Of a stretch of DNA of 64,000 bases, positions 1-64,000 are shown in pieces. The notes beneath the pieces are model-generated. The model saw only the letters and a list, made by a program, of their open reading frames with translations, was not told where the DNA came from and ran no database searches. The stretch's first letter is position 1. Each line of letters begins with the position of its first letter. The DNA lies in contig QCGK01000006.1 in the NCBI GenBank assembly GCA_003279945.1, forward strand, positions 27,562-91,561, given 5' to 3'. This DNA comes from Prochlorococcus sp. AG-388-A01 (GTDB taxonomy: Bacteria; Cyanobacteriota; Cyanobacteriia; PCC-6307; Cyanobiaceae). The translations under genes were made by a program, and so were the position numbers.

Positions 1-68
1 ACTGGCAGATCACTTTGTAGTACATCTTTGTCAAATGAAGAATCAGTTACGGCTGGAGCTGATGACAT
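1..68 (-). CDS. trxA: Thioredoxin, N-terminal fragment (truncated by window edge)
   Basis: Reverse complement from 68 reads MSSAPAVTDSSFDKDVLQSDLPV, typical of a cyanobacterial thioredoxin N-terminus. Position next to yfr1/guaB fits the known cyanobacterial order. Not in ORF track. Confidence 0.8.
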   Translation of the reverse strand, partial: MSSAPAVTDSSFDKDVLQSDLP

Positions 69-159
69 AATTTAAGTATTCCTTTTAGAAAATTTAGCAG
101 GCAATTCTTTTAAGTGATGATTTCATTACAGATAAAATAATATAAGTAACAAAATATCT

Positions 160-182
160 AAAAAAAGCCCGAGTTATCGGGC
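160..182 (-). terminator. Rho-independent terminator (3' hairpin of Yfr1)
   Basis: GCCCGA-TAAC-TCGGGC hairpin followed by TTTTTTT on the minus strand. Confidence 0.85.
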
Positions 183-215
183 GATTTAGTGTGTGAGGAG
201 CATGGGGTTTCCCCC
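160..215 (-). ncRNA. yfr1: Yfr1 small regulatory RNA
   Basis: Minus strand reads GGGGGAAACCCCATGCTCCTCACACACTAAATCGCCCGATAACTCGGGCTTTTTTT: 5' hairpin, unpaired CUCCUCACAC core, 3' terminator hairpin with T-tract. Located between trxA and guaB, the known yfr1 locus. Confidence 0.92.
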
Positions 216-294
216 ATTATTTAATAATAACTCCTAATACGAAATTTTTTCAATTAATGCTTAATTTACTACGATTATAATTTTCTCTAAAAAA

Positions 295-1470
295 CTATTT
301 GCCCATTCCAAGCTGCTGAGCTTTTTGATAAACCTTACCCTCTGTCAGAAGAGATGGCGCAATAACTATTTCAACTTCTTGCATTTCTTTAATATTTTTA
401 GCCCCAAGAGTACTCATCGATGTTCTAATAGCACCTAATAAATTATGTGTCCCATCATCAAGCAAAGCGGGGCCTCTAATTATCCTTTCTAAGGATCCTG
501 TAGACCCAACTTCAATTCTTGTACCCCTCGGCAATATAGGACTTGGAGTAGCCATACCCCAGTGAAATCCTTTACCTGGAGCATTTGAGGACTTAGCTAT
601 TGGCGAGCCAATCATTACAGCATCCGCACCACATGCTAAACATTTACAAATATCTCCGCCCGTTACAATTCCTCCATCTCCAATAATAGGAATATAACGA
701 CCACTTTCTTTAAAATAATCATCTCTTGCAGAACTACAATCAGCAATTGCCGTTGCTTGAGGGATTCCAATTCCTAATACCCCTCTTGAAGTACATGCAG
801 CTCCTGGACCTATACCAACCATTAATCCTGCAACTCCAGCATTCATTAAAAGTTTGGCAACTTCGTAAGTAACACAATTACCAGCTACTACGGGGACTTT
901 CATGGATTGACAGAGATCTTTAATATTTAAGCTTTCTTTACCTTCCATACCAAGATGCTCAGTTGAAACAACGGTTCCTTGAAGGAAAAATAAATCTATA
1001 CTGGAACTATTAAGTATTTCTTGAAATTTTATGGCAGCTTGAGGAGTTCCACTTAGCGCAGCAATACCTCCTTTTTCTTTGACCTCATTTATTCTCTTTA
1101 AAATTAATTCCTCCTTAACGGGTTCACTATATATCTTCTGCATTAATGGAACAAACTCATTTTTACCAACTGATGCTATTTGATTTAATATTTCATCAGG
1201 ATTTTCATATCTTGTTTGTATTCCCTCCATATTAATAACCCCAAGGGCACCTAATTTGGTAAGTTCTGCAGCAGTATTAACATCAACAACACTATCCATA
1301 GCACTGGCTATGATTGGAACATCTCTTTTTATATCACCTATCATCCAAGAAGGATCAGTCAAATCATAATCAAGTGTTCTTTTTCCAGGAACTAACGCTA
1401 TTTCGTCAATACCATAAGCCCTTCTGACTTTTTTGTTTAATCCAAGTTCAATATTCACGGAATTTATCAT
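295..1470 (-). CDS. guaB3: GuaB3-type IMP dehydrogenase family protein (no CBS domains)
   Basis: 391-aa TIM-barrel IMPDH/GMPR-like protein with the GIGPGAACTSRGVLGIGIPQ catalytic loop; no CBS insert. Confidence 0.85.
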   Translation of the reverse strand: MINSVNIELGLNKKVRRAYGIDEIALVPGKRTLDYDLTDPSWMIGDIKRDVPIIASAMDSVVDVNTAAELTKLGALGVINMEGIQTRYENPDEILNQIASVGKNEFVPLMQKIYSEPVKEELILKRINEVKEKGGIAALSGTPQAAIKFQEILNSSSIDLFFLQGTVVSTEHLGMEGKESLNIKDLCQSMKVPVVAGNCVTYEVAKLLMNAGVAGLMVGIGPGAACTSRGVLGIGIPQATAIADCSSARDDYFKESGRYIPIIGDGGIVTGGDICKCLACGADAVMIGSPIAKSSNAPGKGFHWGMATPSPILPRGTRIEVGSTGSLERIIRGPALLDDGTHNLLGAIRTSMSTLGAKNIKEMQEVEIVIAPSLLTEGKVYQKAQQLGMGK

Positions 1471-1637
1471 TTATTTTGATTAAATTAACAACTAAAGGGG
1501 TAATAAGCCAAGGTTTATTCAAAAACAAAATGTTTTTTTTAAATTTGTGTGTGAATGTGAGTATTTGAGAATTAAATATAACTTTTTTTTTATTCATTAT
1601 GACAATCAGCCATTATTATTAAAGAAAGGTTTTTTGT

Positions 1638-4235
1638 ATGTCTGATATTATAGATTCCGACAATTCTGGATTAAACGAAGATAATGATCGAATTATTCAG
1701 ACCGACTTAAGAAACGAGATGTCTCGCTCTTATCTCGAATATGCAATGAGCGTTATAGTTGGTCGTGCGCTTCCAGATGCAAGGGATGGATTAAAGCCTG
1801 TTCATAGAAGAATTCTTTATGCAATGTATGAACTCGGTTTAACTAGTGGTAGACCTTACAGAAAATGTGCAAGGGTTGTTGGAGAAGTACTTGGTAAATA
1901 CCATCCCCATGGTGACACTGCGGTCTATGATGCTTTGGTTAGGATGGCTCAGGATTTTTCTATGAGAATGCCACTTATAGATGGTCATGGAAACTTTGGA
2001 TCTGTAGACAACGATCCCCCTGCAGCAATGAGATATACAGAATCTCGTCTACAATCCCTTACAGATGAAAGTTTATTAGAGGATATTGAATCTGAAACTG
2101 TAGATTTTGCTGATAACTTTGACGGTTCTCAACAAGAGCCCACAGTTTTACCTGCAAGAATCCCTCAACTGCTTCTAAATGGATCATCTGGAATAGCGGT
2201 AGGAATGGCAACTAATATACCGCCACATAACTTAGGAGAATTAATAAATGGTCTTAAATTAATTATTAAAAACCCCTCTATTGTAGATAGAGAACTTTTT
2301 GAAATAATTAAAGGTCCAGATTTTCCCACTGGTGGTCAAATCTTAGGAAGAGACGGTATCAGAGAAACTTTCAAAACAGGAAGAGGCTCAATAACTATGA
2401 GAGGTGTAGCAAATATTGAGCAAATCAAATCAGCTGGTAGAGCAGAAAAAGATGCAGTAATAATTACGGAACTCCCATTTCAAACTAACAAAGCGGGCTT
2501 GATTGAGAGAATTGCAGATATGGTTAATGAAAAAAAATTAGAAGGTATTTCTGATATTAGGGATGAAAGTGATCGAGATGGTATGAGAATTGTTATCGAG
2601 TTAAAAAGAGATGCATATCCACAAGTAGTTTTAAATAATTTATTTAAGTTAACACCACTACAAAATAACTTTAGTGCAAATATTCTAGCCCTAGTTAGAG
2701 GAGAGCCTACAACTCTTTCACTTAGAAAAATGTTAGATGTATTTCTTGATTTCAGGGTAGAGACAATAAAGCGAAGAACAGCATTTTTATTAAAAAAGGC
2801 AGAAGAAAGGGATCATATTGTGAAAGGTCTTTTATTAGCTTTAGAGGCTATGGATGAAATTATCAATTTAATAAGATCAGCGAAGGATTCAATTTCAGCT
2901 CGAGAAAAATTACAAACTGATCATGAATTATCATCCACTCAGGCAGATGCAATTCTACAAATGCAGTTAAGAAGATTAACAGCCCTCGAGGCAGATAAAA
3001 TAAAAGTAGAACATGATGAATTAACACGAAAAATCGACCAATATCAGCAAATATTAAATAGTAAAGAAAGAATTTTTGAAATTATTCTTGAAGAACTTAA
3101 TAAAATCGATGAAAGATTCTCTTCTCCTAGAAAAACAGAAATATTAGATTTAGGAGGCGGATTAGATGATATTGATCTCATAGCTAATGACAGATCCGTT
3201 GTTCTATTGACTGAAGCAGGTTATTTAAAAAGGATGCCTGTTAATGATTTTGAATCTACCAGCCGTGGTTCAAGGGGTAAAGCCGGCACAAAAACCAAAG
3301 AAGATGATGACGTGAAATTATTTATAAGCTGTAACGATCATGATACTCTTTTGCTTTTCAGTGATAGAGGAGTAGCTTATGCTCTCCCAGCATATAGAGT
3401 TCCTATGAGTAGCAGAACAGCAAAAGGCACTCCATCAGTTCAACTTCTCCCAATCCCAAGAGAAGAAAAAATAACATCACTAGTTGCTGTAGATTCTTTT
3501 GTTGACGATCGTTATTTATTAATGCTAACCAAGGCCGGCTTTATAAAAAGAACTGCACTTTCTGCTTTCTCGAAAATTCGCTCAAATGGTTTAATAGCAA
3601 TAAATCTTGAAGATGGAGATGCCCTAACCTGGGTCAGATTATCAAAAGAAGGTGATAGTGTTTTAATTGGATCTAAAACAGGAATGGCTATTCATTTCAG
3701 ATTAGATATCAATGAATTAAGACCACTTGGAAGAACAGCAAGAGGGGTTAAATCAATGAACTTAAGAGGAGGAGATAATCTAGTTTCCATGGATGTTTTA
3801 ACATCTAATTTGGTTGATGAATTGGCTAAAATTGAGGAGCATAAAGAAGAAGTTAATGATAATATCGAGGAAAATTCCTCAAATGGTCCATGGGTATTAA
3901 TAGCCAGTGCATTTGGACTAGGAAAGAGAGTACCTGTAACTCAATTTAGATTACAAAAAAGAGCAGGCATGGGTTTGAGAGCAATAAAATTCAGAATCAA
4001 AGATGATGAGCTAGTTTGTTTGAAGGTCCTTGGGCAAGGAGAAGAATTACTTCTTGTGACCGAAAAAGGCGTAATAGTTAGAACAAACGCAGATAAAATC
4101 TCTCAGCAATCCAGAGCGGCTACAGGAGTAAAATTACAAAGATTAGATGAAGGTGATCATTTATCAGAAGTGGTATTAGTACCTCGTGAACAAATAGAGG
4201 AGAAAGACCAACTTAGCTCAGTTGAAGAAAATTAA
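1638..4235 (+). CDS. gyrA: DNA gyrase / topoisomerase IV subunit A
   Basis: 865 aa; [44 protein letters not shown] and GyrA C-terminal beta-pinwheel repeats. Confidence 0.95.
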
Positions 4236-4259
4236 ATGATGTATGGATAGTTAAATAAT

Positions 4260-5471
4260 ATGGAAATACTTGATATATTAATTTTAGGTTCCGGTCCTGC
4301 AGCATTATGTTTAGCCTCAGAATTAGCCAAGCAGGATCTAAAAATTAAGGGAATATCAACTAAATCTCCAAATGAAAAATGGGAGAATACATATGGCATA
4401 TGGGCATCAGAATTAGAGGAATTAGGATTAGAGTCTTTGTTATCTCACCGATGGTGTAAAACAGTTAGTTTTTTTGGGAATGGGGAAAGTAAAAAAGGGG
4501 ATACTCCTACAAAACACAACTATGATTATGGTTTAATAAATCAAGAAGCCTTTCAAAATGAACTTTTAAAGAAATGTAAAGGGATTGAATGGTTAAATGA
4601 AACAGCAAAAGACATTAAAGAAAAAAATAAACTATCTGAGGTAACTTGTTTTTCAGGTCTAAGAATAAAGGCGAGGTTAGTTATTGACGCGAGTGGTCAT
4701 AAAAGTAATTTTGTAAAAAGACCAGTTCAAAATGAGATAGCTCAGCAGGCTGCTTACGGGATTGTAGGTAAATTCACATCACCACCTGTTAATAAGGATC
4801 AGTTTGTTTTAATGGATTTTCGTCCAAATCATTTAAACAACGAAGAAAAGTTATCATCTCCTTCCTTTCTTTATGCAATGGATCTTGGAAATGAAACTTT
4901 TTTTGTTGAAGAAACCTCATTAGCTAGTTATCCTGCATTATCACAAGAAAATCTTAAAAAAAGACTTTTTAAAAGACTTAATAATAAGGGTATTAAGGTA
5001 AGTAAAATTTTTCATGAAGAGAATTGCCTTTTCCCTATGAATTTACCTCTACCATTTAAAAAACAATTTGTACTTGGTTTCGGAGGAGCCGCAAGTATGG
5101 TTCATCCTGCATCAGGATATATGATCGGATCTTTATTAAGAAGGGCTCCACTCCTTGCAGAAAAATTAGCAATCTTTTTAAAAGAACCTAATTTAAGTTC
5201 TCTAGAGCTAGCTACAAAAGGTTGGGATATACTATGGCCTTACGAGTTAACGCAAAGGCACAAACTTTACCAATATGGTCTAAGAAGATTAATGAGTTTT
5301 GACGAAAGCAGATTAAGAAGCTTTTTCTCAAATTTCTTTAGATTATCGACAAATGAATGGGTAGGTTTTCTTACTAATACACTTCCACTCCCAAAACTAA
5401 TATACGTTATGAGTAAAATGTTCATAAATTCACCTCTAAAAGTAAAACTAGGAATGCTTAAGTTAAATTAG
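4260..5471 (+). CDS. crtL: Lycopene cyclase (CrtL type)
   Basis: N-terminal FAD-binding ILGSGPAALCLASELA, WENTYGIWASELEELGL, FGGAASMVHPASGYMIGSLLRRAP. Confidence 0.85.
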   Translation: MEILDILILGSGPAALCLASELAKQDLKIKGISTKSPNEKWENTYGIWASELEELGLESLLSHRWCKTVSFFGNGESKKGDTPTKHNYDYGLINQEAFQNELLKKCKGIEWLNETAKDIKEKNKLSEVTCFSGLRIKARLVIDASGHKSNFVKRPVQNEIAQQAAYGIVGKFTSPPVNKDQFVLMDFRPNHLNNEEKLSSPSFLYAMDLGNETFFVEETSLASYPALSQENLKKRLFKRLNNKGIKVSKIFHEENCLFPMNLPLPFKKQFVLGFGGAASMVHPASGYMIGSLLRRAPLLAEKLAIFLKEPNLSSLELATKGWDILWPYELTQRHKLYQYGLRRLMSFDESRLRSFFSNFFRLSTNEWVGFLTNTLPLPKLIYVMSKMFINSPLKVKLGMLKLN

Positions 5472-5477
5472 TTTTTT

Positions 5478-7061
5478 TTATTTTCGCCAATCATCAATAT
5501 TAATATCTGGAAAAACTTTATCTTCTTCCTCTATATCTTTGAGAAGTTTTAAATTAACAATGGAATGATTATTTATCATTTCAACCAATTTCCAGAACCT
5601 GAGTAGGTGTCTTTCTATCCTCTCTTTTGCAAGCTCAGTTGTGGTCCCAGCCCTTAGAATAAAACTCCAATCAGAGGACTCAGAGAGAAGTAGTTCTCTT
5701 GCAGCTTGCTTAAAGAGTCTTGAAGATAAATCATTATTAAAATTTTTCAAGCATAAATCAACAAAAATTGAGCCTGCTTTTGTGATTTCTGGAACGATCC
5801 ATGCATTTGCATCATTAATCCAATAATTATGGTAACCACCTTGCCCCCAGCTTGATGACGATGGATCACAAATCTGAAGATTTGGCTTTTGCATTAAGAA
5901 TTCTTTTAAATTTGTAAGCTTAATTGAATATTTACTAGAGTTCTTTAAAATATTTTCAATAAAATAGGGTCCCTCATACCACCAATGACCAAATAACTCT
6001 GCATCAAATGGAGCTACCAATAAAGGCTTAAAAGAAGAGGACAAAGTTAAATTTTCTAATTGTTTGGATCTAGCTAGAAGATAAGCATTAGCATGTTCTG
6101 CAGCCTTCTTTTTTGCTTCATTTTCTAGGTAAAACTTCTTTTTCCCTAATGGTACGTTTGCATCTGTAATCTTATGAAACTTTAAACCCAAGGGTCTTTT
6201 TGTTGAAATACCTTTCTTTTGGAGCTTATAGATAGGTAATTCCCACCCTAAATCTTTATGAAATTCCCTATAGACCTTATCGCCAGGGAATCCGTCCTTG
6301 GCAGACCAAACGGGCAAGGTTGACTCACCATCTCTCCCAAAGAATGCAATTCCTTTTTTCGAGCATATTGGAGCGTAAACACCATACCTAGGCCTTGGTG
6401 TGGAATTTAGAATCCCATGGCCGTCTAAGATTGTATATCTAATTCCAGAATTAAATAGTATTTCATCTAAATTCTCATAATATGCACATTCAGGTAACCA
6501 AATACCTAAAGGCTTTGTTCCAAAAATATTTTCATGGCTCCTAATGGCTGTATTAATTTGTCCTCTAACAGTTTCAGGATTCTCCCTAAGAATTGGCAAA
6601 TATCCGTGTGTAGCAGCACAAGTAAGAATATCCAAATTTCCAGAGTTCTCTAAAACTCTAAACTTCTCAATTAAATTTCCAGAACAATTTTGCCAATATA
6701 GGTATTTGTCATTAAGATTTTTTATTAAAAATGCAGAAGCATTTTTCTCTTCTTGTGGCAGTTCTTTTAAGAAATCATTCCTTGTTTTAATCCAGCTTGG
6801 GAAAGTTTCTTGAATTTGTTTATTATTTAGAAGCGATAATAATGTTGGAGACAAACTAATAGTAAGTTTTGTATTTACAGGATTTTCATTTTTTGAAGAT
6901 TCAATTGATTGAAGTAGTGGTATATAACATTCCAAAATAGCCTGAAATAACCAATCCTCCTCTAAGGAGTTTTTTTCATTTTTTCTGACATAAGGGAGAT
7001 GAGCATGTAAAACTATCGCTAACTGGCCTAAAACATTGTTTTTAGAGTATTGCCCATTCAT
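5478..7061 (-). CDS. Glycoside hydrolase family 57 (likely 1,4-alpha-glucan branching enzyme, DUF1957 C-terminus)
   Basis: LAIVLHAHLPYVRK, GIWLPECAYY, APFDAELFGHWWYEGP motifs. Confidence 0.85.
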   Translation of the reverse strand: MNGQYSKNNVLGQLAIVLHAHLPYVRKNEKNSLEEDWLFQAILECYIPLLQSIESSKNENPVNTKLTISLSPTLLSLLNNKQIQETFPSWIKTRNDFLKELPQEEKNASAFLIKNLNDKYLYWQNCSGNLIEKFRVLENSGNLDILTCAATHGYLPILRENPETVRGQINTAIRSHENIFGTKPLGIWLPECAYYENLDEILFNSGIRYTILDGHGILNSTPRPRYGVYAPICSKKGIAFFGRDGESTLPVWSAKDGFPGDKVYREFHKDLGWELPIYKLQKKGISTKRPLGLKFHKITDANVPLGKKKFYLENEAKKKAAEHANAYLLARSKQLENLTLSSSFKPLLVAPFDAELFGHWWYEGPYFIENILKNSSKYSIKLTNLKEFLMQKPNLQICDPSSSSWGQGGYHNYWINDANAWIVPEITKAGSIFVDLCLKNFNNDLSSRLFKQAARELLLSESSDWSFILRAGTTTELAKERIERHLLRFWKLVEMINNHSIVNLKLLKDIEEEDKVFPDINIDDWRK

Positions 7062-7286
7062 ACTTTTTAAAATTTATACCTGTAATTCTATAAAAAATCA
7101 AAATTAACCTTTTATAAAAAGGAAACTTTAATCCTAAAAGAATACTTTAATAATTTAAGTATTTCATTTTTTTTTTTAGAATTTTAATCATTATTGTTAA
7201 GTTATGAGCCCGTAAAAATTTTTTATTGACAAAATCTAGTCAAATATTTTTAATTAGCTTAATATAAGTATAGATTAATCCCTTTA

Positions 7287-8927
7287 ATGTCCAAAGATCC
7301 TGGAAGAATTTTGATCTTTGATACAACTCTTCGAGATGGAGAGCAATCTCCTGGTGCAAGTTTAAATCTTGAAGAAAAACTTGCTATCGCACATCAATTA
7401 GCAAGATTAGGGGTGGATGTTATTGAGGCTGGATTCCCTTTCGCAAGTCAAGGAGATTTTAAAGCTGTTAATAAAATTGCCAAGGTTGTAGGGAAAGAAC
7501 ATGGACCTATAATATGCGGTTTGGCCAGAGCGTCCAAAGGAGATATAAAAGCATGTTATGAAGCAGTAAGTCCAGCTCCCAAGAAAAGAATACATACTTT
7601 TATTGCCACTAGTGATATTCACCTTAAACATAAACTTAAAAAATCCAGAAAAGATGTTCTTCAAATAGTTCCAGAAATGGTTAATTATGCAAAATCATTG
7701 GTAGATGATATTGAGTTTTCTTGTGAAGATGCCTCAAGGAGTGATCCTGATTTTTTATACGAAGTGATTCAACTAGCAATTTCTGCAGGAGCGACAACAA
7801 TAAATATCCCTGATACTGTTGGATTTACAACTCCTAGTGAATTTGGCAAACTAATTGCCGATATAAATAAAAACGTTCCAAATATTGATGAGGCAACAAT
7901 CTCGGTTCATGGTCATAATGATTTAGGTTTAGCAGTAGCCAATTTTCTAGAGGCAGTAAAAAATGGAGCCAGACAACTAGAATGTACTATAAATGGAATT
8001 GGTGAAAGAGCCGGGAATGCCTCTCTAGAAGAATTAGTAATGGCATTGCATGTTAGGAAAAGTTTTTTTAATAGTTTTTTTAAAAGAAATCCAGATTCAC
8101 CAACTCCTCTTACAGCCATAAGAACAGAAGAAATAACAAAAACCTCTAGACTTGTTTCCAACCTAACTGGAATGACTGTTCAACCTAATAAAGCAATTGT
8201 AGGAGCTAACGCTTTCGCACATGAATCAGGCATTCATCAGGATGGGGTTTTAAAAAATAGACTCACTTACGAAATTATTGATGCGAAAACCGTTGGTTTA
8301 AATGACAACAAAATATCTTTAGGGAAACTTAGTGGAAGAAGTGCAGTAAGAGCAAGATTAGAAGAGATGGGATATGACTTGAGCCGAGAAGATCTAAATG
8401 ATGCTTTTGCTCGTTTTAAGGATTTAGCTGACAGAAAAAGAGAAATTACTGATAGAGATTTGGAAGCAATTGTTAGTGAACAAGTACAGCTCCCAGAAGC
8501 TAAATTCCAATTAAGTCTTGTACAAGTAAGTTGCGGTAACGCATCTAAACCTACTGCCACCATTTCGCTTCTAAATACGGAAGATAATACTGAGGATACT
8601 GCTGTATCAATAGGGACTGGGCCCGTTGATGCTGTATGCGAGGCTTTAAATAAATTAGCTAAAGTTCCTAATGAATTAATTGAATTTTCTGTAAAGTCGG
8701 TAACAGAAGGAATTGATGCTTTGGGCGAAGTAACAATAAGAATAAGAAGGGATAATAAAATATATTCTGGTCATTCTGCCGACACTGATGTTGTAGTTGC
8801 TGCTGCGAATGCTTACGTCAATGCTTTAAATAGACTTGTTTTTTCTGAGAAAAAAAGTTCAATTCACCCACAATTTGATAATTTAGAAAATCCTGATAAA
8901 AAATTTCTATCTAATCATGCAAATTAA
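7287..8927 (+). CDS. leuA: 2-isopropylmalate synthase
   Basis: [48 protein letters not shown]. Confidence 0.97.
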
Positions 8928-9007
8928 ATTATTTCTTAGGAATATTAAGTAGTTTTAAAAATAGTCTCTTAATATTGTAGATTAACCTAATAGTTAAGCA
9001 GTAAATA

Positions 9008-9400
9008 ATGAGAGAAAGGTTACTAGGATATTGGGCACTTTCTTGGGTTGGGTTAATCAGCAATATAATTGCACTCCCAATAATCGCATTAATAATAAGT
9101 TATGGGCCTCCACTAAAAGTTGCAAATATAACTCTTGCCATAAGTCTTGGCTGGCCTACTGCGATTGTTGGAATAGTTTCTTCAGCAGCTCTTTTAGCTG
9201 AGAAAAAATGGGGAGTAACTTTAACTCTAGTATCTTTATCAATGGCAATTTCTGGAATGGGTCCATATTCAGTGGTAAGACTCATAACTCTTCAAGACAT
9301 TTTTGGAATTGGTGGCTTTACTCTTTTAACAACATTATTAAGTACATTAGCTCTTCTATATTGGTGTAATCCAAAACATCGAAGAAGTATCAGGCTATAA
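9008..9400 (+). CDS. Conserved hypothetical membrane protein
   Basis: 130 aa with several hydrophobic segments; long open frame, consistent spacing. Confidence 0.6.
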   Translation: MRERLLGYWALSWVGLISNIIALPIIALIISYGPPLKVANITLAISLGWPTAIVGIVSSAALLAEKKWGVTLTLVSLSMAISGMGPYSVVRLITLQDIFGIGGFTLLTTLLSTLALLYWCNPKHRRSIRL

Positions 9401-9408
9401 ATTAAAAA

Positions 9409-10881
9409 TTAAGAAAAAGTATTATTCTTGCTAGTTGGATACTGGATTCTTCTATGTCTAATTCTTTTCCACACATTCAAGAATGCCCTTTTTATTAAAA
9501 AAATTTCTCCCTTCGATAAATTACTGTCATCTAATTGCCCATCTATTTGACGCGAGTAGATAATTTTAGATATCGTTTCCAAAGCTTCTCTATCAGATGC
9601 ATTAATATTCATAGCTCTTAGTGCTGCTTCACATCCATCTGCAAGCATTAAAATAGCTGTTTCTTTTGACTGAGGAATTGGGCCTTTGTATCTAAAACAA
9701 TTTTCATTAATGTCAAGATTTTTTTCTCTAGCTTTTTGAAAAAAATATCCCATTTTTAGAGTACCTTGATGTTCTGGAATAAAATTGGCTATCAGTTTAG
9801 GTAATCTATTTTTTCTTGCATACTTCAATCCTTCATCAACATGAGCCTGTAAAACTTCTGCACTTTTAATAGGATCATCTATTTCATCATGTGGATTCTT
9901 TGAACCATCTTGATTTTCAATAAACCAATTAGGTGCATGTAATTTCCCAACATCATGATATAACGCCCCAGTTTTAATTAGATCAATATCACCACCTATC
10001 ATTCTTGTTGCTTCCTCTGCTAACCCACATATAAGTAAGGTATGTTCAAAAGTACCAGGAGCTTCAAGAGACAATCTTCTAATGAGAGGTTTCTCCTTAT
10101 CAGCCAATTCGAGTAATCTTGCTTTAGTTAATAGTCCAAATATTGATTCAAAAATAGGAATAAATAAAATAGTAAAAAGCATTACTATTGCCAGTAATAA
10201 GGAATCTGAAAATATATTGCTGTTAGTAAAAAAGATTTCTTGCTTATCAATAAGGGATATTTTATCTTTACCTATCAATAACCATTGACTCAAAAAAGAT
10301 CCAATAGGGACAAAAATTGATAGTTGAAGTAATTGAGCTCTACTTCTTATTCTTCCTCCAAGAAGAGAAACTACTGAAGCACAAACTAATAAAATAAAAA
10401 ATAAATTGTTATTTATTGCAACTGCTGGATCAGGCCAAATAAGGCTCGCTATTGATACCCAAGCTAAAGCAGTTATACTTCCCATTCCTTGGGATATTAT
10501 CAATGCCGGCGGAATTATAATAGATAATGGGCTTATAGTTGAGGCTAAGGCTAATTTCGAAACTTGTACTGCTAAAAGAAGTGTTATGAGCAAGATAATC
10601 TGTCTTGAAGAAATTGTGGGATTCTCTTTTTTTGATACTAATATCAAAATCCCTGAACCAATAAGTGCTTCTGTAAAGGTCAAAAACCAAGAAAAAATAT
10701 CAGAGATATTTAAAGGCAAAATAAGAAGAGATTTATAAGAAGAAATTATTGAAATTAAAATGCATATTAGAAAAATTATTAGATTATCAATTTTTGATAT
10801 TCTATTTGGTTGTTTTATTGGAAGTTGACTCCTCCTCCACAGATAAAACAATTTTTTTAAGGTAGTTGTAATGTTTTGCAC
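9409..10881 (-). CDS. 7TM-HD family phosphohydrolase (PgpH/YqfF-like, lacking the extracellular domain)
   Basis: N-terminal multi-TM region, then FEHTLLICGLAEEATRMIGG...ALYHDVGKLHAPNWFIENQDG...NPHDEI, HD-domain motifs of the PgpH/YqfF type. Confidence 0.85.
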   Translation of the reverse strand: MQNITTTLKKLFYLWRRSQLPIKQPNRISKIDNLIIFLICILISIISSYKSLLILPLNISDIFSWFLTFTEALIGSGILILVSKKENPTISSRQIILLITLLLAVQVSKLALASTISPLSIIIPPALIISQGMGSITALAWVSIASLIWPDPAVAINNNLFFILLVCASVVSLLGGRIRSRAQLLQLSIFVPIGSFLSQWLLIGKDKISLIDKQEIFFTNSNIFSDSLLLAIVMLFTILFIPIFESIFGLLTKARLLELADKEKPLIRRLSLEAPGTFEHTLLICGLAEEATRMIGGDIDLIKTGALYHDVGKLHAPNWFIENQDGSKNPHDEIDDPIKSAEVLQAHVDEGLKYARKNRLPKLIANFIPEHQGTLKMGYFFQKAREKNLDINENCFRYKGPIPQSKETAILMLADGCEAALRAMNINASDREALETISKIIYSRQIDGQLDDSNLSKGEIFLIKRAFLNVWKRIRHRRIQYPTSKNNTFS

Positions 10882-10956
10882 AGAATATGATTAAATCTAT
10901 TTGATTAATTTAAAATTATAGGCATGCTAGGTGTAAAAAAGGAGATGTTTTTCTAA

Positions 10957-11853
10957 ATGTCATTAAAACTAGACGGTAAAAAATTATCTCTTGAAATTGA
11001 GGAAAAATTATATAATTATATTTCTAGTAATGAAAAAATTGCAAAAAGAGCTCCTGGTTTAGCCGTAATAAGAATAGGTGAAGACCCTGCCAGTGGTGTT
11101 TATGTTAAGAACAAGGAAAAGGCATGTTCAAGAGTTGGGATAAAGAGCTTCATCTTCCATCTAGAAGATAATGTAGATCAAAAAGAAGTTGAACAATTAA
11201 TAAACAAACTAAACTTCGACAATGATATTGATGGAATGTTGCTACAACTCCCCATCCCAAAAAAGTTTGATGAACAAAGACTGATAAGTTATATCAATCC
11301 AAACAAAGATGTAGATGGTTTAAATGAAAAAAACATCGGTAAACTAGTAAAAAATGAGCCTGCGATGAGATCTTGTACACCCGCAGGAATTATCAATTTA
11401 TTAAGATCCCAAAATATTACAATTGAAGGTAAGAAAATTGTTGTTATTGGAAGAAGTTTACTAGTTGGGAAACCCCTATCGCTTATGTTGTTGAATCTTA
11501 ATGGGACGGTAACAATCACTCATTCAAAAACACTAAATTTAAATAAGATCTGTAAAGAAGCTGACATACTAATTGCTGCCGCAGGAAAACCTAATCTTAT
11601 AGATTCTAGTTTTGTGAAAGAGGGAGCAGTAATTATTGATGTTGGGATACATAGATTAAAAAGTTCCGACAAAAATAAAACCAGATTATGTGGAGATGTA
11701 TTATTAGAGGATGTTATTCCTAAAGTATTTGCTTACACGCCTGTACCAGGTGGAGTTGGACCAATGACAGTAACAATGTTACTAGTAAATACTATTTTTA
11801 GTTGGCAAAAACAATTTGGTTTATCATCAACTCTTAATAACCTTCTGCCATAA
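10957..11853 (+). CDS. folD: Methylenetetrahydrofolate dehydrogenase / cyclohydrolase
   Basis: [54 protein letters not shown]. Confidence 0.97.
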
Positions 11854-11890
11854 ACCCTAAGATGAAAAAAATTATTACTAAAGGTATAAA

Positions 11891-12793
11891 ATGACTGAAG
11901 TTATAGATAATATTTCTGATTTTGACAAATATCTAAAAAACACAAAAAATGTTGTAGAAGAAGCACTTGATTTCTCCCTAGGCCCTGAGAATCCAGAAAT
12001 ACTTAGAGAATCAATGAGATATTCCCTTTTAGCTGGAGGGAAAAGAATACGTCCAATTTTATGTTTAGCATCTTGTTCACTGGCTGGAGGAGAACCCTCA
12101 TTAGCTGTTCCTACTGCAGTAGCGATAGAAATGATTCATACAATGTCCTTGATTCATGATGATTTGCCCGCTATGGATAATGATGACTTGAGGAGAGGAA
12201 GACCAACAAACCATAAAGTATATGGAGATGCAATAGCTATTCTTGCAGGAGATGCTTTATTAACAAGAGCCTTCGAAATGGTCTCTTTAAGAAGTCCAGG
12301 AGTTGATCCAAATAGATTATTAAATGTAATCGGTGAACTCTCCTTGGTTGCAGGCGCACCGGGTTTAGTCGGAGGACAAGTTGTTGATTTAGAATGCGAA
12401 GGCAAAGAAGTTGACCTTGAAACCCTAGAGTACATTCATCTGCATAAGACTGGGGCTTTACTAAAAGCTTGTGTAAGAACTGGTGCGATGATTGCAGGTG
12501 CTAACGAAAAACTATTGCAAGCTCTGACAACATATGCAGAGGGTATCGGATTAGCCTTTCAGATTATAGATGATATTCTTGATTTAACTTCAAGCAGCGA
12601 AAAGCTTGGTAAAACTGCCGGTAAAGATCTTTTAGCTGACAAAACTACATACCCTAAATTACTTGGAATGGAAGAATCAAAGAAAAGAGCATTTGATTTA
12701 GTAGAAAAAGCAAAAAAAGCACTTGAACCTTGGGGTTCAGACGCAAAGTATTTACTATCCTTAGCTGACTTTATTACAAATAGAGACCGATAA
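11891..12793 (+). CDS. crtE: Geranylgeranyl pyrophosphate synthase
   Basis: [15 protein letters not shown], first Asp-rich motif [19 protein letters not shown], second motif IIDDILD. Confidence 0.95.
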
Positions 12794-12806
12794 ATAATTT
12801 CAATTT

Positions 12807-13286
12807 ATGTCTGAGTTTTTTGCCTTTTTTAATAATTCTGTTCTTTTTTGGAGTTTATTATCCTGTTTACTAGCTCAATTTTTTAAAGTCATATTTAATT
12901 TCTTTTCAACCGGGGAGGTGAGATTTAGAATTATGTTTGAGACGGGAGGTATGCCTTCAAGTCATTCCGCCTTAATAACTGGTGTCGCTTCGGGTATGGG
13001 CTTTGAATTAGGATTTGATAGCTCAATATTTGCTTTATCAGTTGCCATAGCACTTATAGTTATGTATGACGCTAGTGGTGTCAGAAAATCAGCTGGGGTT
13101 CAAGCTGCAGAAATTAATAAACTAACAAAGAAACTAGATCCTCAATCTGAAGTACTTTTAAAAGAAACCCTTGGCCATACTAAAATCGAGGTTCTGGTAG
13201 GGAGTTTTTTAGGACCATTAATTACTTTACCCGGGATGTTTTTTTTAGGTTCCCCTTTTAAAATATTTAGTTTGATAATAAATTAA
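12807..13286 (+). CDS. Divergent PAP2 (DUF212) family membrane protein
   Basis: GGMPSSHSALITG, YDASGVRKSAGVQAAEIN motifs. Confidence 0.8.
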   Translation: MSEFFAFFNNSVLFWSLLSCLLAQFFKVIFNFFSTGEVRFRIMFETGGMPSSHSALITGVASGMGFELGFDSSIFALSVAIALIVMYDASGVRKSAGVQAAEINKLTKKLDPQSEVLLKETLGHTKIEVLVGSFLGPLITLPGMFFLGSPFKIFSLIIN

Positions 13287-14674
13287 GAATTCTTTGAATT
13301 ACCATTTTGGATAGCATCTACAAGGTTTTTTGCAATTTCTGGAGAACTTGGAAAATGTAAGTGAATCCAACTTGCATGTAATTTATTATCAAAAAAGCCT
13401 TCATTTTTGTATTCAGTATCCCAAGATTTGATTTGCCATGGGGAAGAGAGTTTATCCTGATGATCAGCATTTCTTAAGTCAAATTCAGATGAATTATTTT
13501 CAATTTCCCAATAATGAAATTCATGTCCTTTAATTAATTGATTTTGTTTAACGATCGGAGTGTCTTTTAAACCTTCGATGTATCGATAACCTACTGAAAG
13601 TTTACTTTTTTTTGATCTAAAAGGTAGGATTCCACTCATTTTATGATTATTACCATTTTCATCTTTTATGGAGTCTCCTAAAATCATCATCCCTCCACAC
13701 TCTGCATATATAAATCCATTTTTTCGGAATTTCCTTAACGAATTTAAACTTTTTCTAGAGTTACTTATATGATCTGCATATTTTTCAGGGAACCCCCCTG
13801 GAATAATTAAGGAAGAGGCCTCATGAGGTATTTCTTCATCATCATAAATACTCCATGTACTCAAAGGAATTCCTATTTCACTCAAAAACTCCTTAGTTTC
13901 AGGGTATTGAAAATGAAAGATTTTATCTTCTACAATTGCGATAGGTTTTCCATTATCTATTTTAAAATCTTCAAAACTAAAAGAATTAAATATTTTCTTT
14001 TGAGGAGATATCAGAAATTTACATAGAGAAAATACATCAAGATTTCTTTCCGCGAAACTTGCAAAATATTCAACATCAATTTCTTTGCCATTATCCAATG
14101 GAGATATCAAGCCTAAATTAGCTTTGCTTAAAGTTATTTTTGAATCAGACGGTAAAAAACCAAGAATTTCGATATCTTCATTTTTAAAAACTTCTTCGAT
14201 TAATTTTTTATGTCTATCTGAATTTACGTTGTTAAATATAATTCCTGCTATTGACAACTCACTATCGAAATCTCTGAAACCTCGAACAGTTGCCAAAAGA
14301 GAAGCTACTTGACCCCTAGCATTAATAATAAAAATTACTGGAGCATTAAGAATTTTGGCAACATATGCCGTGCTTGAATAAGTTGTTGACCCTAATCCAT
14401 CAAATAGGCCCATTGCTCCTTCAATTAATGAGAATTCATATTTTGAAGAATGTTTAAAAAAACTTTCTTGAACCCATTCTTCACCACTTAAAAAAATATC
14501 TAAATTCCTACAAATAGGTTGACCAATTGAACTAAGTTGTTGTTGATCAAGGTAATCTGGGCCGACCTTGAAAGTTTGCATCTTTATACCTTTTGAAAAA
14601 GCCCAAGAAGATATCAAAAGAGATAAAGTGGTTTTCCCACTATCCGTTGAAGGAGAAGATATTACACAAGACAT
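13283..14674 (-). CDS. cobB: Cobyrinic acid a,c-diamide synthase
   Basis: Walker-A-like SSPSTDSGKTTLSLL, IEGAMGLFDG, class I GATase-like YAECGGMMILGD. Confidence 0.9.
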   Translation of the reverse strand: MSCVISSPSTDSGKTTLSLLISSWAFSKGIKMQTFKVGPDYLDQQQLSSIGQPICRNLDIFLSGEEWVQESFFKHSSKYEFSLIEGAMGLFDGLGSTTYSSTAYVAKILNAPVIFIINARGQVASLLATVRGFRDFDSELSIAGIIFNNVNSDRHKKLIEEVFKNEDIEILGFLPSDSKITLSKANLGLISPLDNGKEIDVEYFASFAERNLDVFSLCKFLISPQKKIFNSFSFEDFKIDNGKPIAIVEDKIFHFQYPETKEFLSEIGIPLSTWSIYDDEEIPHEASSLIIPGGFPEKYADHISNSRKSLNSLRKFRKNGFIYAECGGMMILGDSIKDENGNNHKMSGILPFRSKKSKLSVGYRYIEGLKDTPIVKQNQLIKGHEFHYWEIENNSSEFDLRNADHQDKLSSPWQIKSWDTEYKNEGFFDNKLHASWIHLHFPSSPEIAKNLVDAIQNGNSKNS

Positions 14675-14677
14675 TTA

Positions 14678-15979
14678 TTAGTTATTAAAACCATTAAATA
14701 TTTGAAGGGCTATTTTAATAGCATTTTCAAAAAGAGGACTTGTATTACCTCTACTACTTCCCAATAATTTACTCACATCATACTCTGATGAAGAAAAAGA
14801 ATTTGGAACAACTTGTTCTATTAATTCCATATTAGCCATTCCGCCTGCTTCAAGTCTCATACATTCCACTGACTCACATCCAAGTATCACACAAGTGTTA
14901 TTTTTTTGAACATCACTAATTTTTGAAATCAACCTCAATCCAATTACTTGTCCTAAGTGAATACTTGGATTACCCAACGGTAAAGGATTAATAAAAGTAG
15001 AAATTTTTTCGCCATTAATTCTCTCAAATTCTATTTTTGTTGATTCTTTATCCTTTTTAACTTTTAGAAAAGACCAACCAAGTTTATCGCTAATCCATGA
15101 GATCAAAAACAAACCTTGAATAAGGTGATTTCCCGCGATATCAATATCAATATCAGTAATATGATCTAAAATTGCTCTCCTCGATGGGGGATCAAAAATC
15201 ATCGCCAATGATTCTCTCCAATTTTTTAACCTAACCCAATTTAAATCATTAATAGCTTTATTTGATTTTTTTAATTGATCTAAAACTTTTAAACATCTGT
15301 TAGGCGAACCAAGAGCAGTATCGATTATTAACCTTACACCATGATTAGTAAAGTATTCGAAAATATCAGGCGATTCATCCAAGCTTCCATTCCACCACAA
15401 CCAAGAAGGTAATTCATCAATAGATAATTCATCAATTATTTTTAATCCTTGATGGGTTATTGAGGCAGAGTCACCCCTGATAACAACTAAATCCCCACAT
15501 ATAGGTTGCATAGTTGGACTATCACTTAATGGACAGTAAGCAGATACAAAAGTTTTGATATCTGAAGTTTTATTTAAAGTTGGCGCTAAAGTTATTAATC
15601 TCCTTGGATTTAATGTACTTATTGATGATTCAAAAAATTGTCCTCTAAAGTCTTCAAAATCTTTATTAGATAAATTTTCCTTCAACAAATTCAATAATTC
15701 TTCACTATAAAGAGAAGTATTAATAGGGAGTCCTTTATCAAGAATAAATTTTTTGGCAACTTCAATTATCTCAAGACTTAAATTTCCAGTAATTGGTCCT
15801 TTTATTAATCCTTTTTGCACTAAACATTGTTCTAGCCAGGCAGGCTGCCAGACCATTAATGTAAATGTATTAGCTCCAGTATTATCATTATCTTCTGAAA
15901 TCCATAATTTATTAAGGTAATTAGAAATTTCCTGATAAGGAAGCTCTAAGGGAGTTTGCAGTGTTAATTGAGGTTTCAT
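14678..15979 (-). CDS. opcA: Glucose-6-phosphate dehydrogenase assembly protein OpcA
   Basis: 433 aa OpcA-like; directly downstream of zwf in the same orientation, the conserved cyanobacterial arrangement. Confidence 0.88.
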   Translation of the reverse strand: MKPQLTLQTPLELPYQEISNYLNKLWISEDNDNTGANTFTLMVWQPAWLEQCLVQKGLIKGPITGNLSLEIIEVAKKFILDKGLPINTSLYSEELLNLLKENLSNKDFEDFRGQFFESSISTLNPRRLITLAPTLNKTSDIKTFVSAYCPLSDSPTMQPICGDLVVIRGDSASITHQGLKIIDELSIDELPSWLWWNGSLDESPDIFEYFTNHGVRLIIDTALGSPNRCLKVLDQLKKSNKAINDLNWVRLKNWRESLAMIFDPPSRRAILDHITDIDIDIAGNHLIQGLFLISWISDKLGWSFLKVKKDKESTKIEFERINGEKISTFINPLPLGNPSIHLGQVIGLRLISKISDVQKNNTCVILGCESVECMRLEAGGMANMELIEQVVPNSFSSSEYDVSKLLGSSRGNTSPLFENAIKIALQIFNGFNN

Positions 15980-15981
15980 TT

Positions 15982-17505
15982 TTAGGGTCTGCGCCAGAAA
16001 ATATTATCTTTTGAAAGTAATTGATCAGACTCAGGAGGTCCCCATGTCATGGATTCATAATTAAAAATAGGTAACTTCCAAGGAGAATTATCCATTAATT
16101 CAATTAATGGCGTATAAAGTTTCCACGCAGCCTCTACTTCATCACTTCTCGTAAATAAGGTTGGATCAGATAGCATCGCATCAGCTAATAATCGTACATA
16201 GCCTTCATCTGAGGGTTCTCCAAATGATTCATCATAGGAAAATTCCATCTCAACAGGTCTAGATTTCATTCCAGAACCTGGTGATTTTACCTCGAATTTA
16301 AAAGTTGCACCTTCGTTTGGTTGAATTCTAAGAACAAGTTGATTTGGTGCAGGATTTATTATTGTTGATTCAAATAAATGAACCGGAACGTCTTTAAAAG
16401 TCAAGACTATTTCTCCAAGTCTTTTCGGCAGTCTTTTTCCTGTTCTCAAATAAAAAGGTACCCCTTGCCATCGCCAGTTATCGACGAAAACTTTTGCTGC
16501 AATGTAAGTTTCTGTAGTGCTATTACAATGCACACCATCTTCCTGCCTATATCCTTTGAGTCGATTTGAGATATTTCCTCCCTCTCCATATTGACCTCTT
16601 ATGCAACAATTCCACGGTTCATTTTCGTCAGCAAGTTTTGAAGCTTGAAGAACCTTTGCTTTTTCATTTCTTATTGCTTCTGGTTCGAATTTCCCAGGAG
16701 GTTCCATAGCAGTAACAGCAAGCATTTGAGTCATATGATTTTGAAGCATATCTCTTAAAGCGCCTGAGCTTTCGTAATAACCTGCTCTATCTTCAACACC
16801 TACTGTTTCAGATGAAGTAATTTGAACGCTTGATATATAATTTCGGTTCCAGATTGGTTCAAAAATTGTATTAGCGAACCTCAAAACAAGAATGTTTTGA
16901 ACTGTCTCTTTACCTAAATAATGATCAATCCTGTAAATCTGATTTTCTTCAGCACAACTTTGGACAATCTTGTTCAATTTTTTTGCACTTGAGTAATCTT
17001 TACCAAAAGGTTTTTCAATCACTAAACGGCTTTTCTTAGGGTCATCTAAAAGGCCAGCTGCTTTAAGAGCTTTACATCCACCTGCATAGAAATTCGGCGA
17101 AACTGATAAATAAAATGTTCTATTTCCATGAGTAGCTTGTCTTTTATCAATTTCATTTAATCTTTTAGAAAGCTTTATGACATGATCACTTTTTTGTAAG
17201 TCAACTGGTTCATAGAAAAGATAATTAGAAAATTGTTCCCATTCTTTTTCTTTCCCAGATATTTGATTAGAGAGCTTTACTTTCATCTTTTCTCTAAACT
17301 CAATATCAGTCCAAGGTCTTCTCGCGCAACCGACTATTCCAAATTCACTTGGAATTCTTCTTTGCAAATAGAGTTCAAATAAGGCTGGTATTAATTTTCT
17401 ATGAGTTAGGTCTCCACTAGCACCAAAGATTACTAAGCATTGAGGAGATATTACTCTTTCCTGACGTAAACCTAATCTAAGAGGATTACTTAAAGTTGAA
17501 AGCAT
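15982..17505 (-). CDS. zwf: Glucose-6-phosphate 1-dehydrogenase
   Basis: VIFGASGDLTHRKLIPALFELY, RIDHYLGKETVQN. Confidence 0.97.
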   Translation of the reverse strand: MLSTLSNPLRLGLRQERVISPQCLVIFGASGDLTHRKLIPALFELYLQRRIPSEFGIVGCARRPWTDIEFREKMKVKLSNQISGKEKEWEQFSNYLFYEPVDLQKSDHVIKLSKRLNEIDKRQATHGNRTFYLSVSPNFYAGGCKALKAAGLLDDPKKSRLVIEKPFGKDYSSAKKLNKIVQSCAEENQIYRIDHYLGKETVQNILVLRFANTIFEPIWNRNYISSVQITSSETVGVEDRAGYYESSGALRDMLQNHMTQMLAVTAMEPPGKFEPEAIRNEKAKVLQASKLADENEPWNCCIRGQYGEGGNISNRLKGYRQEDGVHCNSTTETYIAAKVFVDNWRWQGVPFYLRTGKRLPKRLGEIVLTFKDVPVHLFESTIINPAPNQLVLRIQPNEGATFKFEVKSPGSGMKSRPVEMEFSYDESFGEPSDEGYVRLLADAMLSDPTLFTRSDEVEAAWKLYTPLIELMDNSPWKLPIFNYESMTWGPPESDQLLSKDNIFWRRP

Positions 17506-17616
17506 ATTTTTAATGTTCTTTTTTTTAAAATCCTCTTTTTTTCGAAGATTAGCTACTTATTGTGTCTAAACCAAAAAGTATCACGTAAGTTTAAGCTGAA
17601 CTCTAATCTCGGATAT

Positions 17617-18768
<1,152 letters not shown>

Positions 18769-18925
18769 TTATCAATTTGTAGTTTAATTTGTAGTGATTT
18801 TATAAAAATGGTTACGTTTTGAGATCGGAATAAATAAAAGAAATTATTTTTATTTTTCAGAATTTGTTGCTTTTATCTGTATAGTTACACAGAAATAATT
18901 TTTTATCTCATTAAAAAATTCATTT

Positions 18926-19462
18926 ATGAATAATTCTCAAGAATCATTAGATCATTCTAAAAAAGATGATTACGGGACAATTGAGCAAACGATGGAAAAG
19001 CTTTCTGGTGGAACAAGAAGACTTGCTGCTCAACTAACTACTTCTGCGAGTTTGGATTCTTTGTGGAATGTTTTGACAGATTATGATCGACTAAATCTCT
19101 TCATACCAAATCTATTATCAAGCAAAAAAATATATCAAAAAGAGAATAATGTGCACCTAAAGCAAGTTGGGGCTCAGGATTTCTTAGGCATGAAATTTTC
19201 AGCTGAGGTAACTATTGACCTATTTGAAGAGAGAGAACTTGGACTTTTGAAATTCAATTTGATTAAAGGAGATTTCAGGAAGTTTGAAGGTAGTTGGAAA
19301 ATTCAAAGTATTAAAAATTCTTCAAAAAATTCATTAATTTATGATCTTACTGTTCAAGGTTGTCAGTGGATGCCAATTGGGATGATAGAAAAAAGACTAA
19401 AAAAAGATCTTTCAGAAAATTTAATTGCCGTTGATAGACAAGCTAAATCATCAATCAATTAG
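18926..19462 (+). CDS. SRPBCC (START/polyketide cyclase-like) family protein
   Basis: LDSLWNVLTDYDRLNLFIPNLLSSKKI...QVGAQDFLGMKFSAEVTIDLFEE: cyanobacterial SRPBCC cyclase/dehydrase pattern. Confidence 0.75.
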   Translation: MNNSQESLDHSKKDDYGTIEQTMEKLSGGTRRLAAQLTTSASLDSLWNVLTDYDRLNLFIPNLLSSKKIYQKENNVHLKQVGAQDFLGMKFSAEVTIDLFEERELGLLKFNLIKGDFRKFEGSWKIQSIKNSSKNSLIYDLTVQGCQWMPIGMIEKRLKKDLSENLIAVDRQAKSSIN

Positions 19463-19478
19463 TTTTAAATTTAAACAA

Positions 19479-19551
19479 TAGCCCCAAGGGGATTCGAACC
19501 CCTGTCGCCTCCGTGAAAGGGAGGTGTCCTAGGCCTCTAGACGATGGGGCC
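19479..19551 (-). tRNA. trnE: tRNA-Glu (anticodon TTC)
   Basis: 73-nt cloverleaf on minus strand: GGCCCCATCGTCTAGAGGCCTAGGACACCTCCCTTTCACGGAGGCGACAGGGGTTCGAATCCCCTTGGGGCTA; anticodon loop CTTTCAC. Confidence 0.95.
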
Positions 19552-19592
19552 AGGAAAATAGCATAACAGCTTATTAAAAATTAAGAGTAAGG

Positions 19593-20711
19593 CTATCCTT
19601 TCGTCAAGTATTGTTGCTCTTTATTTTGTCCTTGCCACACAGGGACAGTAAAATGGAAGCAGGAACCTACACCAACCTCAGATACGACCCATATTCTTCC
19701 TCCATGAACTTGTACTATTCTTCTGCATACAGATAAACCAATCCCAAATCCAGATGTCCCTTCAGAAGTCTGTGGCAGTCTAACTCTATCCAGAAAAATT
19801 CTTTTTTGCTCGCTCAAAGGAATACCTGCGCCTTTGTCACAAATTGTTATTTCTACCCATTGGTTTGTCTTGTGGATCATTGTAATTTTTAAAGATCCAT
19901 TGTCTTTAGAAAATTTAATGGCATTTTCAATTAAATTTAAAAATACTTGCCGCATTCTTCTTTGATCTGCGAATACGCTCGGTAGATCAGAGGGGATATC
20001 AGTATCAATTTCAATATTCCTTAATCTCCAGAATTTTTCTAATTCTAGTATTACTTCAGCACTAATATTACCTAAGTCAATTTTCTGAGGATTAAACAAA
20101 GCTTCCCATTTGGTTGTTCCAACCTCTAAGAGGTCCTGAGATAAAAGTTCAATCTCTTCTAGTCGCCTTTTAATTACCTCTTGTAATTTTGAAATATCTA
20201 TTTGCCCAAGTTTTTGACTTTGAACAGCCAAAGTGGCTGCAGTCAATGGTGTTCTTAATTCATGTGCAACCATTCTTAATAATCTTTCCTGAGACTCTAT
20301 TCTTTTTGTTAATGTCTCATTCTCTTGCCTTAAAACTAAAAGTTCCTCTTCCAAAAGAAATTCTTTTTGAGTTCTTATTGAATCAATTTTGGAAGGTTGC
20401 AAATTTATTCCTAGATTTTTTGTTAAGCCATCTTGTGTCCACCTTGGTAACCATTTCTGCAACTGAGAGCAAATATTACTTCCAGCAAATATTTGCTTTG
20501 GAGCTGGGGAAAGCTTTATGAGGGCAGGAATAGCAACTAATCTATGTAATTCGAGGAGTTCTGGCTGTTCTGCGGGATCAGATATCTGAAGAGATATCTC
20601 AAATTGACAATCATCTGATTCTAAATAAGCTATCAAGGACTTAATATCACTACTAGAAAGTTGATTTCTAGCGGCAACAAGTATTAATTTTAGCTCTTTT
20701 TTATCATTCAA
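19593..20711 (-). CDS. sasA: Adaptive-response / clock output sensor histidine kinase SasA
   Basis: KaiB-like N-terminal domain ([26 protein letters not shown]), H-box [17 protein letters not shown], HATPase [10 protein letters not shown]...[18 protein letters not shown]. Confidence 0.92.
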
Positions 20712-20817
20712 ATGATTTCCCCTGAAGTGTTGAAAAGCTGTTAATCTTTATAAACACATTAAGATATTTATTTTTATTCTACAAATAAGCTATGAAATAA
20801 ATAGGACTTATACATAT

Positions 20818-21360
20818 ATGGTTGTTATTAATCAAAAGAGAGATCTAAATTTTGGTGAAAATAATTCCCCAGAAATTAGTATAAATAGTAATTTAAAAAG
20901 GTGGTTTTCTAGAAATATTGGATTGTGGAAATCTAATAGGACCTATTTTCTTGATGAAGAGCAAAAAACTTATAACTTATGCATGAATATAAATATACAA
21001 GCCCTTAAAAATAAATCGGAATGGGAGTCACATTATAAATTCACATGGTATCCAGAAAAAAAATACAATTTCTTTAAAGAAAATCCACAATACAAAGAAC
21101 GAGGAGAAATGTTTGCATACTTAAAGGGACATCAGCTTATTAGAGAAAGTTTTTATCTAAGTAATGATGAAGGAATTTCAAATATCAAGCAAGTAGATGA
21201 ACACGAGATGATTTTTGAATCTTCTTATAAAGATTGGTATATTCTTGAACATACAAGACTAATCGATTCAGATAATTATAGATTCAGAGTTATATATTCA
21301 TGGAACAAAAATAAGTTAAAAATAGTAGAGAATCATCACGAAATAAGAATTTATAAGTAA
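20818..21360 (+). CDS. Conserved hypothetical; possible CpeS/CpcS-like lipocalin-fold protein
   Basis: 180 aa, RNIGLWKSNRTYFLDEEQKTYNL... resembles S-type phycobilin lyase/lipocalin patterns; weak. Confidence 0.4.
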   Translation: MVVINQKRDLNFGENNSPEISINSNLKRWFSRNIGLWKSNRTYFLDEEQKTYNLCMNINIQALKNKSEWESHYKFTWYPEKKYNFFKENPQYKERGEMFAYLKGHQLIRESFYLSNDEGISNIKQVDEHEMIFESSYKDWYILEHTRLIDSDNYRFRVIYSWNKNKLKIVENHHEIRIYK

Positions 21361-21416
21361 GTCGTTTCAAAGAATTAATAGTAAAAATGTTATCTTGAAA
21401 TAAATGTTATGAGTTA

Positions 21417-21857
21417 ATGGGTATTAATTTTTATTCAAAAAGAATTCTTAAATTTTTAAGTTTTAGCTTTATCGTAACCTTCAGTCTTTTTGAAATTATT
21501 ACAATCAATAAGCAACTTAAAGCAGAAAAAAATTTTGTTGCTGCTTCTGAAAAAGATCTATTCTTATATCGACAAATGGGAGCATCTTATCTTTGTATAG
21601 CTTCAAGAGCTGAAGTAGATTTTAATAAAGGTCTTGGGATTGCTAGTGCTACTTTTGCAAATGTAATAATTGGCAAGCATGGTGGAGCAATTAAAGAATT
21701 AGGAAATGAAAAACTTGACGAAAAAAAATTATATAATGCAGGAACATTTCAGATTGTTGGAAGTGCACTCAACATTTGTCCTGAAAGCATTCCAAAGAAG
21801 ATAAAAAATGATTATGAAAAAAGGTTAAAGCAACTTGTAAAGGAACGCAAAAAATAA
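21417..21857 (+). CDS. Conserved hypothetical secreted protein
   Basis: 146 aa with hydrophobic N-terminus (FLSFSFIVTFSLFEIITI) and soluble C-terminal part. Confidence 0.55.
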   Translation: MGINFYSKRILKFLSFSFIVTFSLFEIITINKQLKAEKNFVAASEKDLFLYRQMGASYLCIASRAEVDFNKGLGIASATFANVIIGKHGGAIKELGNEKLDEKKLYNAGTFQIVGSALNICPESIPKKIKNDYEKRLKQLVKERKK

Positions 21858-21866
21858 TCTTATAGA

Positions 21867-22862
21867 TTATCTGAACATTGAACTCACTGAACTCTCTTCA
21901 TGAATTCTCCAAATAGCTTCCCCCAACATATTTGCCACTGATAGAACCTTTAACTGAGGAAAACTATCTTTAACGATTAAGGGGATACTATTAGTGACTA
22001 TTACTTGCTCAAATAAATTTTTAGTACTTAATCTTTCATAAGAAGGTGGAGAAAATACTGCATGTGAAGCGCAAGCGAATATTCTCTTAGCACCTTCTTG
22101 TTTTAATAAATTCGCACCAGAACAAATAGTACCTCCAGTATCAATCATATCGTCAATAAGAATAGCCGTTTTTCCTTTAACTTCTCCAATGACTGTTAAA
22201 CTTTCAGCAACATTATGAGCTGCTCTTCTTTTATCAATTATTGCTAAAGGCGCGTCTTTCATTTGTTTTGCAAATGCTCTTGCTCTTGCGACTCCCCCAA
22301 CATCAGGGGAGACAACTACAACTTCCTCCAAATTCAAAGATTCCAAATAATCAATCAAAACAGGGGATCCGTAAATATGATCACATGGAATATCAAAATA
22401 ACCTTGAATCTGAGCCGAATGCAAATCCATTGCAAGAACTCTATCAACGCCTGATTTTTCTAATAAATTAGCAGTCAGTTTTGCAGTTATAGATTCTCTA
22501 CCAGAGGTCTTTCTGTCCGCCCTTGCATAACCAAAATAAGGGATTACGGCTGTTATTTGTCTAGCAGATGCTCTCTTGCAAGCATCAACCATAATCATTA
22601 GTTCCATTAAACTATCGTTAACTGGAGCGCATGTAGGTTGTATCAGGAAAACATCGCAACCTCTAATAGATTGCTGAATCTGAACATAAAGTTCTCCATC
22701 AGCAAATCTTTTAGATATTAAAGGTACATTTTCAATCCCTAAGTATGATGCAATTTCTTCAGCTAATTTAGGATTTGTTGTTCCGCTTACTAGCCTTAAT
22801 CTACTGTTAGTTAGATTAAAGTTAGATTCTTTATTTTGCACTGCCGTGATAAAACTTGTCAC
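21867..22862 (-). CDS. prs: Ribose-phosphate pyrophosphokinase
   Basis: RLVSGTTNPKLAEEIASYLG, RFADGELYVQI, DLHSAQIQGYFDIPCDHIYG, ILIDDMIDTGGTI. Confidence 0.97.
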   Translation of the reverse strand: MTSFITAVQNKESNFNLTNSRLRLVSGTTNPKLAEEIASYLGIENVPLISKRFADGELYVQIQQSIRGCDVFLIQPTCAPVNDSLMELMIMVDACKRASARQITAVIPYFGYARADRKTSGRESITAKLTANLLEKSGVDRVLAMDLHSAQIQGYFDIPCDHIYGSPVLIDYLESLNLEEVVVVSPDVGGVARARAFAKQMKDAPLAIIDKRRAAHNVAESLTVIGEVKGKTAILIDDMIDTGGTICSGANLLKQEGAKRIFACASHAVFSPPSYERLSTKNLFEQVIVTNSIPLIVKDSFPQLKVLSVANMLGEAIWRIHEESSVSSMFR

Positions 22863-23114
22863 GAAATTAGCATTATAAAACTATACACTTATCGTAGTCC
22901 TTTATATGAATTTCGCAAAAGATAATGACTAGATCTTTTCAAAATTCACATCTCTTAAGCAAAATGTAAACTAAAGTCTATTAAAAATTAGAATTTTTTT
23001 ATTATTTCTAATCAGCTTTAGGTAATTATTAGTCAATTAAAAAAAAATTGTATATTGTTGAACTTAGAGGATTAATAAACATTTAATAGTAAATAATAAA
23101 AATATAATTAAAAA

Positions 23115-24632
23115 ATGTCTATTCAAACAGTTCTTAAAAAAAAATCAATAGGAATACTTATGCATCCTTCATGTATACCAGGAGGAAGAGTTTGTGGAAC
23201 TTTTGGTAGAGGGGCTAAAGATTGGATAAAAAAGCTTCATAGCCATGGTATCGAATACTGGCAATTTTTACCTCTTACACCAACTGATTCTACTGGGTCG
23301 CCATATAGTTCACCATCTAGCTTTGCGCTGAATCCATGGTTTCTTGATATAGATTATTTAATCGAAAAGGGTTTTATCTTCATTTCTAATTTAGAAGAAT
23401 TAGGTCCCAAAAATCAGAGTAAGAATTATTTTGATTTTGATGCTGCGACTAATTTAACAAAAAAATTAGGTAGCCTCCTTTTGCAAGGATGGAGTTCCCA
23501 ATCTGAAGAGAGAAAACTTAATTTTAATGAATGGACTAGAAAGAATTCTTGGGTTGAAGATTATGCCACATTTGTTGTTATCAGGGAGGAATTTGATATG
23601 TTACCTTGGTGGGAATGGCCTAAAGAATTTAAAATAAAAAATAGCGAATTTCTAAAATCATGGATTAATACAAAAAGCGAAAAGATACTTATTAAAAAAT
23701 TAATACAGTGGCATCTAGATGAACAATGGAGTGCTATTAAAAAATTTGCAAAACTATATAATGTCAAGTTAATTGGAGATCTGCCCTTTTATGTTTCGAG
23801 GGACAGCGCCGATGTATGGAGTAATAAATCACTATTTTCAATTTTTAAAAATGGAAATTTAATCTTTCAAAGTGGTGTACCTCCTGATTATTTTTCATCA
23901 ACAGGACAATTATGGGGGACTCCAACTTACTTTTGGTCAAAACATAAGAGTACTAATTTCGATTGGTGGAGAAAAAGATTTAAAAGGCAATTTGAACTTG
24001 TTGACTTGTTGAGATTAGATCATTTCAGAGGTTTAGCTGGTTACTGGAGAGTTAATGGTAATTCTAAAACAGCAATTTCTGGTAAATGGATAAATTCTCC
24101 AGGAAGAACACTATTAAATAAACTAAAAATTGATTTAGGCACTGACTTCCTACCAATCATCGCGGAGGATCTGGGAGTAATAACACCTGATGTAGAAAAA
24201 TTAAGGAAATATTTTGAGCTTCCAGGAATGAAAATATTACAGTTCGCTTTTGATGGAAATGAAGACAACCCATATTTACCTAAGAATATTGAAGGAGAAA
24301 ATTGGGTAGTTTATACAGGTACCCACGATAACTCTACTTCCATTTCATGGTGGGAATGTTTAGATATTAACGCAAAAAAACGAATAAAAGATGAATATAA
24401 ATTCTCTGAAAATCCTTCATGGAGTTTAATAAAAATAGGCATGGATACAAATGCCAATCTCTTTATTGCTCCAATACAAGATATTTTATCTCTAGATGAC
24501 TCAAGCAGATTAAACATACCTGGTACTATAAAAAACAATTGGAAATGGAAGTTAAATCGATCTTTAGAAGAAATAGATGACAATATTAGGAAATTTAGTG
24601 AGCTAGGAAATAATTTTGGAAGAACCAGATAA
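23115..24632 (+). CDS. malQ: 4-alpha-glucanotransferase
   Basis: GIEYWQFLPLTPTDSTGSPYSSPSSFALNP, LIGDLPFYVSRDSADVW, LRLDHFRGLAGYW, IAEDLGVITPDV. Confidence 0.95.
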   Translation: MSIQTVLKKKSIGILMHPSCIPGGRVCGTFGRGAKDWIKKLHSHGIEYWQFLPLTPTDSTGSPYSSPSSFALNPWFLDIDYLIEKGFIFISNLEELGPKNQSKNYFDFDAATNLTKKLGSLLLQGWSSQSEERKLNFNEWTRKNSWVEDYATFVVIREEFDMLPWWEWPKEFKIKNSEFLKSWINTKSEKILIKKLIQWHLDEQWSAIKKFAKLYNVKLIGDLPFYVSRDSADVWSNKSLFSIFKNGNLIFQSGVPPDYFSSTGQLWGTPTYFWSKHKSTNFDWWRKRFKRQFELVDLLRLDHFRGLAGYWRVNGNSKTAISGKWINSPGRTLLNKLKIDLGTDFLPIIAEDLGVITPDVEKLRKYFELPGMKILQFAFDGNEDNPYLPKNIEGENWVVYTGTHDNSTSISWWECLDINAKKRIKDEYKFSENPSWSLIKIGMDTNANLFIAPIQDILSLDDSSRLNIPGTIKNNWKWKLNRSLEEIDDNIRKFSELGNNFGRTR

Positions 24633-24649
24633 TATAGACTTATTGAAGT

Positions 24650-25144
24650 CTATTTATCAATGATTTTGTTTTCAATATTTTGAATCTCAATAACATTTAC
24701 ATTTAAAATAAAATATCTCTTCAATATAAAAACCGTAAAAATTAAAATAAAAAAATACAAAAGGCTTCCCTGCCAAGTATTTATAATATCGAATTTGTTG
24801 AGAATAAAATCATTTTTTTCTTTCTTAAAATTTTCTCCTTCTCTAATTGCTAATTTTTCTAGTGTATTTTTTTCTAATCCTAAGCATTCCTCTAATTTGA
24901 TTAATATTGATCTTATAAATGGATACTTTGGTCTATTATTTTTGTTATTGTCTTCAATAGAAATTATTATTTGTTGATGAATTTTTGAAATACGTGACAA
25001 TTCTTGAATTGTGATATTTTTTTGGATTCTCGCTTCTTTTACTAACTTTGCGATTTCTACATACTGATCCACTAAACTATGATTTACTTCATTATCAATC
25101 ACAGAATTTTTTTCTACTAAAAAAAGATTTTTAAAAATATTCAT
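24650..25144 (-). CDS. RodZ-like helix-turn-helix membrane protein (short)
   Basis: KEARIQKNITIQELSRISKIHQQIIISIEDN HTH_25-like region followed by a single C-terminal TM segment. Confidence 0.55.
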   Translation of the reverse strand: MNIFKNLFLVEKNSVIDNEVNHSLVDQYVEIAKLVKEARIQKNITIQELSRISKIHQQIIISIEDNNKNNRPKYPFIRSILIKLEECLGLEKNTLEKLAIREGENFKKEKNDFILNKFDIINTWQGSLLYFFILIFTVFILKRYFILNVNVIEIQNIENKIIDK

Positions 25145-25258
25145 TCCATATTTACAATTTCATTAATTATTTGACTACTCAATTTTAAAAGTAAGTATTC
25201 TATTTAATTTTAATCATTTAAAAATCATAAGTAAATTAATTAGAAGTAAATATAAAAA

Positions 25259-26917
25259 CTAAACTGGAGAAATAATATTTTGAACCGCACTTTTTGCGAT
25301 ATTCAAAGGGCTAAATGTATCTCTAATTAAACTTAAAAGTTTTTTTGCATCAGTTAATTCTAGTTTGTCATCTTTTATAAGGCTTAAAAGAAGATTCTTC
25401 CGAACTTCGGATCCTTTTTTACTAACAAATAATTTCAATCCAGCATTGGCAACTGGTATTAGGTCTGAATTAATATTTTCAGAATCTTTAAATAAAATAT
25501 TTAGTAAACTTTCAACTTTTTTTATTTGAATTCTTCCTTTATTATCAAAAACAACTTCTAAAAGAATTTCTAAAATCTCATCAGAATTATCAGTAAGTAG
25601 TTTTTTAGCTATGTAGGGATATGCGATTTTCAAAATTTTGAATTCAGGATCTAGTCTTAGTGCCAAACCTTCTTGACTAACAACAGCTCTTATTATCAAA
25701 GCAAACCTACTGGGTACTCTAAATGGATAAGAATACATTAGTTTTGAAAATTTATCAGTTACATTTTTAAGATTAAAATTGCCAACCTCAGCGCTTAGAG
25801 ATCCTCCTAATACTTCTTTTAATGGTTCAACAAGTTTCTGAAGATCTTGTTCTTTAGTTAGAAAACCTAATTTCTGAAAATCTTTTGCAAGAAGATAATA
25901 TTCATCATTTATTATGTGAACAATAGCCTTAATGAGAGTGAGTCTATCTGAATTTGTAATTGTATCCATCATTCCGAAATCTACATAAGCTAAATTTCCA
26001 TAATCTGCATTTCCTCCTTTAAGAGCAAACATATTCCCAGGGTGTGGGTCAGCATGAAAATATCCATATTCAAATAATTGCTGAAGACCACTGATTACAC
26101 AAGTTTTTATAAAAGAGGAAGGTACTAAGTTATTTTCCTCCAATAAAGACCTATCTCTTAACTTGACTCCATCAATCCAGGAGGTTGTAATAATTCTCTT
26201 TGATGAAAACTGTTTTTCGAATTTAGGGATAAAAACATTTGGGTTTTCTTTGAATAAATTTGCGAACTTTAAAGCATTTTCACCCTCTTTTTCATAGTCA
26301 ATTTCATCAAAAAGTGCCTTGCCGAATTCATCTATTAATTCTCCAATTCCAACACCAATATTTAATGGCAAAAATGGTGAGAAAAAAGTTGCTAAAAACC
26401 TTAATATCACAACATCTCTTCTTATAAGAAAGTACAAATTCGGCCTTTGTACTTTTACAGCTACATAAGTATTATTTTTTGTTTTTGTTTTGTAAACCTG
26501 ACCTAAGCTTGCTGAGGCAATTGGACTCTCAGGGAACTCATCAAATAATTCACTTGGTGGGGCGCCAAGTTCCTCTTCAATTATTTTTAAAGCAATTTTA
26601 TGATCAAATGCCGGGAGATTATCCTGTAAGTTGGTAAGTTCTGTCAGCCAATCTTGTCTAACAAGATCAGGTCTAGTTGAAAGTGCCTGACCTAATTTTA
26701 TAAAACAAGGTCCTAAATCTGTTATTACATCAAAAAGATATTTGGAGAGATTTTTTTGTACATTTTTGTTTTTACTGTTACCTTGAAAAAGTATTCTTAA
26801 AAAAAGAAAAATAAAAGTTAAAAGGATATATAAAACTCTCGGGATGAAAATCCATGGTCTCAAAACCAACCAAATTAAGTCATTTTTTGCCGAGTATTGC
26901 GAATAAGACCTTGTCAT
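25259..26917 (-). CDS. ABC1/AarF (UbiB-like) atypical kinase
   Basis: LGPCFIKLGQALSTRPDLV, ASASLGQVYKTKT, YFHADPHPGNMFAL, VDFGMM. Confidence 0.93.
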   Translation of the reverse strand: MTRSYSQYSAKNDLIWLVLRPWIFIPRVLYILLTFIFLFLRILFQGNSKNKNVQKNLSKYLFDVITDLGPCFIKLGQALSTRPDLVRQDWLTELTNLQDNLPAFDHKIALKIIEEELGAPPSELFDEFPESPIASASLGQVYKTKTKNNTYVAVKVQRPNLYFLIRRDVVILRFLATFFSPFLPLNIGVGIGELIDEFGKALFDEIDYEKEGENALKFANLFKENPNVFIPKFEKQFSSKRIITTSWIDGVKLRDRSLLEENNLVPSSFIKTCVISGLQQLFEYGYFHADPHPGNMFALKGGNADYGNLAYVDFGMMDTITNSDRLTLIKAIVHIINDEYYLLAKDFQKLGFLTKEQDLQKLVEPLKEVLGGSLSAEVGNFNLKNVTDKFSKLMYSYPFRVPSRFALIIRAVVSQEGLALRLDPEFKILKIAYPYIAKKLLTDNSDEILEILLEVVFDNKGRIQIKKVESLLNILFKDSENINSDLIPVANAGLKLFVSKKGSEVRKNLLLSLIKDDKLELTDAKKLLSLIRDTFSPLNIAKSAVQNIISPV

Positions 26918-26981
26918 TAAAGTTAAAAAATATCAAAGAAGGATTCTTATTAGACCATTCTATATATATCAATAATACTTT

Positions 26982-28379
26982 ATGAGCATTTCATCTTTTC
27001 TAACTAAAAAGTTTTTAAAGTCACTTTTCTTTCCTGCTCATAACAGAGGGGCAGCTTTACCCAAGAGATTAGTGAAATTATTGAAAAAACAACCTGGATA
27101 TTGGGACTTACCCGAATTGCCAGAGATAGGCTCACCTCTATCCCAGAGCGGACTTATTGCCAAAACTCAAAGAGAATTCTCTGACAAATTTGGGGCGAAA
27201 GGATGTTTTTTTGGAGTTAATGGAGCCTCAGGATTATTACAATCAGCTGTAATTGCAATGGCGAATCCTGGCGAAACTATCCTGATGCCAAGAAATGTCC
27301 ATATAAGTATTATAAAAATCTGTGCGATGCAGAACATACAACCAATATTCTTTGACCTAGATTTTTCATCAGAAAACGGTCATTACAAACCAATCACAAA
27401 AAACTGGTTGGAAAATGTATTTAAAAAAATAAATTTTAATGAGAAAAAAATTGTTGGTGTAATTCTTGTAAGTCCATCTTATCAAGGTTACGCAGGTGAT
27501 TTAGGGCCTTTAATAGATCTTTGTCATCAAAAAAATTTACCTGTTTTGGTTGATGAAGCCCATGGTTCTTATTTCCTTTTTTGTGAAAACCTGGACCTAC
27601 CAAAATCCGCTTTAATATCAAACGCTGATTTGGTCGTTCACTCATTGCATAAGTCGCTAAATGGTTTAACTCAAACTGCTGCACTTTGGTATAAAGGGAA
27701 TCTAGTAAATGAGCAAAATTTAATTAAGAGTATTAATTTGTTGCAAACTACAAGTCCGAGTGCCCTATTACTTTCTTCTTGTGAAGAGTCTATTAAAGAC
27801 TGGCTTAATAAAAAAAGTTTATCAAAATATCAAAAAAGAATTTTAGAGGCAAAAAGTATCTACAAAAGATTAATCCAAAAGAATATTCCTCTCATAGAAA
27901 CCCAAGACCCCTTAAAAATTGTATTGAATACCTCTAAGGTTGGAATTGATGGTTTCACTGCTGATAAATTTTTTTATAAAAATGGTCTTATTGCTGAATT
28001 ACCAGAAATGTTTACGCTAACTTTTTGCTTAGGGTTTGCGAATCAAAATGATTTTCTTAATTTATTTGAAAAGTTGTGGAATAAATTACTAATAAATTCC
28101 AAAAAATTAAAAAGTTTAGAAGTGCTTCAATCGCCCTTTAAATTAGTTGAAGTACCCGAAATTCAAATTGGAATTGCTTGGAGAAGTGAGACTAAGAGTA
28201 TTCCTTTTTCGCAATCATTAAATAAAATATCTGGAGATATTATTTGCCCTTATCCTCCTGGGATACCTCTACTAGTTCCTGGAGAAAAAATTGATGTTAA
28301 TAGATTTAATTGGATAAATAATCAAAGTTTATGTAACGAAGATCTGTTAAATTTTAATATAAGAGTCATAAAAACATAG
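26982..28379 (+). CDS. Orn/Lys/Arg decarboxylase family protein
   Basis: FGVNGASGLLQSAVIAMANPGETILMPRNVH, VDEAHGSYF, VVHSLHKSLNGLTQTAALW (PLP-Lys). Confidence 0.9.
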   Translation: MSISSFLTKKFLKSLFFPAHNRGAALPKRLVKLLKKQPGYWDLPELPEIGSPLSQSGLIAKTQREFSDKFGAKGCFFGVNGASGLLQSAVIAMANPGETILMPRNVHISIIKICAMQNIQPIFFDLDFSSENGHYKPITKNWLENVFKKINFNEKKIVGVILVSPSYQGYAGDLGPLIDLCHQKNLPVLVDEAHGSYFLFCENLDLPKSALISNADLVVHSLHKSLNGLTQTAALWYKGNLVNEQNLIKSINLLQTTSPSALLLSSCEESIKDWLNKKSLSKYQKRILEAKSIYKRLIQKNIPLIETQDPLKIVLNTSKVGIDGFTADKFFYKNGLIAELPEMFTLTFCLGFANQNDFLNLFEKLWNKLLINSKKLKSLEVLQSPFKLVEVPEIQIGIAWRSETKSIPFSQSLNKISGDIICPYPPGIPLLVPGEKIDVNRFNWINNQSLCNEDLLNFNIRVIKT

Positions 28380-28388
28380 AAATTTGAT

Positions 28389-29246
28389 ATGAGATTGAGA
28401 AGCGGATTACTTATAGGAATATTTGGTTTAATTGTTGTTTTGTTAGGGGGATGGTTTTTTACCTTAGCAACAGCATTGCTTACTTATTTAGCATTATTAG
28501 AATTTTTCAGGATGGCAGAATTTAAAGGAATAAAACCAGCAACTAAAACCACATTATTTTCATCTTTCGTTATTATAATTACTACTTATCTTGAGACAAG
28601 AGGATTGATTGAAGGGGAAATATCAAATTCAATTTTACCTATATGTTCAGTTGTAATATGTACTTGGTTACTTTTTCAACCAAAGCCTGGAACAATTTCC
28701 GATATTGCAGCTTCTATTTTTGGTTTATTCTATTTAGGTTTTTTACCTAGTTACTGGATTAAGTTAAGGGGGTTAGAGTCAGTGATAATAAATTCAAATC
28801 ATGGTTTTATTTCATTTGAAAACTTATCTAATACAGCAGGTCTTCATTTAACTTTAACCTCTTGTTTTTTAATTGTAGCTAGTGATATTGGTTCTTATTT
28901 CGTTGGTAAGTCATTTGGTAAAAAATCTCTTTCTCCAATATCTCCGAGCAAAACAATAGAAGGTTTAATTGGAGGAATATCTTGTTCAATTTTATTAGCA
29001 ATATTTTTCGCATTTTTACTTAATTGGGAAAATCCAATATTAGTTGGAATTTTATATGGAATTTTAATTTCTCTTATGGCATTAGTTGGAGATTTAATTG
29101 AATCAATGATGAAGAGAGATGCAAAAATAAAAGATTCGGGAACTTTTTTACCAGGGCATGGAGGCATTCTTGACAGAATTGACAGTTACATTTTTACTCC
29201 ATCTGTTTTGTATTACATTTTTATAATTCTCAAGTATCTAAATTAA
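28389..29246 (+). CDS. cdsA: Phosphatidate cytidylyltransferase
   Basis: SDIGSYFVGKSFGKKSLSPISPSKTIEGLIGG, C-terminal GDLIESMMKRDAKIKDSGTFLPGHGGILDRIDS signature. Confidence 0.96.
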   Translation: MRLRSGLLIGIFGLIVVLLGGWFFTLATALLTYLALLEFFRMAEFKGIKPATKTTLFSSFVIIITTYLETRGLIEGEISNSILPICSVVICTWLLFQPKPGTISDIAASIFGLFYLGFLPSYWIKLRGLESVIINSNHGFISFENLSNTAGLHLTLTSCFLIVASDIGSYFVGKSFGKKSLSPISPSKTIEGLIGGISCSILLAIFFAFLLNWENPILVGILYGILISLMALVGDLIESMMKRDAKIKDSGTFLPGHGGILDRIDSYIFTPSVLYYIFIILKYLN

Positions 29247-29258
29247 TTATGAAATTTT

Positions 29259-30158
29259 TTATTCCAAAAAATAATCTTGAATAACTTTACTAGATAATGA
29301 TGGTAAATCTACATGAGGTAAATGACCACAATTTTGCAACCCTATAAAATTTAATTTATCAATTTTTCTTATATTTTTAATCTCTTTTTTCCCAAGAATG
29401 CGATCATTTTCTCCACATACTGATTTGATTGGGATATTTTGAATATATTTTTGTGTTCCAGCAAATCCTCCACTTTTTGCAAATGATGCAAGTGAATTCC
29501 TCCATCCTTTACAACCTAAATGAATTGAAGCAATTTGCTCTTCCATTTCACCAACACACTCATCTGGAAAAGCAAATGCTTGCCTACAAAGACTTTTTCT
29601 GACCTGCTGCAATCCAAGAAATGAGGCCCCTATTTGGTTAAGAGGGAAAGGTATACTCTTAGGTTCTCCAAACAATCCGGCGGGAGACAAAAGAATAATT
29701 TTATCAATAGAATCAGGTATTTCAAAAGCAAGTTGTAAAGCAGTTGACCCTCCCATAGAGGCACCAATAATTTTTAGATTTTTTGTTATTTGTAATGTCT
29801 TAAGGAGATCAATTAAATATGAAATTATTTTAGAGGGATTGTATTCATTTGTTGCGCACCTAGGGCTAAAACCAAACCCTAAAAGATCAGGAATTATAAC
29901 TTGGAAATTTTTTTTTAATGATTGATATATTCTCCTAAACTCTAAAAAACTACTGTCAAAGCCATGGAGGAGAAGTATAGGTTGACCTTTTCCTCCCATA
30001 ACTACTGGGAATTTCAAAGAGTTCCAGTTTTCATTAAGTTTGATCCACTGTACATCTTTTGCCAAATAAAGACCTAAAGGATCTAATAGTGAATTTTTGG
30101 CACTCTCAAAAAAATCAATATTTAAATCACTAAGTTGTTCGAAATGAGTTTTAGTCAA
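29259..30158 (-). CDS. Alpha/beta hydrolase
   Basis: ILLLHGFDSSFLEFRRIY, DLLGFGFS, IGASMGGSTALQLA nucleophile elbow, NCGHLPHVD. Confidence 0.88.
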   Translation of the reverse strand: MTKTHFEQLSDLNIDFFESAKNSLLDPLGLYLAKDVQWIKLNENWNSLKFPVVMGGKGQPILLLHGFDSSFLEFRRIYQSLKKNFQVIIPDLLGFGFSPRCATNEYNPSKIISYLIDLLKTLQITKNLKIIGASMGGSTALQLAFEIPDSIDKIILLSPAGLFGEPKSIPFPLNQIGASFLGLQQVRKSLCRQAFAFPDECVGEMEEQIASIHLGCKGWRNSLASFAKSGGFAGTQKYIQNIPIKSVCGENDRILGKKEIKNIRKIDKLNFIGLQNCGHLPHVDLPSLSSKVIQDYFLE

Positions 30159-30166
30159 AAATATAA

Positions 30167-31258
30167 TTATATTTTAATTTTTTGTTGTTCAGAATTAACA
30201 ATAACCTCAATTATGTCTTGTTTACTAATTTTAAAAGGCAAAAAGTGAATTTCAGATTTATCTCTATAAGTAAAATCGGCAATTTTATCTAAATTTTGAT
30301 TATCAAAAACATTAATTCCTAATTCTGAGATAGTAGTTGGCAATTCCAATTCTTTCATTAGTACTAATAATTGTTTAATAGACTGATCAGCTAATTTATT
30401 ATTATTTTTCATTTCTTCAAGTCTTAATTGTAATAACAATCCAACTCCAACAATCTCACCATGTAAGAATTTATTAGGGGTAATAATCTGAGTAATTGCA
30501 TTATGAATAGCATGTGCTGCAGCTGTCCTACACTTTTCTCCACCGATACCCCCAACTAATCCTGCAGTAAGTCCACATGCTTCTATAGTATTTCGCCAAG
30601 AAGAATTATTTTTAACTTGATTTTTAAATGCTTTTGCTCCATTTATTAGTAATTGATCTCTTAGAACTCTTGATATCTGAATAGCTTGTTGTACAAGACC
30701 ATCATCTATAGTTGAACTTGTTATTGAGGATTCATACCACTTTGCTAAAGCATCTGCTATTCCACTTGCAAGTGTTCTAGATGGAGCTGTTTGAATAAAT
30801 TTATGATCGAATACTAGGACTTTTGGACAAGATCTCAATGCAACATCCTTTATAAATTGACCTTTTTTTGTATAAATATTTGATAAAGCCGTCCAACCCG
30901 CGCATGTAGACGCACTGAGAGGTACTGTAATACAAGGAATATCAAGACTTTCTGCTATATATTTGCCGGAATCAAGAACTTTACCTCCTCCTGCTGCGAT
31001 AACAGCATCATGTTTATTATTTAAGATGATATCTTTAACTTTTAAAATATCTTCATAGCAGCAATCAAATTGTAGATTTGCCGAATTGACATCAAGTTCT
31101 AGATTCTTTAAATCTCTAAGAATTTTATTTTTAATATCATTGGTACAAGCACTTCTACCTAAAATCAATGGGCATTTAGTTAAATTAGCAATATGAGGTA
31201 GAGCTTTTTCCCAGGCATCATTCCCCCTAAATATGGTTTCTGGAGAGATTGATTGCAT
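30167..31258 (-). CDS. Glycerol dehydrogenase-like iron-containing dehydrogenase
   Basis: AAGGGKVLDSGKYIAE, TVPLSASTCAGWTALSNIY, AHAIHNAIT, FLHGEIVGVGLLLQL. Confidence 0.8.
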   Translation of the reverse strand: MQSISPETIFRGNDAWEKALPHIANLTKCPLILGRSACTNDIKNKILRDLKNLELDVNSANLQFDCCYEDILKVKDIILNNKHDAVIAAGGGKVLDSGKYIAESLDIPCITVPLSASTCAGWTALSNIYTKKGQFIKDVALRSCPKVLVFDHKFIQTAPSRTLASGIADALAKWYESSITSSTIDDGLVQQAIQISRVLRDQLLINGAKAFKNQVKNNSSWRNTIEACGLTAGLVGGIGGEKCRTAAAHAIHNAITQIITPNKFLHGEIVGVGLLLQLRLEEMKNNNKLADQSIKQLLVLMKELELPTTISELGINVFDNQNLDKIADFTYRDKSEIHFLPFKISKQDIIEVIVNSEQQKIKI

Positions 31259-31274
31259 TTTTTAAGTGAATTTA

Positions 31275-33803
31275 CTAAAAGTTAGCACCTGCTAACTCCT
31301 GTTGAGATTCTTCAGAAGAGATATTGATTGTAACTTTTTTATTATCATCTATATCTACAAGAGCCTTATCACCATCTTTTATTCTCCCCGAAAGAACTTC
31401 CTCTGCCAAACTATCTTCTAATAAGCGCATAACTGCTCGTCTTAAAGGCCTTGCTCCATAAGAAGGGTTATAACCTTCTTCAACAAGTCTTTCTTTGAAA
31501 GCATCAGTTACGCTTAATTTAATGCCTTTATCTTGTAATCTTCCAAAAACCTCTTGCAACATTATTTCAGCAATTTCTTTAACCTCATTTTTAGATAGTT
31601 GTCTGAAAACAATTATTTCATCAAGTCTATTTAAAAATTCAGGTCTAAAGTATTGCTTTAGTTCTTCATTAACTAAAGATTTAATTCTATTGTACTGACT
31701 ATCTTCAACAGAATCACCAGAAAACTCAAATCCTAAACCGCCTCCACCTTTCTCAATCACTTTTGAACCAATATTTGAAGTCATTATTAACAAAGTATTT
31801 TTAAAATCAACAGTTCTACCTTTCGAATCAGTTAGTCTGCCGTCCTCAAGAAGTTGTAATAATAAATTGAAGACATCCGGATGAGCTTTCTCTACTTCAT
31901 CAAATAGAACAACTGTATAAGGTCTTCTTCTGACAGCCTCAGTAAGTTGACCACCTTCGTTAAAACCAACATATCCTGGTGGCGAACCTATAAGTTTACT
32001 AACTGTGTGTCTTTCCATAAATTCTGACATATCTAATCTGATCATTGCTTCTTCGCTACCAAAAAAATATGAAGCTAAAGATTTAGTTAATTCAGTTTTA
32101 CCTACACCAGTAGGACCTGAAAAGATAAAACTCGCGATAGGTCTATTAGGATTTTTTAAACCAACTCTTGCTCTTCTAATAGCTCTAGAAACAGCTTTTA
32201 CAGCTTCATCTTGACCTATTAGTCTTTGGTGAAGTGTTTCCTCCATATTGAGGAGTTTTACTGATTCTGTTTCAGTTAATTTTTGAACGGGTACACCTGT
32301 CCAAGAAGCTACAATGTGTGCAACATCTTCTTCGCAGACCATAGGATTTTGTAATAGTTTTGAATCATTATTTAACGAGTTTGTATCTATATTAGATTCG
32401 TCCTCAGCTGTAGTTTCTTTTTTATTATCAAGAACCTCTTTAATTTTTGCGGACAATTCCATCTCTTTCTCTCTTAATTGACCAGCTTGATCAAAGTTTT
32501 GGTCCCTTACAGATTCTTCTTTTTGTTTTTGAATTTGTCTTAGTTCTTTATCTATTTGTTTAGCTTCAGGTGGAAGTTTAGAATTCATTAAACGAACTCT
32601 ACTTCCTGCCTCATCAATAAGATCTATAGCTTTATCGGGCAAAAATCTATCGGATATATAGCGATCGCCAAGGTGAGCTGCAGCCTCTAGAGCATCATCA
32701 GTGATTTTAAGACGATGATGTTGTTCATAACGTTCTCTAAGTCCCTTTAAGATTTCGATTGTATCTTCAATAGACGGTTCCCCAACCATGACAGGTTGGA
32801 ATCTTCTCTCTAATGCTGCATCTCTTTCGATATGTTTTCTATATTCATCAAGTGTTGTTGCACCAATACATTGGAGTTCTCCTCGGGCTAGTGCTGGCTT
32901 AAGAATATTTGCTGCATCTATAGCTCCTTCAGCAGCTCCAGCACCAATTAAAGTATGCACTTCATCTATGACTAATATTACGTTACCTGCAGATTTTATT
33001 TCTTCCATTATCTTTTTTAATCTTTCTTCAAATTCACCTCTATACTTAGTTCCAGCCACCAAAAGCCCAATATCAAGAGTTAAAACCCTTTTATCTTCAA
33101 GTATGTCAGGAATATCTCCTAGCTGTATTCTTTGAGCTAAACCCTCAGCAATAGCTGTTTTACCTACGCCAGGCTCCCCAATAAGAACTGGATTATTTTT
33201 AGTTCTCCTACCTAATATTTGAACAACACGATCAATTTCTGAATAACGGCCAACGACTGGATCAAGTTTTGATTCACTAGCTAACTTAGTTAAATTTGTT
33301 CCAAATTCATCTAAAGTGGCAGTCTTTAAATTACCTTTATTTGAATTAGCTCCACTTCCTACTTCAGCTGTTTCTCCTAACATCCTAATGACTTGAGTTC
33401 TTACTTTTGTAAGATCAATACTAAGATTTTCTAAAACCCTAGCAGCTACACCTTCACCCTCTCTTATTAAACCTAATAAGAGATGTTCAGTTCCTATATA
33501 ATTGTGACCCAATTGACGGGCTTCTTCTAGAGATAATTCTAATACTCTTTTTGCCCTTGGAGTAAAAGGGATTTCTACAGCAACAAAACCTGAACCTCTA
33601 CCAATGATCTTTTCAACCTCTATTCTGGAATCTTTTAAATTAACGCCTAGTGATTTTAGAACTTTAGCTGCAACACCTGTACCTTCTCCAATTAAACCTA
33701 ATAATATTTGTTCTGTTCCAACGAAATTATGACCTAGTCTTCTTGCTTCTTCTTGGGCAAGCATAATGACCTTTATAGCCTTTTCTGTAAATCTTTCAAA
33801 CAT
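31275..33803 (-). CDS. clpC: ATP-dependent Clp protease ATP-binding subunit ClpC
   Basis: Clp N-domain repeats, two AAA+ Walker A ([20 protein letters not shown]), UVR-like middle region. Confidence 0.97.
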
Positions 33804-33992
33804 TAGAAGATTAAATTTCTACTAATAACCTACCAGTAATATGTCAATTTTGTGTTCAGAATGAGCTTTTGTGAATACCCAAAAGTATATTTTATTGAAT
33901 TAAATTTAACTTTTTTAGTGATATAGCAGTAAATTATAGTATTTTCAAGCATTCTGGTTATCCGAACAATTAAATTTTTAAATTTTTTTTAA

Positions 33993-34457
33993 TTATTTAT
34001 TTGTTAAAAATTTTTCTTTCAAGAGAGCATCTGAACCGTCTTTGTAATAATTCCTTCTTACTCCTACAGTACAAAAATCAAAGCGACTATAAAATTTTTC
34101 TGCGGTTCCATTAGTATGTGATACTTCTAAAAACAATTTATTAATTTTTAATTTTTCGCATTGATTTATTAAATAGCTCATAAGGTAAGTTCCAAAACCT
34201 TTTTTCCTAAATTTCTGATTTACTACAAAATAATTTATATGAGCTTCATCAAGAACCACCTGAAGAACGCATATTCCTATTACTGAATCTGGAAGCAATA
34301 ACCCTAAAACTTTTATCCCTTCTTTTTTTAGTTCTTCAGACCACTGCTTTTTGCTCCATAATGAAATTGTATTTGAATCTAATTCATAACATAAATCAAT
34401 ATCTTTATCATTTAATTGTTTAACGGATATCATTTTATAATAAGCTAAATTACCCAA
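33993..34457 (-). CDS. rimI: GNAT N-acetyltransferase (RimI-like)
   Basis: NYFVVNQKFRKKGFGTYLMSYLINQCEK and LEVSHTNGTAEKFYSRFDFCTVGVRRNYY motifs. Confidence 0.75.
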   Translation of the reverse strand: MGNLAYYKMISVKQLNDKDIDLCYELDSNTISLWSKKQWSEELKKEGIKVLGLLLPDSVIGICVLQVVLDEAHINYFVVNQKFRKKGFGTYLMSYLINQCEKLKINKLFLEVSHTNGTAEKFYSRFDFCTVGVRRNYYKDGSDALLKEKFLTNK

Positions 34458-34524
34458 AAAATTTAAATTTAAAGATCATCTTAGATGATGTCATTTTTAT
34501 CATAACCATACTTGATATTTCTCC

Positions 34525-35898
34525 ATGGAAGAAAAAAATTCTTTTTTAAATGAAAAGATCGACCTCAAAAGTCCAAATAAAAATATCGTACCTATTACGA
34601 CATCCATTGGGAACGATGGGAAATTATCAATTGGTGGATGTTCTATTGAAGAATTAGTTAAAAAATATGATTCTCCTCTTTACATTTTGGATGAAGTCAC
34701 TTTAAGAAACTCTTGTAGAGCTTATAAAAAAGCCTTAGAAAAATATTATCCAGGAAAATCACTACCCATATATGCCTCTAAGGCAAATAGTTCTATCTTT
34801 ATGAGTAACCTTGTTTCATCAGAAGGTTTAGGACTTGATGCAGTTTCAGAAGGAGAACTATTAACGGCACTTAAAGGTGGGGTGCCTAATGAGAAAATTG
34901 TTTTTCATGGGAATAATAAATCAGACAAAGAAATAGAGTTTGCAGTTAGAAATAACATAAAAGTAATTGTAGATAATGATTATGACTTAGAAAGATTAGA
35001 GGTGCTATCAAATTCTTTTAATCGCAACTTAGAAATAATGATTCGCTTTACTCCTGGAATAGAATGCCACACACACGAATATATTAGAACAGGATCATTT
35101 GATAGTAAATTTGGTTTCGGAATTGAGTATTTAAAAATTTTATTTGCCAAAATCAGTAATACAAAACATCTAAAGTTAAAGGGGTTACATGCACATATTG
35201 GTTCCCAGATTTTTGAACTGGATCCTCATAAGGATCTGGGAGAAATAATGGTAAATGTTATTCTAAACGCAAAAAAATTTGGCCATGATATTGAAGAATT
35301 AAATGTTGGCGGAGGTTTAGGTATAAAATATACAGAAAAGGATGATCCCCCTTCAATTGAGGAATGGGTAAGAACAATTTCCACCTCAGTTGTTAAAGCA
35401 TGTAAAAAACATAATTTAGATTTACCTACACTGATGTGTGAGCCTGGAAGATCTATTGTCTCAACAGCCGGAATAACAATTTACAAAATTGGGGCTTTCA
35501 AAGAGATTCCAGGGATTAGAACATATTTATCTGTTGATGGTGGGATGAGTGATAATCCAAGACCAATAACATATCAATCAAATTATTCTGCATGTTTAGT
35601 AAGTAATCCCCATAATATTTATTCCAAAAATAAATATACTATCGCTGGCAAGCACTGTGAATCAGGAGATGTACTGTTTAAGGAGATAGAATTAGCAGAT
35701 TGCAAAACAGGAGATCTTATATGTGTTTTTGGTACTGGTGCATACAACAATTCAATGAGTTCTAATTACAACAGAATTCCAAGACCTGCGACTCTTTTAG
35801 TATGTAATGGTGAAGCGGAGATTATTCAAAAGAGAGAAAGTTCATTTGATCTTTTAAAATATGATGTCTTGCCTGATCGCTTTATTAAACAAAGTTAG
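34525..35898 (+). CDS. lysA: Diaminopimelate decarboxylase
   Basis: YASKANSS PLP-Lys motif, GGGLGIKY, CEPGRSIVSTAG, CESGDVL, GAYNNSMSSNYNR. Confidence 0.96.
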   Translation: MEEKNSFLNEKIDLKSPNKNIVPITTSIGNDGKLSIGGCSIEELVKKYDSPLYILDEVTLRNSCRAYKKALEKYYPGKSLPIYASKANSSIFMSNLVSSEGLGLDAVSEGELLTALKGGVPNEKIVFHGNNKSDKEIEFAVRNNIKVIVDNDYDLERLEVLSNSFNRNLEIMIRFTPGIECHTHEYIRTGSFDSKFGFGIEYLKILFAKISNTKHLKLKGLHAHIGSQIFELDPHKDLGEIMVNVILNAKKFGHDIEELNVGGGLGIKYTEKDDPPSIEEWVRTISTSVVKACKKHNLDLPTLMCEPGRSIVSTAGITIYKIGAFKEIPGIRTYLSVDGGMSDNPRPITYQSNYSACLVSNPHNIYSKNKYTIAGKHCESGDVLFKEIELADCKTGDLICVFGTGAYNNSMSSNYNRIPRPATLLVCNGEAEIIQKRESSFDLLKYDVLPDRFIKQS

Positions 35899-35926
35899 GT
35901 ACATTTAAATTAATTTTGTTTTTAAT

Positions 35927-36835
35927 GTGAATTTTTGGGGGATTATAAATTTAAAGCTTTTTTTAGACGTATTATTTGCTGTTGGTTTCGGACTTTTATT
36001 ATTTTCCAGAGTAAAAGAACAAAGGACATTATGGCTTTTAAGGGGCTATTTATTTTTAGTTTCAACTGCATGGTTTATTCAAAGATATGCATACCTTCCT
36101 CTTACATCCAAATTAATTGATGCTGTAGTCCTCGCTTGCTCGCTCTCTTTAGCGATACTTTGGCAAGGAGAGTTAAGAAGATTAATGGAATTATTAGGCA
36201 CTGGTAGGTTGGCTGTATTACTAGGCAATCCGCCCAAGGAATTTAGAGCAACATCAACGACTATTTCTAAGTTAGTTGATACTGCTGGTAAACTCTCCCA
36301 GAACAGAAGAGGTGCTTTAATCGTTGTCGATTTAGGGAGTGATTTAAGGCCTGAAGATTTTTTATATTCAGGAACAAATATTGAGGCTCAATTATCAACT
36401 GACCTTTTAATAAATCTTTTTGCAACAGATACACCATTGCATGATGGAGCAGTTCTTGTGAAAGGTAACAAAATAGTATCTGCGGGTGTAATACTTCCTC
36501 TCTCGAGGCAAGGAATTAGTAGATACGGCACAAGACATTTGGCTGCATTAGGAATTACAGAAAGATTTGATAGGTGTATTTGTATTGTTGTTTCTGAAGA
36601 GACAGGTACTTTATCATTAGCGAACCAGGGAAAACTCGAAAGACCAATTACAAGCAGCAGGTTACAAGAACTTCTTATAAATTTGATAGGGAATCAAAAT
36701 TCTATGGGAACAAGTAAAGCCTCTTTAAGTAAAAATGCTTTATCCCAAAAAACAAATCTAAGTGATAATATTATCAGTGAAATAAATGAAAAAGAGTCCA
36801 ATAAATCAGAGATATTTACTAACAAAAAGGATTAA
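35927..36835 (+). CDS. cdaA: Diadenylate cyclase (CdaA-type DAC domain), GTG start
   Basis: N-terminal TM segments; DAC motifs TPLHDGAVLV and GTRHLAALG. Confidence 0.92.
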   Translation: MNFWGIINLKLFLDVLFAVGFGLLLFSRVKEQRTLWLLRGYLFLVSTAWFIQRYAYLPLTSKLIDAVVLACSLSLAILWQGELRRLMELLGTGRLAVLLGNPPKEFRATSTTISKLVDTAGKLSQNRRGALIVVDLGSDLRPEDFLYSGTNIEAQLSTDLLINLFATDTPLHDGAVLVKGNKIVSAGVILPLSRQGISRYGTRHLAALGITERFDRCICIVVSEETGTLSLANQGKLERPITSSRLQELLINLIGNQNSMGTSKASLSKNALSQKTNLSDNIISEINEKESNKSEIFTNKKD

Positions 36836-36838
36836 ATA

Positions 36839-37645
36839 ATGAGTTTAGAAAAAATAATTGACAAGAAAAAAAAAGACTTATCCACAAAAATTGATAAGCA
36901 AAAAGTGCCTGAACATGTAGCAATAATTATGGACGGTAATGGGAGATGGGCAACTAAAAAGGGCTTACCTAGATCATATGGTCATAACAAAGGGGTTAAT
37001 GTCTTAAAAGAGATAATTAAAGCATCAAAAAAATTAGGTTGCAAGGTACTCACTGTTTATGCATTTTCAACAGAGAATTGGACAAGACCAAAGAAAGAAG
37101 TTGATTTCCTTATAAATCTTTTTGCTGAAGTTTTAAAAAACGAAATTGAAGAGATTCATCAAGAGTATATTAAAATGAAATTTATCGGAGATTTAACTCC
37201 GTTCCCCGAAAAATTAAAAAAAATAATCTTTAGCTCAGAATCTTTAACTAAAAATAACAAGACTTTTTTATTAAATGTTTGTGTCAATTACGGAGGTAGA
37301 CAAGAAATAGTAAAGGTCGCAAAAGAACTAGCATTAAAATCATCTTCTGGAGAAATTAATCCAAGTGAAGTTAATGAAGAATTATTTAATTCAGAATTGT
37401 TAACTCAAGGAATTAAGGATCCAGAATTACTTATAAGAACTAGTGGAGAAAAAAGGATAAGTAACTTTCTTTTATGGCAATTAGCTTATTCAGAAATTTA
37501 CATATCTGATGTACTGTGGCCAGACTTTAATGAGTTTGAATTTCATAAGGCAATAATTGATTACCAATCGAGAAATAGACGTTTCGGCGGTATAGAATCA
37601 TTACCAAATGAATCATCTTTTGAAGATTCTAAATGTTCTTCCTAA
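36839..37645 (+). CDS. uppS: Isoprenyl transferase (undecaprenyl diphosphate synthase family)
   Basis: VAIIMDGNGRWATKKGLPRSYGHNKGV, YAFSTENWTRPKKEV, DPELLIRTSGEKRISNFLLWQLAYSE. Confidence 0.96.
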   Translation: MSLEKIIDKKKKDLSTKIDKQKVPEHVAIIMDGNGRWATKKGLPRSYGHNKGVNVLKEIIKASKKLGCKVLTVYAFSTENWTRPKKEVDFLINLFAEVLKNEIEEIHQEYIKMKFIGDLTPFPEKLKKIIFSSESLTKNNKTFLLNVCVNYGGRQEIVKVAKELALKSSSGEINPSEVNEELFNSELLTQGIKDPELLIRTSGEKRISNFLLWQLAYSEIYISDVLWPDFNEFEFHKAIIDYQSRNRRFGGIESLPNESSFEDSKCSS

Positions 37646-37651
37646 CAAAAA

Positions 37652-38659
37652 ATGACCAAGTCGAATAATCAGTTATTAAGAGAAATTAGGTTCAATTGGA
37701 ATAAAGAAGAGATATTGGAAATACTAAATATGCCTCTTATTGACTTGATGTGGGAAGCACAAACAGTACACAGGAAATTCAATAAGTACAAAATCCAATT
37801 AGCTTCATTATTTAGCGTAAAAACTGGTGGATGTGAGGAAAATTGTTCGTATTGTAGTCAATCAATTTATAGCGCTAGCGAAATCAAAAGTCATCCACAA
37901 TTTCAAGTTGGAGAGGTTTTGGCCAGAGCTCGAATAGCAAAAAATGAAGGTGCAGATAGATTTTGTATGGGCTGGGCATGGAGAGAAATTAGAGATGGTA
38001 AATCTTTTAATGCAATGTTAAAGATGGTAAGTGGAGTGAGAGCTCTAGGAATGGAAGCCTGCGTTACTGCTGGGATGCTTACAGAAGAACAAGCTTCCAG
38101 ACTAGCTGATGCAGGTTTGACAGCGTACAATCATAATCTTGATACTAGTCCTGAGCATTATAAAAATATTATTACAACTAGAACTTATCAAGACAGACTA
38201 GATACTATCAAAAGAATAAGAAATGCAGGAATAAATGTTTGTTGCGGAGGAATAATAGGCTTGGGTGAAACTAATGGCGATAGAGCATCTCTTTTGGAAG
38301 TGCTTTCAAACATGAATCCACACCCTGAAAGTGTTCCTATAAATTCATTAGTAGCTATTGAAGGTACTGGCTTAGAAGATAATCAAGAAATTGATTCTAT
38401 TGAAATGATAAGGATGATAGCTACAGCAAGAATTCTTATGCCTAAAAGTAAAATAAGATTAAGTGCAGGACGAGAAAAACTCTCAAAAGAAGCCCAAATT
38501 TTATGTTTTCAATGTGGTGCAAATTCAATTTTTTATGGAGATGAGTTACTCACAACTTCAAATCCATCTTTTCAATCAGATAGAAAACTTCTTAAAGAGG
38601 TTGGAGTATCATTTAACAAAGATTTTGAAACTTGTGAAAAAACATTATCTTCTTTATGA
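37652..38659 (+). CDS. bioB: Biotin synthase
   Basis: [17 protein letters not shown] radical-SAM motif, [12 protein letters not shown]. Confidence 0.97.
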
Positions 38660-39603
38660 AAGGAAAAAATTATAAAATAGTTTCTCTTTATTCTTTCTTC
38701 CCATTTCAAGAAAACTTAATTCTTGATCTAAAAAATAAATTGTTAGAAATTGAAAATGAAAACGATCTTTCAGGTTTATTAATTTTTGCAAATGAGGGTA
38801 TTAATGGAACTATTTGTGCATATAAAAATGTAATTGATATTGTTATCAATTTACTTAAAAGTTATGCCGATAATAGAAATTTGAATATAAAAGTAAACTT
38901 TTCAAAAAAGAAAATCTTTAAAAAATTAAAAATAAAAATCAAGAAAGAAATAGTTACCATGGGTGTCCCTGAAATAAATCCTCAACAAGATAATGGGACT
39001 TATATTGACTCAGCTAATTGGAATAAATTAATCAAAAATCAAAATACAATAGTCATTGATACTAGAAATCATTATGAGGTTTCTGTAGGAACATTTCAGA
39101 ATTCTATAAACCCAAATACAAGTAACTTTAGTGAATTCCCAAAGTGGGTAGATGATCATTTAGATACCCATTTAGAAAATAAAGATTCTGCAAACATAGC
39201 CATGTTTTGTACTGGAGGTATCAGATGTGAAAAAGCTACTAGTTTATTGAAAAAGAAAGGTTATAAAAATATCTATCATCTGCAAGGGGGAATTCTGCAA
39301 TACCTTGATGATGTAACAGAAGAAAAAAACTTATTTGAAGGTGAATGTTTTGTTTTTGATAAAAGAGTTGCCTTAGATCATGAATTAGAAAAAGGTTCTT
39401 ATTCCATTTGTCATGCATGTGGGATGCCAGTTTCAATTCAAGATCAAAAAAGAAAAGAATATAGAGAGGGTATACAATGTCATTTCTGCATAAATCAATT
39501 CAGTGATGATGATAGAAAGAGATTTGAAGAAAGACAAAAACAGATCGATAGATTAAAAGTAGAAAATCAAAAATCTATAAAAACTAATTTTCCAAAATTA
39601 TGA
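38656..39603 (+). CDS. trhO: Rhodanese-related tRNA uridine hydroxylase (TrhO/YceA family)
   Basis: [13 protein letters not shown], rhodanese [15 protein letters not shown], active loop [14 protein letters not shown]-terminal Cys motifs CHACGMP...CHFC. Confidence 0.88.
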
Positions 39604-40100
39604 GAGTTGAAGAACTAGAAAAATTATCAGGTATTATTGGGTTAGTAATTAAAATTCAAGTTAGAGAAACTCTTGGATTATGTTTTTTTAGAATCGTTAT
39701 AGCAGAACAGAAAGATAACATCATTAAGATTTGGGCCGAAATGAAAGGTTGGACTTATTTAAATAAACAAGGTATTCAGCTTGATACATTAAGAATCCTT
39801 AGTAAGGCCCCGGCTTTTGTTTCAGAATTAATATGGGCAACAACTATGGCTTGGGCAATTGAAAAAAAATCAAGCAACAAAGCAAGACTTTTAGCTATTT
39901 TTGATAGTGAAGGATATAGTAAAAAACTTGTAAGATATTTCAGGTTAATAGGCTTCAAAATTTTGAAAGAAGTTGGTTCTAGCCCAGTAGATCTTTTATT
40001 AAGATTGGTCTGGGGAGGCGCAGGTACACTAATGGAAGGGGAATGTATTTCCATATTGAAAAAAATTGAAAAGAAACTCTCTTTAATTGAAGAAAGTTAA
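39600..40100 (+). CDS. Conserved hypothetical protein (GNAT-like fold possible)
   Basis: 166 aa, 4-nt ATGA overlap with upstream gene supports translation; function not recognised. Confidence 0.55.
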
Positions 40101-40996
40101 CCCGCATGATAACTACTTCTAACTAATGGACCAGAAGATACTTTCTTGAATCCTAATTCCTTAGAGAAGCGATATAAATATTCAAACTCTGATGGATCCC
40201 AATATTTCTTTACTGCCAAATGATTTAATGAGGGCCTTAAATATTGGCCGATTGTAATTTGATCACAATGTATTTTTTTAAGATCATAAATTGTATATTT
40301 TATTTCATCCAATGTTTCCCCAAGACCTAACATAATGCCTGATTTTGTTTGAATATGAGGAGCAATATCTTTTGACTTTTTTAGTAAACTTAATGATTTT
40401 TTATAATTTGCGCCTCTCCTAACTTCTTTTTGTAGTCTTTCCACAGTTTCAAGATTGTGATTAAAGCAAATTGGATCTTTTTCTAAGATCATTTTCAATC
40501 TTTCGGTCTGAAGATCATTAGTTTCATTAAAATTTTTGCCTCCTCCCCATAAATCTGGAGTCAAAACCTCTATTTTTGTAGTTGAATTAATCTTTCTAAT
40601 CTCATTAATTGTGGATATAAACAAATTTGCACCATGATCAGGAAGATCATCTCTAGCTACAGATGTTAAAACAACGTATTTCAAATTTAGTACTTTCACT
40701 GCTTCAGCGACTTGAATACATTCATCTTTATTTATTGAACTAGGTCTTCCTTTGTTTACCTGACAGAATGCACAAGAACGAGAACATATCGATCCACCGA
40801 GCAAAAAAGTGGCTGTTCCTGAGGCATAACATTCTGCTCTATTTGGACATCTTGCTTCTTCACAAATGGTATGAATATTTGACTTTTTGATAAGTGTTTG
40901 TATTGTTTCGAAATCTGAAGCTTTACTAATAGGAAACTTTATCCAAGAAGGAAGCCTTAATATTTTTTCATGCTTGGTTAGATTTTTTTGTCTCAT
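40097..40996 (-). CDS. lipA: Lipoyl synthase
   Basis: CEEARCPNRAECYASGTATFLLGGSICSRSCAFCQVNKGRP, both LipA Cys motifs. Confidence 0.96.
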   Translation of the reverse strand: MRQKNLTKHEKILRLPSWIKFPISKASDFETIQTLIKKSNIHTICEEARCPNRAECYASGTATFLLGGSICSRSCAFCQVNKGRPSSINKDECIQVAEAVKVLNLKYVVLTSVARDDLPDHGANLFISTINEIRKINSTTKIEVLTPDLWGGGKNFNETNDLQTERLKMILEKDPICFNHNLETVERLQKEVRRGANYKKSLSLLKKSKDIAPHIQTKSGIMLGLGETLDEIKYTIYDLKKIHCDQITIGQYLRPSLNHLAVKKYWDPSEFEYLYRFSKELGFKKVSSGPLVRSSYHAG

Positions 40997-40998
40997 TT

Positions 40999-41598
40999 CT
41001 AAGTTAGTTTTGTTCTTCCTTCTAAGGCCCTAGCAAGTGTAACTTCATCTACATATTCAAGTTCACTGCCCATTGGGAGACCATAGGCAATCCTCGTAAC
41101 TTTAGTAAAAGGTGCTAACAATTTTCCAATGTAAAGGCTTGTTGTGTCTCCCTCAACACTTGGGGTCAATGCCAATATGATCTCATCAATTTCAGATTTA
41201 CTTACTCGTTCTACTAGGCTTCTAATTTCTAAAAGTTCAGGGCCAACAGAATCCATTGGAGATATTAAACCACCAATAACGTGATAAACACCTTTAAATT
41301 CCCTAGCACGTTCTAAAGCAAGTAAATCTTTTGTTTCTGCGACTACACAGATTAGTTTTTGGTTTCTTTCAGTATTTCTACAAATTTCACATTCATCTTC
41401 TGAAGTCAAATTAAAGCATTTTTTACAACGACCTACATTACTACGAGCTTCTAACAATGCATTTGAGAAATCTCTTATTGTACTTTCAGGTTGTTTTAAA
41501 ATGAACAAGGCTAATCTTTGAGCTGTTCTTGGACCAATCCCTGGAAATTTCTCAAAATGACCAATTAATTTTGAAAGTGGTTTTGTATAAGTAATCAA
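40999..41598 (-). CDS. recR: Recombination protein RecR
   Basis: [18 protein letters not shown]4 zinc motif [16 protein letters not shown], Toprim [15 protein letters not shown]. Confidence 0.96.
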
Positions 41599-41701
41599 AA
41601 TTAAACTATTTCTAGAAATAATTTAGACGCAAAATTCTGAATTGCCATAATTGTTTGCTTTTAATGTCTTATTATGTCTTTAGTTAGTAATTTCAAACAA
41701 A

Positions 41702-42259
41702 ATGAAAAATATTAAATTTAACCCTTTCAAATATTTATTTTTGATTTTTTTATGTTTAATACTTAGTGCTTGTAGTGGAGGTCTCAATGCAGGATTAGAA
41801 GCTTATCAAAGTCCTGATGGAAGGTATGCCTTTTTATATCCAACAGGATGGACCAGAGTAAAAGTCGATGGGGGACCTGAAATTATTTTTCATGATTTAA
41901 TCAATAGCAATGAGACATTAAGTTTAGTGATTTCTGATGTAAATAAAGAAGTTCAATTAGAGCAATTGGGAAGCCCAGGTGAAGTAGGTCAAACATTAAT
42001 TGATAAAGTAATTGCTCCTGAAGGTTCAGGCAGAAAGGTGGAACTTATAAATGCTAACAAGAGGGAGGCATCCAATCATATTTTCTATGATTTAGAGTAT
42101 GAACTAAATTTAAATGAACAGGCCAGACACGAACTGGCTACTGTCGTAATTGATAGAGGAACACTTTATACCTTTGCTGTAGGAACAAATGAAGAGAGAT
42201 GGAATAAAGTTGATGGCATGTTTAGTAATGTAGTTGAATCATTTAACTTTCTAATATAG
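41702..42259 (+). CDS. PsbP-like (CyanoP) lipoprotein
   Basis: Lipobox LILSACSGG, YQSPDGRYAFLYPTGWTRVKVDGGPEIIFHDLI typical of PsbP/CyanoP. Confidence 0.85.
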   Translation: MKNIKFNPFKYLFLIFLCLILSACSGGLNAGLEAYQSPDGRYAFLYPTGWTRVKVDGGPEIIFHDLINSNETLSLVISDVNKEVQLEQLGSPGEVGQTLIDKVIAPEGSGRKVELINANKREASNHIFYDLEYELNLNEQARHELATVVIDRGTLYTFAVGTNEERWNKVDGMFSNVVESFNFLI

Positions 42260-42275
42260 TTTTAGAAATTTTATA

Positions 42276-44048
42276 CTAAATACCTACTTGAACATTCCAC
42301 AAATCTGCATATATTTTGTTGAGTTTTAATAGGTTTTCATGTTTTCCACTTTCAACTAATTTACCTTTATCAATAACAATAATATTGTCAGCATTTTTTA
42401 TAGTGCTTAATCTATGAGCTATTACTATAGTTGTTCTTTCTTTTGTGATTTTAGATAATGATTTTTGAATTAAAGCCTCTGTCTCATTATCGACTGATGC
42501 TGTTGCCTCATCTAATATTAATATTGGAGCATCCTTTAAAACAGCTCTAGCCAAAGCAATTCTTTGACGTTGTCCGCCTGAGAGCCTTTGGCCCCTTTCT
42601 CCCACTATAGTTTTATAACCATCTGGTAATTGTTCAATAAATTTATGAGCTTCTGCAATCTTCGAAGCTTTAATGATGTCTTTAAAACTTGGATTTATTG
42701 AGCCATAAGCAATATTTTCTTGTACAGTGCCATGAAATAAATAAGTTTCTTGACTTACTAAAGAAATACACTTTCTTAAATCCCTCAAATTTATTTCTTT
42801 AATAGAAATGCCATCCAAGGTTATTGACCCATTATTACATTCATAAATCCTAAGAAGTAATTTTATTATTGTACTTTTCCCAGAACCTGTTAAACCAACA
42901 ATTCCTAATGTTGAGTTATTTTTAATTTTAAAATTTATGTTTTTTAAAGTTAAATCTCGTCCCGGATAATTAAAATTTACATTATTAAAAATTATTTTTC
43001 CTTTGGTATCTTTGGGTTCAATTTTTATTTTCCCATTTTTTATTTTTATAGGCGTATCTATGAGATCAATTACTCTATTTATTGATGCCATAGATCTCTG
43101 AAAATCATCTAAAACATGCCCCAAAGTAGTTAAAGGCCATAATAATCTTTGTGTAATAAACACTAAAAAACTATAAGTACCTACATCAAGATTCTTGTTC
43201 CAAGTTTGGAAACCTCCAATTAATAGAATCGCTATAAAAGCAAATAATATTGCAAATCTTATAAGAGGAATAAAAGCAGAAGATAATTTTATTGCAGCTT
43301 TATTACTTCTTTGATAATCGAGACTTTCTTTATTTAATCTATTTAGTTCCCATTTTTCTTTAGTAAAACTTTTTATGGTCAGAATTCCACTTAAATTATT
43401 ATTAAGTCTTGATGCCAACAATCCAGCTTTATTTCTAACATCTCTATATTTTGGAGCAAGCTTTCTTTGAAATTTAATTGATCCTAAAAATATGATTGGG
43501 ATAGGAAAGAAAGCAAATAAAGCGATTTTTGGAGCAACAAAAATCATAGTACCCCCAATTATTAAGACAGTAATAAATAGCTGAATAATCTGATTAGCCC
43601 CTTGGTCTAGGAATCTCTCGAGTTGATTTATGTCATCATTTAAAATAGATAATAGTCTTCCTGTATTATCATTTTCAAAAAAATCCATATCTAATTCCTG
43701 GATATGCTCATAAGCTTTTATTCTTAATTTATGTTGCGATAGCTGAGCCAAATTTCTCCATAAAATCGAATATAAATATTCAAAGTAGGATTCACCAGAC
43801 CAAACTATTCCTGAAGCAAATGCAAGAAAAATTAATTGTGTTGGAACTTCTTTTATCCCAAAACCAGCAATCCATGAATTCTGTTCCTTTACAACGATAT
43901 CCACCGCAAGACCAATTATTACAGGTGGAGCTAAATCTAATATTTTATTAATTATAGAACTAAAAAAAGCAAAAAATAGTAACCTTCTTTCTTCAATCAG
44001 ATTCAAATAAAGTCTAATTATTGGATTTTGATTATTCTTAGACCTCAT
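42276..44048 (-). CDS. ABC exporter, fused TM and ATPase domains (MsbA/MDR-like)
   Basis: GLTGSGKSTIIKLLLR, LSGGQRQRIALARAVL, ILDEATASVD plus 6-TM N-terminal domain. Confidence 0.94.
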   Translation of the reverse strand: MRSKNNQNPIIRLYLNLIEERRLLFFAFFSSIINKILDLAPPVIIGLAVDIVVKEQNSWIAGFGIKEVPTQLIFLAFASGIVWSGESYFEYLYSILWRNLAQLSQHKLRIKAYEHIQELDMDFFENDNTGRLLSILNDDINQLERFLDQGANQIIQLFITVLIIGGTMIFVAPKIALFAFFPIPIIFLGSIKFQRKLAPKYRDVRNKAGLLASRLNNNLSGILTIKSFTKEKWELNRLNKESLDYQRSNKAAIKLSSAFIPLIRFAILFAFIAILLIGGFQTWNKNLDVGTYSFLVFITQRLLWPLTTLGHVLDDFQRSMASINRVIDLIDTPIKIKNGKIKIEPKDTKGKIIFNNVNFNYPGRDLTLKNINFKIKNNSTLGIVGLTGSGKSTIIKLLLRIYECNNGSITLDGISIKEINLRDLRKCISLVSQETYLFHGTVQENIAYGSINPSFKDIIKASKIAEAHKFIEQLPDGYKTIVGERGQRLSGGQRQRIALARAVLKDAPILILDEATASVDNETEALIQKSLSKITKERTTIVIAHRLSTIKNADNIIVIDKGKLVESGKHENLLKLNKIYADLWNVQVGI

Positions 44049-44058
44049 AAAATAACAA

Positions 44059-44352
44059 TTAAATTTTTCTATTATGATTTAACTTTTCTTTAGTTTCTAA
44101 TTTACATTTTGTTTTTGCATCTTGATGACTTGCAGTTTGTGTAAATTCTTCGTAGTAACATTCACATGTTTCATTCGCGATTTCTTCACTATATACCATT
44201 TCTGCTTTCAACATCTCCTCTTTGACACTCTGAAGACAAAATAATTTTATGAATGAATTTTGATTGGTTTGGGCTAAATAATAACTATCAAAAGAGTTTA
44301 ATAGGATTACCAGATTCACAAAAATAAATAATTTATATTTGCTAGCTTTCAT
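44059..44352 (-). CDS. Small hypothetical secreted Cys-containing protein
   Basis: 97 aa, hydrophobic N-terminal segment, then Cys residues (LFCLQ, CECYY, KCKL). Confidence 0.45.
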   Translation of the reverse strand: MKASKYKLFIFVNLVILLNSFDSYYLAQTNQNSFIKLFCLQSVKEEMLKAEMVYSEEIANETCECYYEEFTQTASHQDAKTKCKLETKEKLNHNRKI

Positions 44353-44361
44353 TCTCTATAC

Positions 44362-46143
44362 CTATTTTCTGACTATAATTTTTTTTAATTTATTTTTAGT
44401 TTCTCTATGCAGATCTCTGGGTAAATCTACCAAACTGTAATCATTAAAAATCTGTATCTTACCTATGGATCTACCATTTATATTAGTTGAATTACAGATT
44501 GTGGATATAATATTTGCAACTCTAACCCCATCAAATTTACCAAAGTTAAATTTGTAGGTTTCAAAAGAATCATTTTGATAATTATTTCTTCTATTTGAAT
44601 TTCTATTACGATTATTACCATTTCTATTTGATCTATTTCGATCAGTATTATTTTGTTTATGAATCCAAGAATCATCTTCATTAACAAAAAATGCTTTATT
44701 ACCTATTACTAAATTAATCGCCGCCATTGCAATATTTGAGTCATCCATAGAGTGTTTTTCTTTTAAATTATCCAGTACATCAATAATCAAAGCTTTATTT
44801 TCCTCATTTTCATCTTTAGATAAAGAACTCTCATTAACATTCTCTATAAGTTTCTCCATCCTTTTTTCATTTATTATTTTATTACTTGGTATATTAATTT
44901 CTTCAATCTTAGTTCTTGTTGAGTTTTCTAAGTTTCTTAGAAAATGTTTTTCTCTTTGATTAACAAATAAAATTGCTTCTCCTGATCTACCTGCCCTTCC
45001 AGTTCTTCCAATTCTATGGGTATATGTTTCCTTATCAAAAGGAAAATCGTAATTAACAACCAGTTTTATCCTCTCAACATCTAATCCTCTAGCTGCGACA
45101 TCAGTTGCAACCAGTATATCAATAAATCCTTTTTTTAATCTATCTACAGTATTTTCTCTTTGATTTTGAGGTATATCTCCATTAAGTACTGCCACAGTAT
45201 GACCTGAATTCTCTAAAGCTTCAGCTATTGAAGTAGTAAGTAATTTTGTCCTCACAAAAATAATTACGCCCTCGTTATTAATTTCTAATATTCTTTTTAA
45301 AGCATCTAACTTATGATGCCTTTGTACATATAAATATTTTTGCGAAATTAATTGAGTTTCTTTTTTGATACTTTTGATTAATATTTCGGCGGGATCATTT
45401 AGATATTTTTTTGCTATATTTCTTATCTCACTAGGCATTGTTGCTGAAAACAATACCATCTGCTTATTTTCCGGAAGTTTATCTATTATCCATTCAATAT
45501 CTTCTAGAAAACCCATATTTAACATTTCATCTGCCTCATCTAAAACAAGACAATTTATATCTTTAATTTTAAAGGTTCCCTGTCTTATATGATCCATTAT
45601 TCGGCCGGGTGTACCAACTACTACGTCAACTTTTCTTTTCAATGCAGAAATTTGATTTCGATAGTCGGTACCTCCATATATTGCAACCGTCTTAAAATTA
45701 CTAGATTCAGAACTATAACTTTTAAAAGATTCTGCGACTTGTGTTGCCAATTCTCTTGTAGGAGTCATTACTAAAACCTTGGCATTTAATTCATTATTAT
45801 CTGCAAGTTTTTCTATTAATGGTAATGCGAAAGCTGCAGTCTTTCCTGTTCCTGTTTGTGCTTGGCCTAGTAAATCTCTGCCCAACATTAGTTCTGGAAT
45901 TGCAGCTTTTTGGATGGGAGTTGGATTTTTGTATCCTTTATTTCTTAATGAATTTAAGATCGACTGATTAAACCCAAAATCGAGAAAACCATTCTCATTA
46001 TCATTTCCTTTCGATACTTCCAATGGTTGAGATTCAATTTCTTTTTTGCTTTCTAAGTTCTTTAACTCAAGTAGGGAAGCATCTTCATTCTGAGATTTTT
46101 CCTGCTCACTCTCAAGAGAGTTACTATCTTTTTTAAAAGCCAT
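44362..46143 (-). CDS. deaD: DEAD-box ATP-dependent RNA helicase with DbpA-like RNA-binding C-terminus
   Basis: AQTGTGKTAAFALP, PTRELATQV, LDEADEML, SATMP, HRIGRTGRAGR; Arg/Asn-rich linker then DbpA-like domain. Confidence 0.94.
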   Translation of the reverse strand: MAFKKDSNSLESEQEKSQNEDASLLELKNLESKKEIESQPLEVSKGNDNENGFLDFGFNQSILNSLRNKGYKNPTPIQKAAIPELMLGRDLLGQAQTGTGKTAAFALPLIEKLADNNELNAKVLVMTPTRELATQVAESFKSYSSESSNFKTVAIYGGTDYRNQISALKRKVDVVVGTPGRIMDHIRQGTFKIKDINCLVLDEADEMLNMGFLEDIEWIIDKLPENKQMVLFSATMPSEIRNIAKKYLNDPAEILIKSIKKETQLISQKYLYVQRHHKLDALKRILEINNEGVIIFVRTKLLTTSIAEALENSGHTVAVLNGDIPQNQRENTVDRLKKGFIDILVATDVAARGLDVERIKLVVNYDFPFDKETYTHRIGRTGRAGRSGEAILFVNQREKHFLRNLENSTRTKIEEINIPSNKIINEKRMEKLIENVNESSLSKDENEENKALIIDVLDNLKEKHSMDDSNIAMAAINLVIGNKAFFVNEDDSWIHKQNNTDRNRSNRNGNNRNRNSNRRNNYQNDSFETYKFNFGKFDGVRVANIISTICNSTNINGRSIGKIQIFNDYSLVDLPRDLHRETKNKLKKIIVRK

Positions 46144-46281
46144 TTTAAATGCCCAATAATCTTCTGATTAGGCATTCAACAAATATCTAAATTTACTTAA
46201 ATTGTTGACTAGCCTTGCAGAGCCGAATTATTAATCTAACATCTTGGGGTTAAAATCTTACTAATTTATCAAAAATAAGAT

Positions 46282-47985
46282 TTAATTTAAATAATATATA
46301 TCTAGAAATTTCTTTGCTCTTGTAACAGCAGTATAAAATAACCTTCTTTCAAAATTATCTCTGCAAAAGATATTTTCACTATCTTTTTGTTTTTTTACAG
46401 TATATTTATTTCTTCTATATTTTGGGGACCACAAAATGCTTACTTTCTCAGATTCACTTCCTTGAGATTTATGGATGGTAATGGCTATTGCTGGCACAAC
46501 ATTTTCTAAATTAGATGGATCGATTAATGCAACAATTTCTTCGTTATTATCATTAAATTTTCTAAAAAGATATTTTCTTTCATTTTTTAAACCTATAAGT
46601 ACACCTATATCGCCATTTGACAATCCAAGTTCACTATTATTTTTTGTACACATGATAGGAACACCCTCGTTAAGAGTTTTAAGGTCATAGGGTTTTTTTT
46701 GACCAAAAACAATTTCATTCAAATATTCAACACTCCATATTCCAGAATTTTTTTCACATAAAATCAAGTGACTTTGTAAATCAAGAAATATCTTATCTAC
46801 TAAAGCTTTTTCATTAAGCAACAAATTATCAATATCCTCATCAAATATATATTTTTTTTTACTTAAATTTGAAGTTGAAAGATTTAACTTACTAAGATGA
46901 CTTGTAATCGAAAAAAATAGATTTTTTGGAATATCTTTTTCTCTACTTTTTAAAATAGTAACTTCTTTTGACTTATTATCTTTTTCTAATTCTTTTATCT
47001 TTTGATTAAGTAAAGAATAATCATTATTAAATATTAAAGTACTAATTAATGCTATATCTCCAATGTTTCTATAAGTTTTCTCTAAATTTACTACACAAGA
47101 TTTAATCGAACTATTTTCACCATATTCAAACAAATAATTCCAGATAGAACAGTTATTTACTGGAGACAATTGATTCTTATCTCCAACTAGAATAATTTTA
47201 CAATCCTTTGCTAGTAAACTTAAAACTGATTCAATCAAATCAATATTAACCATTGACATTTCATCAATTATGAAAATATCGAGTTCTTTTAGTTTAAATT
47301 TCAATTTAAGGGATTTATTTTGAAAATTTAAAATCCATCTATGTAAAGTTTGAAATTCTATTTGGTCTAGAAATTTACTAGAGGAAATATTTGTTTTATC
47401 ATTAAGAGCTTCTTTTAGACGAGCTGTAGCTTTACCGGTTGGAGCAGACAAACCAATATTTAAAAAGTTATCAATTCGAAGGAGTTCTATTATTAATTTT
47501 ATTATTAAAGTTGTTTTACCCGTGCCTGGTCCTCCTTGGAGAAAAACTAAGTTTGAATATTTAAATATATTTTTAATTTGATCAATTTTATTATCATCAT
47601 TATAAATTTTCGAGTTTATTAAATTATCCTTATCTATTTTTTTTAGAAATGAATTAATAACTCTTTCTATCTTTCTTGACCATTTTGCAAGAGATAATTT
47701 TCGATCTACTAATACGAATGGAGAATCTGGGAAGCCTATCAAGCCTATATTTTTTAAGATATTTAGATGTTTATTGGGCCATCCATCTTCTAATATTTCA
47801 AAGATTACTAAGCTATTATCTACATCAATAATAGTTTCACCGTTTTTTTCAAACTCTAAAAGAATCCTTATTGTATCTTTTACAAAATTACCATATTTTT
47901 TTTCATTGAATTTGAAAATACCTAAGATTAAGTTAAATATATGTTCATATTGGAACTTTTCAATATCAGTCTTTTTGTTAGTCAT
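46282..47985 (-). CDS. recD: Exodeoxyribonuclease V alpha subunit (RecD)
   Basis: LQGGPGTGKTTLIIKLI, IIDEMSMVN, VGDKNQLSPV, AITIHKSQGSE; adjacent to recB. Confidence 0.92.
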   Translation of the reverse strand: MTNKKTDIEKFQYEHIFNLILGIFKFNEKKYGNFVKDTIRILLEFEKNGETIIDVDNSLVIFEILEDGWPNKHLNILKNIGLIGFPDSPFVLVDRKLSLAKWSRKIERVINSFLKKIDKDNLINSKIYNDDNKIDQIKNIFKYSNLVFLQGGPGTGKTTLIIKLIIELLRIDNFLNIGLSAPTGKATARLKEALNDKTNISSSKFLDQIEFQTLHRWILNFQNKSLKLKFKLKELDIFIIDEMSMVNIDLIESVLSLLAKDCKIILVGDKNQLSPVNNCSIWNYLFEYGENSSIKSCVVNLEKTYRNIGDIALISTLIFNNDYSLLNQKIKELEKDNKSKEVTILKSREKDIPKNLFFSITSHLSKLNLSTSNLSKKKYIFDEDIDNLLLNEKALVDKIFLDLQSHLILCEKNSGIWSVEYLNEIVFGQKKPYDLKTLNEGVPIMCTKNNSELGLSNGDIGVLIGLKNERKYLFRKFNDNNEEIVALIDPSNLENVVPAIAITIHKSQGSESEKVSILWSPKYRRNKYTVKKQKDSENIFCRDNFERRLFYTAVTRAKKFLDIYYLN

Positions 47986-47986
47986 T

Positions 47987-50900
47987 CTAAAAAAGGTTAT
48001 CCAAATAATTAATTCTCTTTAAAGGTGCATTACTAATAAAAACACCTGGAGATATATCTTTCGAATTATATTTTTCAAATAATTCAAAATCTGGTAATCC
48101 TTTTAAAAACAAATAAATATATCCTCCTAGATTTTTATGAGGTTGATAATTTTTAAGTCGCCATTTTAATAATCTATGCAATGCCAATAAATAAAGATGG
48201 GATTGCAAGGGATAATGATGTTTAATCATTTCATCTCTCATATTTTCATAGTTATAGTTTCTTGGTAAACAATCACTATTATCACTTCCAGAAATCAAAT
48301 TACTTTTCCAATCAATTACCCACCATTTACTATCTTCTAATGTTTTACCTACAGGGAAAATACAATCAATACATCCTGAATGAAAGCCTTTATTCATGAT
48401 TTGAAGATCATTTATTTTATCTGCATAATCCTCACCAAATTCATATTCCTGATCTAAAAGAAAGCATTTTGATATATCGCGAGAATTTATATTTCTACCT
48501 TCATAAGATAGTGTTAAATCATATTTAACTTCCTTAAGTAAGTATGCATTTGGGATTTCAACTAGTTTCTTGTTTTGTAATTCACTCCCTAAAGATATAT
48601 TTATAATTCTTAAAATTGCATCTTTTACTCTAAAAGCCAAAGAAGTATCGATTTGATGAAACTTCAATTCCTCAATAATTAAATCAATTAATTCTTGATT
48701 ATTATCGTTTCTAAACTCAAATCTTTCTATTATTTTGTGCAAGCAAGTTCCAGCAATATTTCCTCTTGGAAATTCACTTAAGGGATTTGGATAAGAAAAA
48801 TAATTAGGATAATTCTTTGAATTCTTAAAATTAGAACCTTTGATAATTGATATATTATCTTCATAATCCTTATATTGGTTAATTACTGCATCAATATTTT
48901 TCTCTTTACGTATCCAAGAAGAATAACTTGAATAAGAAATGAATTGATCAGAATTAAATTCTTTAGAAATTTTTTTATTAACATTATCGATTTTCCAAAG
49001 ATTATTATTCAATCGGTTTATTTGGAACTTAGTGAAAATTTCTTTAATTTTCTCTTTTTCTATACAACCTTTAAAAGTAGACTTATAAATATTAATATTT
49101 TCCAAATTATTAAGTAAATCATTATTTAAGATATTATTCGTATCTTCCAAATCATTAAAAACTATAAGTTTATATTTGCTCCTTGTAAGTGCTACATAAA
49201 TTAACCTCTCACTCTCTTTAAATAAATCTTCTTCTTCTATTAACTTAAATTTTTCAACCTTCGAGTAATTATTAGAAATATTAATGTATATGTTTCTATC
49301 AATATTTGATTTCCAAATAGGTCCTTTAATTTTATTTGAATTATTAGAAATAATTGAGAGATATGGACATATGACCATTTCAAACTCAAGTCCCTTACTA
49401 CTATGAATGGTATAAAGATTAATTCCATTTTGAAGATTATAATCTTTCGTTAAGAAATCTTCTCCATTACAAATTCTTAAAGAATGATCTAACTGATTTT
49501 TATACCAGTTAAAAACTTTATTGAGATTAAAATCATTATTAATTAATTCTATTTCAATAATTTCTGAAAGTTGAAATAAATTTGAATTTAACTCTGAATC
49601 TTGAATAATCGAGGATGACTTGTAACTTATAATAAGTTCATTAACAATATTTAAAAACCCTTTTTCTCTTAGTTCCTTGGACCAAGTAATGAATTTATTA
49701 ATCAAAATTTCTAAATTATTACTAATTCCATCACCAAGTAATTCTTCTAATTCCATTTCTATAAACTTTGAAGCAGCAAACAAATTTATATTTTTAAAAA
49801 ACCTAGGATTTAGTAAACATTCAATTAATAAAAATAATAAAGAACTTGCTTCTGTATCAAAAATATTTTGTTTATTTTGAATTTTGCATGGGAGGTTAAA
49901 CTGATTTAATTTATTTTTCAAATCTAAGCATTGCGAATTATTTAATGTAAGAATCGCAATTTTATTAATATCAATTTCTTTATTATTTAAAATAAAGTTA
50001 ACTATGTAATGAGTTACAAGATCCTCTATATTAGTCTCTTTTTTTGAAAATTCTACAATTTCAAATACATCCTTTAATTTAAATTCAGAATTAATATTTT
50101 CATTAATTCTGGAGGTTAATTTCCTATAGTTTATTTTTGATTGTTTAAGTCCATTCTTATAAAGTTTATTAAGAACATTCATTAACTTTTTTGAAGATCT
50201 ATAGTTATCTGTAAGACTAAAAACTTCGATTGCATTAGATCTTGCATCTAAGTAAGTTTCAATATCGCCACCTCTAAATTTGTAGATCGCTTGTTTTGGA
50301 TCACCTACACAAAGTAAAAAATGATTTTTAGTATTAAAGAAATTTTTTATTAAATTCCACTGAATATCATCTGTATCTTGAAACTCATCTACTAAAACAC
50401 ATTTAAATCTTTTTTGAATTTTAGATAGAGTAATACTATTACTAATTTCTGAATCTAGAAATTTATTTTCTACAGTCTTTATAAGATCATTAAAGTTGAA
50501 AATAAAAAAACTTTTCTTTAATTCAATTAATTTTATATAGGCTAATTGGGTAAATATTCTGACAAATTCGGTATAGAACCCTTCTTTTATTTTATAAATT
50601 TTTTCTTGTAATAAATTAAATCTAGTAAAATCTAATTTTAGATTATATTTTTTTATTTCTTTAGATATATTTTCATTATAAAAATATTTTAATAAAAGAT
50701 CATCTTTAGAAATATCATATAGAAAATCAATAACGTTTTGCGAATTAAGCCTTTTGTTAATCTCTTCAATCCAACAATTTATTTGATTAAACTTATCATT
50801 CCTTGGATTTGCTGCATATATTTGACTTTTACCACCACTCTCCTTAATTAATTTACCCAACTCAATAAGTTTAAAAAATAATTCCTTACCTTTCTTATTC

Positions 50901-51613
50901 CATTCAACACAAAACTCATTCCAATTTAAATAAAGGAAATCATTAAAATAATTATTTAAATCACTAATCTGATATTTATTGCTTAATTGAAATTTACAAA
51001 TATTTTCTTGATCTATATTTTTTAAAATTTCCACAAAAAATGACTTATTTATTCTAGTTCCAAACCTAGAACTTATTTTTTTTTTATTGACTGCTGAAAT
51101 TAGGCCAGCTTTAAGATTCAGAAAATCATCAATCCACAAACTATCTATTACATCCTTATACAAATTATCTATATTATTCTCAATGCATAGATTTTGATTT
51201 ACACCTATTTCAATACTATATTCATCAATAATATTATTGCAAAAAGCATGGAATGTAGTTACTTGTAATTTATAAATTTCATTAACAAAATTATCAATTT
51301 CGGATATAATTTTTTTCTTAGATTTTTCCTTCTCCTTAAACTTTAGATACCAATCCTTAAGGATATTATCTATCTTACTTTCATCATGATTTTGCAAATA
51401 TAATTTTAGATCCTGAAATCTCAAAAGTATTTTATCTCGTAATTCAGAGCACGTATTTTTTGTAAAACTTAATAAGAGTATCTCATGTGGTTTGATTTTT
51501 TTCTCCAAAACATTTCTTAAAACCAGGTGAGCCAAAGTGAAACTTTTGCCAGTTCCTGCACTTGCTTCTACTAATTTAAATTTATTATCTAATTTAATTT
51601 GATTAATATCCAT
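47987..51613 (-). CDS. recB: Exodeoxyribonuclease V beta subunit (RecB)
   Basis: VEASAGTGKSFTLAHLVLRN, VDEFQDTDDIQW, YTIHSSKGLEFEMV, nuclease motifs GCIDCIF and VIDWKSN. Confidence 0.94.
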   Translation of the reverse strand: MDINQIKLDNKFKLVEASAGTGKSFTLAHLVLRNVLEKKIKPHEILLLSFTKNTCSELRDKILLRFQDLKLYLQNHDESKIDNILKDWYLKFKEKEKSKKKIISEIDNFVNEIYKLQVTTFHAFCNNIIDEYSIEIGVNQNLCIENNIDNLYKDVIDSLWIDDFLNLKAGLISAVNKKKISSRFGTRINKSFFVEILKNIDQENICKFQLSNKYQISDLNNYFNDFLYLNWNEFCVEWNKKGKELFFKLIELGKLIKESGGKSQIYAANPRNDKFNQINCWIEEINKRLNSQNVIDFLYDISKDDLLLKYFYNENISKEIKKYNLKLDFTRFNLLQEKIYKIKEGFYTEFVRIFTQLAYIKLIELKKSFFIFNFNDLIKTVENKFLDSEISNSITLSKIQKRFKCVLVDEFQDTDDIQWNLIKNFFNTKNHFLLCVGDPKQAIYKFRGGDIETYLDARSNAIEVFSLTDNYRSSKKLMNVLNKLYKNGLKQSKINYRKLTSRINENINSEFKLKDVFEIVEFSKKETNIEDLVTHYIVNFILNNKEIDINKIAILTLNNSQCLDLKNKLNQFNLPCKIQNKQNIFDTEASSLLFLLIECLLNPRFFKNINLFAASKFIEMELEELLGDGISNNLEILINKFITWSKELREKGFLNIVNELIISYKSSSIIQDSELNSNLFQLSEIIEIELINNDFNLNKVFNWYKNQLDHSLRICNGEDFLTKDYNLQNGINLYTIHSSKGLEFEMVICPYLSIISNNSNKIKGPIWKSNIDRNIYINISNNYSKVEKFKLIEEEDLFKESERLIYVALTRSKYKLIVFNDLEDTNNILNNDLLNNLENINIYKSTFKGCIEKEKIKEIFTKFQINRLNNNLWKIDNVNKKISKEFNSDQFISYSSYSSWIRKEKNIDAVINQYKDYEDNISIIKGSNFKNSKNYPNYFSYPNPLSEFPRGNIAGTCLHKIIERFEFRNDNNQELIDLIIEELKFHQIDTSLAFRVKDAILRIINISLGSELQNKKLVEIPNAYLLKEVKYDLTLSYEGRNINSRDISKCFLLDQEYEFGEDYADKINDLQIMNKGFHSGCIDCIFPVGKTLEDSKWWVIDWKSNLISGSDNSDCLPRNYNYENMRDEMIKHHYPLQSHLYLLALHRLLKWRLKNYQPHKNLGGYIYLFLKGLPDFELFEKYNSKDISPGVFISNAPLKRINYLDNLF

Positions 51614-51625
51614 ATCTATATTGAA

Positions 51626-52099
51626 TTAATATTTGACCTCTTTTTTATAAAGTAAGTAATTCTTAAATTTATTCTTTAAATATTGCTCTTCTATAGCAAT
51701 CTTAAATTTAATTATTAAAAACAGACTTGTTGATAAAAATAAATAATAAATAGATAACTTTGTTATGAAAACGCCAAAGGAAATAAATATTAAAGAATAG
51801 TACATAGGATGACGCGTAAATCGATAAATACCTGTAGTAACAAGATTGCTATTATTTATAGGTCTCGGCAAAGGAGATAAATTTCTTCCTAAGTCTTTAA
51901 TTGCAACTAACAATATTATGAAAGCGATTATGATAATTAAAAACCCCACAAAATAGTAAAAAGGAGTGACTTGAATTATTTGTTTTTGTGGAATAAATTC
52001 CCATTTAAAAAAATGGAGACTAATAATAAAGAACTGAAAAAAAACAAGGATTATTTCATAAGCAGCTTTTAAAAAAAATTTTAACTGAAATTTAGTCAT
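51626..52099 (-). CDS. Isoprenylcysteine carboxyl methyltransferase-like (ICMT/PEMT) membrane protein
   Basis: Multi-TM, GIYRFTRHPMYYSLIFISFG motif. Confidence 0.8.
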   Translation of the reverse strand: MTKFQLKFFLKAAYEIILVFFQFFIISLHFFKWEFIPQKQIIQVTPFYYFVGFLIIIIAFIILLVAIKDLGRNLSPLPRPINNSNLVTTGIYRFTRHPMYYSLIFISFGVFITKLSIYYLFLSTSLFLIIKFKIAIEEQYLKNKFKNYLLYKKEVKY

Positions 52100-52102
52100 T
52101 AT

Positions 52103-55100
52103 TTATTTCTTTAATGCTTTAATAAGAGGACAATATAATCTGAATGATAATTTATCAAAATTATTATTTCCCAAAAAGAAATCTGGTTCTTTTTTATTTC
52201 CAAAACATAATTTCATTTCGATATTATCTCTTTCTCCTTTAGAAAAAGTTTTATTACCAATCCATCTATCCGTAAAAGCTTTTTTCTCATTTTTTGATTT
52301 TATTTTTGCTTCTACATATTTATAAGCACTTTCTGGAGGTAGAGGTAAACATTTTTCAGAATAATTTTTAAAAATATTTATGTATTCCTCTAAAATTAAA
52401 TTTGACTCCAATGCTCCGGGTGTTTGAATAATTTGCGATTTATAATGATTTTCTGTTCTAAAAATTACTTTAGTCTTTTTTATATTCTTCTTTAAAGAAG
52501 AAATGAATAGTGATTTTATCCAAGTCTCTGTCAAACGACTTAAACTTAGTTTCGTATGAATTAATTCAATTACGGTGTCACCAGAAATGAAATATTCTTC
52601 TTTATTTGCATTTGATTTAACATAAATTCTATTAATCTTATTATCTTGACTCAAACTTGTAGATAGACTATCTAATAAATCTTTGATTTCTTTTTCTTTT
52701 ATGTAAATACTATTTTTCGCCATAATAATCCCATTTTTAACCAATTGATCATTAATATTTAAATTTTTTAAATCATCAATAACATTATGGTTATCAATCT
52801 CTAACTCCTGGATTATTTTTGTAATTAGTCGTGACTTCTGCAGATTACTTATATTCTCCTCATCTGGATGATGAATAAATATTTCCTTGGGAGAAATATT
52901 TTTTTTATTTAACCAATATTTTTGTGGAGTCTTGAACCAATAAATCAGTTCTGATAATTTGTAATTTTTAATATCATATTTTTTTTCATTCCAATCTATA
53001 TCTTCTACTAAAGAGTAATTACTTTGAATTATCTTAGAACTATCAAGAACAATTATTTCTTTTTTAGTTAAATCAGAATCTTTAATTATTAGTTCTCTTT
53101 GGCCTTGGTTTAAAAAGCTATCAAAAAAAGAAATTAACTCTTTTATAGGAAAAGAAACGTCTAATTTTTTATTGTTTTTGTCATTCTTTACCCAAGTGAC
53201 TATAAATTTATCTCTACATGCAATTAACAACTCAAGAAAAAAATATTTCTCTCTTTCAAAAACTGATGGATCGCCTAGGTGATATTTATTATTTAATAAA
53301 TTAATATTTTCATTCTTTGATAATTTTGGATAATAAACACTATTCATGTCTATTAAGAAGATAACCTTATGTGGAATATGCCTTGAATTCTCAATGTCAC
53401 TTACAAGGACCTTGTTGATACGCGATTTGCTTTGATATTTAGCTTCATTTATGCAAGAAATTAATATCTCTCTAAAAACATTTAACAAAATATGATCATC
53501 AGGTATTAAATGTATTGCGTTATTATCAAGAATTCTATTTATTTGACTTATTTCTAAATTAAAATTTGCATTAGACTCAGCAATACTTTTTAATATAAAC
53601 TTAATCTTTTCAATCCAAGTTGAGTAAGAAAAAGATCCTCTTAGCAAATTAATATATTTTTTAAAATCAAGTAATAATTTAACCCATTTATTCAAATCCA
53701 GACTTATATTTTTTAAACTAAATGGTTTTAAATTCAAAGTTCTTAAATTTACTTCTTTGTCATAAATTAGGCCTAAAGTAATTCTATTTATACACCACTC
53801 TAGAGTATTTTTTTCTTCCCCTAATCTTTCATTAGCATCTAATCCCCAATGAAAACCAACTTGGGTAAGTAAGAAAATAATTTCATCTTTCTCATTAATA
53901 TCAAAATCAAAAATGTTCTGAATTACTTTTTTGGAAAGAATATAATCTATTTTTTCAAGTGTTATTTTCTCATTTGCTATTTCAGTAATTTCAATTAAAA
54001 ATTTATAAATATCTGGAGAATCATAATTATTATCATCAATAAAAAAATAAGGTATCTTTTCACCATTAATTAACTCATTATTAAAGATATACCTTAAGTA
54101 AGGTTTGATTTGATTAGTTTGTGGAGATAAAACAGCAATATCACTATATTTAATATTCTCGCAAGAATTTATTATTTCTATAATTTTATTTCTTATATAT
54201 TCTAATTGACTATTCTGATTAAAATGCTCACAAAGTAATATTGAATCATCCCTTTCATTTACTACAAAATCATTGATATTATTATCAATTAATCTTTTTT
54301 GTATTTGATTTAGAAGAGGAATATCTTTCTTTTCATAAAAAGTAGTTGTTGGATCAATATATATTAAATTATTTTTTAAATTTATTCCTTCATTATTAAT
54401 ATTCTCCTCAATTAATTTATGAAAGTTTGCTCCAAATTTACCAAATATTTTCTCTATATTTGTATTCTTTAAATTCAATTTACTTTCAAAATTATCAAAT
54501 TCCAACTCACCCTCAAGACAATTTATTCTATTCCATAAGTCGTCTCCTGCAGATAATAAATATAAATTAACCTTAGTAAATTTTGAAAGTTCTGAATAAA
54601 AGTTAATATGAAGTTTAGACAAGTTATTGTCGGTAATAATATAAATTTGATTAGGTAGCTTACCTTGAAGGTCTTTAAATTTTTTTAAATTCTTTATTAC
54701 TTCGATCATGTATAAACATGAAGGCTTTTCAGATATCTTTTTCTCTAATAATTTATATAAAATAGGCTGCCAAAATTGATCTGAATTTAAATTTTTAAAT
54801 AGATTAAGAGAATTAATTTCATATCTATTCCATTCAGCAATCATTTCAGGCCTAAAAATTAGATAATCAATAAAATTATTAGTGATCTTTTTTGTCAGAT
54901 TATATAGGTCTCCATCAATTGTCTTTTTGTTATTCAAATATTTATTAATCCAATTACTAAGAGGAAATGATTCTTTAAAGCTATTTAATTCTTCTAATGA
55001 ATCAATAATGCCCCATTTAATTGACTCAAAATTCCATAAACCCATATCAATTTCTGGAAAAAAATTTGTTAATAATGATTCGGTGTAACTTGATATTGTT

Positions 55101-55285
55101 TTGAATTCATAAAGAGCACTTATTTTGTTTTTAATAGTTATTTGTTCACTTAACCACTTACCTAAAAAATAATTAGGAACAGCTATTCCTAAATTGTCGG
55201 TTATAAAAGGAGGACATATTTTTAATTCTTCTGCCAACAGCTCACCAATCACTTCAATTTTGTTTGACTTATAAAGATTGAGCAA
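52103..55285 (-). CDS. recC: Exodeoxyribonuclease V gamma subunit (RecC)
   Basis: 1060 aa; N-term LYKSNKIEVIGELLAEELK, IAVPNYFLGKWLSEQI; IYIITDNNLSKLHINFYSEL; in cluster with recB/recD. Confidence 0.9.
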   Translation of the reverse strand: MLNLYKSNKIEVIGELLAEELKICPPFITDNLGIAVPNYFLGKWLSEQITIKNKISALYEFKTISSYTESLLTNFFPEIDMGLWNFESIKWGIIDSLEELNSFKESFPLSNWINKYLNNKKTIDGDLYNLTKKITNNFIDYLIFRPEMIAEWNRYEINSLNLFKNLNSDQFWQPILYKLLEKKISEKPSCLYMIEVIKNLKKFKDLQGKLPNQIYIITDNNLSKLHINFYSELSKFTKVNLYLLSAGDDLWNRINCLEGELEFDNFESKLNLKNTNIEKIFGKFGANFHKLIEENINNEGINLKNNLIYIDPTTTFYEKKDIPLLNQIQKRLIDNNINDFVVNERDDSILLCEHFNQNSQLEYIRNKIIEIINSCENIKYSDIAVLSPQTNQIKPYLRYIFNNELINGEKIPYFFIDDNNYDSPDIYKFLIEITEIANEKITLEKIDYILSKKVIQNIFDFDINEKDEIIFLLTQVGFHWGLDANERLGEEKNTLEWCINRITLGLIYDKEVNLRTLNLKPFSLKNISLDLNKWVKLLLDFKKYINLLRGSFSYSTWIEKIKFILKSIAESNANFNLEISQINRILDNNAIHLIPDDHILLNVFREILISCINEAKYQSKSRINKVLVSDIENSRHIPHKVIFLIDMNSVYYPKLSKNENINLLNNKYHLGDPSVFEREKYFFLELLIACRDKFIVTWVKNDKNNKKLDVSFPIKELISFFDSFLNQGQRELIIKDSDLTKKEIIVLDSSKIIQSNYSLVEDIDWNEKKYDIKNYKLSELIYWFKTPQKYWLNKKNISPKEIFIHHPDEENISNLQKSRLITKIIQELEIDNHNVIDDLKNLNINDQLVKNGIIMAKNSIYIKEKEIKDLLDSLSTSLSQDNKINRIYVKSNANKEEYFISGDTVIELIHTKLSLSRLTETWIKSLFISSLKKNIKKTKVIFRTENHYKSQIIQTPGALESNLILEEYINIFKNYSEKCLPLPPESAYKYVEAKIKSKNEKKAFTDRWIGNKTFSKGERDNIEMKLCFGNKKEPDFFLGNNNFDKLSFRLYCPLIKALKK

Positions 55286-55302
55286 TTTACTGGTTGGTTT
55301 TA

Positions 55303-55620
55303 TTACTCAACTTTAAATGGATCAGATATTTCTGCACTAGGAGATTCGAATTCCCCAACAGCAACGAACTCTAAACGAAGCTTTAAGAAAGTTATAAATT
55401 TTTTATCGGTTGATATAATTGCTGCTGGAGGAGACGAAATCTTTGCTGTTAAATTAACAAATTGAGTAGTTTGTAAAAAAGATGGATTTTGTAAAAGCCA
55501 AAAATCTATTTCTTTGTTGTTTTCTTTATAGTTCCTCTCCCTCTCTTTCAAAATTTCATCTATTGGTTCTTCAACTGTTAAGAACTTTTCACTTGCCGCG
55601 ACGAAAAAATATTTTGTCAT
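55303..55620 (-). CDS. ycf54: Ycf54 family, Mg-protoporphyrin IX monomethyl ester cyclase subunit
   Basis: KYFFVAASEKFLTVEEPIDEILKERERNYKENNKEIDFWLLQNPSFL, DUF2488/Ycf54 signature. Confidence 0.88.
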   Translation of the reverse strand: MTKYFFVAASEKFLTVEEPIDEILKERERNYKENNKEIDFWLLQNPSFLQTTQFVNLTAKISSPPAAIISTDKKFITFLKLRLEFVAVGEFESPSAEISDPFKVE

Positions 55621-55628
55621 TTTGAAAT

Positions 55629-56345
55629 TTAATTTAATTTAATAAGTGACTTCATTTCACGAACAGACTTTTCTAATCCTACCGCTAAAGCCCTAGCAAC
55701 AATACTATGACCTATGTTTAGCTCGTTCATATTGTTAATTGATGCAATTTTTTTAACATTATTGTAATTAAGTCCATGTCCAGCATTAACAACTAATCCA
55801 AGATCATGTGCTTCATGAGTAGACTCTATAATCTTTTGAAGTTCTTTATACTGATCTTGACCATTTAGTTCAGCATATTTACCTGTATGTAATTCAATAA
55901 ATTTAAACCCTATTTCTTTAGAATAGTTAATCTGGTCACGATGAGGATCTATAAATGCACTTACTTCTATATTTGAATCTTTTAAAGATGCGACATAATT
56001 CTTAAGGTACGTAACATTACTTTTTACATCCAACCCACCTTCAGTAGTTACTTCCTCTCTTTTTTCTGGTACAAGTGTAACGTAATCAGGAAGAAGTTTT
56101 TTAGCAATTTCCAACATTTCTTCTGTAGCAGCCATCTCTAAATTGAGTTTTGTTTTAATAGTTTCCTTCAAAAGAAATACGTCCCTATCTTGTATATGTC
56201 TTCTATCCTCCCTTAGATGGACTGTGATTGAATCTGCCCCTCCTAATTCAGCCAAAAAAGCAAATTGAACTGGGTCAGGCTCTACTGTTTTCCTTGCTTG
56301 CCTTACATTAGCGATATGGTCTATGTTTACTCCTAAAGTAGTCAT
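55629..56345 (-). CDS. pdxJ: Pyridoxine 5'-phosphate synthase
   Basis: LGVNIDHIANVRQARKTVEPDPVQFAFLAELGGADSITVHLREDRRHIQDRDV. Confidence 0.97.
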   Translation of the reverse strand: MTTLGVNIDHIANVRQARKTVEPDPVQFAFLAELGGADSITVHLREDRRHIQDRDVFLLKETIKTKLNLEMAATEEMLEIAKKLLPDYVTLVPEKREEVTTEGGLDVKSNVTYLKNYVASLKDSNIEVSAFIDPHRDQINYSKEIGFKFIELHTGKYAELNGQDQYKELQKIIESTHEAHDLGLVVNAGHGLNYNNVKKIASINNMNELNIGHSIVARALAVGLEKSVREMKSLIKLN

Positions 56346-56455
56346 GATTTCAAAATCTTAGTTTCTAGACAATCTTGTAACCGCCCAATAATAGCTAATA
56401 AAAAATCACAAACAATTAAATTATTAATATATGGTTAATTGAATTTGTATTTAAT

Positions 56456-57130
56456 TTGAATAGAAAATCAGGATATATTTGGTATAAAATAAATCCACTA
56501 TTGGGATTTATAGCAATGTTTGTTACTCAGGACATTGCTTTGAGATTTTTTTTTAGTAAAAAGAAGATAATTAATAATGGTTTTTCGATACCTGTAAATT
56601 CCTCGATTATTTTGGCTCCAACCCACAGATCAAGATGGGATGGACTAGTCATAACTATGGCAATGGGTAGAAGGGTGACCAACAAGGATTGTAGGTTTAT
56701 GGTTACTAAATCAGAAATGAAAGGAATACAAGGTTGGTTTTTAAAAAGACTTGGATGTTTTTCGATAAATCAATTAGCACCATCTCTCTCAGTTTTAAGA
56801 TACGCGATCAAACTTATAGAAAAAGGCGAACAACTAGTTGTTTTCCCTGAGGGTAAAATTAACAAATATGGAACAAAATTAGTTCTCAAAGAAGGTTTAT
56901 ATAGATTAGCGCGATTAGCTACAAAAAAAACAGAATCTATCATTATTATCCCTATCGGAATTGCTTACAGCAAAGTATCGCCAAAATTTAGGGGCGAATT
57001 TTGTTTATCCTTTGGAAAACCAATCGCAATGAATGACTATTTAAAATTTAACATTAAGGAATTTAATGAATTTCTTTATGAAAAAATTATCAAAGAGGAG
57101 GAAACGGCATTAAAAAATGTCGGTAGATGA
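56456..57130 (+). CDS. plsC: 1-acyl-sn-glycerol-3-phosphate acyltransferase (TTG start as called)
   Basis: APTHRSRWDGL (HX4D motif), VVFPEGKINKYG. Confidence 0.85.
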   Translation: MNRKSGYIWYKINPLLGFIAMFVTQDIALRFFFSKKKIINNGFSIPVNSSIILAPTHRSRWDGLVITMAMGRRVTNKDCRFMVTKSEMKGIQGWFLKRLGCFSINQLAPSLSVLRYAIKLIEKGEQLVVFPEGKINKYGTKLVLKEGLYRLARLATKKTESIIIIPIGIAYSKVSPKFRGEFCLSFGKPIAMNDYLKFNIKEFNEFLYEKIIKEEETALKNVGR

Positions 57131-57172
57131 ATCCCCCATAAGTTAGTATTATCTTAATAATTTAATGAGAAT

Positions 57173-57688
57173 ATGAAGTTCTTGAAATTAATTCCAATTT
57201 TATTTATATTTTTTGGAAATTTTCCTTATAAAAATTTAGCTTATGCAGAAGTTAAGGATCCAAATGAATTTAAAGTACTTTCTAATGACAGTGAGACCCT
57301 ATCTATTTCAAAAGTAGAATATTTCATAAAAGAAGGCGACCAATTTATAAAAAATGATGATTTTGATAAAGCCAAAGATTTTTATTTAGATGCAAGAAAA
57401 TTAGCCAAGCAACTCGCGAATTTTTATTCCGATCTAAATACAGCTTTTAAAGGGGTTGATGCAAGAATACCAAATGAAATGCAAAGAAAAGGTAAGGGAA
57501 CACTACAAATTTTGGCAAAAGCAAATGAAAGATTAGCCTCTCTTTACATCAAAGATGGAAGTCCTGAAGTTGCTGTACCCTTACTTATTGAAATAATTAG
57601 AATAATGTCTCCTGACAGTTTAGAAGGTAAAAAGGCTTATGAAAGACTTATCAAACTAGGATTTGTTGAGACAGAATACAAAAATTAA
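57173..57688 (+). CDS. Conserved hypothetical secreted/TPR-like protein
   Basis: Signal-like N-terminus LIPILFIFFGNFPYKNLAYAE, helical repeat-like body. Confidence 0.6.
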   Translation: MKFLKLIPILFIFFGNFPYKNLAYAEVKDPNEFKVLSNDSETLSISKVEYFIKEGDQFIKNDDFDKAKDFYLDARKLAKQLANFYSDLNTAFKGVDARIPNEMQRKGKGTLQILAKANERLASLYIKDGSPEVAVPLLIEIIRIMSPDSLEGKKAYERLIKLGFVETEYKN

Positions 57689-57690
57689 TT

Positions 57691-57921
57691 ATGATTACTA
57701 AAACAGAAGTTATTAATTTAATTACGAAAAAATTACCAAGTTCCCAAGTTTTAGTAGAAAACATCAAGGGAAATGATCATTTGCAAGTAACTGTGATTGC
57801 ATCAGAATTCAATGGATTATCATTAGTTAAACAACATCAGCTAGTCTACTCTGCGCTTAAGGAAGAATTAGCTTCTGAGGCCATACATGCACTGGCATTA
57901 AAAACCGAAACACCAAACTAA
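57691..57921 (+). CDS. BolA family protein
   Basis: 76 aa; ASEFNGLSLVKQHQLVYSAL motif; adjacent to grxD. Confidence 0.92.
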   Translation: MITKTEVINLITKKLPSSQVLVENIKGNDHLQVTVIASEFNGLSLVKQHQLVYSALKEELASEAIHALALKTETPN

Positions 57922-57924
57922 ATC

Positions 57925-58248
57925 ATGGACAATTTAACAAAAGACAAGATACAAAATCTAATTGATACTAATCCTGTAATGGTGTTTATGAAAGGCACTA
58001 AATTAATGCCTCAATGCGGTTTCTCAAACAATGTTGTTCAAATACTTAATTCCTTAGGTGTAGAATTTAATACTTTTGATGTTTTAAGCAATTTCGAGGT
58101 CAGGGAAGGTATCAAAGAATATTCGGATTGGCCAACTATTCCTCAAGTCTACTTAAAAGGAGAATTTCTTGGTGGATCAGATATTCTTATTGAAATGTAC
58201 AATTCAGGATCCTTAAAAGAAAAAATAGAAATTGAATTAGCGTCTTAA
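57925..58248 (+). CDS. grxD: Monothiol glutaredoxin (CGFS type)
   Basis: VFMKGTKLMPQCGFSNNVVQIL, WPTIPQVYLKGEFLGGSDI. Confidence 0.96.
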   Translation: MDNLTKDKIQNLIDTNPVMVFMKGTKLMPQCGFSNNVVQILNSLGVEFNTFDVLSNFEVREGIKEYSDWPTIPQVYLKGEFLGGSDILIEMYNSGSLKEKIEIELAS

Positions 58249-58296
58249 GATAATTATTGAGTATAAATACCGATTTAGTTAATAAAAATTAATATT

Positions 58297-58566
58297 TTAA
58301 ATATTTTTTTTACCAAAAAAACCCTTATTTTCACCTCCACCTGGTTCAATAAAACTTGATGGATCTAAAATCCATCTCTCTATTAATCTTTCTAATTTCT
58401 CTTGATCTCTCTGCTCTAAACTACTGCAATTCCTTAAGGCTTGGAGATAACCATCACTGTATAATTTTAGGTCAGATGGAGTATGAAAACGAGTAACTAG
58501 CTCTTGGCAAGTATCGCAAATTGATTGAAAATGACGAATTGCCTTTGGATTTTCAAATGATGTCAT
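58297..58566 (-). CDS. Conserved hypothetical protein; start re-assigned to Met at 58566
   Basis: MTSFENPKAIRHFQSICDTCQELVTRFHTPSDLKLYSDGYLQALRNCSSLEQRDQEKLERLIERWILDPSSFIEPGG; the longer ORF to 58698 would overlap the divergent regulator start. Confidence 0.7.
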   Translation of the reverse strand: MTSFENPKAIRHFQSICDTCQELVTRFHTPSDLKLYSDGYLQALRNCSSLEQRDQEKLERLIERWILDPSSFIEPGGGENKGFFGKKNI

Positions 58567-58652
58567 AATTCGATAGATTCGGATTTTTTTTTTGCATTTG
58601 TTATACCTTATTAAGGATGATAAAAAATTGCCTGGCCCAACAGTAATTAAGA

Positions 58653-59390
58653 ATGCAATCAACTGAGCAAATCTTAGCTTCAACCCCTGGCGGTTCACAA
58701 TTGCCTACGAGCTCTCAAACTCCCTCAAGAGTTCTTGTTGTTGAACCTCACCCCACACTTAGAACGGTGCTGGTTCAAAGACTTCGCCAAGATGGACACC
58801 TAGCTGCTGCAGTTGGATCAGCGGCAGAAGCAATTGACCTATGCAGAGAACAATCACCTGACCTACTAGTCAGCGCGGAAATTCTTGAGCAAAATACAGC
58901 AATGAGACTAGCCCAACAATTAGGATCCTCCGTAATTGTTCTTACAGCGAGATCAGGAGTCGAAGCTTTAGTAAACCTCCTAGATGAAGGGGCTGATGAT
59001 GTTCTCAGAAAGCCTTTTGGACTAGAGGAGCTAGCAGCTAGATGTAGAACATTATTAAAAAGAGGAAGAATAGGTTTACAAGAAAAAGTTGAAGTTGGAC
59101 CTCTAGAAGTTCATCTTCTTTTGAGGCAAGTCACCCTAAGTGAGAAGCCTGTAGAACTTAGCCCAAGAGAGTTTGCCCTACTCTGCGCACTTCTTATGCC
59201 TCCTGGCATGGTAAGGAGTCGTCAAGAGCTCCTAAGAATGGCTTGGCCCCCATTCAGCGGAGGTCCTAGATCAGTTGATACCCAAGTATTAACATTAAGA
59301 AGAAAATTAGAGCAGGCTGGATTGGGAGAAGGAGGAGGAATAACTACAGTAAGACAACAAGGTTATAGATTTAGCATCGACAATATCTGA
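58653..59390 (+). CDS. Atypical OmpR/PhoB-family response regulator
   Basis: Receiver-like RVLVVEPHP...DLLVSAEIL...VIVLTARS...DDVLRKPF plus winged-helix LSPREFALLCALLMPPGMVRSRQELL...RSVDTQVLTLRRKLEQAG...TVRQQGYRF. Confidence 0.92.
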   Translation: MQSTEQILASTPGGSQLPTSSQTPSRVLVVEPHPTLRTVLVQRLRQDGHLAAAVGSAAEAIDLCREQSPDLLVSAEILEQNTAMRLAQQLGSSVIVLTARSGVEALVNLLDEGADDVLRKPFGLEELAARCRTLLKRGRIGLQEKVEVGPLEVHLLLRQVTLSEKPVELSPREFALLCALLMPPGMVRSRQELLRMAWPPFSGGPRSVDTQVLTLRRKLEQAGLGEGGGITTVRQQGYRFSIDNI

Positions 59391-59893
59391 TATTTAAAAG
59401 CAAAAATTTCTCCAATAATCATTAAAACTGACAAGAACGTTAATACTTTATAAGTCCATAATGGGGATATGTAAGATATATCTTTAATATCAATACCCGT
59501 TTTACTTGAAAAATTTAGTAAAAATTTATCAAAATCCTCAATCCTTTGTGGAATAAGGTAATTATCCCCTTTATTAGTATTGAAGTAAAAAACTTTACTG
59601 CCCTGACTGGTAGGTAAAGATTTGATTAATTTAATGTCTTTCCAATAAATATCCCAATTTTTCCTCCCAAAAATTTTAGAAATAAAATTAGTTTTATATG
59701 AAACTTTTTTATCACAAGTCTCAACGTAATCACTTGTGACCATAACAATTAAATAAAACCCTAAAATGAAAATAATTATTGAAAAATTTTTTAATTCGTC
59801 AATTGAAATAAATGGAATAGGGATTGTAAGCGCTAAGTATAGTGATATTAATGAACTTTTCACAAAAAAAAGAGTCTTAAACTTCTCTATCAT
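59363..59893 (-). CDS. Conserved hypothetical membrane protein
   Basis: 176 aa, TM segments at both ends; tail-to-tail overlap with the response regulator. Confidence 0.6.
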   Translation of the reverse strand: MIEKFKTLFFVKSSLISLYLALTIPIPFISIDELKNFSIIIFILGFYLIVMVTSDYVETCDKKVSYKTNFISKIFGRKNWDIYWKDIKLIKSLPTSQGSKVFYFNTNKGDNYLIPQRIEDFDKFLLNFSSKTGIDIKDISYISPLWTYKVLTFLSVLMIIGEIFAFKYQILSMLNL

Positions 59894-59908
59894 TTTGTAA
59901 GGATCCTA

Positions 59909-61453
59909 CTAGTCTGGCAATTTAAAACTATTTATATTTAATTGTGCACCTATTTTATGAGCACAAGCGTATCCGCTAAAAGCTACTGCATTTAAACCTT
60001 GACCTGGGAAGCATGAATCACCTACGCAATAGAGGTTTTTAATTTTTGTAGTGTTAAAAGGCATTGGCAAAAGTCCGAGCAGCTTTTGATTAGGTATTGG
60101 TCCATAACTACCTTCATATCTACCAAGAAACCTTTTATGGGTTTTAGGAGTGCCAATTTCTTTGTGATCAATGTTATGCTCAAGATTGGGTAAAATTGTT
60201 GAAATCTTATCAACAAGGAATGAAAAGTATTTTTCTTTTTTTTGCAGATATTCTTTCCTCGATAGGCCTTCCCATTCACTCATTGATGAGGGAGTAAATG
60301 CATGAATGATATGCTTACCTTCAGGAGCTAATGAAGAGTCAAGCAAAGTAGGTATAGAAACAAAAATTACTCCTTTTTCACTCTCTAATTCATTCCAATT
60401 CTCAACAATTATATGGTGACAATTAAAGTTATTACTTATCAAATTTTTTTCGACCCCGAGGTGAATTGAGACAAAAGAAGGAGAAGGTTTATAGGTCTCT
60501 GACCACTTATATTCACTTTTTGGTACGTTTTTATTTGCAATTAATCCTTTCTTTTTATCTTTCAGGCCAAATGTATCCCATCTAGTTGAATTGGATACAA
60601 TAATATTTGAGTAAATCTCCTCACCATTTGAGAGCTTAACTCCTACTGCCTTCTTGTCCTTCAAAAGTATTTCAGTAACATTAGCTTTGTAGCGAATTTT
60701 GCTACCTAATTTTTCCATCCCAGAAACCAACTTCTCTGCTATGGTTCCTACCCCACCTTTTGGATAATTTATACCGCCAGCATGCCTATCTGTAAAAACC
60801 ATTCCAGCGTTAATCATAGGAGTTTTAAGAGCTGGCATTACTGACCAACAAAAACATTCTATATCGATAAATTTTAAGAGCTGAGGATCCTTTATAAACT
60901 TTCTGGCGACATCACCAGCATTTACAGGTAACCATCTTGCTAAACCTAAGCAGGATAATGGAGATTTTAAAAAAACCTTGAAAAGATAACTTGGATCCTC
61001 TATTGATAAAAGAGGCATTGAATCTAAACATTTAAAGACCCTTGCACAGGTATCGTAAAATTTTTTGATACCATCCTTTTCTGCGGGGAAAGTTGCTGAT
61101 AATTTATTTATAAACTTATCATAATTTTTATCTACAGAAATACTAAGGTTATTTGGAAGGTGATATTCCAGTTGCACAGGATCAGGAATAGTTTCGCACT
61201 TTTCATTTAAATCTTTCAATGCACGAGTCAATAAATTTGTATAACCTTTATCTCCAAATCCAAATATCATTGAAGCGCCCACATCAAAAGTATAACCTTT
61301 TCTCTTGAAAGAGCCTCCACTTCCTCCTGGAATAATATATTTTTCAAGAACTAAAACTTCAGCTCCTTTAGCAGCTAATTGAGATGCTGTTACTAACCCT
61401 CCTATTCCTGAGCCAATTATGATTGCATCGTAATTTTCTTTATTAGATTTCAT
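59909..61453 (-). CDS. crtH: Carotenoid (prolycopene) isomerase
   Basis: DAIIIGSGIGGLVTASQLAAKGAEVLVLEKYIIPGGSGGSFKRKGYTFDVGASMIFG; GDSCFPGQGLNAVAFSGYACAHKIG. Confidence 0.92.
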   Translation of the reverse strand: MKSNKENYDAIIIGSGIGGLVTASQLAAKGAEVLVLEKYIIPGGSGGSFKRKGYTFDVGASMIFGFGDKGYTNLLTRALKDLNEKCETIPDPVQLEYHLPNNLSISVDKNYDKFINKLSATFPAEKDGIKKFYDTCARVFKCLDSMPLLSIEDPSYLFKVFLKSPLSCLGLARWLPVNAGDVARKFIKDPQLLKFIDIECFCWSVMPALKTPMINAGMVFTDRHAGGINYPKGGVGTIAEKLVSGMEKLGSKIRYKANVTEILLKDKKAVGVKLSNGEEIYSNIIVSNSTRWDTFGLKDKKKGLIANKNVPKSEYKWSETYKPSPSFVSIHLGVEKNLISNNFNCHHIIVENWNELESEKGVIFVSIPTLLDSSLAPEGKHIIHAFTPSSMSEWEGLSRKEYLQKKEKYFSFLVDKISTILPNLEHNIDHKEIGTPKTHKRFLGRYEGSYGPIPNQKLLGLLPMPFNTTKIKNLYCVGDSCFPGQGLNAVAFSGYACAHKIGAQLNINSFKLPD

Positions 61454-61476
61454 TTTGAGCTTTTGGATAATTTATT

Positions 61477-62889
61477 TTAATTAATTTTGGTAAGTGAGTG
61501 ATCTTTTTCAAGAAGAGAATCTAATATTTTTTTAAACCCTTTTAAAGCTTCTGTAGATCTTTCTTGATAAGCTTTATACCTTAATCTTTTATCTTTTATT
61601 TTTTTATTAAGTTCTGGGACTAAACCAAATGAAGCAGGCATAGGCTGGAATTTATTTCTTTTCTGATTAGATAATATTTTATTTTTATTACTAATGAAAT
61701 TTATTAAAGAACCAATTATTGATTCATCAGGCAAAGTAACTGGTTTTTTACCCTTGGCTAATAATGATGCATTTATTCCAGCGAGCATCCCCCCCGCAGC
61801 AGCTGCAGCATAACCTTCCGTACCTGTTATCTGACCAGCTGCTAGAAGATTTTCTCTTTTCATAAATTGAAGTGTAGGCAATAATAATTTTGGAGATTCT
61901 AAAAAAGTATTTCTATGCATTACTCCAAAACGTACAAATTCAGCTTTTTCTAATCCAGGAATCATCCTAAAAATTCTTTTTTGTTCCGACCATTTTAGGT
62001 TGGTTTGAAAACCTACAATATTAAGCAACTTACCTGCAAGATCTTCCATCCTTAATTGGACAATTGCATGAGGCCGATTTTTCAATCTATTTTCCCTATC
62101 ATATAAGTCTCCCCACTTTGGATTCCACAACCCAATAGATTTCAATGGTCCGTATCTCATTGTGTCAATTCCTCTTCTAGCAATTTCTTCTATAGGCAAA
62201 CAAGCTTCAAAGAAATTAGCAGATTCTTTTTCAAAGTCTTTTAAATTAGCTTGTTCTCCTGCTATTAGTTCGTTCCTGAAATGAATATAATCATTTTTAT
62301 TCATTGGGCAATTAAGATAAGCAGGATCTCCTTTGTCGTATCTACTAGCTTTAAAAGCAATCTCTTTGTTAATAGTGTCACCATAAATTATTGGACTAGC
62401 AGCATCAAAAAAATGACAGGCATCGATACCTGTAAAAAATTGAATTTTGTTGGCCAATTTATCCGCAGTTAGTGGACCAGTTGCCAAGATAGTTATATTT
62501 TCTTTGCTTGGGAGATCCAGTTGTTCTAATCTCTTAATTTCGATTAAAGGATGATTAGATAAAGCTTCAGTCAGTGCATTACTAAATTTAGATCTATCTA
62601 CCGCTAAAGCTCCCCCAGCTGGAACAGCAAATTTATCTGCTATTTGAACTATCAATGAATTAAAAAATCTTAGTTCTTTTTGCAATAAACCCGCAGCTCT
62701 ATCTGCACTTAAAGCCCCAAAACTATTACTACAAACTAATTCTCCGCATTCACCCGTATGATGAGCTGGGGTGGATTTGAAAGGTCTCATTTCAACTAAA
62801 ATTACTGGCACGCCAGAATTGGCCACCTGCCATGCAGCTTCAGAACCAGCTAAACCTCCTCCAATTACTATTACTTCTTTTTCTATCAA
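61477..62889 (-). CDS. trmFO: Methylenetetrahydrofolate-tRNA-(uracil-5-)-methyltransferase
   Basis: [87 protein letters not shown]. Confidence 0.96.
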
Positions 62890-62895
62890 ATTAGA

Positions 62896-63012
62896 TTAAT
62901 CCTTTCCCAAAAAGTCTCTGTTAAACTGCTCTCTTGCTGGTTTTTGTATATTAAATATAACCCAAGCTAAAGCTGCGATAATAGGTGCGAAAACTACGAT
63001 TGCTCTAAGCAT
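62896..63012 (-). CDS. psbY: Photosystem II protein PsbY
   Basis: 38-aa ORF on minus strand: [38 protein letters not shown]; single TM helix with PsbY pattern. Below the ORF-track length cutoff. Confidence 0.85.
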
Positions 63013-63188
63013 TTTAGAAATTCTGATATTTAACCAATATCCTACCTTTTAACTGTGAATATAGAGAGAATTTTTAATTATTTTTTTCATAAGTTAAGAA
63101 TTGTATTTGTATTGTTCAACTTGAGATAATAAGTTGTTTTTTTTGCCTTTAAAAGGGATAATTTCATATGTACTCAATTTTACAAAAT

Positions 63189-63260
63189 GGGTCGCTAGCT
63201 CAGCGGTAGAGCATCCGGCTTTTAACCGGCTGGTCCTGAGTTCGAATCTCAGGCGACCCA
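63189..63260 (+). tRNA. trnK: tRNA-Lys (anticodon TTT)
   Basis: GGGTCGCTAGCTCAGCGGTAGAGCATCCGGCTTTTAACCGGCTGGTCCTGAGTTCGAATCTCAGGCGACCCA; cloverleaf folds by eye, anticodon loop CTTTTAA. Confidence 0.96.
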
Positions 63261-63677
63261 CATTTTCTTGAATTGAGTAAGTTATTTTTAATAATTACAT
63301 AAACATTCAACACCGTTTATAAATTTAAACTACTAGATATTTATCTACAGTTTATGGATATTCTGTTCCACAATGCTAAATTTGGTACTCAAGATTTTAC
63401 AAATAATGGAATTTTAAACGTACATCGTTAAGTTCCCTTATTAAAATAAATGCCTAATACCAAAAGATGGATCTGAGAATTAATTTGTATTACTTGAAAT
63501 GTAGTATTGATATAAATCTCCCAGTACAGTCAAGGGGAGTCTAAAAATTTATTGTATTTATTATCAATTATGCGATAACGAACAAAAAGCTAAAAGAAAA
63601 CAAAGACCAATAGATTAACTTTCTACATACACATTATTGAGGCATTAATGGAACACATCTTACATTTACTCAACAAA

Positions 63678-63702
63678 TAAATATTTCTGGCAGAAATATT
63701 TA
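63678..63702. promoter_or_regulatory. Perfect 11-bp inverted repeat upstream of hli (operator or 5' hairpin candidate)
   Basis: TAAATATTTCT-GGC-AGAAATATTTA, read directly; start codon lies 64 bp downstream. Confidence 0.45.
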
Positions 63703-63765
63703 AAAATACTTTACAAAGCTTCATATTACCTGTTACAATAGTTTACATATATTACTTTTTTTACT

Positions 63766-63873
63766 ATGACTCCTGAAGCAGAACGTTTTAATGGTTGGGC
63801 AGCAATGTTAGGTTTCGTTGCAGCTGTTGGTGCTTACGTAACTACTGGACAAATTATCCCAGGTTGGTTCTAA
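63766..63873 (+). CDS. hli: High-light-inducible protein (Hlip), 35 aa
   Basis: MTPEAERFNGWAAMLGFVAAVGAYVTTGQIIPGWF; single-helix LHC-like motif. Below ORF-track cutoff. Confidence 0.9.
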   Translation: MTPEAERFNGWAAMLGFVAAVGAYVTTGQIIPGWF

Positions 63874-64000
63874 GATTTCAATCAGAATCCAGAATTAAAA
63901 CTTTATTTTAAAATTTATTCCAATTCTATTCATTATTTTTAATTTTAGAAGTTGGAAAGTCATTTGAAATTTTAAATAGTTATCACTTTTACAGCAAGCT

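Follow-up and report, generated by a model that had tools for sequence, protein, structure and literature searches.

We consider it probable that the response-regulator gene at 58653-59390 (+ strand) of the window, the 64,000-nucleotide stretch of DNA analysed here, encodes an NrrA/Rre37 orthologue that has turned into a full pseudo-receiver transcription factor, one that would act as a phosphorylation-independent dimer on NrrA-like targets under a new input. The assignment of the 245-amino-acid product draws on the open reading frame, its domains, trees and gene order. Pseudo-receivers are themselves a known kind of domain; the new elements here are its identification as NrrA, a loss that went in steps, and the uncoupling from two inputs.

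The receiver pocket

With respect to overall architecture, a poorly conserved N-terminal tail of ~24 residues precedes the pseudo-receiver domain (residues 26-138, 58728-59066, + strand; PF00072, 50.4 bits), which is followed by an OmpR-type winged helix-turn-helix DNA-binding domain (residues 144-243, 59082-59381, + strand; PF00486, 58.9 bits, E 5e-16). An AlphaFold2 model of the monomer has an OmpR-type fold with the beta/alpha order of a receiver, in which both domains are confident and their relative position is not (pTM 0.52). Fold matches of this model include HP1043 (2hqr) and RitR structures.

The residues highlighted in a preliminary description of this DNA were read again from the sequence and checked with Pfam, and all proved correct in identity and position. 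Specifically, residues 29-34 read VVEPHP, with Glu31-Pro32-His33 at 58743-58751, and residues 69-80 read PDLLVSAEILEQ, which includes Ala75 (codon GCG, 58875-58877); VLTARS contains Thr98 (58944-58946) and RKPF contains Lys120 (59010-59012). The placement of Ala75 at the phospho-Asp column is agreed upon by tblastn, MAFFT and phmmer against PDB chains, and beta3 of the model spans residues 71-75.

This pocket was examined across the picocyanobacterial family (Prochlorococcus, Synechococcus and Cyanobium relatives) using a MAFFT alignment of 116 distinct orthologues. The acceptor column holds Ala in 107 sequences, Thr in 6 and Ser in 3, and an alternative Asp in the acceptor place was looked for by alignment and found in none of the 116. 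Because Asp occurs at this column in no orthologue, Ala75 does not reflect chance or sequencing error. The proposed loss of the acidic pair held for one half of the pair only: the first acid is kept (Glu31; Glu in 95 and Asp in 21 orthologues), but the second, metal-binding acid has been replaced by Pro (110) or Ala (6). The aromatic switch residue, three positions before the Lys, is Val117 (59001-59003) in every picocyanobacterial orthologue as opposed to Tyr in all 58 NrrA sequences of the outside comparison set, and acceptor and Thr are spaced 23 residues apart in all 116, as compared with 27 in most outside relatives. Thr98, Lys120, His33 and Glu76, the last lying one residue past the acceptor, are invariant. 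Glu76 was considered as an acceptor in place of Asp and rejected, as no aligner sets it in the acceptor column.

Measured against a canonical phospho-receiver, the regulator retains the Thr/Ser and Lys residues and lacks the acceptor Asp, the complete acidic pair for Mg2+ and the aromatic switch residue. Its PF00072 match, fold and residues agree with the definition of a pseudo-receiver as a receiver fold minus key phosphotransfer residues (PMC12632262). The absence of acceptor and second acid in all 116 orthologues, together with loss of the aromatic residue of Tyr/Thr coupling, strongly supports the earlier suggestion that this factor is not controlled by conventional His-Asp phosphotransfer. 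The accompanying remark that two-component genes are few is also borne out, with six receiver-domain genes and four HisKA kinases in the 1.55 Mb, Prochlorococcus-like and 88%-complete host genome. One of these four kinases is a 372-amino-acid SasA-like histidine kinase at 19593-20711 (- strand), and the sixth receiver-domain gene (L004, C1:204541-204879 of the same genome) has no OmpR-type winged helix and sits on a very long tree branch.

Elsewhere in the protein, nearly all orthologues retain the ionic residues of the dimer face (D115, D116, R130 and R137). Of the cysteines, Cys64 and Cys178 never vary and Cys131 is present in 108 of the 116 orthologues; the alpha3 cysteine that cyanobacterial OmpR regulators have in common is missing. 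A cysteine redox switch was considered and is a weak idea, as these three cysteines mostly replace hydrophobic residues of NrrA.

In terms of selection, an orthologue is present in all picocyanobacterial-family genomes of at least 90% completeness that were searched, and the regulator is a core gene of Prochlorococcus and of the whole family. Family members share on average 80% identity in the receiver and 93% in the winged helix. Estimates of dN/dS within the genus are about 0.025 in the receiver and 0.006 in the DNA-binding domain, and are rough because synonymous changes are near saturation. Purifying selection of this strength shows that the gene is not decaying, and universal presence, residue conservation and low dN/dS together show that it is functional and that loss of the acceptor was ancestral to the family.

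Descent from NrrA/Rre37 and the upstream region

In a tree of 94 OmpR regulators from the picocyanobacterial family and other cyanobacteria, the picocyanobacterial clade was sister to a clade with one member per outside genome sampled (support 99/98). The same pairing was recovered after removal of long branches (100/97), and no other picocyanobacterial-family sequence falls on the NrrA side in these trees. At 2.1-2.5 changes per site, the stem branch of the picocyanobacterial clade is very long, and the sister placement taken alone may therefore be an artefact; gene order serves as an independent check. The common order, found on the same strands at outside nrrA loci, is a TPR gene, glutaredoxin, divergent DUF6761, regulator and orf176. 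Within the window, this corresponds to a monothiol (CGFS) glutaredoxin gene (57925-58248, + strand; PF00462), the divergent DUF6761 gene (58297-58566, - strand; PF20547, E 1e-30) and, downstream of the regulator, the convergent orf176 (59363-59893, - strand), which has no Pfam match and also occurs at outside nrrA loci. The DUF6761 and glutaredoxin genes lie upstream of the regulator in 59 of 60 picocyanobacterial loci, with the TPR gene beyond them in 57; at 43 outside nrrA loci, the corresponding counts are 23 for DUF6761, 12 for glutaredoxin, 10 for the TPR gene and 11 for downstream orf176. A 76-amino-acid frame judged BolA-like by eye (57691-57921, + strand) lies directly 5′ of the glutaredoxin gene.

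The identity of the outside clade follows from its member in one Synechocystis-like genome, which carries Cys33/66/116, a set unique to Rre37 (Sll1330) in a table of Synechocystis OmpR regulators, and whose start, VSPVYL, fits the MNPVYI given by the Rre37 primer (PMC4361706). Synechocystis Rre37 and Anabaena NrrA are orthologous; the genes for both are induced by nitrogen depletion from promoters bound by NtcA, and both proteins control glycogen and sugar catabolism (PMC4295605). The recognition-helix region of our regulator (AWPPFSGGPRSVDTQVLTLRRKLEQA, 59241-59318, + strand) bears the NrrA/Rre37 signature AWP...PR(S/T)VDT and is 53% identical to the NrrA clade, compared with at most 37% for other OmpR paralogues. 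Receiver identity is about 34% to NrrA and to nearly all other OmpR regulators alike. The lineage signature survives in the DNA-binding half and has gone from the receiver. No curated family cut-off was reached, with scores of 118 of 296 bits for PhoB and 80 of 300 bits for NblR (NCBIfam NF045914).

The short divergent intergenic region (58567-58652) contains a conserved TTATACCTTATTAAG element and no NtcA box. More broadly, a strict box (GTAN8TAC, searched up to 300 bases upstream) precedes 50 of 61 outside nrrA genes, with 4.5 expected from shuffles, versus 1 of 120 picocyanobacterial genes, with 8.4 expected. The strict consensus performed poorly on a glnA control, being found in only 2 of 8 picocyanobacterial glnA promoters, and a weight matrix built from the outside boxes was used for this reason. 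Scores of z above 2 were obtained for 80% of outside nrrA genes, a figure that is not independent given that part of this set served to train the matrix, as compared with 1% of picocyanobacterial genes; on the glnA promoters, an imperfect control, the matrix gave a recognisable box for about 5 of 8. Upstream of the regulator, the NtcA box has apparently been lost in the picocyanobacterial family, and some degenerate NtcA control may persist. Because an NtcA box is missing upstream, we regard the gene as a fast-evolved picocyanobacterial orthologue of NrrA/Rre37 by descent that would stand outside the NtcA-NrrA circuit.

Within the genus, synonymous diversity is 0.06-0.18 in the first 36 codons (58653-58760) and about 0.42 in the remaining gene, the first ~26 bases, counted from the start, hardly vary, and TTATACCTTATTAA, just 5′ of the start (58600-58652), is invariant. 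This low-diversity region may represent a divergent promoter or an element that controls translation. As an RNA element, the 5′ region had no Rfam match and a fold z of -1.15, and a sigma-70 promoter scan gave no more than chance. In other members of the family (upstream regions of loci L013-L036 and L065-L081), a recurrent element like TTGCTTTAGCTTAAG is located ~50 bases before the start, where Prochlorococcus has the conserved element named above; it is possibly a -10 box or an autoregulatory site.

Erosion of the pocket is also seen in NrrA outside the picocyanobacterial family. Among the 58 outside sequences, Asp is retained as the second acid in just four genomes, all from one family (f12) inferred to be Gloeobacter-like; the remaining sequences have Gly, Ser, Thr or Ala there, apart from one Pro. 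The acceptor Asp is missing in separate lineages, with Ala in f10, Ser in Pseudanabaena and likely relatives, and Glu or Asn in single genomes, a distribution that points to several independent losses. Most NrrA proteins already count as pseudo-receivers under the published definition (PMC12632262), with the picocyanobacterial family as the extreme case; a statement to this effect was not found in the open-licence literature, the sole literature searched. The outside orthologues without the acceptor Asp are L087, L095, L177, L305, L307, L313, L317, L321 and L329.

Proposed mechanism and alternatives

In OmpR-type regulators, phosphorylation normally drives pairing through the alpha4-beta5-alpha5 face. 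Because the usual site of the present regulator is not phosphorylatable, it most likely dimerises and binds DNA without phosphorylation, and dimerisation would proceed through the face that retains the ionic residues D115, D116, R130 and R137. Since NrrA-type residues persist in its recognition helix, the regulator probably still reads related promoters, namely those of sugar and glycogen catabolism. With the phospho-switch and the NtcA box both gone, output is probably set by the amount of the regulator itself, by a partner protein or by small-molecule binding. In MED4, glgP peaks at sunset (PMC2663038), which makes nightly glycogen use a natural first place to look.

The manner in which such a protein is switched admits several readings. 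It is possible, albeit doubtful, that the pseudo-receiver is a new sensor, with the DNA-binding half switched by binding of a metabolite or partner rather than by protein amount. Purifying selection on the receiver, two polar residues next to the former pocket that are invariant and specific to the family (His33 and Glu76), invariant Cys64 and the fact that several pseudo-receivers act via partners (PMC12632262) are all in keeping with this idea, but the invariant residues may serve folding or dimerisation only, and Cys64 and Cys178, which stand in for bulky hydrophobic residues, seem to be buried. A further-reaching proposal, which we regard as speculative and rather unlikely, is that NrrA was cut from both NtcA and the phospho-pocket in the family ancestor and that its receiver was rebuilt as a metabolite or partner sensor; if true, an unrecognised signal would govern how the most abundant phototrophs of the ocean break down their carbon stores. 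The kept ionic residues of the dimer face and the WhiI/BldM precedent (PMC12632262) would also suit mixed dimers in which phosphorylation of RpaA or RpaB is read second-hand. We judge this improbable, as the recognition helix is strongly unlike those of RpaA and RpaB.

Other readings concern the origin of the gene or the pocket itself. Given a receiver equidistant from all paralogues and a very long stem, another OmpR paralogue might have replaced nrrA in place in the family ancestor, such that the regulator would not descend from nrrA. The NrrA-like recognition region and the agreement of trees with and without long branches weigh against this, and it is unlikely that an unrelated paralogue bearing this signature was swapped in at that very place, leaving replacement quite improbable. 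Retention of Thr98 and Lys120 could be taken to indicate that a Ser/Thr kinase phosphorylates the protein, or that another pocket residue (Glu76, Thr98 or His33) still accepts phosphate, but this is very improbable considering that the metal-binding acid is gone, that the residue following the acceptor normally faces away from the pocket, and that Glu is not known to serve as an acceptor. The preliminary description had also drawn a comparison with NblR, a cyanobacterial regulator known to work without phosphorylation (PMC12632262). This comparison stands as an analogy only; as a statement of descent it is refuted by trees and score, since NblR proteins over the cut-off form a separate clade, the regulator falls in a different and well-supported one, and its NblR score is the lowest among the OmpR regulators of its own genome; we give NblR orthology virtually no credence.

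A phosphorylation-independent NrrA orthologue, the reading we favour, would bear on the coupling of carbon stores to nitrogen status in picocyanobacteria, where the usual step from NtcA to NrrA is seemingly missing. It would also give a lineage and a testable role to a further, universal picocyanobacterial response regulator; MED4 has about six, of which three are named in the literature consulted (PMC6778093). The switching of pseudo-receivers has been called a mystery (PMC12632262), and NrrA offers natural intermediates in which the second acid is intact (Gloeobacter-like genomes) or lost (most cyanobacteria) and the acceptor Asp was lost several times independently.

Comparison with known systems

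The closest known counterparts are NrrA of Anabaena and Rre37 (Sll1330) of Synechocystis, which share with the regulator a sister-clade relationship, neighbourhood, NrrA-type recognition helix and domain order. Unlike NrrA, the regulator family has neither acceptor Asp nor NtcA box, has Val in place of Tyr and Pro or Ala at the second acid, where NrrA has mostly Gly, Ser or Thr, and is missing Trp42 and Trp89 of NrrA. ChxR, HP1043, RitR and other aspartate-less receivers are likewise OmpR-type proteins with degenerate receivers, but belong to unrelated lineages; RitR in addition senses redox state and has a key cysteine, Cys128, to which no equivalent was identified in the regulator. GlnR of actinobacteria, a nitrogen regulator of the OmpR type, is not orthologous to the regulator. 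Its dimerisation without phosphorylation is a point of likeness, whereas the importance of its D residue for dimer formation is a point of difference (PMC12632262). NblR of Synechococcus elongatus is a cyanobacterial OmpR-type protein that functions independently of phosphorylation (PMC12632262), but falls in a different orthologous group. Finally, RpaA and RpaB are OmpR regulators of the same genome that, unlike the regulator described here, both keep the acceptor Asp and belong to other clades.
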